From Deltaproteobacteria bacterium (GTDB lineage: Bacteria > Desulfobacterota > Desulfarculia > Desulfarculales > Desulfarculaceae), in contig JAJZPI010000009.1 of NCBI GenBank assembly GCA_021811275.1, positions 1 to 46,564 on the forward strand: a DNA stretch of 46,564 bases. The letters are read 5' to 3'. The stretch's first letter is position 1. Each line of letters opens with the position of its first letter. Shown in pieces: positions 1-46,564 of this stretch. The position numbers and the translations under genes are program-made. The notes beneath the pieces are model-generated. The model saw only the letters and a program-made list of their open reading frames with translations. It was not told the DNA's origin and did no database searches.

Positions 1-820
1 AGCGGGCCCCCACCAAAGCCAGGATTCCGCGTAGCACCTCGAGGTTGGTTCGTTCGGAGTTGCCGCCGATATTGTAGACCTCCCCCGGCCGGCCTCGGCG
101 CAGAACCAGGTCCATGGCCCGGCAGTGGTCGAGAACGTAGAGCCAGTCGCGCACGTAGAGGCCATCGCCGTAGACCGGCAGTTCGCGGCCGGCCAGGGCG
201 TTCAAGATCATCAGTGGGATGAACTTCTCGGGGAACTGGAAGGGGCCATAATTGTTGGAGCAGCGGGTGACCATGACCGGCAGACCGTGGGTATGGTGAA
301 AGGCCCGCGCCAGATGGTCGGCCCCGGCCTTGCTGGCGCTGTAGGGGCTCTTAGGCTGCAAGGGCCAGTCCTCGCGGAAGCCGCGGCCGTCGTCGATATC
401 GAGCGCGCCGTAGACCTCATCGGTGGACACGTGCACGAAACGACGCCCGTCCGTCTCGCCACCCCCCGCTCCCCAAGCCAGGCGTGCGGCTTGCAGCAGG
501 GTCTGAGTGCCCAGCACGTTGGTGCGCACGAACTCGGCCGCGTCCTCGATGGACCTGTCAACGTGGCTCTCGGCGGCGAAGTGCGTCACCGCCTCGGCCT
601 CGGCCACCAGACCCAGGGCCAGCTGGCCGTCGCAAATGTCGCCATGCACGAAGCGGTAGCGGTCCCGGTAGTCGGCCTCGACATCGGCTAGGTTCTCCGG
701 GTTGCCGGCGTAGGTCAAGAGGTCGAGGTTGACCACCTCGTCGGCAGGGTGCTCGGCCAGCAGGTGACGAATGAAATTCGACCCGATGAAACCGCAGCCA
801 CCGGTGACTAGTACGCGCAA
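1..820 (-). CDS. rfbB: dTDP-glucose 4,6-dehydratase, 3' end cut by window edge
   Basis: RmlB/RfbB converts dTDP-glucose to dTDP-4-keto-6-deoxyglucose in the cytoplasm, the second step towards dTDP-rhamnose and related surface-polysaccharide sugars. The 273 visible codons begin with the NAD-binding TGGCGFIGSNF loop. Further on are STDEVYG, which supplies the catalytic Thr-Asp-Glu, and YSASK, the YxxxK of short-chain dehydrogenases, followed by SNNYGPFQFPEKFIPL, which is typical of RmlB. The family is about 330-360 residues long, so roughly 60-80 C-terminal residues lie outside the window. I chose the TTG at 820 because AGGAG lies seven bases upstream and the Rossmann strand starts immediately after it. 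No other dTDP-sugar gene is visible, so the rest of a pathway operon would have to lie to the left. Confidence 0.93.
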   Translation of the reverse strand, partial: MRVLVTGGCGFIGSNFIRHLLAEHPADEVVNLDLLTYAGNPENLADVEADYRDRYRFVHGDICDGQLALGLVAEAEAVTHFAAESHVDRSIEDAAEFVRTNVLGTQTLLQAARLAWGAGGGETDGRRFVHVSTDEVYGALDIDDGRGFREDWPLQPKSPYSASKAGADHLARAFHHTHGLPVMVTRCSNNYGPFQFPEKFIPLMILNALAGRELPVYGDGLYVRDWLYVLDHCRAMDLVLRRGRPGEVYNIGGNSERTNLEVLRGILALVGAR

Positions 821-867
821 GTACCGCTCCTGTCGAAAAAATGGAAGATCGCCTGGGTTAAAGGTGC

Positions 868-896
868 ATTATGGACAAGGCCCAGGGGCAAGTCAA
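868..896 (-). promoter_or_regulatory. Sigma70-like promoter upstream of rfbB
   Basis: On the minus strand, TTGACT (-35) is separated by 17 bases from CATAAT (-10). It would start transcription about 40 bases before the TTG codon of rfbB. This is a match by eye to the consensus and has no experimental support. Confidence 0.5.
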
Positions 897-962
897 GGCC
901 CGGCGGCCTTGCCGGAGGGCGGCGGCCATGCTACAACGCCTTAGAAACGCCAGGGAATCGCC

Positions 963-1175
963 ATGCCGGAAATTAGCCGCTGCCTCAATCATCCCGAGCG
1001 GGAAGCCGCCCTCAAGTGCGAAAAACACGGCCGCGGCCTGTGCGCCCGCTGCCTGCAGGAAAATCCCCGCTGTTTCGATCCGGAGCTCTATTGCAAGTTC
1101 CGGCCCCAGTGCCTGATTCACTTCCAGGAAAAGGAGCTGCGCCGCCAGGCCGCCCGAGCGGGCCAAGCGGGGTAA
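963..1175 (+). CDS. Small cysteine-rich putative zinc-binding protein
   Basis: This 70-residue soluble protein has seven cysteines and three histidines. They are arranged as C-x-NH near residue 7, C-x2-KH near residue 19, C-x2-C near residues 27-30, then single Cys residues in the PRC, LYCKF and QCLIHF segments. The first half resembles a B-box or treble-clef zinc finger, and the C-terminus is a short charged helix. No catalytic motif is visible. The start has a weak AGGGA seven bases upstream. It lies 20 bases before the first cupin gene on the same strand, so the two are probably co-transcribed. I do not know its function; metal binding or a protein-protein adaptor role is the most that can be inferred. 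Confidence 0.7.
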   Translation: MPEISRCLNHPEREAALKCEKHGRGLCARCLQENPRCFDPELYCKFRPQCLIHFQEKELRRQAARAGQAG

Positions 1176-1195
1176 CTACCAAGGAGCATCCTGAC

Positions 1196-1534
1196 ATGAG
1201 TCAGCGAACGCCTTACGCCGACTTCATCCGCGCCCTGCCCCAGGCCAACCTGCCCATGCCCGGCATCACCGCCTTCCTGCTGGCCGCTCCCCAGGGCCAG
1301 GCGGTCTTCTTCGAGCTGCCGGCGGGAACCTCGGTGCCTCCCCACAGCCACGGCGCCCAATGGGGCATCGTGGTCCGGGGAGCGATAGACCTGACCATCG
1401 CCGGAGAGACGCGCACCTGCCGCGCCGGCGACAGCTATTTTATCGGCGAGGGCGTGGAGCACAGCGCCACTCTCAAGGAGCCCTGCTGGGCCATCGACAT
1501 CTTCGCCGACCCCAAACGCTACCAGCCCAAATAA
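1196..1534 (+). CDS. Single-domain cupin protein, first of a tandem pair
   Basis: This 112-residue protein is one small cupin barrel. The metal-binding motif is PPHSHGAQWGIVVRG, giving two His and a Gln (rather than the usual Glu), with a last His in EGVEHSATL. A single metal ion, possibly Fe, Mn or Zn, is therefore likely. The ATG at 1196 is preceded by AAGGAG at a normal distance. An in-frame extension to 1016 overlaps the preceding gene and has no family support. The next gene is a clear paralogue, about 55-60 percent identical by eye, 10 bases downstream. Small cupins of this kind include isomerases, dioxygenases and sensors, so no substrate can be assigned. Confidence 0.85.
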   Translation: MSQRTPYADFIRALPQANLPMPGITAFLLAAPQGQAVFFELPAGTSVPPHSHGAQWGIVVRGAIDLTIAGETRTCRAGDSYFIGEGVEHSATLKEPCWAIDIFADPKRYQPK

Positions 1535-1544
1535 GGAGTCCGCC

Positions 1545-1886
1545 ATGAGCAAGGACGTCGCCTACGCCGACTTCATCCGCGCCCTACCCCAGGCCGACAT
1601 TCCCATGCCGGGGGTTACGGGGCACCTACTGGCCGCGCCCCAGGCTCAGGCCCTTTTCTTCGAGATTCCCGCCGGAAAGACCGTGCCTCCCCACAGCCAC
1701 GGCGCTCAGTGGGGGGTGGTGGTGGAGGGCGAGTTCGAGTTCACCATCGACGGCGCGCCCAGGGTCTACAAGCGGGGGGACTCCTACTTCGTGCCCGCCG
1801 GGGCCGTGCACAGCGCTGTCTTCAAGACTGATTGCCTGATCATTGAGGTCTTCGCCGACGCCGACCGATACCAGGCCCGTGGTTGA
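1545..1886 (+). CDS. Single-domain cupin protein, second of a tandem pair
   Basis: This 113-residue cupin shares the opening YADFIRALPQA and the ligand segment PPHSHGAQWG with the upstream gene. The last ligand His is in AGAVHSAVF. Both copies keep every ligand, so neither looks like a decaying duplicate. The central strands differ: EFEFTIDGAPRVYKRGD here, against a more hydrophobic version in the first copy. This suggests different ligands or a heteromeric pair. GGAG lies close upstream of the ATG. The stop overlaps the likely GTG start of the methyltransferase by eight bases, which implies co-translation. Confidence 0.85.
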   Translation: MSKDVAYADFIRALPQADIPMPGVTGHLLAAPQAQALFFEIPAGKTVPPHSHGAQWGVVVEGEFEFTIDGAPRVYKRGDSYFVPAGAVHSAVFKTDCLIIEVFADADRYQARG

Positions 1887-2451
1887 GCCCTGGCTCGCTG
1901 GCGACCCCGACGCCCTCTACATGGCCGCGCCGTTCAAGGCGGCGCTGGCCCTCTCCCGCCTGATACCGCGCGGCCGGGTGCTGGAGCTTTGCTGCGGAGT
2001 GGGCGGCCTGACCCGGGGCCTGGCCGCCGGGCATCCGGTGCTGGCCGTGGACCGGGACCCCTCGAGGCTGGTCCAGACCGCGGCCAACCTTGGCGGAGCG
2101 GGGATCGAGGCGCGGGTGGATCTGATCTGCTGCGACTTGACCCGGCCCTCTCTGCGTCCGGGCGGGGCCTGGGCCGCCTGCGTGCTGGACCCCGACTGGT
2201 CGCCGCCGGGCCAGCCGCCCCGGGCCTGGGCTTCGAGCCTAGAAAAGATGCGGCCCCCGGCAGGGACCCTGGCCCGCTGGGCGCGGGGCTTCAGCCCCCG
2301 CCTGGCCCTGCGCCTGCCGCCGGAGACGGATCTCGCTCCCCTGGCTGGGCTGGGCCCGGTCCAGGCTTGGCCTATGCTCAAGCACGGGCGCGAGGCCTTT
2401 TGTTTTGCCCTGGTCGGAGATTGGCCGGAAAGCGAGGCGGTGGAGCTTTAG
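1879..2451 (+). CDS. Class I SAM-dependent methyltransferase
   Basis: The sequence shows SAM motif I as VLELCCGVGGLTRGLA, an acidic strand-2 end as LAVDRDPSRL, and a motif IV region as VLDPDWSPPG. The DPDW-P stretch recalls the (D/S/N)PPW motif of N-methyltransferases such as the TGS1-like group, but with Asp in place of the first Pro. The substrate is unknown. The GTG at 1879 is preferred because it overlaps the cupin stop by eight bases; a TTG at 1843 in the same frame would overlap the cupin by 44 bases and adds only low-complexity residues. The product is about 190 residues. It converges on the response regulator gene with a four-base overlap of stop codons. Confidence 0.8.
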   Translation: MVEPWLAGDPDALYMAAPFKAALALSRLIPRGRVLELCCGVGGLTRGLAAGHPVLAVDRDPSRLVQTAANLGGAGIEARVDLICCDLTRPSLRPGGAWAACVLDPDWSPPGQPPRAWASSLEKMRPPAGTLARWARGFSPRLALRLPPETDLAPLAGLGPVQAWPMLKHGREAFCFALVGDWPESEAVEL

Positions 2452-2837
2452 CTCACCTGGCCTTGCCGGCCCTCGATTTTTTCGAATGCCGCCAGGGCCA
2501 CGTTGTGCAGCAGGTGAAGATCCACCGGCTTGGTGAAGTAGTCGTCGAAGCCCACCTCCTCGGCGGCCTGGGTGGTGAAAAGCTTGTGATAGCCGGTCAG
2601 CGCGTAAATACGGCTCTGGGGCTGGCTGGAGCGCACCCGGCGGCAAAGCTCCAGGCCGTTCATGCCCGGCAGGTTGAGGTCAAAAAACATCACGGGTATG
2701 GCCTGTTCATTCACAATCTCGAGCGCATCCTCGGCGCTGGCGGCGGTGGCCACCTGGAAGCCGAATCCCTCGAAGAAATCCCGCAGGATGTAACGCAGGT
2801 CCTCCTCATCGTCAACCACCAGGATTTTTCGGCTCAT
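2448..2837 (-). CDS. Single-domain response regulator (CheY-like receiver)
   Basis: The protein is a stand-alone receiver domain of about 129 residues. It begins KILVVDDEEDLR (acidic pocket), has the phospho-acceptor Asp in FFDLNLPGMNGLELC, the switch Thr in ALTGY, and the conserved Lys in FTKPVD. It has no output domain, so it must act by docking to a partner. The ATG at 2837 has AGGGAG nine bases upstream; the ATG at 2846 abuts that ribosome site and is less likely. No histidine kinase is adjacent. A second stand-alone receiver is present at 24423-24800. Confidence 0.92.
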   Translation of the reverse strand: MSRKILVVDDEEDLRYILRDFFEGFGFQVATAASAEDALEIVNEQAIPVMFFDLNLPGMNGLELCRRVRSSQPQSRIYALTGYHKLFTTQAAEEVGFDDYFTKPVDLHLLHNVALAAFEKIEGRQGQVS

Positions 2838-3027
2838 GGGGGTCATCTCCCTAACTTCGTTCTCTTATGAGCCTACGCCGCAGCGGTCCCAATTGCAAGA
2901 CGGGCCGACCCCCACTCTTCTGATAAGCCCTGGCCCTGGCCGCCTGACCTGGGGTATGCTGGGCCCGTTTGATACCAATAAGCGTTCAGAGGGATAACTT
3001 AGAACGCTTATTGGTATGCGGGCCGAA

Positions 3028-3097
3028 GCTCACCCCAGCCAACAAGTTGGCCGGGGACCCCGGCTCACCCCAGCCAACAATTTGGCCGGGGACCCCG
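3028..3097 (+). repeat. 35-bp tandem duplication inside repeat copy A
   Basis: Two head-to-tail units of 35 bases (3028-3062 and 3063-3097) differ at about one position. Each contains a hairpin with arms CCCCAGCCAAC and its near-complement ending CCGGGG, followed by GACCCC. Copy B of the element has only one unit, so this is a local expansion in copy A. Confidence 0.85.
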
Positions 3098-3166
3098 GGG
3101 ATGGCCCGCCGGATGCGCAAGCATCCGGGAGGTAGGGCAAAACCGCGCTTTGGCCCGACCGACAAA

Positions 3167-3194
3167 CATGCAAAGCCATGCATGGCTTTGCATG
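3167..3194. repeat. Perfect 28-bp palindrome in repeat copy A
   Basis: The half-sites CATGCAAAGCCATG and CATGGCTTTGCATG are exact reverse complements with no spacer. In copy B the equivalent site is a 9-bp stem CAAAGCCAT / ATGGCTTTG with a two-base loop. It could be a hairpin end of an RNA or a protein-binding site. Confidence 0.85.
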
Positions 3195-3246
3195 CAACTT
3201 GGTATTGGTATGAAAGATGGCCAGCGGCCGGGAGGGCTTGTCCGGC

Positions 3247-3846
3247 ATGAAAATCATCCCTGACCGCAGCGTGACTCCGGTCTTGGTCCTGTCCCTAATC
3301 GTTGGTTGGTTGATCTGCCCGGGGCCGGCCGCCGCCGCTCCGCCGCCGCGGCCCGCCCAACAAGGATGGTCCGGCAAGGTCACGGCGGTTCCCGAAGCCG
3401 CCGCCTTGGAGGTTTCCCACGACGGCCGCAGCGAGAGCTTGCGCCTGGCCGGGGTGGCCCCGCCGGAAAAGAACCAGCCCTGGGGACGCCAGGCTCAGGA
3501 GTTCGTGGAGACGGCCGCCCTGGGCCAGTGCGTGACCGTTGAACCCCAGGGCCAGGATCACAAGCAGCGTCACCTGGCCCACATCATACTACCCGACGGC
3601 CGCGACCTGGGGGCGGAGATGATCAAGGACGGCCTGGCCTGGCACTACCGCCGCTGGTCCAAGAACCCGCTCCTGGGAGACCTGGAAAAGGACGCCCGCG
3701 ACGAAAAAAGGGGTCTGTGGTCAGACCCCGATCCGGTCGCACCCTGGGACTGGCGATCCCCGAGCAGCGGCAACTCACCGTCCAAGCGTAAGCGGCACCA
3801 AACTCGGGCGGCCTCGCGGCCCCTCATCCCTCCAAGCGCGCCTTGA
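3247..3846 (+). CDS. Secreted thermonuclease-fold protein, probably catalytically inactive
   Basis: The protein of 199 residues has a signal peptide (basic start, hydrophobic VLVLSLIVGWLIC, then PAAAA), a central SNase-like domain, and a basic, low-complexity C-terminal tail. Family landmarks are the RLAGV-PPE strand, the QRHLAHI region (equivalent to the Arg of GRxLAYI), and the ending DEKRGLWSDP. The DGDT motif that carries the first calcium Asp reads PEAAAL, and the GIDAPE motif reads GVAPPE. Both metal-ligand Asp residues (D21 and D40 in staphylococcal nuclease) therefore appear to be Ala. Both catalytic Arg positions are retained. The ATG at 3247 has GGGAGG eleven bases upstream; an ATG at 3217 would lengthen the basic start. 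The 3' end overlaps hisD convergently by 23 bases. Confidence 0.75.
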   Translation: MKIIPDRSVTPVLVLSLIVGWLICPGPAAAAPPPRPAQQGWSGKVTAVPEAAALEVSHDGRSESLRLAGVAPPEKNQPWGRQAQEFVETAALGQCVTVEPQGQDHKQRHLAHIILPDGRDLGAEMIKDGLAWHYRRWSKNPLLGDLEKDARDEKRGLWSDPDPVAPWDWRSPSSGNSPSKRKRHQTRAASRPLIPPSAP

Positions 3847-5116
3847 CCGCCAAGGCGTGCACGGGCAGGCCCTCAGCCTCGGCCAAAGTGGTCACGGTCG
3901 GCGCCAGCGACATGAGCCCCTCGCGCGAAAGGTATTGGAAAGTGGGCTTCTTGATGAAGTCGTCCACCGATAGCCCGCTGAAGGCCCGCGCGCCCCGGGC
4001 CGTGGGCAGCACGTGGTTGGTGCCGCTGGCGTAATCGCCCACCGGCACCGGGGCCCAGGGGCCCAGGAAGATGGAGCCGGCGTGGCGGATGGAGTTGAGG
4101 ACCAGCATGGGCTCGGCGGTCACCACCTGCAGGTGCTCAGGGGCGTACTCGTTGCTGAAGGCCACGGCCTGGGCCAGATCGTCGGCCACCAGGACCGCGC
4201 AGTAGCGCTCGGCTTGGTCCATGATCTCCCTGCGGGGGAGGGAGGGATAGACCGACTCGATCTCCCGGCAGACCGCCTCGGCGATCTCCGGGGAATCAGT
4301 CAGCAGCACCGCCGCCGAATCGGGGTCGTGCTCCACCTGGGAGAGGAAGTCCAGGGCCAGCCAACGGGGGTTGGCCGTGGCGTCGGCCAGGATCAGGGCC
4401 TCGGAAGGCCCGGCGGGGGAGTCGATGTCCACCTGCCCGAAGACGAGAAGCTTGGCCGCGGTGACGTACTTGTTGCCCGGCCCCACGATCTTGGCCACCC
4501 GGGGCACGACCGGGGTGCCGTAGGCCAGGGAACCCACCGCCCAGGGTCCGCCCAGCTTGTATATCTCCTTGACCCCGGCGATGTCGCAGGCGACGAGAGT
4601 GTATGGGCTCACCTTGAGCCCAGGCCCCGCCGGGGTGCAGACCGCCACCCGCTCCACCCCGGCGGCCAGGGCCGGCAGCACGGTCATGAGCACGGTGGAG
4701 GGATAGGCCGCCCGGCCGCCGGGCACGTAGCAGCCCACGCTGTCCAAGGGGGTGTGCTTGCGCCCGGCCCAGATGCCCGGAGCCACCTGCATCTGCCATT
4801 GGGGCCGCTCCAGCTGGGCCTGGTGAAAGGTCTTGATGTTGGCGGCGGCCTTTTTCAGGTGCTCCGCGACCTTATCCGGCACTTCGGCGTAGGCGGCCCG
4901 GAACTCCTCGGGCCCAACTTGGAAATCCTCGGCGGTGAGCCCTTCCTTGAGCGGGGAGTGCTCCTCCAGGCTGGGCTGGTCACCGCGCGCCTTGATATCG
5001 TCCAGGATACCGCGCACCCGCTCGAAGACCCCGGACACGTCCGCCAGGGAGCGGCCCAGAATGGCCTGACGGCGCTGGGGGCTCAGTTGGCCTAGTTTCT
5101 CGGGTTTCAGCTGCAT
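3824..5116 (-). CDS. hisD: Histidinol dehydrogenase
   Basis: HisD catalyses the last two steps of histidine synthesis, oxidising L-histidinol to L-histidine with two NAD and a bound zinc. The signature GPGNKYVTAAKLLVFG is followed by VDIDSPAGPSEALI, then the zinc and catalytic region SQVEHDPDS, the EYAPEHLQ motif that holds the catalytic Glu-His pair, and SGTNHVLPT. The length of about 430 residues is normal. I prefer the ATG at 5116 because GGAG lies nine bases upstream; the ATGs at 5125 and 5152 have no suitable ribosome site. No other his gene is nearby. It follows rng by 87 bases on the same strand and may be read from the same transcript. Confidence 0.95.
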   Translation of the reverse strand: MQLKPEKLGQLSPQRRQAILGRSLADVSGVFERVRGILDDIKARGDQPSLEEHSPLKEGLTAEDFQVGPEEFRAAYAEVPDKVAEHLKKAAANIKTFHQAQLERPQWQMQVAPGIWAGRKHTPLDSVGCYVPGGRAAYPSTVLMTVLPALAAGVERVAVCTPAGPGLKVSPYTLVACDIAGVKEIYKLGGPWAVGSLAYGTPVVPRVAKIVGPGNKYVTAAKLLVFGQVDIDSPAGPSEALILADATANPRWLALDFLSQVEHDPDSAAVLLTDSPEIAEAVCREIESVYPSLPRREIMDQAERYCAVLVADDLAQAVAFSNEYAPEHLQVVTAEPMLVLNSIRHAGSIFLGPWAPVPVGDYASGTNHVLPTARGARAFSGLSVDDFIKKPTFQYLSREGLMSLAPTVTTLAEAEGLPVHALAVKARLEG

Positions 5117-5203
5117 GGGGCTCATCTCCGGCCAAGCGGTTGGGTGTTGCATTAATACCAGGGGCGGGGGCGTGGATGCAAGGGGCCGGGGCCGGCGGGG
5201 GCG

Positions 5204-6700
5204 CTAGTTGAGGGCGGATATCTCGAAGTGCTCCCGGTGCAGCTCGCGGTCGGGCAGCACGTGGATGGTCAGGGCCAAAAGCTGCTCCAGCTCTTCCAAG
5301 GCATAGCGCTCCTCCATCAAGAGCACGTCGGCCACCCGGGGGTTGACCCGAAGCGTGACCTCGCGGGCCTGGGAGCCCCGGAGCTCGCGCTCCAGGGTGC
5401 GCAGCACGTCGTAGCAGACCGTGGAGGGTTCCTTGAGCACGCCCACGCCGTCGCAGTAGAAGCAGGCTTCGTTGAGGCTCTCGCCCAGCGACTCGCGCAC
5501 CCGCTTGCGGGTCATCTCCACCAGGCCCAAGGCGCTCATGCCCAGCACGTTGGTCTTGGAGCGGTCGCGGGAGAGCGCCTCCTTCAAGGCGGCAACCACC
5601 CGGGCGCGGTTGGCCTCGCGCTCCATGTCGATGAAGTCGATGACGATCAGCCCGCCTATGTCGCGCAGACGAAGCTGGTAGGCGATCTCCTTGACCGCCT
5701 CCAAGTTGGTCTTGAGGATGGTTTCCTCAAGGTTGTGACCGCCGGTGTAGCGGCCGGTGTTGACATCGACCGCGGTCAGGGCCTCGGTCTTTTCGATGAC
5801 GATGTAGCCCCCGCTTTTCAGCCAGACCTTCTTGCCCAGGGCGCGGGTAAGGTCCGGCTCCACCCCGTAGGCGTCGAATATGGGCTCCCCGCCGTGGTAA
5901 AGCTCCACGCTGGGCAGCAGGCTGGGCATGAAGGCGCTGACGAACTCCACCACCTGGTCGTACTCGGCCTTGCAGTCGATGACCAAGCGGTCCACCTCGC
6001 GGGTGAAAAGGTCGCGCACCGCGCGCAGGCTAACCGAGAGGTCCTGGTGCAGCAGGCTGGGCACGCCGGCCCGCTCCCGGCGGCGGTTGATGGCCCCCCA
6101 GAGCGAGCATAGGAAGTTCATCTCAGCCCGCAGCTTCTCCTCGTCCTGTCCCTCGCTCACCGTGCGGGCGATGAAGCCCGCCCCGGCCGGGCGCATCTCC
6201 TGAAGGATGGCGCGCAGGCGGGAGCGTTCCTTTTCGTCCTCGATGCGGCGGCTGATGCCGACGTGGTTGATGGTGGGCATGAAGACTAGGTTGCGTCCTG
6301 GCAGGGTGATGTGGCTGGTGATGCGCGCGCCCTTGTTGCCCAGGGGCTCCTTGGCCACCTGCACCATCAAGTCCTGGCCCTCGCGCAGGAGGTCTTCGAT
6401 GCGGGGGGCGTTCTCGCCTCGGGGCGGGCGTTGGGGCGGGGTCTCCGCCGGCGTCAGGGCGTAGAGGTCTGGGGCCTCCTGCACGTCGTTGACATAAAGG
6501 AAGGCGGCCTTGGGCAGGCCGATGTCCACGAAGGCGGCCTGCATGCCGGGCAGCACCCGAGCCACCCGGCCGAGGTAGATGTTGCCGGCCAGGGGCCCCT
6601 GCTTGTGGCGCTCCACGTAGACCTCCACGCACTGGCTGTTTTCCACCAGGGCCACCCGGGTCTCGTAGGAGCGGGCATTTATCAACAAGGTGCTGGACAT
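5204..6700 (-). CDS. rng: Ribonuclease G (RNase E/G family)
   Basis: RNase G is a single-strand-specific endoribonuclease that matures the 16S rRNA 5' end and takes part in mRNA decay. The 498-residue protein begins LLINARSYETRVALVE, has an S1 RNA-binding domain over roughly residues 35-130 (GNIYLGRVARVLPGMQAAFVDIG), then the DNase I-like catalytic core. The metal-binding Asp residues are in LTAVDVNTGRYTGG and GGLIVIDFIDM. A CFYCDGVG zinc-link motif follows near residue 415, and the small domain closes the chain. It lacks the long C-terminal scaffold of RNase E. No clear ribosome site precedes the ATG, but the start fits the family. It lies 56 bases after the radical SAM gene. Confidence 0.95.
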   Translation of the reverse strand: MSSTLLINARSYETRVALVENSQCVEVYVERHKQGPLAGNIYLGRVARVLPGMQAAFVDIGLPKAAFLYVNDVQEAPDLYALTPAETPPQRPPRGENAPRIEDLLREGQDLMVQVAKEPLGNKGARITSHITLPGRNLVFMPTINHVGISRRIEDEKERSRLRAILQEMRPAGAGFIARTVSEGQDEEKLRAEMNFLCSLWGAINRRRERAGVPSLLHQDLSVSLRAVRDLFTREVDRLVIDCKAEYDQVVEFVSAFMPSLLPSVELYHGGEPIFDAYGVEPDLTRALGKKVWLKSGGYIVIEKTEALTAVDVNTGRYTGGHNLEETILKTNLEAVKEIAYQLRLRDIGGLIVIDFIDMEREANRARVVAALKEALSRDRSKTNVLGMSALGLVEMTRKRVRESLGESLNEACFYCDGVGVLKEPSTVCYDVLRTLERELRGSQAREVTLRVNPRVADVLLMEERYALEELEQLLALTIHVLPDRELHREHFEISALN

Positions 6701-6756
6701 TATAGCAATATATCAGATTGGTCAAGCTTGTCACCCCGCCAGCGCGGAAGCGCACT

Positions 6757-9276
6757 TTAACCTTGGCCGTGTCCGGCGGCGATCTTGAGCGCCCGTGCCG
6801 CCTGGGCTTCCTGGGGGCTCAGGCCGAAGACCGTCTCCAGCACCTCGGCCGGCTTGGGCCGCCCTCCGACCCTTCCCACAACCAGGGTCAGTCCAGCCTC
6901 GATCAGTTCCAATGCCTTGATAGTGCTCTTTAAATCAATTTCGCGCCGGCCCTTGGGGGTTTCGCGCACCAACACCAGATTCTCGGCCTGCTCGAAGCGG
7001 CGCAGGCGCTCCGGGTCCAGGGCCGCCTCGCTGCGGATCAGATAGGTCACTTCATCCGGCTCGGCCAGGCTCTCGCCGGGGCGGGACGGCCGCGCCTCGG
7101 CCACCTTGAGGCCCTGGGGCAAGGCCTGGTTGAGACGCTCGCAGAGCTGGTCCGCAGCCCAGGAGCCAAGCATAGTGGCCTCCAGGGTCTCCACCAGGCT
7201 TTCCACCCCCAGCGGCAGGGCCGAGTCGGTCTTGAGCAGAGGGTGGGGATGGAAGCCCTGGCTGTGGGCAAGCTCCACCCCGGCCCGGCGGAAGGCGCGC
7301 TGAAGCTGGCCCATCATTTCCAGGTGGCCCAGGAAGCGGGCCGGACCGGTCTTTTCCAGCCGGAAGCGCACGGCCTGACGCTCCCCCTCGGTGAAGGCGC
7401 GGCGCGGCGTTTCCCGGCCGGGACTGCGTGGCTCCAAACGGGTTTGGGCCAAGCGCGGCTTGATCAGCTTGTGATCGCAGACCCCGCAGTCGTGGCAGCG
7501 GCCCCGGCGGCAGTCGGCGGTATGCTCTCCGGCCCGGGCCCGCTCACGCTCGGCCAGGAGAAACGCCTTATCCACGCCCACGTCGATGTGGTCCCAGGGC
7601 AGAATCTCGTCGAGGCCCCGGGGCCGCAGGTACTCATCCGGGCTTAGGCCCGCCTCGGCCAGGGCCGTGAGCCAGCCGGCCAAGTTCAGCTCCTCGCTCC
7701 AGCCGTCGAAACGGCAGCCGTGGTCCAAGGCCAGTTCCAGGGCGCGGCCCAGACGGCGGTCGCCACGGCTTAGCACGCCTTCCAGCAGGCTCTGCTCGGG
7801 CGAGTTCCACTTGGCCTTGACCCGGCGGTCGCTTAAGTTGGCCTTGGCCAGGGTCAAGCGGCGCCTGGTCTCCTCCAGGCCGGCCTGGCCCTCCCATTGG
7901 AAGGGCGTGTGGGGCTTGGGCACGAATACCCCCAGGCTGGCGTGCACCAGGGGCTTTCCTCCGCCCTTGCCCCCCCTGCCCCGCCGACCGGCGCAATCGG
8001 CCACCAGGGAGCAGAGGCGGCCTATGGCCATGAGGTCCTCGTCGGTCTCGCCGGGCAGGCCCACCATGAAATAAAGCTTGAGCAGGTTCCAGCCCAGGGA
8101 GAAGACCGTGCCCGCGGTGGACAGGATCTGCTGCTCGCTCAGGTCCTTGTTTATGGCCATTCGTAGGCGCTCGCTGCCCGCCTCCGGGGCCAGGGTGAAG
8201 CCGGTCTTGCGTACCCGCTTGATCTGGGCCACCAGCTCCGGGGAGAGGGAATCCACGCGCAGCGAGGGCAGGGAAAGGCTGACCTTGGCCTCCTCCAACG
8301 CGTCCATGAGCGCGGCGGCCAGGGGCTCGATGCAGGAGTAGTCGCCGGTGGACAGCGACAGCAGGGCCAGCTCCTCCAAGCCGGTGGCGGCGATGCCGGC
8401 AAGGCCGGCCTCCAGGACGGACCGGGGTTCGCGCTCCCGCACCGGGCGATAGATGTAGCCGGCCTGGCAGAAGCGGCAGCCCCGGGTGCAGCCTCGGGCC
8501 ACCTCCAGGCCCAAGCGGTCGTGCACCGGCTTGACCGTGGGCACCACCTGCCTGACCGGCGGCGGGAAGACGTTCAAGTCCGCCACCACCCGGCGGCGCA
8601 CCCTGGCCAGGCTGGGCTCCAAGGGCCGCACCTCGAGCAGGCGGCCGCCTTCGTAGACCGGCGCGAACAGAGCCGGGGCGTAGACTCCCTCCAGGCGCGA
8701 GGCCTCACGCCAGAGCCGGTCCCGCTCCCAGCCCTCCTCCTTGGCCTGGATGAACAGGTCCACCAGGGGATGAATGAGCTCCTCGGCCTCGCCCACCACG
8801 GCCAGGTCCAGGAAGTCGGCCATGGGCTCGGGGTTGACCATGGAAGGACCGCCGGCGATGATCAGAGGATGGCCGGTTCCGCGCCGCTCGCGCCTGAGCG
8901 GCACTCCGGCCAGCTTGAGCATGTGCAGCACGTTGGTGTAGGTCAGCTCGTATTGCAGGGAAAAGCCGATGACGTCGAAGGCCCCCATTTCCCGCCCGCT
9001 CTCCAGGGACCAGGGCTGGACGCCCTTGGCGTACATGACCTCCATGAGGTCCAGCCAGGGCGCGAAGACTCGCTCGGCCGCCACCTCGGGCCGGCCGGCC
9101 AGGGACTCGTAGAGCACCTTCAGGCCCAGGTGGCTCATGGCGATCTCGTAGACCTCGGGAAAGGCCAGCGCCAAGGAGAGCCGCACCCGGGCGGGGTCCT
9201 TGACCACGGACAGGGCCTCGCCGCCCAGATAGCGGGCGGGATGGGCCAGGCAAGAGATGAGGTTGTCGCGCTCCAC
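6757..9276 (-). CDS. Radical SAM protein fused to a DUF2344-type domain (TIGR03960/TIGR03936 type)
   Basis: The 839-residue protein has three parts. Residues 1-250 form a B12-binding-like region beginning PARYLGGE. A radical SAM core has the 4Fe-4S motif C263-x3-C267-x2-C270 (RGCTRGCRFCQ). The C-terminal part from about residue 640 has the sequence VRFRLEKTGPARFLGHLEM, typical of DUF2344. Between them is a second Cys cluster, CRRGRCHDCGVC, which may bind another iron-sulphur centre. The family is uncharacterised but is often found beside rng, as here. Linkage to ribonuclease G suggests RNA or ribosome modification; that is an inference. The start is a GTG at 9276, just after the stop of the upstream gene, so translation is probably coupled. 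Confidence 0.88.
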   Translation of the reverse strand: MERDNLISCLAHPARYLGGEALSVVKDPARVRLSLALAFPEVYEIAMSHLGLKVLYESLAGRPEVAAERVFAPWLDLMEVMYAKGVQPWSLESGREMGAFDVIGFSLQYELTYTNVLHMLKLAGVPLRRERRGTGHPLIIAGGPSMVNPEPMADFLDLAVVGEAEELIHPLVDLFIQAKEEGWERDRLWREASRLEGVYAPALFAPVYEGGRLLEVRPLEPSLARVRRRVVADLNVFPPPVRQVVPTVKPVHDRLGLEVARGCTRGCRFCQAGYIYRPVREREPRSVLEAGLAGIAATGLEELALLSLSTGDYSCIEPLAAALMDALEEAKVSLSLPSLRVDSLSPELVAQIKRVRKTGFTLAPEAGSERLRMAINKDLSEQQILSTAGTVFSLGWNLLKLYFMVGLPGETDEDLMAIGRLCSLVADCAGRRGRGGKGGGKPLVHASLGVFVPKPHTPFQWEGQAGLEETRRRLTLAKANLSDRRVKAKWNSPEQSLLEGVLSRGDRRLGRALELALDHGCRFDGWSEELNLAGWLTALAEAGLSPDEYLRPRGLDEILPWDHIDVGVDKAFLLAERERARAGEHTADCRRGRCHDCGVCDHKLIKPRLAQTRLEPRSPGRETPRRAFTEGERQAVRFRLEKTGPARFLGHLEMMGQLQRAFRRAGVELAHSQGFHPHPLLKTDSALPLGVESLVETLEATMLGSWAADQLCERLNQALPQGLKVAEARPSRPGESLAEPDEVTYLIRSEAALDPERLRRFEQAENLVLVRETPKGRREIDLKSTIKALELIEAGLTLVVGRVGGRPKPAEVLETVFGLSPQEAQAARALKIAAGHGQG

Positions 9277-9279
9277 GGG

Positions 9280-10878
9280 CTAGGCCTCGCCGGAAGGCGC
9301 GGCGCCCTCCTCCAGCCCTCGCAGGGCCTTCTCCAAGGCATGGAGCCGTTCCTCGCCCAGCACCAGGTCTCCCCGCTCCAACCGCCGGGCCAGCTCGGCC
9401 AAGCGGGCCGAAACCTGGCCGGAGCGGAGGCTGGGAGCCGCGGGGGCGGGGACCGCCGCCGCGGTGGGAGCCGCCGAGGTCAGGCCCAGCACCTCGTTCC
9501 AGCGCGGCAGATAGAACTCCACCTGGGGGAAGCGCTTGGCTGCGATCTCCATGAAAGCCATGCCCGTGGCCTCTTCGGTGTGGACCACGTTGACCCGGAG
9601 CCCGGGGTGGGCCAGGCCACCCAGCCAGGCGAGCAGCTCATCCCGGTCGGCATGGGCGGAGAAACCGCCGATGGTGTGCACCGTGGCGCGCACCGCCACG
9701 TCCTCGCGGAAAATCTTGACCTTGGTGGCGCCGTCTACCAGAAGCCGGCCAGTGGTGCCCTGGGCCTGGAAACCCACCAGAACCACGTGGCTGTCCGGCC
9801 GCCAGACGTTGTGCTTGAGGTGGTGCTTGATGCGCCCGGCGCTGCCCATGCCGTTGCCGGCGATGATCACCGCCGGCCCCCGGTGCTCGTTGATGGCCCG
9901 GCTCTCCTCGGTCGAAGGAGTGAATTTCAGGTTGGGAAAGTCCAGGGGAGTGTCGCCGTTGGCCAGCAGTTCCTTGGTCTCGTCGTCGAAATATTCGGGA
10001 TGGGCGCGGAATATCTGGGTGGCGGCAATGGCCAGGGGGGAATCGAGATAGACCGGCATGTCGGCCGGCAAATCGCCGGCCCGCCAGGCCGCCGAAAGGG
10101 TGTAGAGCAGCTCCTGGGTGCGCTCCACGGCGAAGGCAGGGATGACCACGTTGCCCCCCTGGCGATAGGCCTGCTTGATCACCGTCATCAGCTCACGCTG
10201 GCTGTCGGCCCGCGACTTGTGCAGCCTGGTGCCGTAGGTGGCCTCCATGAACAGGGTGTCGGGCAGGGGCAGGCGCTCGGGGTCGGGGATGATGAGCTGG
10301 CCGGGCCGGCCCAGATCGCCGGAGAAGCCCAGGCGATGCTCTCCGCCCGAATCCCGCAGGGTCATGAGCAGGCTGGCCGCGCCCAGGATGTGGCCGGCCT
10401 GGACGAAGCGCACCCTCACCCCTGGCAAAAGCTCCTGCTCCTTCTCCAGCTCCAGGGGACGAAGAAGCTCGATGGCGGCCTCGGCATCGGGCGTCTCGTA
10501 AAGCGGATCCACGCCCTTTTTGCCAATGCGCTTGTTCTTGCGGGTCTGCCACTCCGATTCCATTTCCTGGATGTGGGCCGAGTCCAGCCAGAGGATGCGC
10601 AGCAACTCGCAGGTGGCCTGGGTGGCGTAGATGGGGCCCTGGTAGCCCTGCCGCACCAGGCGAGGCGTCAGCCCTGAGTGGTCGATGTGGGCGTGGGTGA
10701 TGAAAAGCGCTTTGAGTTCGCGAGGCTTGTAGGACTTGCTCAGCCAGTTGCGCTGCTCGATCTGGCGGTTGCCCTGGAACATGCCGCAATCAACCAGAAA
10801 GCGGAATTCATGGTCCATGTCGAGCAGGTAGGATGAGCCGGTGACCGTGCGTGCCGCGCCCAGGCAGGTTATTTTCAT
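9280..10878 (-). CDS. Beta-CASP metallo-beta-lactamase-fold ribonuclease
   Basis: This is an MBL-fold protein of the RNA-processing exonuclease/CPSF73 type. Residues 1-200 carry the metal motif THAHIDHSG (61-69), and FSGDLGRPG supplies a further ligand. The beta-CASP insert has PVYLDSPLA and a FAVERTQELL helix. The Zn-dependent metallo-hydrolase C-motif reads GGFSAHADRDEL. A C-terminal extension of about 70 residues is Ala/Pro-rich and then coiled-coil-like (RLAELARRLERGDL). Members cleave or trim RNA, and placement ahead of the radical SAM gene and rng fits an RNA-processing operon. The ATG at 10878 has GGAG six bases upstream. The specific RNA target is unknown. Confidence 0.9.
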   Translation of the reverse strand: MKITCLGAARTVTGSSYLLDMDHEFRFLVDCGMFQGNRQIEQRNWLSKSYKPRELKALFITHAHIDHSGLTPRLVRQGYQGPIYATQATCELLRILWLDSAHIQEMESEWQTRKNKRIGKKGVDPLYETPDAEAAIELLRPLELEKEQELLPGVRVRFVQAGHILGAASLLMTLRDSGGEHRLGFSGDLGRPGQLIIPDPERLPLPDTLFMEATYGTRLHKSRADSQRELMTVIKQAYRQGGNVVIPAFAVERTQELLYTLSAAWRAGDLPADMPVYLDSPLAIAATQIFRAHPEYFDDETKELLANGDTPLDFPNLKFTPSTEESRAINEHRGPAVIIAGNGMGSAGRIKHHLKHNVWRPDSHVVLVGFQAQGTTGRLLVDGATKVKIFREDVAVRATVHTIGGFSAHADRDELLAWLGGLAHPGLRVNVVHTEEATGMAFMEIAAKRFPQVEFYLPRWNEVLGLTSAAPTAAAVPAPAAPSLRSGQVSARLAELARRLERGDLVLGEERLHALEKALRGLEEGAAPSGEA

Positions 10879-10926
10879 CTAGCGCTCCAGGTTGGCCGTC
10901 CGGCGCCGACTGGGGCCTGGACGGTG

Positions 10927-10954
10927 TTGATAATTTTGGGTTGCACTATACTAT
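10927..10954 (+). promoter_or_regulatory. Rightward promoter for the LOG-family gene
   Basis: TTGATA at 10927-10932 and TACTAT at 10949-10954 are separated by 16 bases. Transcription would begin near 10961, leaving a leader of about 100 bases before the ATG at 11062. Confidence 0.45.
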
Positions 10955-10976
10955 AAGGCGGTTGAAGCTTAAGCAA
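10948..10976 (-). promoter_or_regulatory. Leftward promoter for the beta-CASP/rSAM/rng run
   Basis: On the minus strand TTGCTT is followed after 17 bases by TAGTAT. The -10 overlaps the -10 of the rightward promoter at 10927-10954, so the two could not be occupied at once. This is a consensus match by eye. Confidence 0.45.
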
Positions 10977-11061
10977 CCCGCCTCCGCAGCGGCCCTCCGC
11001 TAGGCGGGGCGGTGCTGGCCGAAAAACGCTTGGAACATCTCGCACAAGGTGGGTAAAGGCC

Positions 11062-11727
11062 ATGATGCAGGACCCCCGTGAGCGGCAGTATGTGCTCGAC
11101 GCGCTGAGCGCGCGCGAATCCTGGCGAATGTTGCGCATCCTGAGCGAGTTCGTCGACTCCATCGACACCATGTCCAACGTTGGCAAGGGCGTGAGCATCT
11201 TCGGCTCGGCCAGGGTCAAGCCCGGCAGTGAGATATACCTGCAGGCCGAGGAGATCGGCAAGCTCCTGGTCCAGGCTGGCTTCGCGGTCATCACCGGCGG
11301 CGGAGGAGGGGTGATGGAGGCCGGCAACAAGGGCGCGGCCGAGGCCGGAGGCCAGTCGGTGGGGCTCAACATAGAGCTGCCCTTCGAACAACGGCCCAAT
11401 CCTTACGCCAACGTGCGCCTGAGCTTCCGCTACTTCTTCGTGCGCAAGGTGGCCTTCGTCAAATATTCGGTGGCCTACATCGTCATGCCCGGCGGCCTGG
11501 GCACCCTGGACGAGCTGGCCGAGGCTCTCACCCTGATCCAGACTCACCGCATCAGGCCCTTCCCGGTGGTGCTCATGGGCAGCCAATATTGGAACGGTCT
11601 GGTGGACTGGTTCAAGGACCAGATGCTCACCCGCGAGCTGATCAGCCCCGAGGACCTGGACCTGATCCGCATCATGGATGAGCCCGCCGACGCCGTAAGG
11701 CTAATCCGGCAGATGGTCATCCTCTAG
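11062..11727 (+). CDS. LOG-family protein (TIGR00730; lysine-decarboxylase-like fold)
   Basis: The 221-residue protein has the two LOG signatures: GGGGGVMEAGNKGAAEAGG, and PGGLGTLDELAEALTLIQT (the PGGxGTxxE motif). LOG proteins are nucleotide 5'-monophosphate phosphoribohydrolases that release a free base from AMP-like substrates; plant members activate cytokinins. Bacterial members may act in purine salvage or detoxification. The N-terminal 50 residues (SWRMLRILSEFVDSIDTM) match the longer bacterial subgroup. Transcription is divergent from the beta-CASP gene across a 183-base gap. The exact substrate cannot be read from sequence. Confidence 0.88.
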   Translation: MMQDPRERQYVLDALSARESWRMLRILSEFVDSIDTMSNVGKGVSIFGSARVKPGSEIYLQAEEIGKLLVQAGFAVITGGGGGVMEAGNKGAAEAGGQSVGLNIELPFEQRPNPYANVRLSFRYFFVRKVAFVKYSVAYIVMPGGLGTLDELAEALTLIQTHRIRPFPVVLMGSQYWNGLVDWFKDQMLTRELISPEDLDLIRIMDEPADAVRLIRQMVIL

Positions 11728-11814
11728 GCTGGCCCCCGGAATGCCTTGGTTCATCCTGGCCGCCGTCGGCTGGGCGAGTGATCGTCTTTGGCTAATTTTG
11801 TGGTAAAAATGAAA

Positions 11815-11839
11815 GCCGCGGGGAGCCGATCCCCGCGGC
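11815..11839. other. 10-bp GC hairpin between the LOG gene and the cyclophilin gene
   Basis: GCCGCGGGGA pairs perfectly with TCCCCGCGGC around a five-base loop. No T-run follows directly on the + strand (the downstream sequence is GCAACTTTATA), so it is not a classic terminator. It ends 25 bases before the cyclophilin ATG and may stabilise or regulate that mRNA leader, or stop upstream transcription weakly. Confidence 0.6.
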
Positions 11840-11864
11840 GCAACTTTATACGGGAGAAGAAACC

Positions 11865-12452
11865 ATGAACTCGCGCCTCCTGGCGACGATCCTGGGCCTG
11901 ATTCTCATTCTAGCCACTGCCGGGTCATGGGCCCAGGCGGAAAGGAGAAACCCCTTGGTCAAGCTCACCACCAGCATGGGTGAAATAACCCTGGAACTGT
12001 ACCCCGACAAAGCACCCGAGACGGTCGCCAACTTCCTGGAGTACGTCAAGTCCGGCCACTACGACGGCACCATCTTCCACCGGGTCATCAACGGCTTCAT
12101 GATACAAGGCGGCGGCTTCACCGCCGACATGACCCAGAAGCCCACCAACAAGCCCATCAAAAACGAGGCCGATAACGGCCTGAAGAACGAGTCCTACACC
12201 GTGGCCATGGCCCGCACCCAGGACCCCAACAGCGCCTCCGCCCAGTTCTTCATCAACGTCAAAAACAACGACTTTCTTAACCACACCGCCAAGAACCTGC
12301 AGGGCTGGGGCTACGCCGTCTTCGGCAAGGTGGTCTCCGGTCAGGGCGTGGTCAACAAAATCAAGGCCGTGCCCACCGGCCGCAAGGGCATGTTCGACGA
12401 CGTGCCGGCGACCCCGGTGGTGATCGAAAAGGCCGAGGTGTTGGAGCAGTAG
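11865..12452 (+). CDS. ppiA: Periplasmic cyclophilin-type peptidyl-prolyl cis-trans isomerase
   Basis: This isomerase speeds proline cis-trans isomerisation during folding of exported proteins. The first 24 residues are a signal peptide (basic start, hydrophobic [13 protein letters not shown], cleavage after SWAQA). The cyclophilin domain follows, with catalytic Arg in [17 protein letters not shown], then [17 protein letters not shown] and the [11 protein letters not shown] strand. The length of 195 residues matches periplasmic PpiA. GGGAG lies eight bases before the ATG. The nth gene starts two bases after the stop, so they are probably co-transcribed. The gene symbol is by similarity of type and location. 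Confidence 0.93.
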
Positions 12453-12454
12453 GC

Positions 12455-13153
12455 ATGGCCGCCCAAGGGCGCCTTACCGCCGAAAAGAGCCGGAGGCAGG
12501 GCGGCTTCGCGCCGCCCGAACCGGCCCGGGTGCGGGCCATTCTGAAAGCCCTGGACCGGCTCTATCCCGACGCCCGCTGTAGCCTGGATTTTCAGGACCC
12601 GCTGCAGCTGTTGGTGGCCACCATCCTCTCCGCCCAGTGCACCGACGAGCGGGTGAACCTGGTTACCCCGGCCCTGTTCAAGCGCTACCCTGGGGCCGTC
12701 GACTACGCCCAAGCCCAGCCCGAGGAACTGATGGAGATGGTCCGCTCCACCGGCTTCTTTCGCAACAAGGCCAAGTCCATCCAGGGCATGGCCCGCTCCC
12801 TGGTGGAAAACCACGGCGGCCAGGTGCCCGCCGACCTGGACGCCTTGGTGAGGCTCCCCGGAGTGGGGCGCAAGACCGCCAACGTAGTGCTGGGTTCGGC
12901 CTTCGGCCTGCCCGGCATAACCGTGGACACCCACCTGGGCCGGGTGGCCTTGCGCCTTGGGCTCACCAACTACCAGGACCCGGTCAAGGCGGAGCTCGCG
13001 CTCATGGAGGTCATCCCCCGCCAGCGCTGGACCAAGTTCAGCCACCAGGTCATATGGCACGGCAGGCGCGTCTGCCATGCCCGGAAGCCCGAATGCCCCC
13101 GCTGCACGCTGCTGCCCCATTGCCCCCACGGGCAGGCCGGCGCCGGGGCCTGA
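12455..13153 (+). CDS. nth: Endonuclease III (DNA glycosylase/AP lyase)
   Basis: Endonuclease III removes oxidised pyrimidines and cuts the resulting abasic site in base-excision repair. The helix-hairpin-helix [14 protein letters not shown] carries the catalytic Lys, and [14 protein letters not shown] carries the catalytic Asp. The [4Fe-4S] ligands follow the family spacing C-x6-C-x2-C-x5-C ([17 protein letters not shown]). There is a basic N-terminal extension of about 20 residues compared with E. coli Nth. GGAG of the upstream gene end lies eight bases before the ATG. It is followed by the ACT protein gene on the same strand. Confidence 0.95.
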
Positions 13154-13170
13154 CCGAAAGGCGTATGCCC

Positions 13171-13449
13171 ATGGAAAAGGAACGCGTGTTCGTGGTGGTC
13201 ATCGGCGCGGACCAGAAGGGCATCATCGCCCGCATCAGCACGCTTTTGTTCGAAAACGGGGCCAACATCGAGGACGTGCAGCAGAAGGTCATGGACGGCA
13301 CCTTCGTCATGACCATGCTGGCCGACGTGAGCGGAGCCAAGGTAGGCCTGGCCGGCCTGCGCAAGGCCCTGGAGGAATGCGGGGCGGCCATGGGCCTGAC
13401 GGTCATGGTGCACAACGAGGCCGTGATCAAGGCCATGCACAGGGTCTAG
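13171..13449 (+). CDS. ACT-domain protein, UPF0237 type
   Basis: The protein is a single ACT domain plus a short tail, 92 residues. It opens VFVVVIGADQKGIIARISTLLFENGANIEDVQQ, the typical ligand-binding ACT turn and first helix, and ends with an amphipathic helix. ACT domains bind amino acids or related effectors and form dimers. UPF0237 proteins are very often encoded directly before a UPF0210 gene, and that is the arrangement here (16 bases). GAAAGG lies nine bases before the ATG at 13171; an ATG at 13165 in frame is too close to it. The function of the pair is not established. Confidence 0.9.
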   Translation: MEKERVFVVVIGADQKGIIARISTLLFENGANIEDVQQKVMDGTFVMTMLADVSGAKVGLAGLRKALEECGAAMGLTVMVHNEAVIKAMHRV

Positions 13450-13465
13450 CCGGAAGGGTTTTGCC

Positions 13466-14824
13466 ATGACCATCGGGCTGGAAGAGGTCTTCGAGACCTC
13501 GGGCATGATTCTCTTCAACCACTTCGACATCCGCGCGGTCACCCTGGGGGTGAACCTCAAGGACCTGGCCCACCCCGATCACCTTCGCCTGGCCGAGGCC
13601 TGCCGCCAGCGTCTGAGCGACTGGGGAGGCCGCCTGGTCCGCGAAGCCGGGGAGGTCAGCCAGGCGCTGGGCATACCCATCGTTAACAAGCGCATCTCCA
13701 TCACCCCGGCAGCCTGGCTCATCGAGCCCTGCCCCGAGCCCAGGGCGGCGGTGGTCCTGGCCCAGGCGCTGGACGCCGCCGCCGCCAGCGCGGGCATCGA
13801 CTTCATCGGCGGCTTCGGAGCCCTGGTGCAAAAAAGCGCCACGGCCGCCGACCGCCGGCTCATGGAGTCCCTGCCCCAGGCGCTAGCCACCACCAGCCGC
13901 CTCTGCGGGTTCCTGAACCTGGCCAGCACCTCCGCCGGGATCAACATGGACGCCATAGCCCGCCTGGGCCACATCTTGAAGGACATGGCCGGGGCCAGCG
14001 AAAACGCCCTGGCCTGCGCCAAATTCGTGGCCTTCGCCAACGCCCCGGAGGACAACCCCTTCATGGCCGGGGCCTTCCACGGCGCGGGCGAGGGCGACTG
14101 CGCGCTGAACGTGGGTATCAGCGGACCGGGCGTGGTGCGCGCGGTGGTGGAGCGCCACCCCGACTGCGACTTGACTATGTTGAGCGAGATCATCCGCCGC
14201 ACGGTCTTCAAGATCACCCGCGCCGGCGAGATGGTGGGCCGCGAGTTGGCCAAACGGCTGGGGGTGGAGTTTGGGGTGGTCGACATCAGCCTGGCCCCCA
14301 CCACCGCCGTGGGCGACAGCGTGGGGCGCATACTGGTGGCCATGGGCCTGGAACAGGTGGGCGCACCGGGCACCACCGCCGCCCTGGCGCTGTTGATCGA
14401 CGCGGTCAAGCGCGGCGGGGCCATGGCATCCGGCCACGTGGGCGGGCTTTCCGGCACCTTCATCCCGGTCAGCGAGGACTTGGCCATGATCGAAGCGGTG
14501 GAGAGCGGGGCGCTCAATCTGGAGAAGCTCGAGGCCATGACCGCGGTCTGCTCGGTGGGCCTGGACATGTTCGCCGTGCCAGGCGACACGCCTGCCCATG
14601 CCCTGGCCGGGCTCATCGCCGACGAACTGGCCATCGGCGTGGCCAACCACAAGACCACCGGGGTGCGAGTCATTCCCGCTCCGGGCAAGCAGGCCGGCGA
14701 CAGCGTGGATTTCGGCGGCCTCCTGGGCCGGGCCCCTGTGATGCGGTTGAACACCTTCAGCGGCGAGAAGTTCATCACCCGGGGCGGTAGGCTGCCCGCG
14801 CCGGTGCTGGCGCTGAAAAACTAG
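13466..14824 (+). CDS. UPF0210 (PFL family, DUF711) protein
   Basis: The 452-residue protein matches the UPF0210 family over its whole length. Visible features are the opening FETSGMILFNHFDIRAVTLGVNL, the conserved GIPIVNKRISITPAA block, a glycine-rich GISGPGVVRAVVE, the DISLAPTTAVGDSVG segment, and VNHKTTGVR-like residues near the end. It is a large alpha/beta protein without signal peptide or membrane segment. No activity is firmly assigned to the family. Pairing with the ACT gene suggests control by a small molecule. GGAAGGG precedes the ATG at a good distance. The stop overlaps the convergent HATPase gene by four bases. Confidence 0.9.
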   Translation: MTIGLEEVFETSGMILFNHFDIRAVTLGVNLKDLAHPDHLRLAEACRQRLSDWGGRLVREAGEVSQALGIPIVNKRISITPAAWLIEPCPEPRAAVVLAQALDAAAASAGIDFIGGFGALVQKSATAADRRLMESLPQALATTSRLCGFLNLASTSAGINMDAIARLGHILKDMAGASENALACAKFVAFANAPEDNPFMAGAFHGAGEGDCALNVGISGPGVVRAVVERHPDCDLTMLSEIIRRTVFKITRAGEMVGRELAKRLGVEFGVVDISLAPTTAVGDSVGRILVAMGLEQVGAPGTTAALALLIDAVKRGGAMASGHVGGLSGTFIPVSEDLAMIEAVESGALNLEKLEAMTAVCSVGLDMFAVPGDTPAHALAGLIADELAIGVANHKTTGVRVIPAPGKQAGDSVDFGGLLGRAPVMRLNTFSGEKFITRGGRLPAPVLALKN

Positions 14825-15687
14825 TCTCCCTGAACCTTGCCCGGGGCCTGTCCTCGCGCCTTCGAGTAGGCATGCAGGGCCTGCATGGTTTTGACCTCCA
14901 CCTGCTCGCGCACCTCAACCAGGGCCTCGGTCCGGGACTCCTGGCTGACCTCCACCAAGCCGCGCTGGATAAGCACTTCGAAGAGGTCCTCCACCCCGTG
15001 GCGGCCGGCCTCGGGCATCACCTTCAAGGTCTGGGCCATGATGGCGGCGAAGCTCAAGCGTCCATTGACGAGGCTCAAAACCTGATGGGCCAGGGCGCGG
15101 GCCAGGTAGGACTTGCCCCGGCCGGGATGGTCCAGGCGGTAGACCAGGCGGCCTTGGCGTTCGGCGGGGGTGAGAGTCACCCCCGGGGCCAGGGCCGGCA
15201 CCAGCCGCCCCCAAGGCCGCGCGCCCTCGTCCTCATGCCCCCGGGCCACGCTGAGACAGAGTTCGCGGGTCGCCCCGCGCTTGGTCAAGGTTATGCCCTG
15301 GGCATAGTGCTTGACCAGGTGCAGGCCCAGGCCGTCCTGATGCTCGCCCTCCAGCACCGCGCCCAGAGAGTAGACGGGGTCCTGCTGGGGGTCGTAGTTC
15401 AGATGGTCGGTGACGAAGCACAGGTTGAGGCCGTCGGCGGTGACGGTCAGTTCCAGGCGGCATTGGTCGCGGCGGCCCACCTTGCCGCACTCGGCGGCGA
15501 TGTTGTGGAATATCTCCTCGGCCAGAAGCCGGCAGCGCCCCGCGCCGTGGGGGCCGAAGCCCGCCAGGCGGGCCGCGGACTCGGCGGTCTGGGTGACCAG
15601 GTCCAGATAGCCGGGCTCCGAGGGCACGGAGAGGACCACCTGGTCGCCCACCAGGTTCGGAGGGCAGGCGTATTGCTCCTCGCTCAT
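14821..15687 (-). CDS. HATPase (RsbW-like) domain fused to a PqqD-like domain
   Basis: The first 150 residues form a GHKL ATPase domain of anti-sigma/serine-kinase type. The N-box is in LLAEEIFHNIAAECG and the ATP-lid glycines in HQDGLGLHLVKHYA. After a linker, residues 180-260 resemble a PqqD-type winged helix: LTPAERQGRLVYRLDHPGRG, then VLSLVNGRLSFAAIMAQ and EDLFEVLIQRGLVEV. The last 30 residues are a charged helix. I infer a regulatory ATPase that reads a peptide or protein partner through the PqqD-like part. No kinase, sigma factor, anti-anti-sigma or RiPP gene is adjacent. AGAGG lies eight bases before the ATG. Confidence 0.7.
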   Translation of the reverse strand: MSEEQYACPPNLVGDQVVLSVPSEPGYLDLVTQTAESAARLAGFGPHGAGRCRLLAEEIFHNIAAECGKVGRRDQCRLELTVTADGLNLCFVTDHLNYDPQQDPVYSLGAVLEGEHQDGLGLHLVKHYAQGITLTKRGATRELCLSVARGHEDEGARPWGRLVPALAPGVTLTPAERQGRLVYRLDHPGRGKSYLARALAHQVLSLVNGRLSFAAIMAQTLKVMPEAGRHGVEDLFEVLIQRGLVEVSQESRTEALVEVREQVEVKTMQALHAYSKARGQAPGKVQGD

Positions 15688-15790
15688 CGCTTAAACCTCT
15701 GCCGTGGTTCGTGAGTCGGCTGCCGCCGCCTTGGCCAAGCTAGCACCCGAAGACCTTCTGCTCAATCATATTAGCCTGCGCCGGGCGGCA

Positions 15791-15822
15791 ATAAAATAGG
15801 GCGGGTGAAGCCCCGCCCTATT
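15791..15822 (-). terminator. Rho-independent terminator of valS
   Basis: On the minus strand, an 11-bp perfect stem AATAGGGCGGG / CCCGCCCTATT with a six-base loop is followed by TTTTATT. It lies 22 bases beyond the valS stop. Read the other way there is no T-run. Confidence 0.9.
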
Positions 15823-15843
15823 CGCATCCAATGTCAGGCGATC

Positions 15844-18498
15844 TCACAAAAAGCTCTTCACCTTGGCCAGGCTGTCCTGCAGACGCCCGATCTTGGAGTC
15901 GGCCTCGCCCACCTTGGCCTTTTCCTTGTCCACCACCTCGGCCGGAGCCTTGGCCAGGAAGCCCTCGTTGGTGAGCTTCTTGCGGCTGGGGGCGATCTCC
16001 TTCTCGAGCTTGGCTATCTCCTTGGCCAAACGCGCGGCCTCGGCGGCGAAGTCCACCAGGCCGGCCAGGGGCACATAGAGGGTCACTCCGGCCAAGGCCG
16101 CGCTGGCGGCCTTCTCCGGGGCTCTGCCCGCCGGCACATCTTCCACGCTGGAAATCTTGGCCAGGCTTTGCAGGCGTCCGGCGTGGCCCAGGAGCATGCG
16201 GCGGGCGGAATCCTGGTCGAAGGACAGCACCACCGGAACCTCCTTGCCGGGGGCCACGCCGGCCTCGGCCCGGATGTTGCGCACGGCGCTGATGGCGCTC
16301 ATGATCAGCTCCATGCCGGCCTCGGCCTCAAGGTCTATCTCGTCCGGCCGCCCTTCCGGCCAGGGGGCCTTCATGATGCTTCCCTCGACGCCGGGCAGGC
16401 GCTGCCAAAGCTCCTCGGTGACGAAAGGCATGAGCGGGTGCAGGATGCGCAGCAGCCGCGAGAACACCTCGGCCAGGGTGGCCCTCGCCCGAGCCTGGCC
16501 GGCGGGGTCTTCCTGGTTGTATAGCGGAGCCTTGATAAGCTCCAGATACCAATCGCAGAACTCGTGCCAGGCGAACTGGTAGACCGCCCCGGCGGCGTCG
16601 TTGAAGCGGTAGTCGTCGATGGCCGCGGCCACCTCGGCGGCGGTGCGGTTGATCCGGCTCAGTATCCAGCGATCCTCCAGAGTGGGCGCCAGCTTGTCAT
16701 CCTCCCCGGCCTGCCCGCCCCCGGCCTCGAGGTTCATCATGGTGAAGCGGGCGGCGTTCCATATCTTGTTCACGAAGTTGCGGTAGCCGGCGATGCGCTC
16801 CTCGCTCATCTTAATGTCGCGACCCTGGGCGGCGAAGGCGGCCAGGGTGAAGCGGAAGGCGTCGGTGCCGTACTGGTCCATGATGATCAGGGGGTCCATG
16901 ACGTTGCCCTTGGACTTGGACATCTTCTGCCCGTGCGCGTCGCGCACCAGGGCGTGGATGCACACGTCCTTGAAGGGAACCTCTCCCATGAACTTGATGC
17001 CCATCATCATCATGCGGGCCACCCAGAAGAAGAGGATGTCGAAGCCGGTGACCAGACAGGAGGTGGGGTAGAACTTTTTGAGTTCCGGAGTCTGATCCGG
17101 CCAGCCCATGGTGGAGAAGGGCCAGAGACCGCTGCTGAACCAGGTGTCGAGCACGTCGGTCTCCTGTCTCAGATCACCCCCCCCGCACTTGGAGCATTTG
17201 TCGGGCGTGGCGCGGCTGACGATCACCTCGCCGCATTCGCAGTACCAGGCCGGGATGCGGTGCCCCCACCAAATCTGGCGGCTGATGCACCAGTCGCGGA
17301 TGTTGGTCATCCACTCGTAGTAGGTCTTGGTCCACTGGGCGGGTACGATGCGGGTGTCGCCCTGCTGCACGGCCTTCAGGGCCTCGGCGGCCAGGGGCTC
17401 CACCTTGACGAACCACTGCTTGCTCAGAATGGGCTCGACCATGGTCTTGCAACGGTAGCAATGCCCCACCGCGTGCAGGTGCTCCTGCTGCTTTTCCAGG
17501 AGCCCCTGGACCTGCAGATCCTCCAGGACCTTCTTGCGCGCCTCGAAGCGGTCCAAGCCGGCGTAGGCCCCGCCAAGTTCGTTGATGCGGCCGCTGTCGT
17601 CCATGATCCGGATCACCTCCAGGCCGTGCTTGCGCCCCAGGTCGAAGTCGTGGGGGTCGTGGGCCGGAGTCACCTTGAGCGCGCCGGTGCCGAAGTCCAA
17701 GGCCACGTAGCTGTCGCGGATGATGGGCAGCTCGCGTCCCACCAGGGGCAGGACGACCTTATCGTCGGCCAGATTCTTGTAGCGGGGGTCCTCGGGATTA
17801 ACCGCCACCGCGGTGTCGCCCAGCATGGTCTCCGGCCGGGTGGTGGCCACGGTGATCCAGCCCTGGCCGTTCCTGAACGGGTAGCGGATGTGGTAGAGCC
17901 CGCCCTTGACCTCCTCGTGCTCGCTCTCCAGGTCGCTTAGCGCGGTGTGGCAGCGGGGGCACCAGTTGATGATGTAGTCGCCCCGATAGATCAGCCCCTC
18001 TTCATACAGGCGCACGAAGACCTCGCGCACCGCCCGGCTGAGCCCCTCGTCCATGGTGAAGCGCTCGCGCGACCAGTCGCAGGAGGCGCCCAGGCGCTTA
18101 AGCTGGTTGATGATCTTGCCCCCGTACTCCTCCTTCCACTTCCAGACCCGCTCGATGAACTTCTCACGTCCCAGGTCGTGGCGGGTGAGCCCCTCCTTGG
18201 CGATCTCCCGCTCCACCACGTTCTGGGTGGCGATGCCGGCGTGGTCGGTGCCCGGCATCCACAGCACCTCATAGCCGCGCATGCGCTTGAAGCGGCAGAG
18301 GATGTCCTGGAGGGTGTTGTCCAGGGCGTGGCCGATGTGCAGCTGGCCGGTCACGTTGGGCGGGGGGATCACTATGGAATAGGGCGGCCGGAGGGAAGAG
18401 GGATCGGCGGTGAAAAGGGCGTTCCGCTCCCAGTATGAGTACCAGCGCGCCTCCACCTGTTGGGGGTCGTATGATTTGTCCAAGGTAGCGGAGGTCAT
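15844..18498 (-). CDS. valS: Valyl-tRNA synthetase
   Basis: ValS charges tRNA-Val and edits mischarged threonine. The 884-residue protein has the HIGH motif in PPPNVTGQLHIGHAL and the KMSKS loop in GQKMSKSKGNVMDP. The editing domain lies between them (TTRPETMLGDTAVAVNP). The Cys-pair zinc segment WYCECGEVIVS...CSKCGG is near residue 420. The C-terminal coiled coil that grips the tRNA is AARLAKEIAKLEKEIAPSRKKL. Length and order are those of a bacterial ValS. GGGAGAG precedes the ATG. A terminator on each side indicates a single-gene transcript. Confidence 0.98.
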   Translation of the reverse strand: MTSATLDKSYDPQQVEARWYSYWERNALFTADPSSLRPPYSIVIPPPNVTGQLHIGHALDNTLQDILCRFKRMRGYEVLWMPGTDHAGIATQNVVEREIAKEGLTRHDLGREKFIERVWKWKEEYGGKIINQLKRLGASCDWSRERFTMDEGLSRAVREVFVRLYEEGLIYRGDYIINWCPRCHTALSDLESEHEEVKGGLYHIRYPFRNGQGWITVATTRPETMLGDTAVAVNPEDPRYKNLADDKVVLPLVGRELPIIRDSYVALDFGTGALKVTPAHDPHDFDLGRKHGLEVIRIMDDSGRINELGGAYAGLDRFEARKKVLEDLQVQGLLEKQQEHLHAVGHCYRCKTMVEPILSKQWFVKVEPLAAEALKAVQQGDTRIVPAQWTKTYYEWMTNIRDWCISRQIWWGHRIPAWYCECGEVIVSRATPDKCSKCGGGDLRQETDVLDTWFSSGLWPFSTMGWPDQTPELKKFYPTSCLVTGFDILFFWVARMMMMGIKFMGEVPFKDVCIHALVRDAHGQKMSKSKGNVMDPLIIMDQYGTDAFRFTLAAFAAQGRDIKMSEERIAGYRNFVNKIWNAARFTMMNLEAGGGQAGEDDKLAPTLEDRWILSRINRTAAEVAAAIDDYRFNDAAGAVYQFAWHEFCDWYLELIKAPLYNQEDPAGQARARATLAEVFSRLLRILHPLMPFVTEELWQRLPGVEGSIMKAPWPEGRPDEIDLEAEAGMELIMSAISAVRNIRAEAGVAPGKEVPVVLSFDQDSARRMLLGHAGRLQSLAKISSVEDVPAGRAPEKAASAALAGVTLYVPLAGLVDFAAEAARLAKEIAKLEKEIAPSRKKLTNEGFLAKAPAEVVDKEKAKVGEADSKIGRLQDSLAKVKSFL

Positions 18499-18560
18499 GG
18501 CGCTCTACTCTCCCGACCGGGACCGGCCCGGTTCTCATCGCGGTTGGTTTGGCGTGGACA

Positions 18561-18589
18561 AAACAAATGGCGGGGGGCTACCCCGCCAT
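18561..18589 (-). terminator. Terminator of the DDLDALL-repeat gene
   Basis: On the minus strand ATGGCGGGG pairs with CCCCGCCAT around a five-base loop and is followed by TTGTTTTG. A second GC-rich inverted repeat (CCGGCCCG/CGGGCCGG) lies between it and the stop codon at 18614. Confidence 0.8.
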
Positions 18590-18613
18590 CCACCGGCCCG
18601 CCGGGCCGGTCGG

Positions 18614-19816
18614 CTAATCTACTACTTCCTGGGAGGCCTGCCGCTTGATCGCCTCGATTTCCCGTTCCACCAGCTCTGCCACCAGCTTGGGGACCATCTC
18701 GCTCACCAGGCGTTCGATCACCTCGCGGGTGACCCGCTCGAAAATGGCCTTGGCCTCCTCGGGGGGCAGGGCCGAAAGCACCGCGTCGCTGTAGGCCCGC
18801 ACCGCCGCCGACTCGCTGACAGGCGCGGCCGCAGGGGCTTGCGCGCCTGCCTCCACGGGGGCTTCCGAATCCAGCTCGGCCAGAAGGGCATCCAGGTCCT
18901 CGCCAGACGGCTCCCCGGCCGCCGCGGCCGGCGCAGCCGGGGCAGGCTCGGTCTCCAGTTCCTTGAGCAAGGAATCCAGGTCCTCTTCTTCCGTAACGGG
19001 CTCGGCGGACGGGGGGGGCGCGGGGGCAGGCTCGGGCGGCGCGGCCGCAGGAGCCTCCAAATCCTTCAGCAGGGCATCCAAGTCATCCTGGCCCAAGTCG
19101 GCCTGAGGCGCCTCAGCCTGGGCCGGCGGCGCGGGCGCAGGCTCGGGCGGCGCGGCCACTGGCGCTTCCAGGTCCTTCAAAAGGGCGTCCAGGTCATCCT
19201 GACCCAGGTCCGTCGACGGGGCAGCGGCCTCCGGCGCGGGCGCGGGCGGGGCCGGCGCGGCTGGTTGGTCGCCGCCCAGCTCGGCCAACAGGGCATCCAA
19301 ATCGTCCTGACCCGTGTCAGCCTGGGCCGGGGCAGCGGCCTCCGGCGCGGACGCGACGGACGCGGCGGGCGGAGCGGGGGTGACGGGGGCGGCAGGAGCG
19401 GCTGGTTTGTCGCCGCCCAACTCGGCCAGAAGAGCCTCCAGGTCGTCCTGACCCACTTCGGCACTGGCGGCGGGCGCGGACGGGGCCACGGGCGGGGCCG
19501 GGGCGGTCGGTTTGTCGCCGCCCAACTCGGCCAGAAGAGCGTCCAGGTCGTCCTGGCCCGCCTCGGCCCCGGCGGTGGGCGCTGACGGGGCCACGGGCGG
19601 GGCCGGCGCGGCGGAGGTTGCGGGCGCGGGCGCCTCAGACGCTATGGCTGCGGCGGACGCGGCCTTAGGCGGCGCCTCGCCGGTCAGCTCGGCCAACAAG
19701 GCGTCCAAGTCATCGCTGCCAGCCGCGGGGGCAGGCTGGGAGGCCGGCTTCTCCTCGACCACTTCCACCAGGTCGATAATATCAACCCCAGGCGGGGGTT
19801 TGGGTTTGCCTACCAA
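18614..19816 (-). CDS. Repeat protein with eight DDLDALLxEL motifs in Ala/Pro linkers
   Basis: The protein of about 400 residues is mostly low-complexity Ala/Pro. Embedded in it are eight copies of a short acidic-hydrophobic motif, (G)(Q)DDLDALLAEL or DDLDALLKDL, spaced about 28-54 residues apart. A conserved N-terminal patch reads VDIIDLVEVVEE. The last 60 residues form a non-repetitive helical region (LPPEEAKAIFERVTREVIE, then a Val/Leu/Glu helix). The motif resembles the FliM N-terminal peptide that binds CheY and the CheZ C-terminal peptide, which suggests a scaffold that docks many receiver domains; this is an inference. No signal peptide is present. I prefer the TTG at 19816, with GGAG six bases upstream, over the TTG at 19831. 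Confidence 0.75.
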   Translation of the reverse strand: MVGKPKPPPGVDIIDLVEVVEEKPASQPAPAAGSDDLDALLAELTGEAPPKAASAAAIASEAPAPATSAAPAPPVAPSAPTAGAEAGQDDLDALLAELGGDKPTAPAPPVAPSAPAASAEVGQDDLEALLAELGGDKPAAPAAPVTPAPPAASVASAPEAAAPAQADTGQDDLDALLAELGGDQPAAPAPPAPAPEAAAPSTDLGQDDLDALLKDLEAPVAAPPEPAPAPPAQAEAPQADLGQDDLDALLKDLEAPAAAPPEPAPAPPPSAEPVTEEEDLDSLLKELETEPAPAAPAAAAGEPSGEDLDALLAELDSEAPVEAGAQAPAAAPVSESAAVRAYSDAVLSALPPEEAKAIFERVTREVIERLVSEMVPKLVAELVEREIEAIKRQASQEVVD

Positions 19817-19846
19817 ACGAGCCTCCAGCAAGAGAGTGCCGCAGAA

Positions 19847-19875
19847 AAATTAGCATACCTGGGGTCAAGTGTCAA
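19847..19875 (-). promoter_or_regulatory. Promoter upstream of the DDLDALL-repeat gene
   Basis: On the minus strand TTGACA, then 17 bases, then TAATTT. The start site would fall near 19840, giving a leader of about 24 bases to the TTG at 19816. Confidence 0.5.
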
Positions 19876-19896
19876 ACCTCTTGCGTCCCTGGCCAG

Positions 19897-20760
19897 TTAG
19901 CCCCTTGCGGGCCATGACGCGCCCCTGGCCGCCAAGCCCCGCGCCAGCGCCAAGTCACCCAGACGGCCTTGGGGCGGGTCGGCCGGAGTCTCCATGACAA
20001 GGGCCGCGCCCCGCAGACGGGGTTCGCTCACCAGGGCCCGCACCCCGGCCCGGCCCAGGCGTCCCCGCCCAAGGTGCTGGTGTTCGTCACGCCGGCTGCC
20101 CAGGGGGTGGATGGTGTCGTTGAGGTGCCAAAGGGCCACCCGCTCCAGTCCCAGAGTCCGTTCCACCTCCCCCAGGAAAGCGCGCACCCACCGCTCCCCG
20201 TCCAAACGGTAGCCTGCGCCCCAGGCGTGGGCCGTGTCCAGGCATGCCGCCACCTCAAGACCGGCCAAAAGGCGCAGAAGCTCGGCCAATTCCTCAAGGG
20301 TCGAGCCCACCTGGGTCCCCCCGCCGCAGGTATTCTCCAGCCAACAGGCCGCGCCCTTACCGGCAAGTTTTAAGGCCCGCTCCACCCCCGTCGCCACCCG
20401 TGCGAGACCGCGGGCCGGCTCCTGACGGCCTCGGCTGCCAGCATGCACCACCACCGCCGCCGCCCCCAGGGCCCGCGCCCGCAGCAACTGTTCCGCCAGC
20501 GCTTCCACGGACTTGTTCCAGAGGGCCTCATCTGGGCTGGCCAGATTAATCAGGTAAGGCGCGTGCACCGCCACCGGCTTTAGCCCCTTCCGCCGGGCCT
20601 CCAAGGCGAACTCCGCCGCCAGGGTCGGGTCCAGGGGCTTGGATGACCATGAGCGCGGATTGCCGGAGAAAATCTGCAGGCAACCCAGGCCCAGCTCGGC
20701 CGAGGCCCGCACCGCCCCAAGAAGGCCGCCGGCCACCGGCATATGAAAGCCCAGGCGCAA
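19897..20760 (-). CDS. nfo: Endonuclease IV (AP endonuclease)
   Basis: Nfo cuts DNA 5' to abasic sites and uses three zinc ions. The 287-residue TIM barrel shows the zinc-ligand blocks VAVHAPYLINL, VVVHAGS, LENTCGGG, CLDTAHAWGAGY, HLNDTIHPLGSRRDEHQHLGRG (split by normal loops) and METPAD. The AGQG of many members is CGGG here. The start is TTG at 20760, giving the expected LRLGFHMPVAGG opening; it lies ten bases after the dgt stop, so translation is probably linked. It gives the region a second base-excision-repair gene besides nth. Family assignment is clear although some loops are divergent. Confidence 0.9.
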   Translation of the reverse strand: MRLGFHMPVAGGLLGAVRASAELGLGCLQIFSGNPRSWSSKPLDPTLAAEFALEARRKGLKPVAVHAPYLINLASPDEALWNKSVEALAEQLLRARALGAAAVVVHAGSRGRQEPARGLARVATGVERALKLAGKGAACWLENTCGGGTQVGSTLEELAELLRLLAGLEVAACLDTAHAWGAGYRLDGERWVRAFLGEVERTLGLERVALWHLNDTIHPLGSRRDEHQHLGRGRLGRAGVRALVSEPRLRGAALVMETPADPPQGRLGDLALARGLAARGASWPARG

Positions 20761-20770
20761 GGCCGCCCGC

Positions 20771-21811
20771 CTAAAGCGCTGCCCAGGGCCGGGGCAGGAA
20801 GACCTCCTCGTAGAGCTGCAAGGCGTAGCGGTCGGTCATGCCGGCGATATAGTCAGCCACCCGACGCACCCGCTCGCCGGAGGGAGGCAGAGATCCCACC
20901 TTTCGCAAGTAAAAGACATCATCCTCTGCCAGCCGGTTGAACAGCTCGCGCACCACCTTGGAAGCCTTTATGAAATCAGCATGGACCTCGGGGTTGTCGT
21001 ATACTCGTTCATAAAGGAAATCGCGCAGGCCCCACATGGCCTCCTTCACCCGGGCGCTCATACGCAGCACCCGGCCACCGGCTTCGGTGGTCTGGGCGAT
21101 AAGGTCGCGCACCATGGTGTCTATCTGCCGGCTCAGGCGGGAGCCCAGAACCTCCTTGACCTGGGCGGGCAGGTCCTCCGGCGAAATGACCCCGCCGCGG
21201 GCCGCGTCATCGGTATCGTGAGCTATGTAGGCGATGACATCTGCTGCCCGCACCAGATGCGCCTCCAGAGTAAGGTCCTCGGCCGGCCTCTCCTCGGGCA
21301 GGAAGGGGCCCCGGCCCTTGGAGTGGGACAGGATGCCCATGCGCACCTCGTGGGTTAGGTTCAAGCCCTGGCCATCCTTTTCCAGCACGTCCACCACCCG
21401 GAGCGACTGCTCCCAGTGATGGAAGCCCTCGGGCAGGAGCTCGGCCAGCACCGACTCGCCGGCGTGACCGAAGGGGGTGTGGCCCAGGTCGTGGCCCAGG
21501 GCGATGGCCTCGGTCAAGTCCTCGTTGAGTCTTAAGGCCCGGGCCAGGGTGCGGGCTATCTGGGCCACCTCCAGGGTGTGGGTCAGCCGGGTGCGGTAGT
21601 GGTCGCCGGTGGGGGCCAGAAAAACCTGGGTCTTGTGCTTCAGACGGCGGAAGGACTTGGAGTAGAGGATGCGGTCGCGATCGTGCTGGAAGGCCGGCCG
21701 CAGGCTGCACTCCGGCTCGGGTTTCAGCCGCCCCCGGCTGGCCGCCGAGCGGGCGGCATGGGGGGAGAGCAGATACTCCTCGCGCTCCTCCAGACTCTGG
21801 CGCAGGTTCAC
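20771..21811 (-). CDS. dgt: Deoxyguanosine triphosphate triphosphohydrolase-like HD-domain protein
   Basis: This family hydrolyses dNTPs, often dGTP, to nucleoside and tripolyphosphate. The HD-domain ligands are in LTHTLEVAQIARTL (first His), AIALGHDLGHTPFGHAGE (HD pair and further His) and VIAYIAHDTDDAARGG (last Asp). The N-terminal SFRRLKHKTQVFL motif is conserved. At 346 residues it belongs to the shorter clade annotated as dGTPase-like. The start is GTG at 21811 with GGAGGG five bases upstream. It is the first gene of a dgt-nfo pair and is divergent from lptF with a 47-base gap. Confidence 0.92.
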   Translation of the reverse strand: MNLRQSLEEREEYLLSPHAARSAASRGRLKPEPECSLRPAFQHDRDRILYSKSFRRLKHKTQVFLAPTGDHYRTRLTHTLEVAQIARTLARALRLNEDLTEAIALGHDLGHTPFGHAGESVLAELLPEGFHHWEQSLRVVDVLEKDGQGLNLTHEVRMGILSHSKGRGPFLPEERPAEDLTLEAHLVRAADVIAYIAHDTDDAARGGVISPEDLPAQVKEVLGSRLSRQIDTMVRDLIAQTTEAGGRVLRMSARVKEAMWGLRDFLYERVYDNPEVHADFIKASKVVRELFNRLAEDDVFYLRKVGSLPPSGERVRRVADYIAGMTDRYALQLYEEVFLPRPWAAL

Positions 21812-21822
21812 TTCAACCCTCC

Positions 21823-21851
21823 TTTACAAATGACCGCCCAGCCTTTAGACT
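21823..21851 (+). promoter_or_regulatory. Possible promoter for lptF with a near-leaderless start
   Basis: TTTACA and TAGACT are 17 bases apart. The -10 ends eight bases before the lptF ATG, so the transcript would begin at or next to the start codon. No good ribosome site is seen before the ATG, which fits. The support is weak. Confidence 0.3.
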
Positions 21852-21858
21852 CCCAGGC

Positions 21859-23040
21859 ATGCCTCGGGCAAGGATAATACAGCGCTACCTATTTTGGGAG
21901 ATGGTCGGCCCCTTTTTCACCAGCTTGGGGGTCTTCACCTTCGTCCTTTTGATGGCCAAGATCATGGAGCTCACGGACCTTGTGGTGACCAAGGGCGTGG
22001 GCCTGGACGTTGTGGTCAAGCTCCTTCTTTACACCCTGCCCTACTTTTTCGTCTTCACCATTCCCATGGCCACCCTGCTGGGGGTGCTGTTGTCCTTTCT
22101 CCGCCTGTCCTCGGACAACGAGATCACCGCCCTGAAGGCCGCCGGCGTGGGCCTGATGCAGCTCTTGCCTCCGGTGGCCCTGCTAGCGGTTTTGGCCTGG
22201 AGCCTGTGCAGCGCCCTGGCCATATGGGCTCTGCCCTGGGGCAACCACAAGTTCGAGAACATGCTCTACCAGGTGGCCCGGGCCAAGACCGACCTGGCCC
22301 TGCGCGAGCGCGTTTTCCTGGACACCTTCCCCGGCCTGGTCATCTATATCAACCGCCTTCCCGGCGAGGGCGCTCTGGAAGACATCTTCATCGTCGACGA
22401 GCGCGACCAGTCACGGGTGCACACCATCGTGGCCAAGCGCGGCAGCCTCTACCCGGTTGTTGAAGGCAAGATCCTGCTCAGGCTTTACGACGGCACCTTG
22501 CATTCGGTGGGCAGCGGCCTAAAAAGCGCCCAGACCGCCACCTTCGAGACCTATGACGTGCGCATGGACGCCCCCGGCGGCACCACTGCCGCCCGCACCA
22601 GCAAGCATGAAAAAGAAATGTACCTGGACGAGCTGCTGGCGGAGATGGACAAACACCCTCCACGGTCCAAGCAGCACAACCTTCTTGACATGGAGCTGCA
22701 GAAGAAGTTCACCCTACCATTCTCATGTCTGGTCATGGCCCTTATCGGCCTGCCGCTTGGAACCCACACCCGCAGCGGACGCTCCTGGGGCGTGGCCGTG
22801 GCGCTGGCGGTCTTCTTCTCCTACTACCTCATGCTTTCGGCGGCCTGGTCCTATGGCGTCTCCGGCTCCTATCCCCCCCGCCTGGGTATGTGGCTGCCGA
22901 ACATCATCTTCGCCCTCCTGGGCCTCCTGATGTTCAACCGCGAGTTGAACGAAACCCCCATCCCACTGCTGGACAGCCTCAACAAGCTGCCCGCGCTCAT
23001 CAGCCGTCTGCGCGGCCTCCACGCCAGCGGGAAGGATTAG
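21859..23040 (+). CDS. lptF: LPS export ABC transporter permease LptF
   Basis: LptF is one of two inner-membrane permeases of the LptB2FGC machine that lifts lipopolysaccharide from the inner membrane into the periplasmic bridge. The 393-residue protein starts RIIQRYLFWEMVGPFF, has three N-terminal membrane helices, a periplasmic jelly-roll domain (about residues 130-270), and three C-terminal helices. The coupling loop FLRLSSDNEITALKAAGV is typical. The C-terminal FTLPFSCLVMALIGLPLG precedes helix 5. The LptG gene follows after three bases. LptB, LptC and LptA genes are not in the window. Confidence 0.95.
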   Translation: MPRARIIQRYLFWEMVGPFFTSLGVFTFVLLMAKIMELTDLVVTKGVGLDVVVKLLLYTLPYFFVFTIPMATLLGVLLSFLRLSSDNEITALKAAGVGLMQLLPPVALLAVLAWSLCSALAIWALPWGNHKFENMLYQVARAKTDLALRERVFLDTFPGLVIYINRLPGEGALEDIFIVDERDQSRVHTIVAKRGSLYPVVEGKILLRLYDGTLHSVGSGLKSAQTATFETYDVRMDAPGGTTAARTSKHEKEMYLDELLAEMDKHPPRSKQHNLLDMELQKKFTLPFSCLVMALIGLPLGTHTRSGRSWGVAVALAVFFSYYLMLSAAWSYGVSGSYPPRLGMWLPNIIFALLGLLMFNRELNETPIPLLDSLNKLPALISRLRGLHASGKD

Positions 23041-23043
23041 GGC

Positions 23044-24123
23044 GTGCGCATCCTAAGCCTCTACATCGCGCGCGAGTTCCTGAAGATATTCGCCTTCATG
23101 GTGGTTTCCTTCGTGGCTCTCTACACCATTTTCGATTTTCTGGAAAAGGCTAACAACTTCGGCGAGTCCGGCGTTCCCACCGCCACCATGATTTCCTTTT
23201 TCATACTGCAGATTCCCGAGATAACCTCTCTCATGGTCCCGGTGGGCGTGCTCATGTCCACGGTCATCACCCTGGGCCTGATGGGCAAGCGAAACGAGAT
23301 CGTGGCCGTCAAGTCCAGTGGCGTGAGCATGCTGCGCTTCACCATGCCCCTCCTGCTCATCGGCCTGGCACTGACCGTGATGGTGGCCCTGCTAAACGAA
23401 ACCGTGGTGCCCAAGACCAAGGCGAAGACGAACTATATCTGGAACGTGCTGGTGGAGAACCAGCCCGGCCAGCTTCTGCACAAGGAGAAATTCTGGTTCA
23501 AGGGCCAGAACTCGATCTACCGGGTGGGCTTCTACGACCAGGAGAGCCAATCGCTCTCCGACGTGGTCTACTATCGTTTCGACCGCGACTTCAACCTCTC
23601 CCTGCGGGTGGATGCCAGGCGCGCCCGCTTCCTGGCCGGCCGCTGGGTCTTCTTTTCCGGGCTCTACCAGGAACGCATCGGCGCGGGGGCCTACACCGCG
23701 ATGCCCTTCGAAGAACGGGTGGTGGACCTGCCCGAGCGGCCCGGCGACTTCAGCCGGCTTTCCAAGCCCAGCGAGGAGATGAGCTTCGGCGAGCTGGTCC
23801 GCTACGTGCAGAAGATAGAGGCTGAAGGCTACGACACCAGGCGCTACCGCGTGGACCTGCAGGGCAAAATCAGCTTCCCCTTTGTCACTCTCATCATGGC
23901 TCTGGTGGGCGTGCCCCTGGCCCTGTTCAAGGAGCGGGGTGGCTCCCTGGCCATCGGCGTGGTCTCCGGTCTGGCCTGCGCCCTGCTCTACTGGATCAGC
24001 TTCTCCTACGTGCGATCCCTCTTCGGCTATTCCGGGGTTCTGCCGCCCTTCCTTTCGGCCTGGCTGCCCAACGGCCTTTTCTTCCTTGGCGGCCTATGGT
24101 TCTTCAGCCACATCCGCCAATAG
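23044..24123 (+). CDS. lptG: LPS export ABC transporter permease LptG
   Basis: LptG partners LptF in lipopolysaccharide extraction. The 359-residue protein has the same layout of three membrane helices, a periplasmic domain and three helices. It opens RILSLYIAREFLKIFAFMV. The LptB-contact loop is LMGKRNEIVAVKSSGVSM, and KISFPFVTLIMALVGVPLAL marks the start of the second membrane block. The start is GTG at 23044, three bases after the lptF stop. Repeat copy B follows its stop codon directly. Confidence 0.95.
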   Translation: MRILSLYIAREFLKIFAFMVVSFVALYTIFDFLEKANNFGESGVPTATMISFFILQIPEITSLMVPVGVLMSTVITLGLMGKRNEIVAVKSSGVSMLRFTMPLLLIGLALTVMVALLNETVVPKTKAKTNYIWNVLVENQPGQLLHKEKFWFKGQNSIYRVGFYDQESQSLSDVVYYRFDRDFNLSLRVDARRARFLAGRWVFFSGLYQERIGAGAYTAMPFEERVVDLPERPGDFSRLSKPSEEMSFGELVRYVQKIEAEGYDTRRYRVDLQGKISFPFVTLIMALVGVPLALFKERGGSLAIGVVSGLACALLYWISFSYVRSLFGYSGVLPPFLSAWLPNGLFFLGGLWFFSHIRQ

Positions 24124-24125
24124 GC

Positions 24126-24334
24126 TTCACACCAAGTTGCACTCAAAGCCATCCATGGCTTTGATCACCAATCGGCAGGGCAAAAGCATGGTTTTGCCCT
24201 CCCTTTCGAGCGCTTGCGCGCTCGGCGGGCATCCCCTGGGGTCCCCAGCCAACTTGTTGGCTGGGGTGGCTCCTTGGCCCGCATGCCGATTAGCGCTCAA
24301 ACCAATCGTTTGACGCAAATTGGTATAATTGGCA
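24126..24334 (-). repeat. Structured intergenic repeat, copy B
   Basis: Read on the minus strand, this 209-base block aligns with copy A (2969-3216) from end to end. Shared single-stranded strings are CATGCGGGCC, ACCCCAGCCAACAAGTTGG, GGGGACCCC, AGGGCAAAACC and GCAACTTGGT. Hairpins in B, in plus coordinates: 24144-24163 (9-bp stem), 24177-24200 (9-bp stem), 24207-24224 (7-bp stem, GCAA loop on the minus strand) and 24243-24266 (11-bp stem). Several stems differ in sequence from copy A but remain paired, which points to selection on structure. The terminal stem of copy A is degraded here. Confidence 0.85.
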
Positions 24335-24343
24335 TCAGCCCTC

Positions 24344-24379
24344 AAAAACGGAGGCCGGAGCCGCTTTCGCGGCCCCGGC
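24344..24379 (-). terminator. Terminator of the glycosyltransferase/response-regulator pair
   Basis: On the minus strand GCCGGGGCCGC pairs with GCGGCTCCGGC (one G-T pair) around a GAAA loop. The stem is followed by CTCCG and five Ts. It lies about 43 bases beyond the response regulator stop. Confidence 0.8.
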
Positions 24380-24422
24380 ACCTAGGGGCTCATCCGCCGC
24401 CAGAATCGGCCCGGTCCGGACC

Positions 24423-24800
24423 CTACTGCTCCCTCGATTGCGGCACCGCGGTCTCCAGGGCCATCTTTATCTTGTTCTTCAATTCGGTCAGGTCGAAGGA
24501 CTTGATGACGTAGAAGTCGGCGGCAATGGACTTCATGTCCTCCTTGAAGGTGTCGTAGGCCGTGCAGAGAATCACGGGAAGGTCGTAGTATTTGTTGCGG
24601 ATGTCCTGCAACAGGTCCAGCCCGTTGTAATCGACCATCTTGATGTCCAGGATCACCAGATCCGGCTTCTCCTTTTCGATGCGCTCCAGGAGCTGATACC
24701 CCGAATCGGCGGTGATGACCTCGAAGCCCTCGTCGGTGAGCTCCTCGGAGTAGAGGAAGCGAATGTGCTCTTCATCATCAACGATCAATATCTTGGCCAT
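24423..24800 (-). CDS. Single-domain response regulator
   Basis: This 125-residue stand-alone receiver starts KILIVDDEEHIRFLY. The phospho-acceptor Asp is in LVILDIKMVDYNGLDLL, the switch Thr in ILCTAY, and the Lys in YVIKSFDLTEL, where Ser replaces the usual Pro after Lys. It has no output domain. It lies 21 bases downstream of the glycosyltransferase gene on the same strand and shares its terminator, so a role in controlling that enzyme or a sugar-stress response is possible. No kinase is nearby. Confidence 0.92.
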   Translation of the reverse strand: MAKILIVDDEEHIRFLYSEELTDEGFEVITADSGYQLLERIEKEKPDLVILDIKMVDYNGLDLLQDIRNKYYDLPVILCTAYDTFKEDMKSIAADFYVIKSFDLTELKNKIKMALETAVPQSREQ

Positions 24801-24821
24801 GACGTCACCTCAAAGGGGCCC

Positions 24822-26045
24822 TCATTCGCCCCAGCGGTCCAGGAGGTAGGGCTTGGTCTCCTCGAAAACCATGCATTCGTTCTCTATGAACTCCTCGGCC
24901 TGCTGCACGCTCATGCGTTCGGTCTTGCGAACGTAGGACAGGGTCTTGCCGAAGTAGAGCGGGATAAGCGAGTTGAGCAGGTCCTGCTCGTCAACCGTGC
25001 GGTGGTGATAGCTGGCGGCGTACTCATACAAGGTCTTGGCCCAAAGCTGAGTCGGGAAATCAAACTGCTCCTTGGGAAGCTGGCCGATCTCCAGCACCTT
25101 ATTAAAGATGTCCGGGGAAAGGATCCTCCGCCAAATCTCCCGGCAGGTGTCGAACCCCTCGTGGAAGTTGGCGGCCAGCTTGTCCTCGCTGACCTTCACC
25201 GGCGGAGGCATCTCCACCTCTCCCAGCCCGAAGCCATAGATGGAGGTGGGCTTGGACCACTTGACCCGCATCCAATAGCCGGTGGTGTGGTTCATCAGTT
25301 GGAAGATGGTCCCCACCACCTGGCTGAACATGGGCCCCAGCTCGATGCCGGGGTCCTTGGCCTTGTGTATCTTGGGCCGGCCCATGTAGGCCTGGCAGAT
25401 GGGCACGTTGTTGTTCATGGCCAGGGTGGTCATCCAGATGTCTATGCCGAACTGGGCCACGGCCTCGGACCAAGTGGGGCTGGCCAGGAATACCCGCGCC
25501 ATGTCGCCGGAGAAACCGAAGTCCCCGCCGATGGGCTGACGCACCCGCCGGCCGTAAAGGGCCCTGGTCAAGGGATAGGCGATGGAGTTGGTGATGGTGC
25601 CGTCATACTTGTGGCGGACGTAAAGAGGCGCCACATAGCCGAATTCGTTGCAGAGGGGCTCGCCCAGGTGCTTGATCCATTGAGGGGAAATGGACTTCAG
25701 GTCGGCGTCGACCACCACCACCACCTTGGCCTTGAGTTCCACCACCTTGCGAAAGAGATTGCGGAAGTTGTTACCCTTGCCGCGCACGCCCGGCGGGGTC
25801 GAGAGATAGATGCGAGGCACACCCTCGGTGTCGGCGGCGAAAAAGGCCTCCTTGGTGCCGTCCTGCGAGTTGTTGTCGCAGTTGATGAGCACGCTGGAGC
25901 GGTCGTTGAAATAGCGCTTGAGCCCCAGGGCGGCCTGGGTGGTGGGATAGCCGATAAGCCGGGCCTCCTGGTAGGAAGGAATGGCCACCACCATTTCGGC
26001 CTCAGTCACACGCTGCGGATTCTCTTCCAAGAAGGCCTCGGTCAT
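24822..26045 (-). CDS. GT-A glycosyltransferase, mannosylglycerate-synthase-like
   Basis: The 407-residue cytoplasmic protein is a retaining-type GT-A enzyme. It has VVAIPSYQEA (nucleotide-binding strand), the metal motif VVVVDADLKSISPQWI (DxD near residues 113-115), QPIGGDFGFSGDMA (about 170-182) and FGIDIWMTT. The order of DAD, QP(I/L)GG and GID, and the large helical C-terminal part, recall mannosylglycerate synthase (GT78) and glucosyl-3-phosphoglycerate synthase (GT81), which make compatible solutes. The acceptor cannot be fixed from sequence. I chose the ATG at 26045 because GGGGAG lies five bases upstream; the ATG at 26078 lacks one. No phosphatase gene is beside it. Confidence 0.75.
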   Translation of the reverse strand: MTEAFLEENPQRVTEAEMVVAIPSYQEARLIGYPTTQAALGLKRYFNDRSSVLINCDNNSQDGTKEAFFAADTEGVPRIYLSTPPGVRGKGNNFRNLFRKVVELKAKVVVVVDADLKSISPQWIKHLGEPLCNEFGYVAPLYVRHKYDGTITNSIAYPLTRALYGRRVRQPIGGDFGFSGDMARVFLASPTWSEAVAQFGIDIWMTTLAMNNNVPICQAYMGRPKIHKAKDPGIELGPMFSQVVGTIFQLMNHTTGYWMRVKWSKPTSIYGFGLGEVEMPPPVKVSEDKLAANFHEGFDTCREIWRRILSPDIFNKVLEIGQLPKEQFDFPTQLWAKTLYEYAASYHHRTVDEQDLLNSLIPLYFGKTLSYVRKTERMSVQQAEEFIENECMVFEETKPYLLDRWGE

Positions 26046-26229
26046 CAGGTCTCCCCAACCGGCTTGCGCCGTTGGCATGCTGGCAGGTCAAGGATGTGGC
26101 GCGTTCCGGGAGCCTTCCATCTCCGCGCGGCTCCCCGCCCTCGGCGCGCATTGCCCCGCTGGACGCGCCTGGGGGCCCTTTTGCCCCGCCCGGGAACGGA
26201 TCGGCTGGACCAGCGAACCCTTTGAGTTG

Positions 26230-26258
26230 ATTCTATTGATCTCTCCAGACAAAGTCAA
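26230..26258 (-). promoter_or_regulatory. Promoter for the glycosyltransferase operon
   Basis: On the minus strand TTGACT, 17 bases, TAGAAT: a near-consensus pair. The start site would be near 26223, leaving a leader of about 180 bases. The 332-base gap from 26046 to 26377 otherwise holds only this promoter and the divergent one at 26326. Confidence 0.55.
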
Positions 26259-26325
26259 ACCTTGCGCGGGCCCCGCGCGGACGGAGTGCGAAAGCCGGGC
26301 CGGGCCGCCCATGGCGGCGATCATC

Positions 26326-26354
26326 TTGACATTGGCCTGCTCCCGGTTGACTAT
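26326..26354 (+). promoter_or_regulatory. Promoter for the P1 peptidase/pagL/mocA-yqeC run
   Basis: TTGACA (perfect -35), 17 bases, GACTAT. The start site would fall near 26361, about 17 bases before the ATG at 26378. Confidence 0.55.
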
Positions 26355-26377
26355 CTCAAGAAAAAGGCGAACAGCGA

Positions 26378-27391
26378 ATGCCATACAGCGCCCTATGGAA
26401 CAGCAACGGATCCCCCGCCGAGGTCCCCGGCTTTTTGGTCGGCCATGCCCAGCACCCCCAGGGCTGCACCGGCTGCACGGTGGTGCTCTGCCCCCCGGCC
26501 TGCGTGGGCGGCATGGCCGTGGGCGGCTCGGCGGCCGGTACCCGCCAGACCGATGCCCTGCGGCCGGGCCACCTGGTGCAGGAGGTGCACGCCGTGGTCC
26601 TGGCCGGGAGCTCGGCCTTCGGGCTGGACGCCGGGGGAGGAGCGGCCGCCTGGCTGGCTGAGCGGGGCCTGGGCCTCAAGGTCGCCGACCTGGTCATCCC
26701 GGTCACGCCCACGGCGGTCATCTTCGACCTGCCGCTCTGCGGAGGGGCCCGGACCGATGCCGCCCTGGGCCGTCAGGCCTGCGAAGCGGCCCAGGCCGGG
26801 CCCATGCCCCGAGGCAACGTGGGCGCGGGCTCCGGGGCCACCGTGGGCAAGCTCTATGGCCTGGGCCAGGCTTGCAAGGGCGGGCTGGGCGGCGCCTCCC
26901 TGACCCAGGGCGAACTCAGGATGGGAGCCCTGGCCGTGGTCAACGCCTTCGGCGACGTGATCGATGAGCAAGGCCGCATCATAGCCGGGGCGCGCCGGTC
27001 TCCGGAAAGCCGAGAATTCGCCGACAGCGCGGCCCAGTACCTGGCCGGCTTCCGGCGCGACGGCTTCCACCCCACCTCCAACACCACCTTGGCCATGGTG
27101 GCCACCAACGCCCGCCTGGACAAGGGCGCGGCCTGCAAAGTGGCGGCCATGGCCCAGCAAGGTCTGGTGCGCGCCATCGAACCGGTGCACACCACCTTCG
27201 ACGGCGACTTGGTCATCGTCCTGGGCGCGGGCCAGGTGGAGTCCGACTTGAACGGCCTGGGGGTAATGGCCGCCCGCCTGGTGCGCATGGCCATCATCGA
27301 CGGCGTGCGCCAGGCCGCCTCCATGCCCGGTCTGCCCGCCGCCGCCGACCTCACGCCCCAAATCCGCGCCAGCGGCATCGGCCATGCCTGA
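26378..27391 (+). CDS. P1 (S58/DmpA) family peptidase
   Basis: The 337-residue protein belongs to the Ntn-hydrolase-like DmpA family of aminopeptidases and beta-peptidyl aminopeptidases, which cleave themselves into two subunits before a Ser or Thr nucleophile. The segment GGSAAGTRQTDAL and the loop GNVGAGSGATVGK are conserved. The likely processing site is in TSNTTLAMVATNA, with Thr as the new N-terminal nucleophile. No signal peptide is seen, so it is probably cytoplasmic. A weak AGGCG precedes the ATG, and a near-consensus promoter lies upstream. The stop overlaps the pagL start by eight bases. The substrate is unknown. Confidence 0.88.
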   Translation: MPYSALWNSNGSPAEVPGFLVGHAQHPQGCTGCTVVLCPPACVGGMAVGGSAAGTRQTDALRPGHLVQEVHAVVLAGSSAFGLDAGGGAAAWLAERGLGLKVADLVIPVTPTAVIFDLPLCGGARTDAALGRQACEAAQAGPMPRGNVGAGSGATVGKLYGLGQACKGGLGGASLTQGELRMGALAVVNAFGDVIDEQGRIIAGARRSPESREFADSAAQYLAGFRRDGFHPTSNTTLAMVATNARLDKGAACKVAAMAQQGLVRAIEPVHTTFDGDLVIVLGAGQVESDLNGLGVMAARLVRMAIIDGVRQAASMPGLPAAADLTPQIRASGIGHA

Positions 27392-27962
27392 GCCAGCCAG
27401 TCCATCCCAAGCGCTGCCCCGGCTGGCTGGCCTTCTGCTCCTGGCCGCCCTGCTGCTGTGGCTTCCCGGCCAAGCCGGAGCCTGGCGGTTCACCGAGTGG
27501 GGCCTGGGCGTTTTCGCCCACAACGACATCGACATCCAAGGGGCCAACCTGGGGGGCACCGGGCTCGATCTGGACGTGGCAGGAGCGCTCTGGGAGGGGG
27601 CCGGCCTGCGCCTGGACCTGCGTTTGGAAGGCTCCGTCGCCAAGTTCTGGAACTACGCCAACGGCCTGGAGGTCTCGCTGGCGCCCGGCCTGAGGCTCTA
27701 CCTGCCTTCCTTCGGTGAGATAGGAGCGGAGCCTTTTCTGGAAGGCGGGCTCGGTCCCTCCTGGGACAACCTGCACATCGACGAGGTGGGCAGCGCGCTG
27801 AACTTCCTCTCATTCGGCGGCATCGGCCTGCGCCTGCCGCTCGAGGGTTCCAAGCTCGAGTTGGGCTACCGGCTCCGCCACATCAGCAACGGCGGGCTGG
27901 ACGAACGCAACCACGGCGTGACCAGCAACCTGCTGCGCCTGGCCCTGGTCTGGGAAATGTAG
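27384..27962 (+). CDS. pagL: PagL-type lipid A 3-O-deacylase (outer-membrane beta-barrel)
   Basis: PagL removes the 3-O-acyl chain of lipid A in the outer membrane. The 192-residue protein has a signal peptide (hydrophobic LAGLLLLAALLLWL, cleavage after QAGA) and then alternating amphipathic strands of an eight-stranded barrel. The diagnostic C-terminal block is YRLRHISNGGLDERNHGV, with the His and Ser of the catalytic site in HIS. The final residues LALVWEM end in an aromatic/hydrophobic strand but not Phe. The ATG overlaps the end of the peptidase gene by eight bases (ATGCCTGA), so translation is coupled. It fits the LPS theme with lptFG, 3 kb away. Confidence 0.82.
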   Translation: MPEPASPSQALPRLAGLLLLAALLLWLPGQAGAWRFTEWGLGVFAHNDIDIQGANLGGTGLDLDVAGALWEGAGLRLDLRLEGSVAKFWNYANGLEVSLAPGLRLYLPSFGEIGAEPFLEGGLGPSWDNLHIDEVGSALNFLSFGGIGLRLPLEGSKLELGYRLRHISNGGLDERNHGVTSNLLRLALVWEM

Positions 27963-27969
27963 GGCCGCC

Positions 27970-29385
27970 GTGGCCACTACCCAGCCGTCAAGCGAGGTCT
28001 GGGGCGCGGTGCTGGCCGCCGGTCAGGCCAACCGCTTCGGCGGAGGCAAGCAAGTAGCCCGCTTCCAGGGCCGGGCGCTGGCGGCCTGGCCGGTCCTGGC
28101 GGCCCTGGCCGCCGGCCACGGCCAAGGAACCGGTTTGGACCACCTGCTGGTGATGCTGGGGGTTGGCGCCGCCGAGTTGGCCGCCGCGCTGCCCGCGGAC
28201 CCCCGCCTGCAAACCGCGGTCAACCCCCGGCCAGATCAAGGCATGGGCAGCTCCCTTGCCCTGGCCGCGCGCCTGGCCCTGGAACAGAAAGCAGGCGTCC
28301 TGGTGGTGCTTCTGGGCGACCAGCCCCTGGTCCAGCCCCAGGTCATCGCTCGCGTGGCTGCGGCGGCCCTGGCCGCGCCCGGCGGGGTGGCCGCCGCCTG
28401 GGAAGGCGGACGCCGCGCCCACCCCATAGCCTTCGCCCGGCCTCACCTGGCGGAGTTGGCCGGGCTTAAGGGCGACCAGGGCGGACGGGACATTCTGGCC
28501 CGCCTGGCCGGCGAGGTCGCCTTGGTCGAGACCCCCGCCGGCAGCGCGCTGGACGTGGACACTCCCCGGGACCTGGCCCGCGCCAAGGCCCTGGCCGAGA
28601 ACGGCCCCTTGCTGGACTGGGCCGCCCTCGGTCCTCTGTGCCGAGCCCTGGGCCTATATGGTCCGCAGGTGGCGGCCCTCGTAGGCAGCGGCGGCAAGAC
28701 AACCCTCATGCACCGGCTGGCGCGGGAGATCGCCGCGGCAGGGGGCAAGGTCGTGGTCACCACCACCACCCGCATCTACCCGCCCCAGGCCGGCGAGGCG
28801 GGGGAGACCTGGTTCTGGGGGGAGGGCTCGCCTCCGCCAGGGGATATCGCCCGCCGCCTGGCCGGACCCGGCACCCTCTACCTGGCCGCCCGCTCCACCG
28901 CCGAGGGCAAGTTGGCCGGACTGGGTCCGGGGCAGATGGCGGCCCTGGCCCAGGTCCCGGAGTTGTGGGTGCTGGTGGAGGCCGACGGCTCGGCCCGTCT
29001 GCCGCTCAAGGGCTGGGCCCCCCATGAACCGGCCTGCCCCGCCGAGACCGGGACCATGGTGGTCCTGGCCGGGGCCTCGGGCCTGGGCCGCCGGCTAAGC
29101 GAACGCTGGGCCCACCGCCCCCTGGCCTTCGCCGAGGCGGCGGGCATCCGCCTGGGCGATGAGATAACCCCCCTGGCCCTGGCCCGGGCGCTCAGCGGCA
29201 GCCAGGGACCCTTGCGGGCCCTGCCCCCGGGGGCCAGGGCCGTGGCCGTGATAAACCAGGCCGAAGCCGCCTCGCCGACGATGCTCGCCGAACTGTTCGC
29301 CAGGCTACGCCAGGGCGGGGCCTACGCCCGCCTGCTCAAGGCCAGCCTGCGCCGGGGGTCACTGGAAATCTGGCGGGGGGATTAG
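27970..29385 (+). CDS. Fusion of MocA-type molybdopterin nucleotidyltransferase and YqeC
   Basis: The 471-residue protein joins two modules. Residues 1-205 are a MobA/MocA-like nucleotidyltransferase: LAAGQANRFGGGKQ (nucleotide loop), NPRPDQGMGSSLA, LLGDQPLV (metal Asp), HPIAFARP and DVDTPRDLA. MocA makes molybdopterin cytosine dinucleotide for xanthine-dehydrogenase-type enzymes. Residues 215-471 match YqeC, a marker of selenium-dependent molybdenum hydroxylases: P-loop VGSGGKTTLM, VVVTTTTRIYPP, LVEADGSARLPLKGW. The start is GTG at 27970, seven bases after pagL. It converges with xdhC (four-base overlap), placing it beside the operon that would need its product. Confidence 0.88.
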   Translation: MATTQPSSEVWGAVLAAGQANRFGGGKQVARFQGRALAAWPVLAALAAGHGQGTGLDHLLVMLGVGAAELAAALPADPRLQTAVNPRPDQGMGSSLALAARLALEQKAGVLVVLLGDQPLVQPQVIARVAAAALAAPGGVAAAWEGGRRAHPIAFARPHLAELAGLKGDQGGRDILARLAGEVALVETPAGSALDVDTPRDLARAKALAENGPLLDWAALGPLCRALGLYGPQVAALVGSGGKTTLMHRLAREIAAAGGKVVVTTTTRIYPPQAGEAGETWFWGEGSPPPGDIARRLAGPGTLYLAARSTAEGKLAGLGPGQMAALAQVPELWVLVEADGSARLPLKGWAPHEPACPAETGTMVVLAGASGLGRRLSERWAHRPLAFAEAAGIRLGDEITPLALARALSGSQGPLRALPPGARAVAVINQAEAASPTMLAELFARLRQGGAYARLLKASLRRGSLEIWRGD

Positions 29386-30479
29386 AAAAGGCCGCGGCGG
29401 CGGGTGTCCTTGCCCGCGCGCACGGCGATCAGCTCTGCGGCGATGCTGAGGGCGATCTCCTCCGGGGTCTCGGCCCCGATGCCCAGGCCGATGGGGGAAT
29501 GCACCGTTGCCAACTGCTCGGGGCTGAAGCCCTCCTGCTCCAGGGCCTCGTAGATCATGCCCCGCTTGCGGCGGGAGCCGATCATGCCCACGTAGGCCGC
29601 CCGCTGCCTCAGAGCCTGGGCCAGCACCTCCTTGTCAAAGAGGTGGCCCCGGGTGACGATCACCATGTAGGCGTCCGGCCCCAACTCCGCACCGTCGAGC
29701 ACCTTACGGAAATCGCGCACCCAGACCTCGTCGGCCTGGGGGAAGCGTTCGCGGCTGGCGTATTCCTGACGGTCGTCGGCCACCACCAGCCGGAAGCCCA
29801 CCATCTTCACCAGCGCGGCGAGGTGGAGTGAAATGTGCCCGCCGCCGAAGAGATAGACCACCGGCTCGTTGACGATGGGCTCGAAAAAGCAGTCCAGCCG
29901 CGAGCCGTCAGGCTTGTGGTGCGGCCAAAGCCCGCGACGGCCCTGGCGCAGGAGGTCGGCCAGGCCCTCCGCCAAATCCAGCGCCAACCCCGGCGCGGCC
30001 TCCAGGCTGCCCAGGGCCGGCAGGCCCTCCCGCAGCAGCAGCTTGCGCCCGGCCAGCCCTTCCAGCGGTCCGGGCATGAGCGGCGTGACCATCAAGGCCC
30101 GGCCTCCGCCGGCGGCGACCTGGGCGGCGGCGGCGAAGATCAGGCGGGCCTGGTCATCGGCGGCCCGCACCGGCTCCAGGTAGACGTCCACGTCGCCGCC
30201 GCAGATCATCTCGCTCTCGGCCACGTCCTTGCCCGAGAGGCGATAATTCAGCAGCCTGGCCTGGGCCTCGGCCAAGGCTTTCACCGCCGCGGCGGTTACC
30301 TCGCCCTCCAGGCGACCGCCGCCGATGGTCCCCCGGATGCTGCCGTCGGCACGCACCAGGAAGTTCGCCCCCTGCTCGCGGGGCGCCGAGCCCACCCTGC
30401 GCACGATGGTGCCCAGGCAGAGGTCGCGTCCCAGCGCCAGTTCCTGACTGACCCAAGCGTGGAAGGCGGCCAAGGTCAT
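29382..30479 (-). CDS. xdhC: XdhC/CoxI family maturation factor for molybdenum hydroxylases
   Basis: XdhC proteins bind the molybdenum cofactor, mediate its sulphuration and insert it into xanthine-dehydrogenase-type enzymes. The N-terminal domain has VRRVGSAPREQGANFLVRADG and GTIGGGRLEGEV. The C-terminal Rossmann domain has VYLFGGGHISLHLAALVKMVGF, VTRGHLFDKEVL, YVGMIGSRRKR and HSPIGLGIGAETPEEIA. The length is 365 residues. It is the last gene of the operon; its ATG overlaps the yqeB stop (ATGA). The ribosome site GGGAGG is only one base away, and a TTG two codons later would have better spacing. Confidence 0.93.
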   Translation of the reverse strand: MTLAAFHAWVSQELALGRDLCLGTIVRRVGSAPREQGANFLVRADGSIRGTIGGGRLEGEVTAAAVKALAEAQARLLNYRLSGKDVAESEMICGGDVDVYLEPVRAADDQARLIFAAAAQVAAGGGRALMVTPLMPGPLEGLAGRKLLLREGLPALGSLEAAPGLALDLAEGLADLLRQGRRGLWPHHKPDGSRLDCFFEPIVNEPVVYLFGGGHISLHLAALVKMVGFRLVVADDRQEYASRERFPQADEVWVRDFRKVLDGAELGPDAYMVIVTRGHLFDKEVLAQALRQRAAYVGMIGSRRKRGMIYEALEQEGFSPEQLATVHSPIGLGIGAETPEEIALSIAAELIAVRAGKDTRRRGLF

Positions 30480-31303
30480 TCCTCCCGGCGATTGAAGCGG
30501 GCCATGATGCCTTCCAGCACCGAGCCGCCGATGGCCCGCGCCTTGTCGCTGATGGTGGTCAGGTATTCCCTCTTGCCCCGGGGGTCCACGTCGCCCAGCT
30601 TCAGGGCGTATTGCACCCGTGTGCCGGAGCGTATCAGGCCACGCAGGAGCCCGCCGATGGACGCACGGACATCCTGCTTCTCCACCCGGCCCACCAGTTG
30701 GCCGGCCTCGACCATGTCGCCCAATTGACGCTCGGCGGTAAAGACGCCCGGGCAGGGCGCGCGCAGCACCCGCTGGTGGGTGTAGCCGCCGATGTCCCCG
30801 GGCACACCGGTGTTTTCGGCTGCTTGGCCATTATAGATCAGCCGGCCCAGATTGTGACCCCGGTTGGTCTCGATGACCAGGTCAACCATTTCCGGGGCGC
30901 GGTATCCCGGCCCCAGGGCCATGGTGAGCGGGGCCATGCCGCGCCGCAACCCGGTGTCGGTCTTGGCCAGGGTGGCATCGACGATCACCGCCGGACGCAG
31001 GCCTTCCCGGCAGGACAGTTCGAGATCCAAGAGCAGGGGCAGCCTTCCCTCGGCCCAGACCTCGCCGGCCTGGGTGGGCTCGGCGATGAGCCTGGCGGTC
31101 AGCCCCTCCACGGTCTTGTTCCCCTCGTACACGGCCTCGCAGAAGCTCACCGCCCGCCGCACGGCCAGGGGCCTCGGAATTTCGGTGAGTATCACGCGCA
31201 GCCCGGAGCTGGCCAGACGGTGGGCCACCCCCGAGGCCATTTCTCCGGCCCCGCGCACCAGTACCATCAGGCCGGCCAGGCCGGGGTCGCCCTCTCCCGC
31301 CAT
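30476..31303 (-). CDS. yqeB: YqeB-type selenium-dependent molybdenum hydroxylase accessory protein
   Basis: YqeB (EF2563 type) is a marker of selenium-dependent molybdenum hydroxylases, in which a labile selenium atom sits on the Mo centre. The protein of 275 residues starts with a Rossmann-like MVLVRGAGEMASGVAHRLASSG, continues VILTEIPRPLAVRRAVSF and VDATLAKTDTGL, then LVIETNRGHNLGRLI. It ends with a biotinyl-lipoyl-like hammerhead (APCPGVFTAERQLGDMVEAG). The exact chemistry is not known. It sits three bases after the dehydrogenase gene and overlaps xdhC by four bases. Confidence 0.9.
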   Translation of the reverse strand: MAGEGDPGLAGLMVLVRGAGEMASGVAHRLASSGLRVILTEIPRPLAVRRAVSFCEAVYEGNKTVEGLTARLIAEPTQAGEVWAEGRLPLLLDLELSCREGLRPAVIVDATLAKTDTGLRRGMAPLTMALGPGYRAPEMVDLVIETNRGHNLGRLIYNGQAAENTGVPGDIGGYTHQRVLRAPCPGVFTAERQLGDMVEAGQLVGRVEKQDVRASIGGLLRGLIRSGTRVQYALKLGDVDPRGKREYLTTISDKARAIGGSVLEGIMARFNRREE

Positions 31304-31306
31304 GTC

Positions 31307-32287
31307 CTAGCCGTATATCTCGGGGTTTAGGAGGTTGGGAGGCCTCTGCCCGCGCAGGAGCACGGCGATCAGGTTCTCCGCCGAGATGAGCCCCATCTTG
31401 GTGCGGGTCTCAATGGAGGCGCTGGCGATGTGAGGGAGGACGACCACGTTCTCCATGCCCAGGAGGTCAGGGTGGATTTTGGGCTCGTGTTCAAAGACGT
31501 CCAACGCCGCCCCGCCGATCTGGCCGGCCTTGAGCGCGTCTGCCAGATCCTGCTCGTTGATCACCTCGCCGCGGGCGGTGTTGATAACGTAGGCCTCGGG
31601 TTTCATGAGGGCGAAGTCCCGAGCCTTCAGGTAGTGCCTGGTCTCGGGGGTCAGCGGCACGTGCAGGGTGATGAAGTCGGCCTCCTTGAGCAGGGTATCC
31701 TTGTCCACGAACTTGGCGTTCACCTCACGCTCTATCTCTGGTTTGGCCGGCTGAGCGTCGGTGTAGAGGACGCGCATGTCGAAACCGGCGGCGCGCCTGG
31801 CCATGGCGTAGCCGATGCGGCCGAAGCCCATGATGCCTAGGGTCTTGTGGTGCACATCGCTGCCCACGAAGAGCAGCGGGGCCCAGCCCTGGTATTTGCC
31901 GGCGCGGGCGTAGACGTCGGCGGGTACCACCCGGCGAGCCACGGCCAGCAGCAGGGCCATGGCCAGGTCGGCGGTGGTGTCGGTGAGCACGCCCGGGGTG
32001 TTGGTCATGGGTATCTTGCGCGCGGTGCCCGCGGCCAGGTCGAAGTTGTTGAACCCCACGGCGTAGTTGGCCACGATCTTGAGCTGGGGACCGGCCGCCT
32101 CTAAGACCTCTCCGTCGATACGGTCGGTCAACAGCGGCAGCAGGCCGTCGGCGCCCTTGGCCCCGGCCAGCAGTTCCTCGCGGCTGAGCACCCGGTCATG
32201 GGGGTTGCAGGTCACGTTGAAGTTTTCCTCTAGCACCCGCATGGCGCCCTCGGGCAGCCGGCGGGTCACGAATATTGCGGGCTTCAT
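31307..32287 (-). CDS. D-2-hydroxyacid dehydrogenase (glyoxylate/hydroxypyruvate reductase-like)
   Basis: These enzymes reduce 2-keto acids such as glyoxylate or hydroxypyruvate to D-2-hydroxyacids with NAD(P)H. The 326-residue protein has the cofactor loop LGIMGFGRIGYAMARRAAGF, then catalytic Arg in VINTARGEVINEQDL, Glu in DVFEHEPKIHP and His in VVLPHIASAS. The strand after the glycine loop ends VLYTDAQ; the Asp there favours NADH over NADPH. Family members such as GyaR share the opening PAIFVTRRLPEGAMRVLEENF. GAGG lies eight bases before the ATG. Its place between the isomerase-like gene and yqeB makes it a likely step downstream of the hydroxylase. Confidence 0.88.
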   Translation of the reverse strand: MKPAIFVTRRLPEGAMRVLEENFNVTCNPHDRVLSREELLAGAKGADGLLPLLTDRIDGEVLEAAGPQLKIVANYAVGFNNFDLAAGTARKIPMTNTPGVLTDTTADLAMALLLAVARRVVPADVYARAGKYQGWAPLLFVGSDVHHKTLGIMGFGRIGYAMARRAAGFDMRVLYTDAQPAKPEIEREVNAKFVDKDTLLKEADFITLHVPLTPETRHYLKARDFALMKPEAYVINTARGEVINEQDLADALKAGQIGGAALDVFEHEPKIHPDLLGMENVVVLPHIASASIETRTKMGLISAENLIAVLLRGQRPPNLLNPEIYG

Positions 32288-32310
32288 GCTACTTACCTCG
32301 TTGAGGGCGT

Positions 32311-33222
32311 CTAGACAAGGGCCCAGGCCGCGTTCATCATGCGCTTGGCGTTGGCGATCACCACCAGGGAGTCCTGCCCCGGCAAGGGCTTGACCTCGAA
32401 ACTGACCATGGGCCGCCGCTCGGGACCCAGGAATCCGATCTGCATGAGCGTGCGCAGGAAGGCCACCATTTCTTCCAGGCCGTTGACGCTGCCCGGACTG
32501 CCGAAGATGGGGTGGTTGTCGCCATGGCCCGCGCAGGTCTTGTCCAGCACGGCGTTCCCCAGGTGGGCCCCGGTCAGCCAGGACTCGACCGGAATAAGCG
32601 CCTGTTCCGGGGATTCGCCCAGGAGGGGGATGTGGCTCAAGTCCACCAGCAGGCCGAAGTTGGCTTGCGACTCACTCACGCGCCGGGCGACCTCGGCGGC
32701 CAAATCCGCCGGACCCAGCAGGCAGCACTTGTCCACCGCCCGATCGAAGACCTCGGCCACGACCTTGGGGCCGCCCCGCTCGGCCGAATAGACACACAGC
32801 TCGGAAAGAGACCTGACCAAGGCGTCCAGGGCGGCCGGACGCGCCTGATCGCCGGGGTCCTTGCCCGAGAGCACTACGAAGCTCTCCGCCCCCATGAAGA
32901 TTGCCTCGTCGAGCAGCTCCTTGAGTTTGGCCAGGGCGGAGGCGCGCACGGCATCATCCAGGGAGTTGATATCCAGCTTGCCCCCCAGGATGGTGGGATG
33001 CGCGCCGAAGCCCACCGCCAGGTTGGCCAGCCTGAGCAGGTCGCGCACGCGCGCGCGCTCTCCGTCATCGACGATATGGGTTATCTCCAAAGCGGTGAAA
33101 AAGGGGTCAAGCGCTATGGTGCGAACCGTTTCCTCCCAGGGCCCCTGGCCTCCGCCCAGGGCGGGGAAAGCCATGAAGTGAACCAGGCCCATCCGCAGAA
33201 AGGCGTCCATCGGCTTATCCAT
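32311..33222 (-). CDS. TIM-barrel protein of the sugar phosphate isomerase/epimerase superfamily
   Basis: The 303-residue protein has the AP-endonuclease-2-like TIM-barrel pattern. It opens GLVHFMAFPALGGGQGPWEE, then FFTALEITHI, ESFVVLSGKDPGD, KVVAEVFDR (metal-binding Glu), FGLLVDLSHIPLLG (Asp and His), WLTGAHLGN and a final MVSFEVKP (Glu). These are the usual divalent-metal ligands of the superfamily, which includes hydroxypyruvate isomerase, inosose dehydratase and xylose isomerase-like enzymes. The reaction is not fixed by sequence. The ATG at 33222 has GGAGG six bases upstream; the longer start at 33261 is a basic extension without support. Confidence 0.78.
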   Translation of the reverse strand: MDKPMDAFLRMGLVHFMAFPALGGGQGPWEETVRTIALDPFFTALEITHIVDDGERARVRDLLRLANLAVGFGAHPTILGGKLDINSLDDAVRASALAKLKELLDEAIFMGAESFVVLSGKDPGDQARPAALDALVRSLSELCVYSAERGGPKVVAEVFDRAVDKCCLLGPADLAAEVARRVSESQANFGLLVDLSHIPLLGESPEQALIPVESWLTGAHLGNAVLDKTCAGHGDNHPIFGSPGSVNGLEEMVAFLRTLMQIGFLGPERRPMVSFEVKPLPGQDSLVVIANAKRMMNAAWALV

Positions 33223-33261
33223 GAAAAACCTCCGCCGGGCGCGCCCAAGGCGTCCCGGCAA

Positions 33262-34095
33262 TCAAACCTCGATCGGCCTGATGATGAGTACCACCGCCAT
33301 GACCACGAAAACCATGGCCTCGGCCGCCGGACCCCATATCCGGCCGGTCAGGGCGATGATCAGGCCCAGGGAGAAGGCCGCTATGGCGGTACCGCGGAAA
33401 TTGCCCATACCGCCGACAATGACCACGGCGAAGGTGAGCACCAGCACTTGGAAGCCCATGTAAGGCTGCACGGTGGAAAGTGGCGCGTAGAGCACGCCGC
33501 CCAGGGCGGCCAAGGCGCTACCCAGCACGAAGACTATGGCGAAGTAGCGGTCGATGTTGATGCCCAGACTACGCACCGCCTCGCGGTCCTGCAAGCCGGC
33601 CACCACGATCTTGCCCACGATAGTCTTCTTGAAGAAGATGGACAGCCCAACGAATATCAGGAATGAAAGCCCGATGATAATGAGCCGGTAGACCGGCATC
33701 TCCAAAAAGCCCAGGTTGAGCGAGATGCCGACGGGGTCGCTGATGGGCAGAGGATTGGGGCCGAAGATCCACTTGATGGCGTCCACGCCGATCAGGAGCA
33801 CGGCGTAGGTGGCCACGATGGCGTAGTCGATGGACTGACCATAGAGCCGCCTGATTACCAGGCGCTCGATGACATAGCTCAAGGGTATGGCCAGCAGCAG
33901 AGAGCCCAGGGCCGCCACCAGAAAGGGCAGGCCCAAGGAGTGGCTGAGGTAGTAGAGCCCGTAGGCCCCCACGGAATAGACCATGCCGTGCGCGAAGTTG
34001 ACGATGCGCATGGCCCCGAAGGTTAGCGACAGGCCGATGGAGGTTATGTAGAGGATACCTCCGATGGTCAGCCCGTAGAAGATCGATTGCAGCAT
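33262..34095 (-). CDS. livH: Branched-chain amino-acid-type ABC transporter permease LivH
   Basis: LivH-type permeases form the inner-membrane channel of HAAT-family importers, which take up amino acids, urea, aromatic acids and other small molecules. The 277-residue protein has about eight membrane helices. The opening GLTIGGILYITSIGLSLTFG and the segment MRIVNFAHGMVYSVGAYG are the family signature, and VVIVGGMGNFRGT is the EAA-like loop that meets the ATPases. The gene follows livM by 27 bases. The transported compound is unknown. Confidence 0.93.
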   Translation of the reverse strand: MLQSIFYGLTIGGILYITSIGLSLTFGAMRIVNFAHGMVYSVGAYGLYYLSHSLGLPFLVAALGSLLLAIPLSYVIERLVIRRLYGQSIDYAIVATYAVLLIGVDAIKWIFGPNPLPISDPVGISLNLGFLEMPVYRLIIIGLSFLIFVGLSIFFKKTIVGKIVVAGLQDREAVRSLGINIDRYFAIVFVLGSALAALGGVLYAPLSTVQPYMGFQVLVLTFAVVIVGGMGNFRGTAIAAFSLGLIIALTGRIWGPAAEAMVFVVMAVVLIIRPIEV

Positions 34096-34122
34096 TTCTG
34101 ATCACCAGTGCCGGATTGCGTG

Positions 34123-35043
34123 CTAGCCCTTGGCCAGGACCCCGTAGAGGCCCTTGCGCAGTTTGAAGGCGATGAACAACAGCGCGATGCCCAGGAACAT
34201 CTCCCAACGCACCAGATAGTCGGCCAGATACTGCCGTATGGTCATGAAGGCCATGCCGCCCATCACCGCCCCCAGCACGTTGCCCGCCCCGCCCATGAGT
34301 GCGGCGAAGATCACCTCCACGCTACGGGTGGGATCAATGAGGCTGGTGTTGGTGAACTGCAGGTTAAGGGCGTTGAGAGCGCCCGCCAAGCCCGAGAGGG
34401 TGGTTGAAATCACGAAGGTCACCACCTTGAAGACCTGGGTGTTGTAGCCCAGAAAGCGCACCCGAATTTCATTTTCCTTGGTAGCGCGCAGGAATATGCC
34501 GTAGGGCGCGCGGGTGAAGCGCTGATAGAGGAAGACCACTCCCAGCAGGCAGGCCAGGTAGAAGTAGAAGCGGAAATTGAAGTCCGAGAAGTCGATGAAG
34601 CCGTAGCTGTTGAAGCTCAGGGAAATGCCGTCCTCGCCCCCCGTGACTGGAGCGAAGGGCACCAGCACCAGGAAGTAGCCCAGCTGATTGAAGGCCAGAT
34701 TGGACAGAGCGAAGGCCGCGCCCTTTAGCTTGACCAACACCGGGCCCAGGATCAGCCCCAGCGCCGCTCCGAAAATCATGCCCGCCAAGATGGCCAGGAA
34801 AGGGTCGGGGTAAACGTGGATGGCGCAGAGCCCCGCGCCGTAGCTGCCGGCTCCGTAATAGAGCATATGCCCGAAGGAGAGCTTGCCCATCTGGCCGTAG
34901 GCCATGTCAAAGCCCAGCACGAAGATGGTGAAGATGATGAAGTCGGTGATCTTGAACAGACTGGTGGAGTAGCCGTAGACGAAAAAGGCGGCTGCCACCA
35001 CCAAGAGGGTCAAGGGAGGGCTTTGTTCGATGCGCTTAAGCAT
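34123..35043 (-). CDS. livM: Branched-chain amino-acid-type ABC transporter permease LivM
   Basis: LivM is the second permease of the importer. The 306-residue protein has eight to nine hydrophobic helices. It contains FDMAYGQMGKLSFGHMLYYGAGSYGAG, the LivM version of the N-G-x-S-F-G-H motif, and ALMGGAGNVLGAVMGG as the cytoplasmic coupling loop. The segment TFVISTTLSGLAGAL is also characteristic. It lies 12 bases after livF. Confidence 0.93.
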   Translation of the reverse strand: MLKRIEQSPPLTLLVVAAAFFVYGYSTSLFKITDFIIFTIFVLGFDMAYGQMGKLSFGHMLYYGAGSYGAGLCAIHVYPDPFLAILAGMIFGAALGLILGPVLVKLKGAAFALSNLAFNQLGYFLVLVPFAPVTGGEDGISLSFNSYGFIDFSDFNFRFYFYLACLLGVVFLYQRFTRAPYGIFLRATKENEIRVRFLGYNTQVFKVVTFVISTTLSGLAGALNALNLQFTNTSLIDPTRSVEVIFAALMGGAGNVLGAVMGGMAFMTIRQYLADYLVRWEMFLGIALLFIAFKLRKGLYGVLAKG

Positions 35044-35055
35044 GGCGGCTCGCGT

Positions 35056-35748
35056 CTAGAGATCGTTCTCGTACAGGGAAGGCTGCCGTATGATCTCCGG
35101 GTCGGTGATCTCGCGGTGGATCGCGCCCTCCTTCATTATGTAGATGCGGTCGGCCAGACGGGCCACGGTGGAGAGGTTCTGCTCCACCACGATCATGGAT
35201 AGCTTGCTCTTCACGGAAAGCAGGATTTGGACGATCTGGCCGATGATGATGGCGGCCAGGCCCTCGGTGGGCTCATCGATGAGCAGTAGTTCTGGCGCGC
35301 CCACCAGGGCCCGGCCAATAAGCAAAATCTGGCGTTCACCGCCGCTCAGCCCCTTGGCCTTGGAACCCAGGAGCTTCTCCATCTTGGGGTGGATGGCCAC
35401 CAGCTTGGCCACCGCCTCGCTCAAGGGTTCCTTGGTGGGGAAGGCGGCCAGTTCCATGTTGTCGCGAACGCTCAACTCGCCGAAGACCCGCTTGTCTTGG
35501 AAGACGTACTTGAGGCCCTTGAGGGCGACCTTCTCGGGCGGCAGGCCCAGGATGTCCTGTCCCTTGAAGGAAACCTTGCCCCGGCTGGGGGCGTGGAAGC
35601 CGCCGATGGTCTTGAGCAGGGTGGTCTTGCCCGCGCCGTTGCGACCCACTATGCAGACCAGTTCGCCGGGGTTGAGGTGCAGGGAGACGTTGTGCAGGAC
35701 CTGGGCGCTGCCGTAGTGCACGTCCAGGTTTTCCACGCTCAGTAGCAT
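35056..35748 (-). CDS. livF: ABC transporter ATP-binding protein LivF
   Basis: LivF is one of two ATPases of the importer. The 230-residue protein has Walker A (GRNGAGKTTLL), the Q-loop near LKYVFQDKRVF, the signature LSGGERQ, Walker B with DEPTEGLAA, and the switch region VVEQN. Many family members have GGEQQ where this has GGERQ. The ATG at 35748 overlaps the livG stop by ten bases, which couples their translation and supports this start over longer in-frame extensions that read through livG. Confidence 0.94.
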   Translation of the reverse strand: MLLSVENLDVHYGSAQVLHNVSLHLNPGELVCIVGRNGAGKTTLLKTIGGFHAPSRGKVSFKGQDILGLPPEKVALKGLKYVFQDKRVFGELSVRDNMELAAFPTKEPLSEAVAKLVAIHPKMEKLLGSKAKGLSGGERQILLIGRALVGAPELLLIDEPTEGLAAIIIGQIVQILLSVKSKLSMIVVEQNLSTVARLADRIYIMKEGAIHREITDPEIIRQPSLYENDL

Positions 35749-36509
35749 ACCATGTCTTCCTTGCCCCAATAGCACTCGCGCACCAGGGGATCGCAGATGA
35801 CCTCGCGGGGTTCTCCGCTGCATACCAGCGCCCCCTCGTTGATCACGCTCAGGCGATCGACCAGGTCCATGAGCTTGCTGATCTTGTGCTCGACGATGGC
35901 GATGGTGAACTTGCCCTTGAGCTTTTTTATGACCTCGCTGATGTTGCCGATCTCCACCAGGCTCAGGCCGGCGAACGGCTCGTCGAGGAGCAAAACCTGG
36001 GGATTCAAGGACAGCGCGATGGCTATCTCCAGTTCTCGCTTCTCCCCGTAGGAAAGATCGCTGGTGCGGGTGCCTGCCTTGCCCTCCAGGCCCATGGTGG
36101 CCAGGGCCTTGAAGCATTCGTCATCCAGGCCTTTGCGCCGGGCCCGGCCAAAGAAGAAGCGGCCCTTGCTGGCGTAGCTGCCGCCCTGGCGCATGCGCGC
36201 CAACATCATGTTCTCCAGCACGGTCATGGTGTCGAAGACGCTGACCAACTGGAAGGTGCGCACCAGGCCCAGGTTGACCCGGTCCCAGGCCGGCAGCTTG
36301 GTGATTTCCCGGCCGTGATAGAAAACTTGGCCGGTGTCCGGCGGGTAATAGCCCGTCAGCAGGTTGAAGAATGTGCTCTTACCGGCACCGTTGGGGCCGA
36401 TGATCCCGGCGGTTTCGCCGGGGAAGAGCCCGTAGGTGACGTTGTTGGTCGCGACCAAGCCATCGAAGGCCTTGCTCACGCCTTGGGTGGCAAGTATGTG
36501 CTCGCTCAT
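35739..36509 (-). CDS. livG: ABC transporter ATP-binding protein LivG
   Basis: LivG is the second ATPase of the importer. The 256-residue protein has Walker A (GPNGAGKSTFF), NLGLVRTFQLVSVFDTMTVLEN (Q-loop and typical LivG text), the signature LSYGEKRELEIA, Walker B with DEPFAGLSL, and the switch IVEHK. The family usually has NPAGLNPxE after Walker B; here it is FAGLSLVE. The ATG at 36509 starts the conserved domain; the longer frame to 36695 reads through the livK 3' end and is not needed. Confidence 0.93.
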   Translation of the reverse strand: MSEHILATQGVSKAFDGLVATNNVTYGLFPGETAGIIGPNGAGKSTFFNLLTGYYPPDTGQVFYHGREITKLPAWDRVNLGLVRTFQLVSVFDTMTVLENMMLARMRQGGSYASKGRFFFGRARRKGLDDECFKALATMGLEGKAGTRTSDLSYGEKRELEIAIALSLNPQVLLLDEPFAGLSLVEIGNISEVIKKLKGKFTIAIVEHKISKLMDLVDRLSVINEGALVCSGEPREVICDPLVRECYWGKEDMVCY

Positions 36510-36570
36510 GGGGCTGACTCGATTATGGCGGCGAGGCCGTTTGAAGGCCCCGCCGCCGGTTCGTCGCTGG

Positions 36571-37821
36571 CTAGTAGCCTTCGCTCTGCAGGCTGGGCAG
36601 GTAGTCGTCGCCGGTGTAGGCGCCGATGACCTTGACCAAGTCCCACTTGCTCTTGCGCTCGGCCACGCCCTTGCCCACGACCACGAAGGCCCCATACTTG
36701 AACAGGGGCTGCTGGTCCTTGCGCCAAGTGGCGGGGCCCTTCATGGTGGGGAACTCGGGCTTGGAGCTCATGGCCGCGGCGATGGCCTTTGGATCCACCG
36801 ACTGGGCCAACTCGATGCCGCGCACCAGCTCCTTGGTGCCCACGTAAGTCATGCCGGCGTAGGGATCGGGCGGCTCCCCGTAGGCCTTGGTGTAGTCATC
36901 CACGAAGGCCTTGCCCTGCTTGACCACCTCGGCGTCCTGGAAGCCTTCCAGGTTCCAATACCAGCTCATGAGGGAATAGACGCCCTCCAGAGCCTCCGGG
37001 GGCACCCCGCTGCCGAAGACGTTGGTCATCCAGTTGAACCAAATCTTGGTCTTCTTGCCCAGGCCCAGCTCGTTGGCCTGCTTGAGCACGTTGATGGCGT
37101 CGACGCCCCAGTGGGCCATCATGACGATGTCGGGCTTGGCCTCGACGATCTTCTGCAGGTAGGTGGTGTAGTCGGCGGTTCCCACCGGAGCCTCGGCATA
37201 TTCATACTCGATGCCGTACTTCTTCATGGCGTCGATGGCGCCGGCCTTCTGGTCCCAGCCGAAGGCGTAGGCCGGGGCGAAGAAATAGACTTTCTTGAGC
37301 TTGAGGTGCGTCGCGATATAGGCCGCGCCGGCATAACCGATGGAGTAGGCGGTGCCGTGGATGCCAAAGGTGGTGGGGGCCAAGTTGGCCTTGTTGAACA
37401 TGGCCACCGGGGAGACGCAGGCCGCGATGTAGGGCATCGGGGTCTTCTTCATCTCCTGGTTCAAGGCCGCGGCGATGGGGGCGAAGGTGGAGCCCACCAC
37501 CGCCTGGACCTTTTCCTCGTGGGCCAGTTCGCGAAAACGCCGAAGGGCCACGTCGGTCTTGGTCTCGTCGTCCTTGATCACGGCCTCCACCGGGATCTTC
37601 TTGCCGCCCAGGTTCACGCCGCCGGCGGCGTTGATCTCCTTGATGGCCAACTCGGCGCCCTTGAGCTGCACGGGCCCTATGGGCGAGGCAGGTCCGGTCA
37701 TGCCGAACATCAAGCCGATCTTGATCTTGCTCGGTGTCTCGGCCAAGCCCGTGCCCGCCAGGGCCAGGACCAGGGCCAAGGCGCCCAATCCCACCGTCAT
37801 CCTCAACAAGCCTTTTTTCAT
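36571..37821 (-). CDS. livK: ABC transporter substrate-binding protein, LivK type
   Basis: This periplasmic binding protein of 416 residues captures the ligand of the Liv-type importer. Residues 1-27 are a signal peptide (MKKGLLRM, hydrophobic LGALALVLALAG, cleavage after GLA). The mature part starts KIKIGLMFGMTGPASPIG and has GAELAIKEINAAGGVN, EAVIKDDETK and VQAVVGSTFAPIAAAL, all typical of type I periplasmic binding proteins. There is no lipobox. The ATG at 37821 has GGGGAG eight bases upstream; a GTG at 37830 is in frame. The ligand cannot be predicted. Confidence 0.93.
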   Translation of the reverse strand: MKKGLLRMTVGLGALALVLALAGTGLAETPSKIKIGLMFGMTGPASPIGPVQLKGAELAIKEINAAGGVNLGGKKIPVEAVIKDDETKTDVALRRFRELAHEEKVQAVVGSTFAPIAAALNQEMKKTPMPYIAACVSPVAMFNKANLAPTTFGIHGTAYSIGYAGAAYIATHLKLKKVYFFAPAYAFGWDQKAGAIDAMKKYGIEYEYAEAPVGTADYTTYLQKIVEAKPDIVMMAHWGVDAINVLKQANELGLGKKTKIWFNWMTNVFGSGVPPEALEGVYSLMSWYWNLEGFQDAEVVKQGKAFVDDYTKAYGEPPDPYAGMTYVGTKELVRGIELAQSVDPKAIAAAMSSKPEFPTMKGPATWRKDQQPLFKYGAFVVVGKGVAERKSKWDLVKVIGAYTGDDYLPSLQSEGY

Positions 37822-37875
37822 GATCCACACTCCCCTTGTCGTTGCTTCCGCCTCACTTGATCAGAGCCCGTCGGT

Positions 37876-40269
37876 CTAACGCGGGGGAGGCCCGCCAGCC
37901 TCCCTGATGGCCCAGAATACCTTTTCCGGATCGGCCGGCAAGGAACGCACCCTGCCCCCGCAGGCGTGGGCTATGGCGTTCAGGATGGCCGGCGTGGCGG
38001 GGATGTTGGGCATCTCGCCAATGCCCTTGGCGCCGTAGGGTCCCAGGTTGTTGGTCATCTCCAGGATCACGGATTTCACGTTGGGAACGTCCATGATGGT
38101 GGGGATCAGGTAGTTGTTTAGTCCGAGGTTCTTGGTGTAGCCCTGCACTATGGCCACTTCTTCCATGAGGGCGTAGCCCAAGCCCATGGCCACGCCGCCC
38201 TCGATCTGGCCCTCCAAGGCCTTGGGGTTGATGGCCTTGCCCACGTCGAAGGCCGCAACGTAGTCGGTCACCGCCACCTCGCCGGTCTCCACGTCCACCT
38301 CCACCTCGGCCATGTGGGTGGAGTAGGTGTAGACGTGGTAGGGGTTGCCCTGGCCGGTCTCCTTGTCCAGGGTGGCCATGGGTGGGGCCCACCAGCCCTG
38401 GCCGATCAGGCGCTTGCCCGTGGCCATGCAGGCCGTGGCCACAGCCTTGAACTCCAGTGAACGCTCGGGGTTTTCGCAGTCGAAGATTTTGCGCTGGCTG
38501 GCCCGCAGGCGGGACACCGGCACCATCAGCATCTCCGAGGCCTTTTCCAGTATGGACTCCTTCACCTGGCGGGCGGCCAAAATTATGGCGTTGCCCATGA
38601 GCGTGGTGGAACGGCTGCCCACGGTGGGCCCGCTTTCGGGCACTTGATCGGTGTCGGGCTTGACCAGGCGCACGTCCTCCAGGCAAACCCCCAGCTCCTC
38701 GGCGCAGATTTGGGGCAGCACCGTGAAGGCCCCCTGACCCATCTCGGTGATGCCGGTGAACAGCAACACCGAGCCATCCTCGTGGACGTGCACGTTGGCC
38801 CCGCAGCCGTCGCCGAAAGTGCCGATGCTGGTGCGATACCAGCCCATGCCCACCCCCACGCCGCGCCGCTTGCTGCTCTTGGGGTTTATGTAGCCGGCCT
38901 GTTTGAAGCGCTTGCTGAACCCGAAGGACTTTTCGCAGGCCTCCAGGGTCTCTCGCAGGCCCACGCTCTGGTCCAGGACCTGCCCCGTGGCCGTGGCCGA
39001 GCCCAGCTTGAAGGCGTTGATGCGCCGTATTTCCAATGGGCTGATGCCCAGCAGGGCGGCCAGCTCGTCCATGGCCTGCTCGTGGGCGATGTGCACCTGG
39101 GGCGCGCCGAAGCCGCGCATGGCCCCGCCGTAGGGGTGGTTGGTGTAGACCAGATAGGCGTCCACCTTGACGTGAGACATCTCGTAGGGCCCGGCCATCA
39201 TGACCATGGCGTGGACATGGGAGCCGCCGGCCGGAGGTAGGCGCGGACCCAAGCTGGCGTAGGCCCCCTGCTCGTCGTAGATCACGCCCTCGAAGGCGGT
39301 AAGCTTGCCGTCCTTACTGGCTCCGATCTTGACCTGCATGATCATGGGGTGGCGCTTGCAGGTCTGCAAGGTCACCTCTTCGCGCTCCAGGCTCATATAT
39401 ACCGGGCGTTTGGTGTGCCAGGCCAGCACCGCCGCCCGGCAGCCCAGATCGATGGGCGAATCCTCCTTGCCGCCGAAGCCGCCGCCCATGTGGATCTGCA
39501 CGCAGCGCACCTTGTTGATGGGCAGGCCCAACACCGGGGCCACGTTGCGCCGGGTGGTGAAGGGGGCCTGCATGGGCCCCTGCACCAGCATCACGCCGTC
39601 GGGCTGGAGCGCGGCCAAGACGACGTCCGGTTCCAGGTAGGCGTGCTCCAGAAAGGGCACCTGGTAGGTTCGTTCCAGGATCACCTCGGCCTCGGCGAAG
39701 CCCTTTTCCACGTCTCCCTTGCGCAGCTTGTCGTGGGAGATCAGGTTGCCCTGTGCGTGAACCTTGGGCGCGCCCTCGGCAAGGCTATCGCGGGGGTCGA
39801 AGACCGCCGGCAGAACCTCGTACTCCACCTCGATGAGCTTCAGGGCCTCCAGCGCTATCTTCTCGGTCTCGGCGGCCACCAGGGCCACGCCGTCGCCCAC
39901 GAAGCGCACCTTGTCAGCGCAGATGACCGGCTGATCGGGGATGATGGCCCCGAAGCCGTTGCGCCCGGGCACATCGGCGGCGGTGAGCACGGCCGCCACC
40001 CCAGGCAGGGACTTGGCCTTGTCGGTCTTGATGGACTTGATAAGGGCATGGGGGTAGGGGCTGCGCAGGATCTTGCCGTGGAGGCAGTCCTCCTTGGGCA
40101 GGTCGGCCTGGTACTTGAGCTTGCCCGTGACCTTGAGCAGGTCGTCGGTGCGCTGAAGCGACTGGCCGACCACGGCGTTGGCGGCCGGAGCCGCGCAGGC
40201 CAGGCGCGACAGGTCTATCTTGGTCTTGGTCAGGACCTGAACTTGGTCCTTGGCGTCGGTCTTGTCCAT
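37876..40269 (-). CDS. Molybdenum-binding subunit of a xanthine-dehydrogenase-type hydroxylase
   Basis: The 797-residue large subunit carries the Mo cofactor. It begins with the a/b hammerhead domain (VVGQSLQRTDDLLKVTGKL), followed by the Mo-binding domains. Residues equivalent to the catalytic and substrate residues of xanthine dehydrogenase are present: Glu269 in GGGFGGKED, Arg385 in AMRGFGAPQ, and the general-base Glu752 in GAKGIGEMP. GITEMGQGAF is a cofactor loop. Aldehyde oxidases usually lack the Glu and Arg pair, so an N-heterocycle such as a purine is more likely than an aldehyde. The CODH-type SCAYR loop is absent. GAGGA lies nine bases before the ATG at 40269. Confidence 0.92.
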   Translation of the reverse strand: MDKTDAKDQVQVLTKTKIDLSRLACAAPAANAVVGQSLQRTDDLLKVTGKLKYQADLPKEDCLHGKILRSPYPHALIKSIKTDKAKSLPGVAAVLTAADVPGRNGFGAIIPDQPVICADKVRFVGDGVALVAAETEKIALEALKLIEVEYEVLPAVFDPRDSLAEGAPKVHAQGNLISHDKLRKGDVEKGFAEAEVILERTYQVPFLEHAYLEPDVVLAALQPDGVMLVQGPMQAPFTTRRNVAPVLGLPINKVRCVQIHMGGGFGGKEDSPIDLGCRAAVLAWHTKRPVYMSLEREEVTLQTCKRHPMIMQVKIGASKDGKLTAFEGVIYDEQGAYASLGPRLPPAGGSHVHAMVMMAGPYEMSHVKVDAYLVYTNHPYGGAMRGFGAPQVHIAHEQAMDELAALLGISPLEIRRINAFKLGSATATGQVLDQSVGLRETLEACEKSFGFSKRFKQAGYINPKSSKRRGVGVGMGWYRTSIGTFGDGCGANVHVHEDGSVLLFTGITEMGQGAFTVLPQICAEELGVCLEDVRLVKPDTDQVPESGPTVGSRSTTLMGNAIILAARQVKESILEKASEMLMVPVSRLRASQRKIFDCENPERSLEFKAVATACMATGKRLIGQGWWAPPMATLDKETGQGNPYHVYTYSTHMAEVEVDVETGEVAVTDYVAAFDVGKAINPKALEGQIEGGVAMGLGYALMEEVAIVQGYTKNLGLNNYLIPTIMDVPNVKSVILEMTNNLGPYGAKGIGEMPNIPATPAILNAIAHACGGRVRSLPADPEKVFWAIREAGGPPPR

Positions 40270-40324
40270 GGGGATCATTCCTCGTTTAATGAGGCCCACG
40301 CCCGCGCGCGGCCCTTGGCCGTCA

Positions 40325-40798
40325 TCACTTCCGGCTCTGGCTGGCGGTCTTGACCGCGGCCACGATCTTGCCGTAGCCCGTGCAGCGGCAGAGCACCCCC
40401 GACAGCGCCTGTCTGATCTCGCCCTCCTGGGGATGGGGGTTGGCGTCCAGCAGCGCCTTGGCGTTCAAGATCATGCCCGGAGTGCAAAAACCGCACTGCG
40501 CCGCGCCCTCTTCCGTGAAGGCCTCCTGCAGGGGATGGAGCGTGCCGTCGGCGGCGGCCAGGCCCTCGATGGTGGTCACGCTGCGGCCGGCGGCCTTGAC
40601 AGCCGGCAACAGGCAGGAGTTCACGGGCTTGCCGTCCAATAGGACCGTGCAGGCCCCGCACTCGCCCTCCCGGCAGCCCACCTTGGTGCCGGTCAGACCC
40701 AGGGTGTCGCGCAGCAGGTCCACTAGCAGGGCGTCGGGGGCCGTCACCACCTTCACCCGCTCGCCGTTGAGTACGAAAGTGATTTCCAGGTTGCTCAT
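40325..40798 (-). CDS. 2x[2Fe-2S] subunit of the molybdenum hydroxylase
   Basis: The 157-residue subunit carries electrons from the Mo site to the FAD subunit. The plant-type [2Fe-2S] cluster uses C42, C47, C50 and C62 (GCREGECGACTVLLDG, then NSCLLPA). The second cluster uses C102, C105, C137 and C139 (QCGFCTPGMI and LCRCTGY). Length and spacing are those of CoxS/XdhC-type small subunits. It lies 23 bases after the FAD-subunit gene and 55 bases before the Mo-subunit gene. Confidence 0.95.
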   Translation of the reverse strand: MSNLEITFVLNGERVKVVTAPDALLVDLLRDTLGLTGTKVGCREGECGACTVLLDGKPVNSCLLPAVKAAGRSVTTIEGLAAADGTLHPLQEAFTEEGAAQCGFCTPGMILNAKALLDANPHPQEGEIRQALSGVLCRCTGYGKIVAAVKTASQSRK

Positions 40799-40821
40799 GA
40801 CCTTCCTCTGCTATTTCAAAA

Positions 40822-41745
40822 CTAGTCCAGGGGACAGCCGGCCTGGGCCAGGGCGTCGGCCAGACCCCGGCGGACAAACACCTTGACCATCTCCCGGCGG
40901 TAATCGCAGGAGCCGCGCAGACAGCTGTCGCGGGGCGAGGATTCCTCGCTGGCCTTTTCCACCGCCGCCGCCACGCTCTCGGCGCTGACCGGCGCGCCCG
41001 CGAGCAGCGCCTCGGCCTGTGCGGCGCGCAAGGGCGTGGGAGCCACCGGCCCCAGGGCGATGGCCGCCCCGGTGAAAACCTTGCGCCCGGGGTCCACCCC
41101 CGCCACCACCGCCGCCACCAGCATGGGCAGGGTCATGGCCTTGCGCTTGGCCAGACGCTGGTAGGAGCCTCCCCTGCCCTGGCCCAGGGCCTTGAAGTGG
41201 ATGCCGGTCATGATCTCCCGGCCGGGGTCGAGCTTGGTGCGGCCCTTGCCCAGGAAAAAACCGTTCAGGGGCTCCTCGCGCTGGCCCTGGGGCGAGGCGA
41301 TGGTCACCCACGCATCCAGGGCCAACAGGGGCAGCGAGGTGTCGGCCGCCGGCTGGCCGGCGATCAGATTGCCGGCCAAGGTGCCTACGTTCCGGATTTG
41401 GGGAGAGCCCACGCTGCCCGCGCCGGCGGCCAGGAGGCCGGCGGCCTCGGCCACCACCGGCGAGGAGGCGGCCTGGGCGTGGGTAACGCCGCCGCCCAGG
41501 GAGACCACCTCGCCCTGTCGGGCGATGCCGTCCATGCCGGGCAGGCGGGAAACGTCCACCAGGGCCTCCACCTCCAGGTGACGCTGGCGCAGGGAAGGCA
41601 CCAGATCGGTGCCGCCGGCGATCACTCTCGCCTTCCCGCCAAAGGAGGCCAGCATGTCCAGGGCCTCGGCCAGGGTGGCGGGCTGGAGGTATTGTCCCGC
41701 CTTGATGTCGTTGGCCCAGTGGAACTCATTAAACTGATACGACAT
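40822..41745 (-). CDS. FAD-binding subunit of the molybdenum hydroxylase
   Basis: The 307-residue medium subunit passes electrons to NAD or another acceptor. The FAD motifs are ARVIAGGTDLVPSLRQ and GSPQIRNVGTLAGNL (IRN-x-GT). The C-terminal CO dehydrogenase flavoprotein-type domain includes SYQRLAKRKAMTLPMLV. The LxxPxxxDxxLxLxAL pattern is in QPAADTSLPLLALDA. GAGG lies six bases before the ATG at 41745, which I prefer to the TTG at 41751. It is the first structural gene after the GntR-type regulator. Confidence 0.93.
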   Translation of the reverse strand: MSYQFNEFHWANDIKAGQYLQPATLAEALDMLASFGGKARVIAGGTDLVPSLRQRHLEVEALVDVSRLPGMDGIARQGEVVSLGGGVTHAQAASSPVVAEAAGLLAAGAGSVGSPQIRNVGTLAGNLIAGQPAADTSLPLLALDAWVTIASPQGQREEPLNGFFLGKGRTKLDPGREIMTGIHFKALGQGRGGSYQRLAKRKAMTLPMLVAAVVAGVDPGRKVFTGAAIALGPVAPTPLRAAQAEALLAGAPVSAESVAAAVEKASEESSPRDSCLRGSCDYRREMVKVFVRRGLADALAQAGCPLD

Positions 41746-41784
41746 GTGCAACCTCGCCGAAAATGGAATGGTTGCGGGGGCCGG

Positions 41785-42495
41785 TCAAATGGCGGCCGGC
41801 GTTCCCCGGCCGGCGTCCCGTCCGCCGGTCCTGGGCACGGGCTTGCGAAGGTCCTGGCTATAGCAGGCGCACAGCCACTCGCGCATCCGCTTGTTGTGCC
41901 GCTGCATGACCTGCCCGGCTCGCTCCGAATCGTCATCTTCGAAGGCCTCCACCAAGTCCAGGTGGTCCTGGTAGAGGTCGCGTAGGATTGGGGAGATGTC
42001 GCAGACCAGGGGGCGGCTGCGGTACTTGATGTTGTCGAGCAGCTCTCGCAGGAGCTTATTGCCGCAGGCATCGTAAATGATGGAATGAAAAACGAAGTCA
42101 GAGCTGGAGTAGCCCGTCAGGTCTCCGGCCTCCACCACCGCCCGCTGCCGGGACAAACAGTCTTTCAGGCGTTCCAAGCAGCTTTCGCGCGCCTGCGTCA
42201 CCGCCAGGCTAGCCGCTAGGGACTCCATGCCCTCGCGCACCTCATAGAGCTCCATCGCCATGCGCGGGGTCATCTCGGCCATGCGGATGCCGCGGTTGGG
42301 TAGGTGGTTGACCAGGCCCTCCCGCTCCAGGTCCTTGAGGGCCTGCCAGACCGGCGTGCGGCTTACGCCAAGTTCCTTGGAGAGTTTTTCGACGTTGATC
42401 CAACGGCCGGCGGAAAAGCGGTGGGAAATGATCATCTCCCGCAGGGCATGATAGGCCTGTTCCTTTAGCGTCATGCGGGTGAGGTGAGTCGGCAC
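41785..42495 (-). CDS. GntR-family transcriptional regulator, FCD (FadR-like) type
   Basis: The 236-residue regulator has an N-terminal winged helix (QAYHALREMIISHRFSAG, then LSKELGVSRTPVWQALKDLEREGLV) and a C-terminal FCD ligand domain. Metal or ligand residues are plausible in DFVFHSIIYDACGN and the DHLDLVEAF and MQRHNKRM helices. It is the first gene of the long operon, 39 bases ahead of the FAD subunit, so it most likely controls it in response to the substrate. The start is GTG at 42495 next to GGGGAGGG; an ATG at 42474 is an alternative. Confidence 0.92.
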   Translation of the reverse strand: MPTHLTRMTLKEQAYHALREMIISHRFSAGRWINVEKLSKELGVSRTPVWQALKDLEREGLVNHLPNRGIRMAEMTPRMAMELYEVREGMESLAASLAVTQARESCLERLKDCLSRQRAVVEAGDLTGYSSSDFVFHSIIYDACGNKLLRELLDNIKYRSRPLVCDISPILRDLYQDHLDLVEAFEDDDSERAGQVMQRHNKRMREWLCACYSQDLRKPVPRTGGRDAGRGTPAAI

Positions 42496-42563
42496 GCGTC
42501 CCTCCCCTCAAACCAATTGACTGACGTGGAATCCCATATCGAATCCAATCATATTTAACATTT

Positions 42564-42591
42564 ATTTCATTTTTAGTAAAAAAAATGAAAT
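42564..42591. repeat. AT-rich inverted repeat upstream of the GntR-type gene
   Basis: ATTTCATTTTT and AAAAATGAAAT are perfect 11-base inverted arms separated by six bases. It lies between the predicted promoter (42614-42641) and the regulator start, in a run that is strongly AT-rich for this genome. It is a candidate operator. Confidence 0.6.
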
Positions 42592-42613
42592 ATTTCAATA
42601 TGTTTATTTTGAC

Positions 42614-42641
42614 ATAATACTGGCTGGATACTCACCGCCAA
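42614..42641 (-). promoter_or_regulatory. Promoter of the GntR/molybdenum hydroxylase operon
   Basis: On the minus strand TTGGCG, 16 bases, TATTAT. The start site would be near 42607, about 110 bases before the regulator start, and the inverted repeat at 42564-42591 would lie in the early leader. Confidence 0.5.
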
Positions 42642-42721
42642 ACATAATTTTGTTTTAAATTTTATTAAGTTAATTCGAGCAAGGCGCGGTTGGGCGGGTC
42701 TGGAGGCCCTTGGGCCCACCG

Positions 42722-43426
42722 TCAGGATTCCAGAAAGGGCAAGAGAGTGAAGTACAACCCCAAGGCACCCACCGCCGCGCCCGCCATTCTGCGGAACCAA
42801 TGCGAACCGGCCTGCCAGCGGCTGTTTTCCAGGATTCGACGTACCAGGGCCATGGAACTCCCAGCCACGGCAATGGGCAGGCAATGGCCAAGGCCGAACA
42901 GAATAATCATGGTCAGACCGGAGGCCAGACGCTCCTGAACGGTTATCAAGGCGAGAATGGGGGCTATAAAACCGAAGGTGCAGGTGCCGGAAAGAACCCC
43001 ATAACCAAATCCCAAGATCAAAGCTCCGGAGCGACCCCGCACCTTCACCCGTTGTATTAGCCCTCCGGATGGCGAAAGCCAGCCCACACCCAGCATGTCC
43101 AACGCCACCCACATCAGCACCGCGCCCACCGCCACAGTCCAGTAGGGTCCAACATCCCCCAGCAGGCGTCCCAACAGTGAGCAGATCACCCCCACCGCCG
43201 TGATGGTCGCGAAGAGCCCGCCGGTGAACAGAAACGCGTACTGCATGGCCCGCCGGGGAGCCACGGCCCCTTTTTGGCCAGCCACGTAACCGACCATGAG
43301 CGGGATGGAGGCCAAATGGCAGGGGCTCAAAAGCACGCTGACCATGCCCCAGATGAAGCAGCCTAGTCCGGCCAAGACCAGGCCGCCCTCCATCCACTGG
43401 TTGACCGTTATCAGGAACTGGTCCAT
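42722..43426 (-). CDS. CcdA-like cytochrome c biogenesis/thiol-electron transporter
   Basis: The 234-residue membrane protein has six hydrophobic helices. The two redox Cys are C36 in LLSPCHLASIPLMVGY and C149 in LSGTCTFGFIAPI, in the positions used by CcdA/DsbD to move electrons across the membrane to periplasmic thioredoxin-like proteins. GGAAGGG lies five bases before the ATG. It follows the thioredoxin-like gene by 40 bases. In this operon its likely job is to keep the thioredoxin-like and perhaps the Sec-containing partner reduced. It is the last gene of the run. Confidence 0.88.
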   Translation of the reverse strand: MDQFLITVNQWMEGGLVLAGLGCFIWGMVSVLLSPCHLASIPLMVGYVAGQKGAVAPRRAMQYAFLFTGGLFATITAVGVICSLLGRLLGDVGPYWTVAVGAVLMWVALDMLGVGWLSPSGGLIQRVKVRGRSGALILGFGYGVLSGTCTFGFIAPILALITVQERLASGLTMIILFGLGHCLPIAVAGSSMALVRRILENSRWQAGSHWFRRMAGAAVGALGLYFTLLPFLES

Positions 43427-43466
43427 TTGAGCCCTTCCGCGTCGCGAGGCGGCGCGTCCGGCGGGA

Positions 43467-43844
43467 TCATCTCGCCGCCAGGAGCTTGTTCAGCATCAGC
43501 ACCATGGTCTCCTTGTCCAGGAAGCCAATGTGCCGGTAGGCTTCATTGCCCTCCCGGTCGAAAAATATCTGGGTCGGGATGGCCTTGAGGCGGAAGCGCT
43601 CCGCCGCCTGGCGGTCGAAGCGCATGTCCACGAACACCACCGCCGCCCGGCCCTGGTATTCGCCTTTCAGCTCCTCGAGCAGGGGGGCCATCATCTTGCA
43701 TGGCTTGCAGGAGGCCGCCCCCACGTCCACGAGGGTCACCATTCCCGCCACCGGCAACTGGGCCGAGGCCGGCTCTGCTGCCCAGGCCGGACACATCAAC
43801 CACAGCAGGACAGCCGCCGCCCAAACACAGACGCGCGTTTTCAT
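43467..43844 (-). CDS. Secreted thioredoxin-like protein
   Basis: The 125-residue protein has a signal peptide (MKTRVCVW, hydrophobic AAAVLLWLMC, cleavage after PAWA) and a thioredoxin fold. The active site is C46-KP-C49 in VDVGAASCKPCKMMAPLLEEL, and the cis-Pro is in KAIPTQIFFD. It should act in the periplasm. Its start overlaps the stop of the upstream Sec-protein gene (ATGA), so the two are made together. CcdA downstream is its probable electron donor. Confidence 0.9.
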   Translation of the reverse strand: MKTRVCVWAAAVLLWLMCPAWAAEPASAQLPVAGMVTLVDVGAASCKPCKMMAPLLEELKGEYQGRAAVVFVDMRFDRQAAERFRLKAIPTQIFFDREGNEAYRHIGFLDKETMVLMLNKLLAAR

Positions 43845-44302
43845 CCAACCTCCCCGCCCCGCTCCCCGGCCGCGAGCATGTCTTCAAGTATCTCGGCCGC
43901 GCTTTGCACCAACACCGGACAGATCTTAACGAAGAGGCCGCTGTCGCGGGCCTGCTGGCGGCCATCGAGAGTAGTCATGTCCACTCCCATGAGGTCACAG
44001 CAGCTCAGAGAGCCGTGCCGGCCCATGAAGCGCTCGGCGAACAGGGCCCCCTGGTCGTAGCAGCGGAAGCGCGGCCCGCGGTCGTCGGCCTGGACCGGGC
44101 CCGCAGCCAGACCCAGCACCATAACCGCTCCGCTCACCGCCCCGCAGGTGAGCCCCAGGCCCAGACCCATGCCCAGCCCCCGCCCCAGGCGAACCGCAGT
44201 CTCTTTGTCCAGCCCGAACTGCCTGCCGAAACCGGCCAGCACGGCCTGCGCTCAGTTGTGGCCCGGCCCGAAAAGGACCGCAACCTCTTCCACGGGATTC
44301 AT
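43841..44302 (-). CDS. C-GCAxxG-C-C family protein with in-frame UGA (probable selenoprotein)
   Basis: Read from the ATG at 44302, the protein has 153 residues with a UGA at codon 17 (44252-44254). The text around it is PGHN-U-AQAVLAGFG, which matches the family's conserved (Y/F)NCAQAV; UGA sits exactly at the first signature Cys. Downstream family features continue in frame: GLGMGLGLGLTCGAVSGA (C53), GSLSCCDLMGVD (C101, C102) and KICPVLVQSAAEILE (C128). A SECIS-like hairpin follows 12 bases after the UGA. Family function is unknown; redox or metal binding is likely. ACR3 ends 14 bases upstream, and the stop overlaps the thioredoxin-like start. If UGA were a stop, only a GTG at 44242 could start the rest, without the key residue. 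Confidence 0.85.
44223..44239 (-). promoter_or_regulatory. SECIS-like hairpin after the UGA codon
   Basis: On the minus strand CTG-g-CCG pairs with CGG-CAG around a GTTT loop: six base pairs with one bulged G, beginning 13 bases after the UGA. Bacterial SECIS elements have a short upper stem with a bulge and a G-rich loop at about this distance. The fit was judged by eye. Confidence 0.55.
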
Positions 44303-44316
44303 TTCTGGCCTCCGGT

Positions 44317-45408
44317 TCACGGCTTGCAAGTCAGGTGGCAGATGCCGGTGGGGGTCGGCACGGCGTGGGGAAAGTATTTCCGCCTGAAGCGCAGGGCCAC
44401 GCCCACCAGGCTGATGAGCACCGGCACCTCCACCAGCGGCCCGATCACCGCCGCGAATGCCTGGCCGGAGTCCAACCCGAAGACCGCCACCGCCACCGCG
44501 ATGGCCAGCTCGAAGTTGTTGCTGGCGGCGGTGAAGGAGAGCGTGGCCGCCTGCTCGTAAGTAGCCTGGGCCTTGATGGACAGGAAGAACGAGACCACGA
44601 ACATCACCACGAAGTAGATGCACAGCGGCAGAGCGATGCGAAGCACGTCCAGGGGCAGCTCCACGATGAATTCGCCCTTCAGGGAGAACATCACCAGGAT
44701 GGTGAAGAGCAGGGCCACCAGGGTGACGGGGCTGATCAGGGGCAGAAAGCGGGTCTCATACCACTGGCGCCCCTTGGTCTTGAGCCCGACCAAGCGGCTG
44801 AGCATCCCCCCGATGAACGGAATGCCCAGGTAGATGAAGACGCTCTCGGCGATCTGGCCGATGCTGATGTCCACCACCGCGCCCTTCATGCCCAGCCACT
44901 GGGGCAGCAGGGTGATGAAGAACCAAGCGTAGACCGAGAAGAAAAGCACCTGGAATATGCTGTTGAAGGCCACCAGCCCGGCGCAGTACTCGCGGTCGCC
45001 GCTGGCTAGGTCGTTCCATACGATGACCATGGCGATGCAGCGGGCCAGGCCGATCAGGATCAGGCCCACCATGTACTCATGCTGGCCGGAAAGAAAGGTT
45101 ATGGCCAAGGCGAACATCAGGATGGGCCCGATGACCCAGTTCTGCACCAGGGAAAGCGCCAGCACCCGGTAGTTGCGGAAGACCTGGCCCAGTTCCTCGT
45201 AACGCACCTTGGCCAGGGGCGGGTACATCATCAGGATGAGCCCGACGGCGATGGGTATGCTGGTGGTGCCCACGGAGAAGCGGTTGATGATCTCCCGCAC
45301 ACCCGGATAGGCCCACCCCGCGCCCACGCCGGCGAACATGGCCAGGAATATCCACAGGGTCAGGAAGCGGTCCAGGAAAGACAAGCGCTTCACCCCAAGT
45401 TGGCCCAT
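44317..45408 (-). CDS. ACR3-type arsenite efflux transporter
   Basis: ACR3 exports arsenite by proton-driven transport through the inner membrane. The 363-residue protein has about ten membrane helices. The conserved arsenite-binding Cys is in [18 protein letters not shown], and the segment [25 protein letters not shown] is typical. The opening [18 protein letters not shown] is the normal N-terminus. The C-terminus has an extra GICHLTCKP with two Cys. Neighbours are a CxxC protein and a permease upstream and the Sec-protein downstream, all on one strand. Confidence 0.93.
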
Positions 45409-45448
45409 TGTTTTCAGCCCTCCCCGGTCGTGGCGGCCGCCGGCCGCC

Positions 45449-45682
45449 TCATTTCAACAGCCAGGCCAGCACGTCCTTCTTGTCCGGAACCTTGCCCACG
45501 CAACGCACCTTGCCATCGACGACCACCGCCGGGGTGCCCATGACGCCGCACTGTGCGATCTCCAGCATGCTGGTGACCTTTTCCACCTTGGCGGAAAGGC
45601 CTGATTCGGCCAAGGCCTGTTCCACCACCTCCAAAGTTTTTGCACAGCGGGGGCAGCCTGGGCCTAACACTTTTATTTCCAT
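45449..45682 (-). CDS. Small thioredoxin-like redox protein (CPRC)
   Basis: The 77-residue protein is a minimal glutaredoxin/thioredoxin fold of the redox-active disulfide protein 2 type. The active site is C10-PR-C13 in [22 protein letters not shown]; the second part is [21 protein letters not shown] with the cis-Pro. It is cytoplasmic. Such proteins are very often encoded next to the DUF318-type permease, as here (14 bases). It is 40 bases ahead of ACR3. A role in passing reductant or binding metal for the permease is inferred from context. Confidence 0.92.
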
Positions 45683-45696
45683 GACGGACTCCACGC

Positions 45697-46564
45697 CTAA
45701 AGAACAAGGTTGAACAGATACCCCACCAGGAGGATGCCCGCGGCCACCACCCCGGCGAAGACCGCTATGAGCTGGCGCTTGAGCACCTTGCGCAGGATGA
45801 CCATCTCCGGCAGGGACAGGGCGATCACCGCCATCATGAAGGCCAGGGCCGTGCCCAGGGCGGCGCCCTTTTCCATCAAGGCGATGATGATCGGCACGAT
45901 GGCCGCGGCATTGGCATACATGGGCACGCCAACCAGCACCGCCACCGGCACCGACCACCAGGCCTGGCGGCCCATAACCGAGGCCAGGAAGCCCTCGGGC
46001 GCGTAGCCGTGGATGGCCGCGCCCACCGCTATGCCCGCCAACACCCAGGGCCAGACCTTGCCCACGATCTCGCGCACGGCGTTAAGGCCGTAACGCACCC
46101 TGTCGGCCCAGGTGAGTTTCTCGCTAACAATCGGCGCGCCGTTGAGCCTGATCTCCCGCACCCAGTCCTCGACGTAGCGCTCCAGCTGGAGCCGACCGAT
46201 GACCCAGCCGGCGACCATGGCCACGCTCAGGCCGGTTACCAAATAGAGCAGCGCCACCTTCCACCCGAATTCGCTCCACAAAAGCACCAGGGCTACTTCG
46301 TTGACCATGGGCGCGCTGATCAGGAAGGAGAAGGTGACCCCCAGGGGAACGCCGGCGGTGACAAAGCCGATGAACAGAGGCACCGCCGAGCAGGAGCAGA
46401 AGGGGGTGAAGATGCCCAGAAGCGCGCCCAAGACATTGCCGAGTGCCTCGCGCCCGTCGGCCAATAGGTCACGAGTGCGCTCGGGGGTGAAAAAGGAGCG
46501 GATCACCCCCACCCCGAAGACCACCAGCGCCAGGAGTATGAGCACTTTGGGGGCATCGTAGAGA
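45697..46564 (-). CDS. Permease of the DUF318 (ArsP-like) family, 5' end cut by window edge
   Basis: The open frame continues to the window end, so the true start lies outside; a GTG at 46545 is inside the gene. The visible part has about eight membrane helices. Conserved text includes LLALVVFGVGVIRSFF, the cysteine motif GIFTPFCSCSAVPLFIGF, APMVNEVALVLLW and VGVPMYANAAAIVPII. The family includes ArsP, which exports trivalent organoarsenicals, and other metal- or thiol-linked permeases. The FCSC motif may bind metal. It is the first gene seen of the ACR3/selenoprotein/CcdA run. Confidence 0.9.
   Translation of the reverse strand, partial: LYDAPKVLILLALVVFGVGVIRSFFTPERTRDLLADGREALGNVLGALLGIFTPFCSCSAVPLFIGFVTAGVPLGVTFSFLISAPMVNEVALVLLWSEFGWKVALLYLVTGLSVAMVAGWVIGRLQLERYVEDWVREIRLNGAPIVSEKLTWADRVRYGLNAVREIVGKVWPWVLAGIAVGAAIHGYAPEGFLASVMGRQAWWSVPVAVLVGVPMYANAAAIVPIIIALMEKGAALGTALAFMMAVIALSLPEMVILRKVLKRQLIAVFAGVVAAGILLVGYLFNLVL

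Follow-up and report, generated by a model that had tools for sequence, protein, structure and literature searches.

A probable C-GCAxxG-C-C family selenoprotein encoded within an arsenic/thiol operon of a deltaproteobacterium

The stretch of DNA analysed here (the window) comprises the 46,564 nucleotides of contig JAJZPI010000009.1 from a deltaproteobacterium of the Desulfarculaceae. Judged from its sequence and from its relatives, a gene in this window very probably codes for a C-GCAxxG-C-C family selenoprotein. This high confidence covers the selenoprotein part of the reading only, which is composed of the reading frame, the exchange of Sec and Cys among homologues, the hairpin resembling a SECIS, and the genes of Sec synthesis and insertion in the genome. 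The chemistry of the product and its role towards arsenic are a committed guess, to which we give clearly less than an even chance. The gene is a clean case in which annotation truncates the protein, yet the Sec codon is well supported. The gene and the two elements on which its reading depends are as follows:

43841..44302, minus strand: (seleno)protein gene of the C-GCAxxG-C-C family, with a product of 153 amino acids including Sec17, the frame being read with TGA as U (PF09719, E 1.2e-25; TIGR01909, E 3.3e-21)
44252..44254, minus strand: in-frame UGA at codon 17, at the position of the first invariant Cys of the family (only TGC, TGT or TGA in this column in 120 placed homologues)
44210..44248, minus strand: SECIS-like bulged hairpin with the loop GUUU at 44229-44232, 19 nt past the UGA, consistent with the constraints on a bacterial SECIS (bSECIS), -21.4 kcal/mol

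The frame of 154 codons begins with an ATG at 44302-44300 on the minus strand and is preceded by a GGAGG ribosome-binding site at 44309-44313. The TGA at codon 17, in the motif HN-U-AQAV, is the sole in-frame TGA before the terminal stop, a TGA at 43843-43841 that overlaps the ATG of the downstream thioredoxin-like gene as ATGA. With Sec at codon 17, the translated product reaches 90.4 bits against the PF09719 profile (cut-off 27) and 75.6 bits against TIGR01909 (cut-off 47.4). The original prediction, made from the nucleotide sequence, had placed this UGA on the first Cys of the family and had followed the same frame through all of the later Cys motifs to the ATGA overlap. Both observations hold in the minus-strand reading, and the UGA falls on one of four invariant Cys positions. 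It was also expected that such a gene would be annotated as a truncated ORF, and gene calling with table 11 does start at a GTG at 44242 with the loss of the first 20 codons.

Homologues were gathered from related genomes and by scanning prokaryotes with each species represented by one genome. Codon 17 could be placed in 120 loci, and the column consists of 62 TGC, 36 TGT, and 22 TGA codons, with no instance of TAA, TAG, or any other codon. The TGA copies, 19 of which are distinct after the removal of duplicates, are found in Desulfarculus-like bacteria, in further deltaproteobacterial lineages, in Chloroflexi, and elsewhere. In an alignment of 70 homologues in which Sec was read as Cys, the invariant columns are Cys/Sec17, G46, C53, G54, C101, and C128. 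Placing the Sec/Cys label on a tree, which was built from a short alignment and has many unresolved forks, requires nine changes, at least three of which are forced by well-supported branches. For example, one UGA copy (L026) is nested beside two Cys copies (L027 and L028) from its own genus. The three closest orthologues of the focal gene, found in congeners, have Cys (TGC), and the UGA of this orthologue is present in a single draft genome. The occurrence of Sec and Cys orthologues inside one genus and in the same operon offers a natural comparison for learning what Sec contributes. The same genome holds a further C-GCAxxG-C-C paralogue with a UGA, in the motif LHUGQS (L052, G000:C1, 4322-4789), and this paralogue has UGA orthologues in two congeners (L053 and L054). 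A search of plasmids for homologues returned distant ones only.

The original prediction also described a bulged hairpin 12 bases past the UGA and proposed that this region be examined with a SECIS predictor. The hairpin was recovered, with an upper stem that starts about 12 nt after the UGA, and its loop (GUUU), spacing (19 nt), and energy (-21.4 kcal/mol) agree with published bSECIS rules (PMC13188914). These rules are loose, as 72% of the Cys copies also form a comparable hairpin with an energy of -7.5 or below, and the focal copy alone is marginal against synonymous shuffles (p ~0.06). Because of this looseness, and to control for protein homology, UGA and Cys copies were compared codon for codon. 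The loop codon is RGU in 11 of 19 UGA copies vs 3 of 89 Cys copies, and at least five of the six apical pairs are formed in 10 of 19 and 10 of 89 copies, respectively; related copies are counted separately in these statistics so that any p-values are optimistic. Under synonymous-codon shuffling, the UGA copies have 4.63 apical stem pairs observed against 3.59 expected and a mean energy z of -1.65, and the Cys copies have 2.81 observed against 2.80 expected and a mean energy z of -0.46. Taken as a group, the UGA copies give a strong signal and show selection for the hairpin that is absent in the Cys copies. Additionally, in the Cys orthologue of one congener (L024, 1492-1920), a short GGCC/GGCC hairpin still has the loop codon of the UGA type (AGU UUU) and is possibly a relic SECIS left after a change from Sec to Cys.

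An error or a true stop at codon 17, as revealed by close relatives, had been named at the outset as an outcome that would overturn the selenoprotein reading, and alignment with Cys homologues had been proposed as a check. In that alignment the UGA swaps solely with Cys codons, as would hardly be expected of a random error or of a true stop. If the UGA were a true stop, translation could restart at GTG 44242 in a frame that does exist and that is the table-11 gene call, giving a 133-aa protein that lacks the first Cys. Such a restart is very improbable, as all 120 placed homologues have Cys or UGA at position 17 and the 16 codons ahead of the UGA encode a recognisable family N-terminus with its own ribosome-binding site. 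Alternatively, the gene might be a decaying pseudogene with a nonsense mutation at codon 17, or a Cys codon might have been misassembled as UGA, as could be suspected from the occurrence of the UGA in only one genome for this orthologue where the congeners have TGC. This explanation is likewise very improbable, as the remaining frame is intact with dN less than dS against the congeners (a rough estimate), the focal loop is GGU UUC, as is typical of UGA copies, vs GCC UUC in two Cys congeners, a chance stop would be unlikely to fall exactly on an invariant Cys (4 of 153 codons), and the same Sec/Cys swap is found in other lineages. The pseudogene, assembly-error, and restart readings were rejected on the basis of column-17 conservation, the intact frame, and the loop codons.

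Decoding of the UGA as Sec would also require the Sec machinery, and absence of selA, selB, and selC from the genome had been named as a further outcome that would count against the selenoprotein reading. The check did not overturn the reading. The genome has selA (E 1e-182), selB (380 bits), and selD (366 bits), and the Sec codon of selD itself is also a UGA (codon 36 in the piece that was read). Three formate dehydrogenases (L228, L229, and L231) have a UGA in the canonical UH motif; standard gene calling would truncate these and selD (L018) too. The part of the predicted set that was not recovered is selC, as no tRNA-Sec scored above the Rfam cut-off in this draft assembly. A tRNA-Sec was found in two congeners (G002 and G003), and in G002 it lies 34 nt after a gene of 486 aa. 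The homologue of that gene in the focal genome (L115, G000:C67:8-529) is 66% identical and is cut at position 8 of its contig, after residue 171 of 486. The tRNA-Sec is probably missing from the assembly because this neighbouring gene runs off the contig end, and it most likely lies in an assembly gap.

The family itself is known. Table 1 of PMC9312934 includes PF09719 among predicted selenoprotein families, a catalogue of prokaryotic selenoproteins lists C-GCAxxG-C-C 'form 1' and 'form 2' (table of PMC13188914), and the NCBIfam name of TIGR01909 includes '(seleno)protein'. The focal protein belongs to this family by profile score, and Sec-containing members have already been catalogued; it differs in that it is encoded within an ACR3/ArsP_1 operon. 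The HUGP/GUXX-star fusion selenoproteins are also similar, as the NF045501 profile matches residues 7-139 of the focal protein, but with only 43 bits (cut-off 325), and the focal protein has a single domain. The HUGP motif of NF045501 is reminiscent of another UGA copy in our set (L061, 2011-2478), which has the motif HUGPAV with its UGA at the same column. In L061, a stretch resembling glutaredoxin (CPYC) follows in frame a short distance downstream, a layout similar to that of these fusion selenoproteins. In the literature examined, neither a Sec version in an ACR3 operon nor the link to the split-Soret fold discussed below was found described.

The original prediction had assigned the gene to an arsenic/thiol operon, and the profile matches of the neighbouring genes bear this out. 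In order of transcription, the operon encodes an ArsP_1 permease, a Thioredoxin_3 protein, ACR3, the C-GCAxxG-C-C protein, a thioredoxin, and a CcdA/DsbD-like protein. The neighbours are:

45697..46563, minus strand: ArsP_1 family permease, cut by the contig end (PF03773, E 4.6e-72)
45449..45682, minus strand: small thioredoxin-like protein with CPRC, Thioredoxin_3 (PF13192, E 3.7e-27)
44317..45408, minus strand: ACR3 family arsenite efflux transporter (TIGR00832, 454.8 bits, cut-off 282.8)
43467..43844, minus strand: thioredoxin-like protein with CKPC and an N-terminal hydrophobic signal-like stretch, in ATGA overlap with the selenoprotein gene (PF00085, E 9e-12)
42722..43426, minus strand: CcdA/DsbD transmembrane-like protein (PF02683, E 2.6e-11)

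A thioredoxin adjoins the CcdA-like gene in 28 of its 30 best relatives (the copy in the window included), and ACR3 or ArsP_1 is found within 1.5 kb in many of these 30. Because only 4 of the 30, all of this genus, have a C-GCAxxG-C-C gene there, the module is an arsenic/thiol operon to which the C-GCAxxG-C-C protein is an occasional addition. The operon with its ACR3, ArsP_1, two thioredoxins, and CcdA-like protein provides a lead to the function of the family. The SAO (Sec-assisted organometallic) system is comparable in that an ArsP_1 permease resembling SaoE is encoded near a selenoprotein, but the permease, which is cut by the contig end, scores 135.3 bits against the SaoE model (cut-off 325), and no other Sao proteins were identified here. 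A comparison with the Tso operon gave 38.3 bits for the TsoB equivalog, below the cut-off of 805.

The operon context suggests a role of the product towards arsenic or thiols. A function unrelated to arsenic, such as generic redox or iron-sulfur work by a protein whose place in this operon is coincidental, is a serious contender, though we would give it well under an even chance. It would fit with the wide variation of neighbourhoods across the C-GCAxxG-C-C family, and no ACR3 or ArsP_1 homologues were found in the searched flanks of the other UGA copies examined. Against it stand the congeners, in which the Cys version is encoded in the same ArsP/ACR3-TrxL-CcdA operon at a different place (after CcdA instead of ACR3), and a Phycisphaerae contig on which genes for a thioredoxin (TrxL), CcdA, ACR3, and a Cys-type C-GCAxxG-C-C protein lie in line. 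The ATGA overlap of the focal gene with the next gene also argues for a connection with the operon.

The AlphaFold2 model of the product is a compact, all-alpha structure with a pLDDT of 95. In this model, the Cys/Sec residues at positions 17, 101, and 128 are each the first residue of a helix (17-29, 101-105, and 128-144) and C53 sits just before helix 54-66. Structural comparison with VIA-align gave a single strong match, the split-Soret cytochrome c of Desulfovibrio desulfuricans (1h21), whose structure title refers to a novel iron centre, with a Z of 13.6 and an rmsd of 3.0 over 135 residues; helical folds can inflate Z, and the gap to the next row (Z 4.0) is large. The predicted likeness is to the fold of the non-haem domain, and the proteins differ in that the focal protein has only 15% identity to 1h21 and no CXXCH haem motif in its 153 residues. 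A profile search points weakly to the same cytochrome (E 0.028), with the GCA motif and the last invariant Cys aligned. Foldseek alone gave no significant match and did not report split-Soret cytochrome c, and a single-protein sequence search against solved structures returned nothing useful. The split-Soret iron-centre fold, with four invariant Cys/Sec at the helix starts, is a structural lead for this family.

From the model we infer a four-thiol redox or metal site of which Sec would be one member. Iron-sulfur chemistry, arsenic binding, and selenenyl-sulfide redox chemistry are alternatives that these data do not separate. It is proposed that SelA and SelD would make Sec-tRNA(Sec), which SelB, bound to the hairpin at 44210-44248, would deliver to UGA17. 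Sec17, C53, C101, and C128 would then probably be gathered into one thiol/selenolate centre that could hold an iron-sulfur cluster or a metal(loid), or could work as a selenenyl-sulfide redox pair. Probable partners of the product in electron exchange would be the thioredoxin and CcdA-like proteins of the adjoining genes, and the product could support arsenic or thiol detoxification jointly with ACR3 and the ArsP_1 permease. A more specific proposal, which we consider unlikely as it stands, is that Sec17 would serve as the selenolate ligand of a four-thiolate centre, either iron-sulfur or arsenic-binding, within a split-Soret-like fold, and that this lineage put the selenium-based centre into its arsenite-export operon, where it would act on arsenic or organoarsenicals together with thioredoxin and proteins like CcdA.

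Elsewhere in the window, positions 37876-42495 contain a molybdenum hydroxylase-like cluster (large, 2Fe-2S, and FAD subunits) together with a GntR-type regulator, as judged by eye from the translations.
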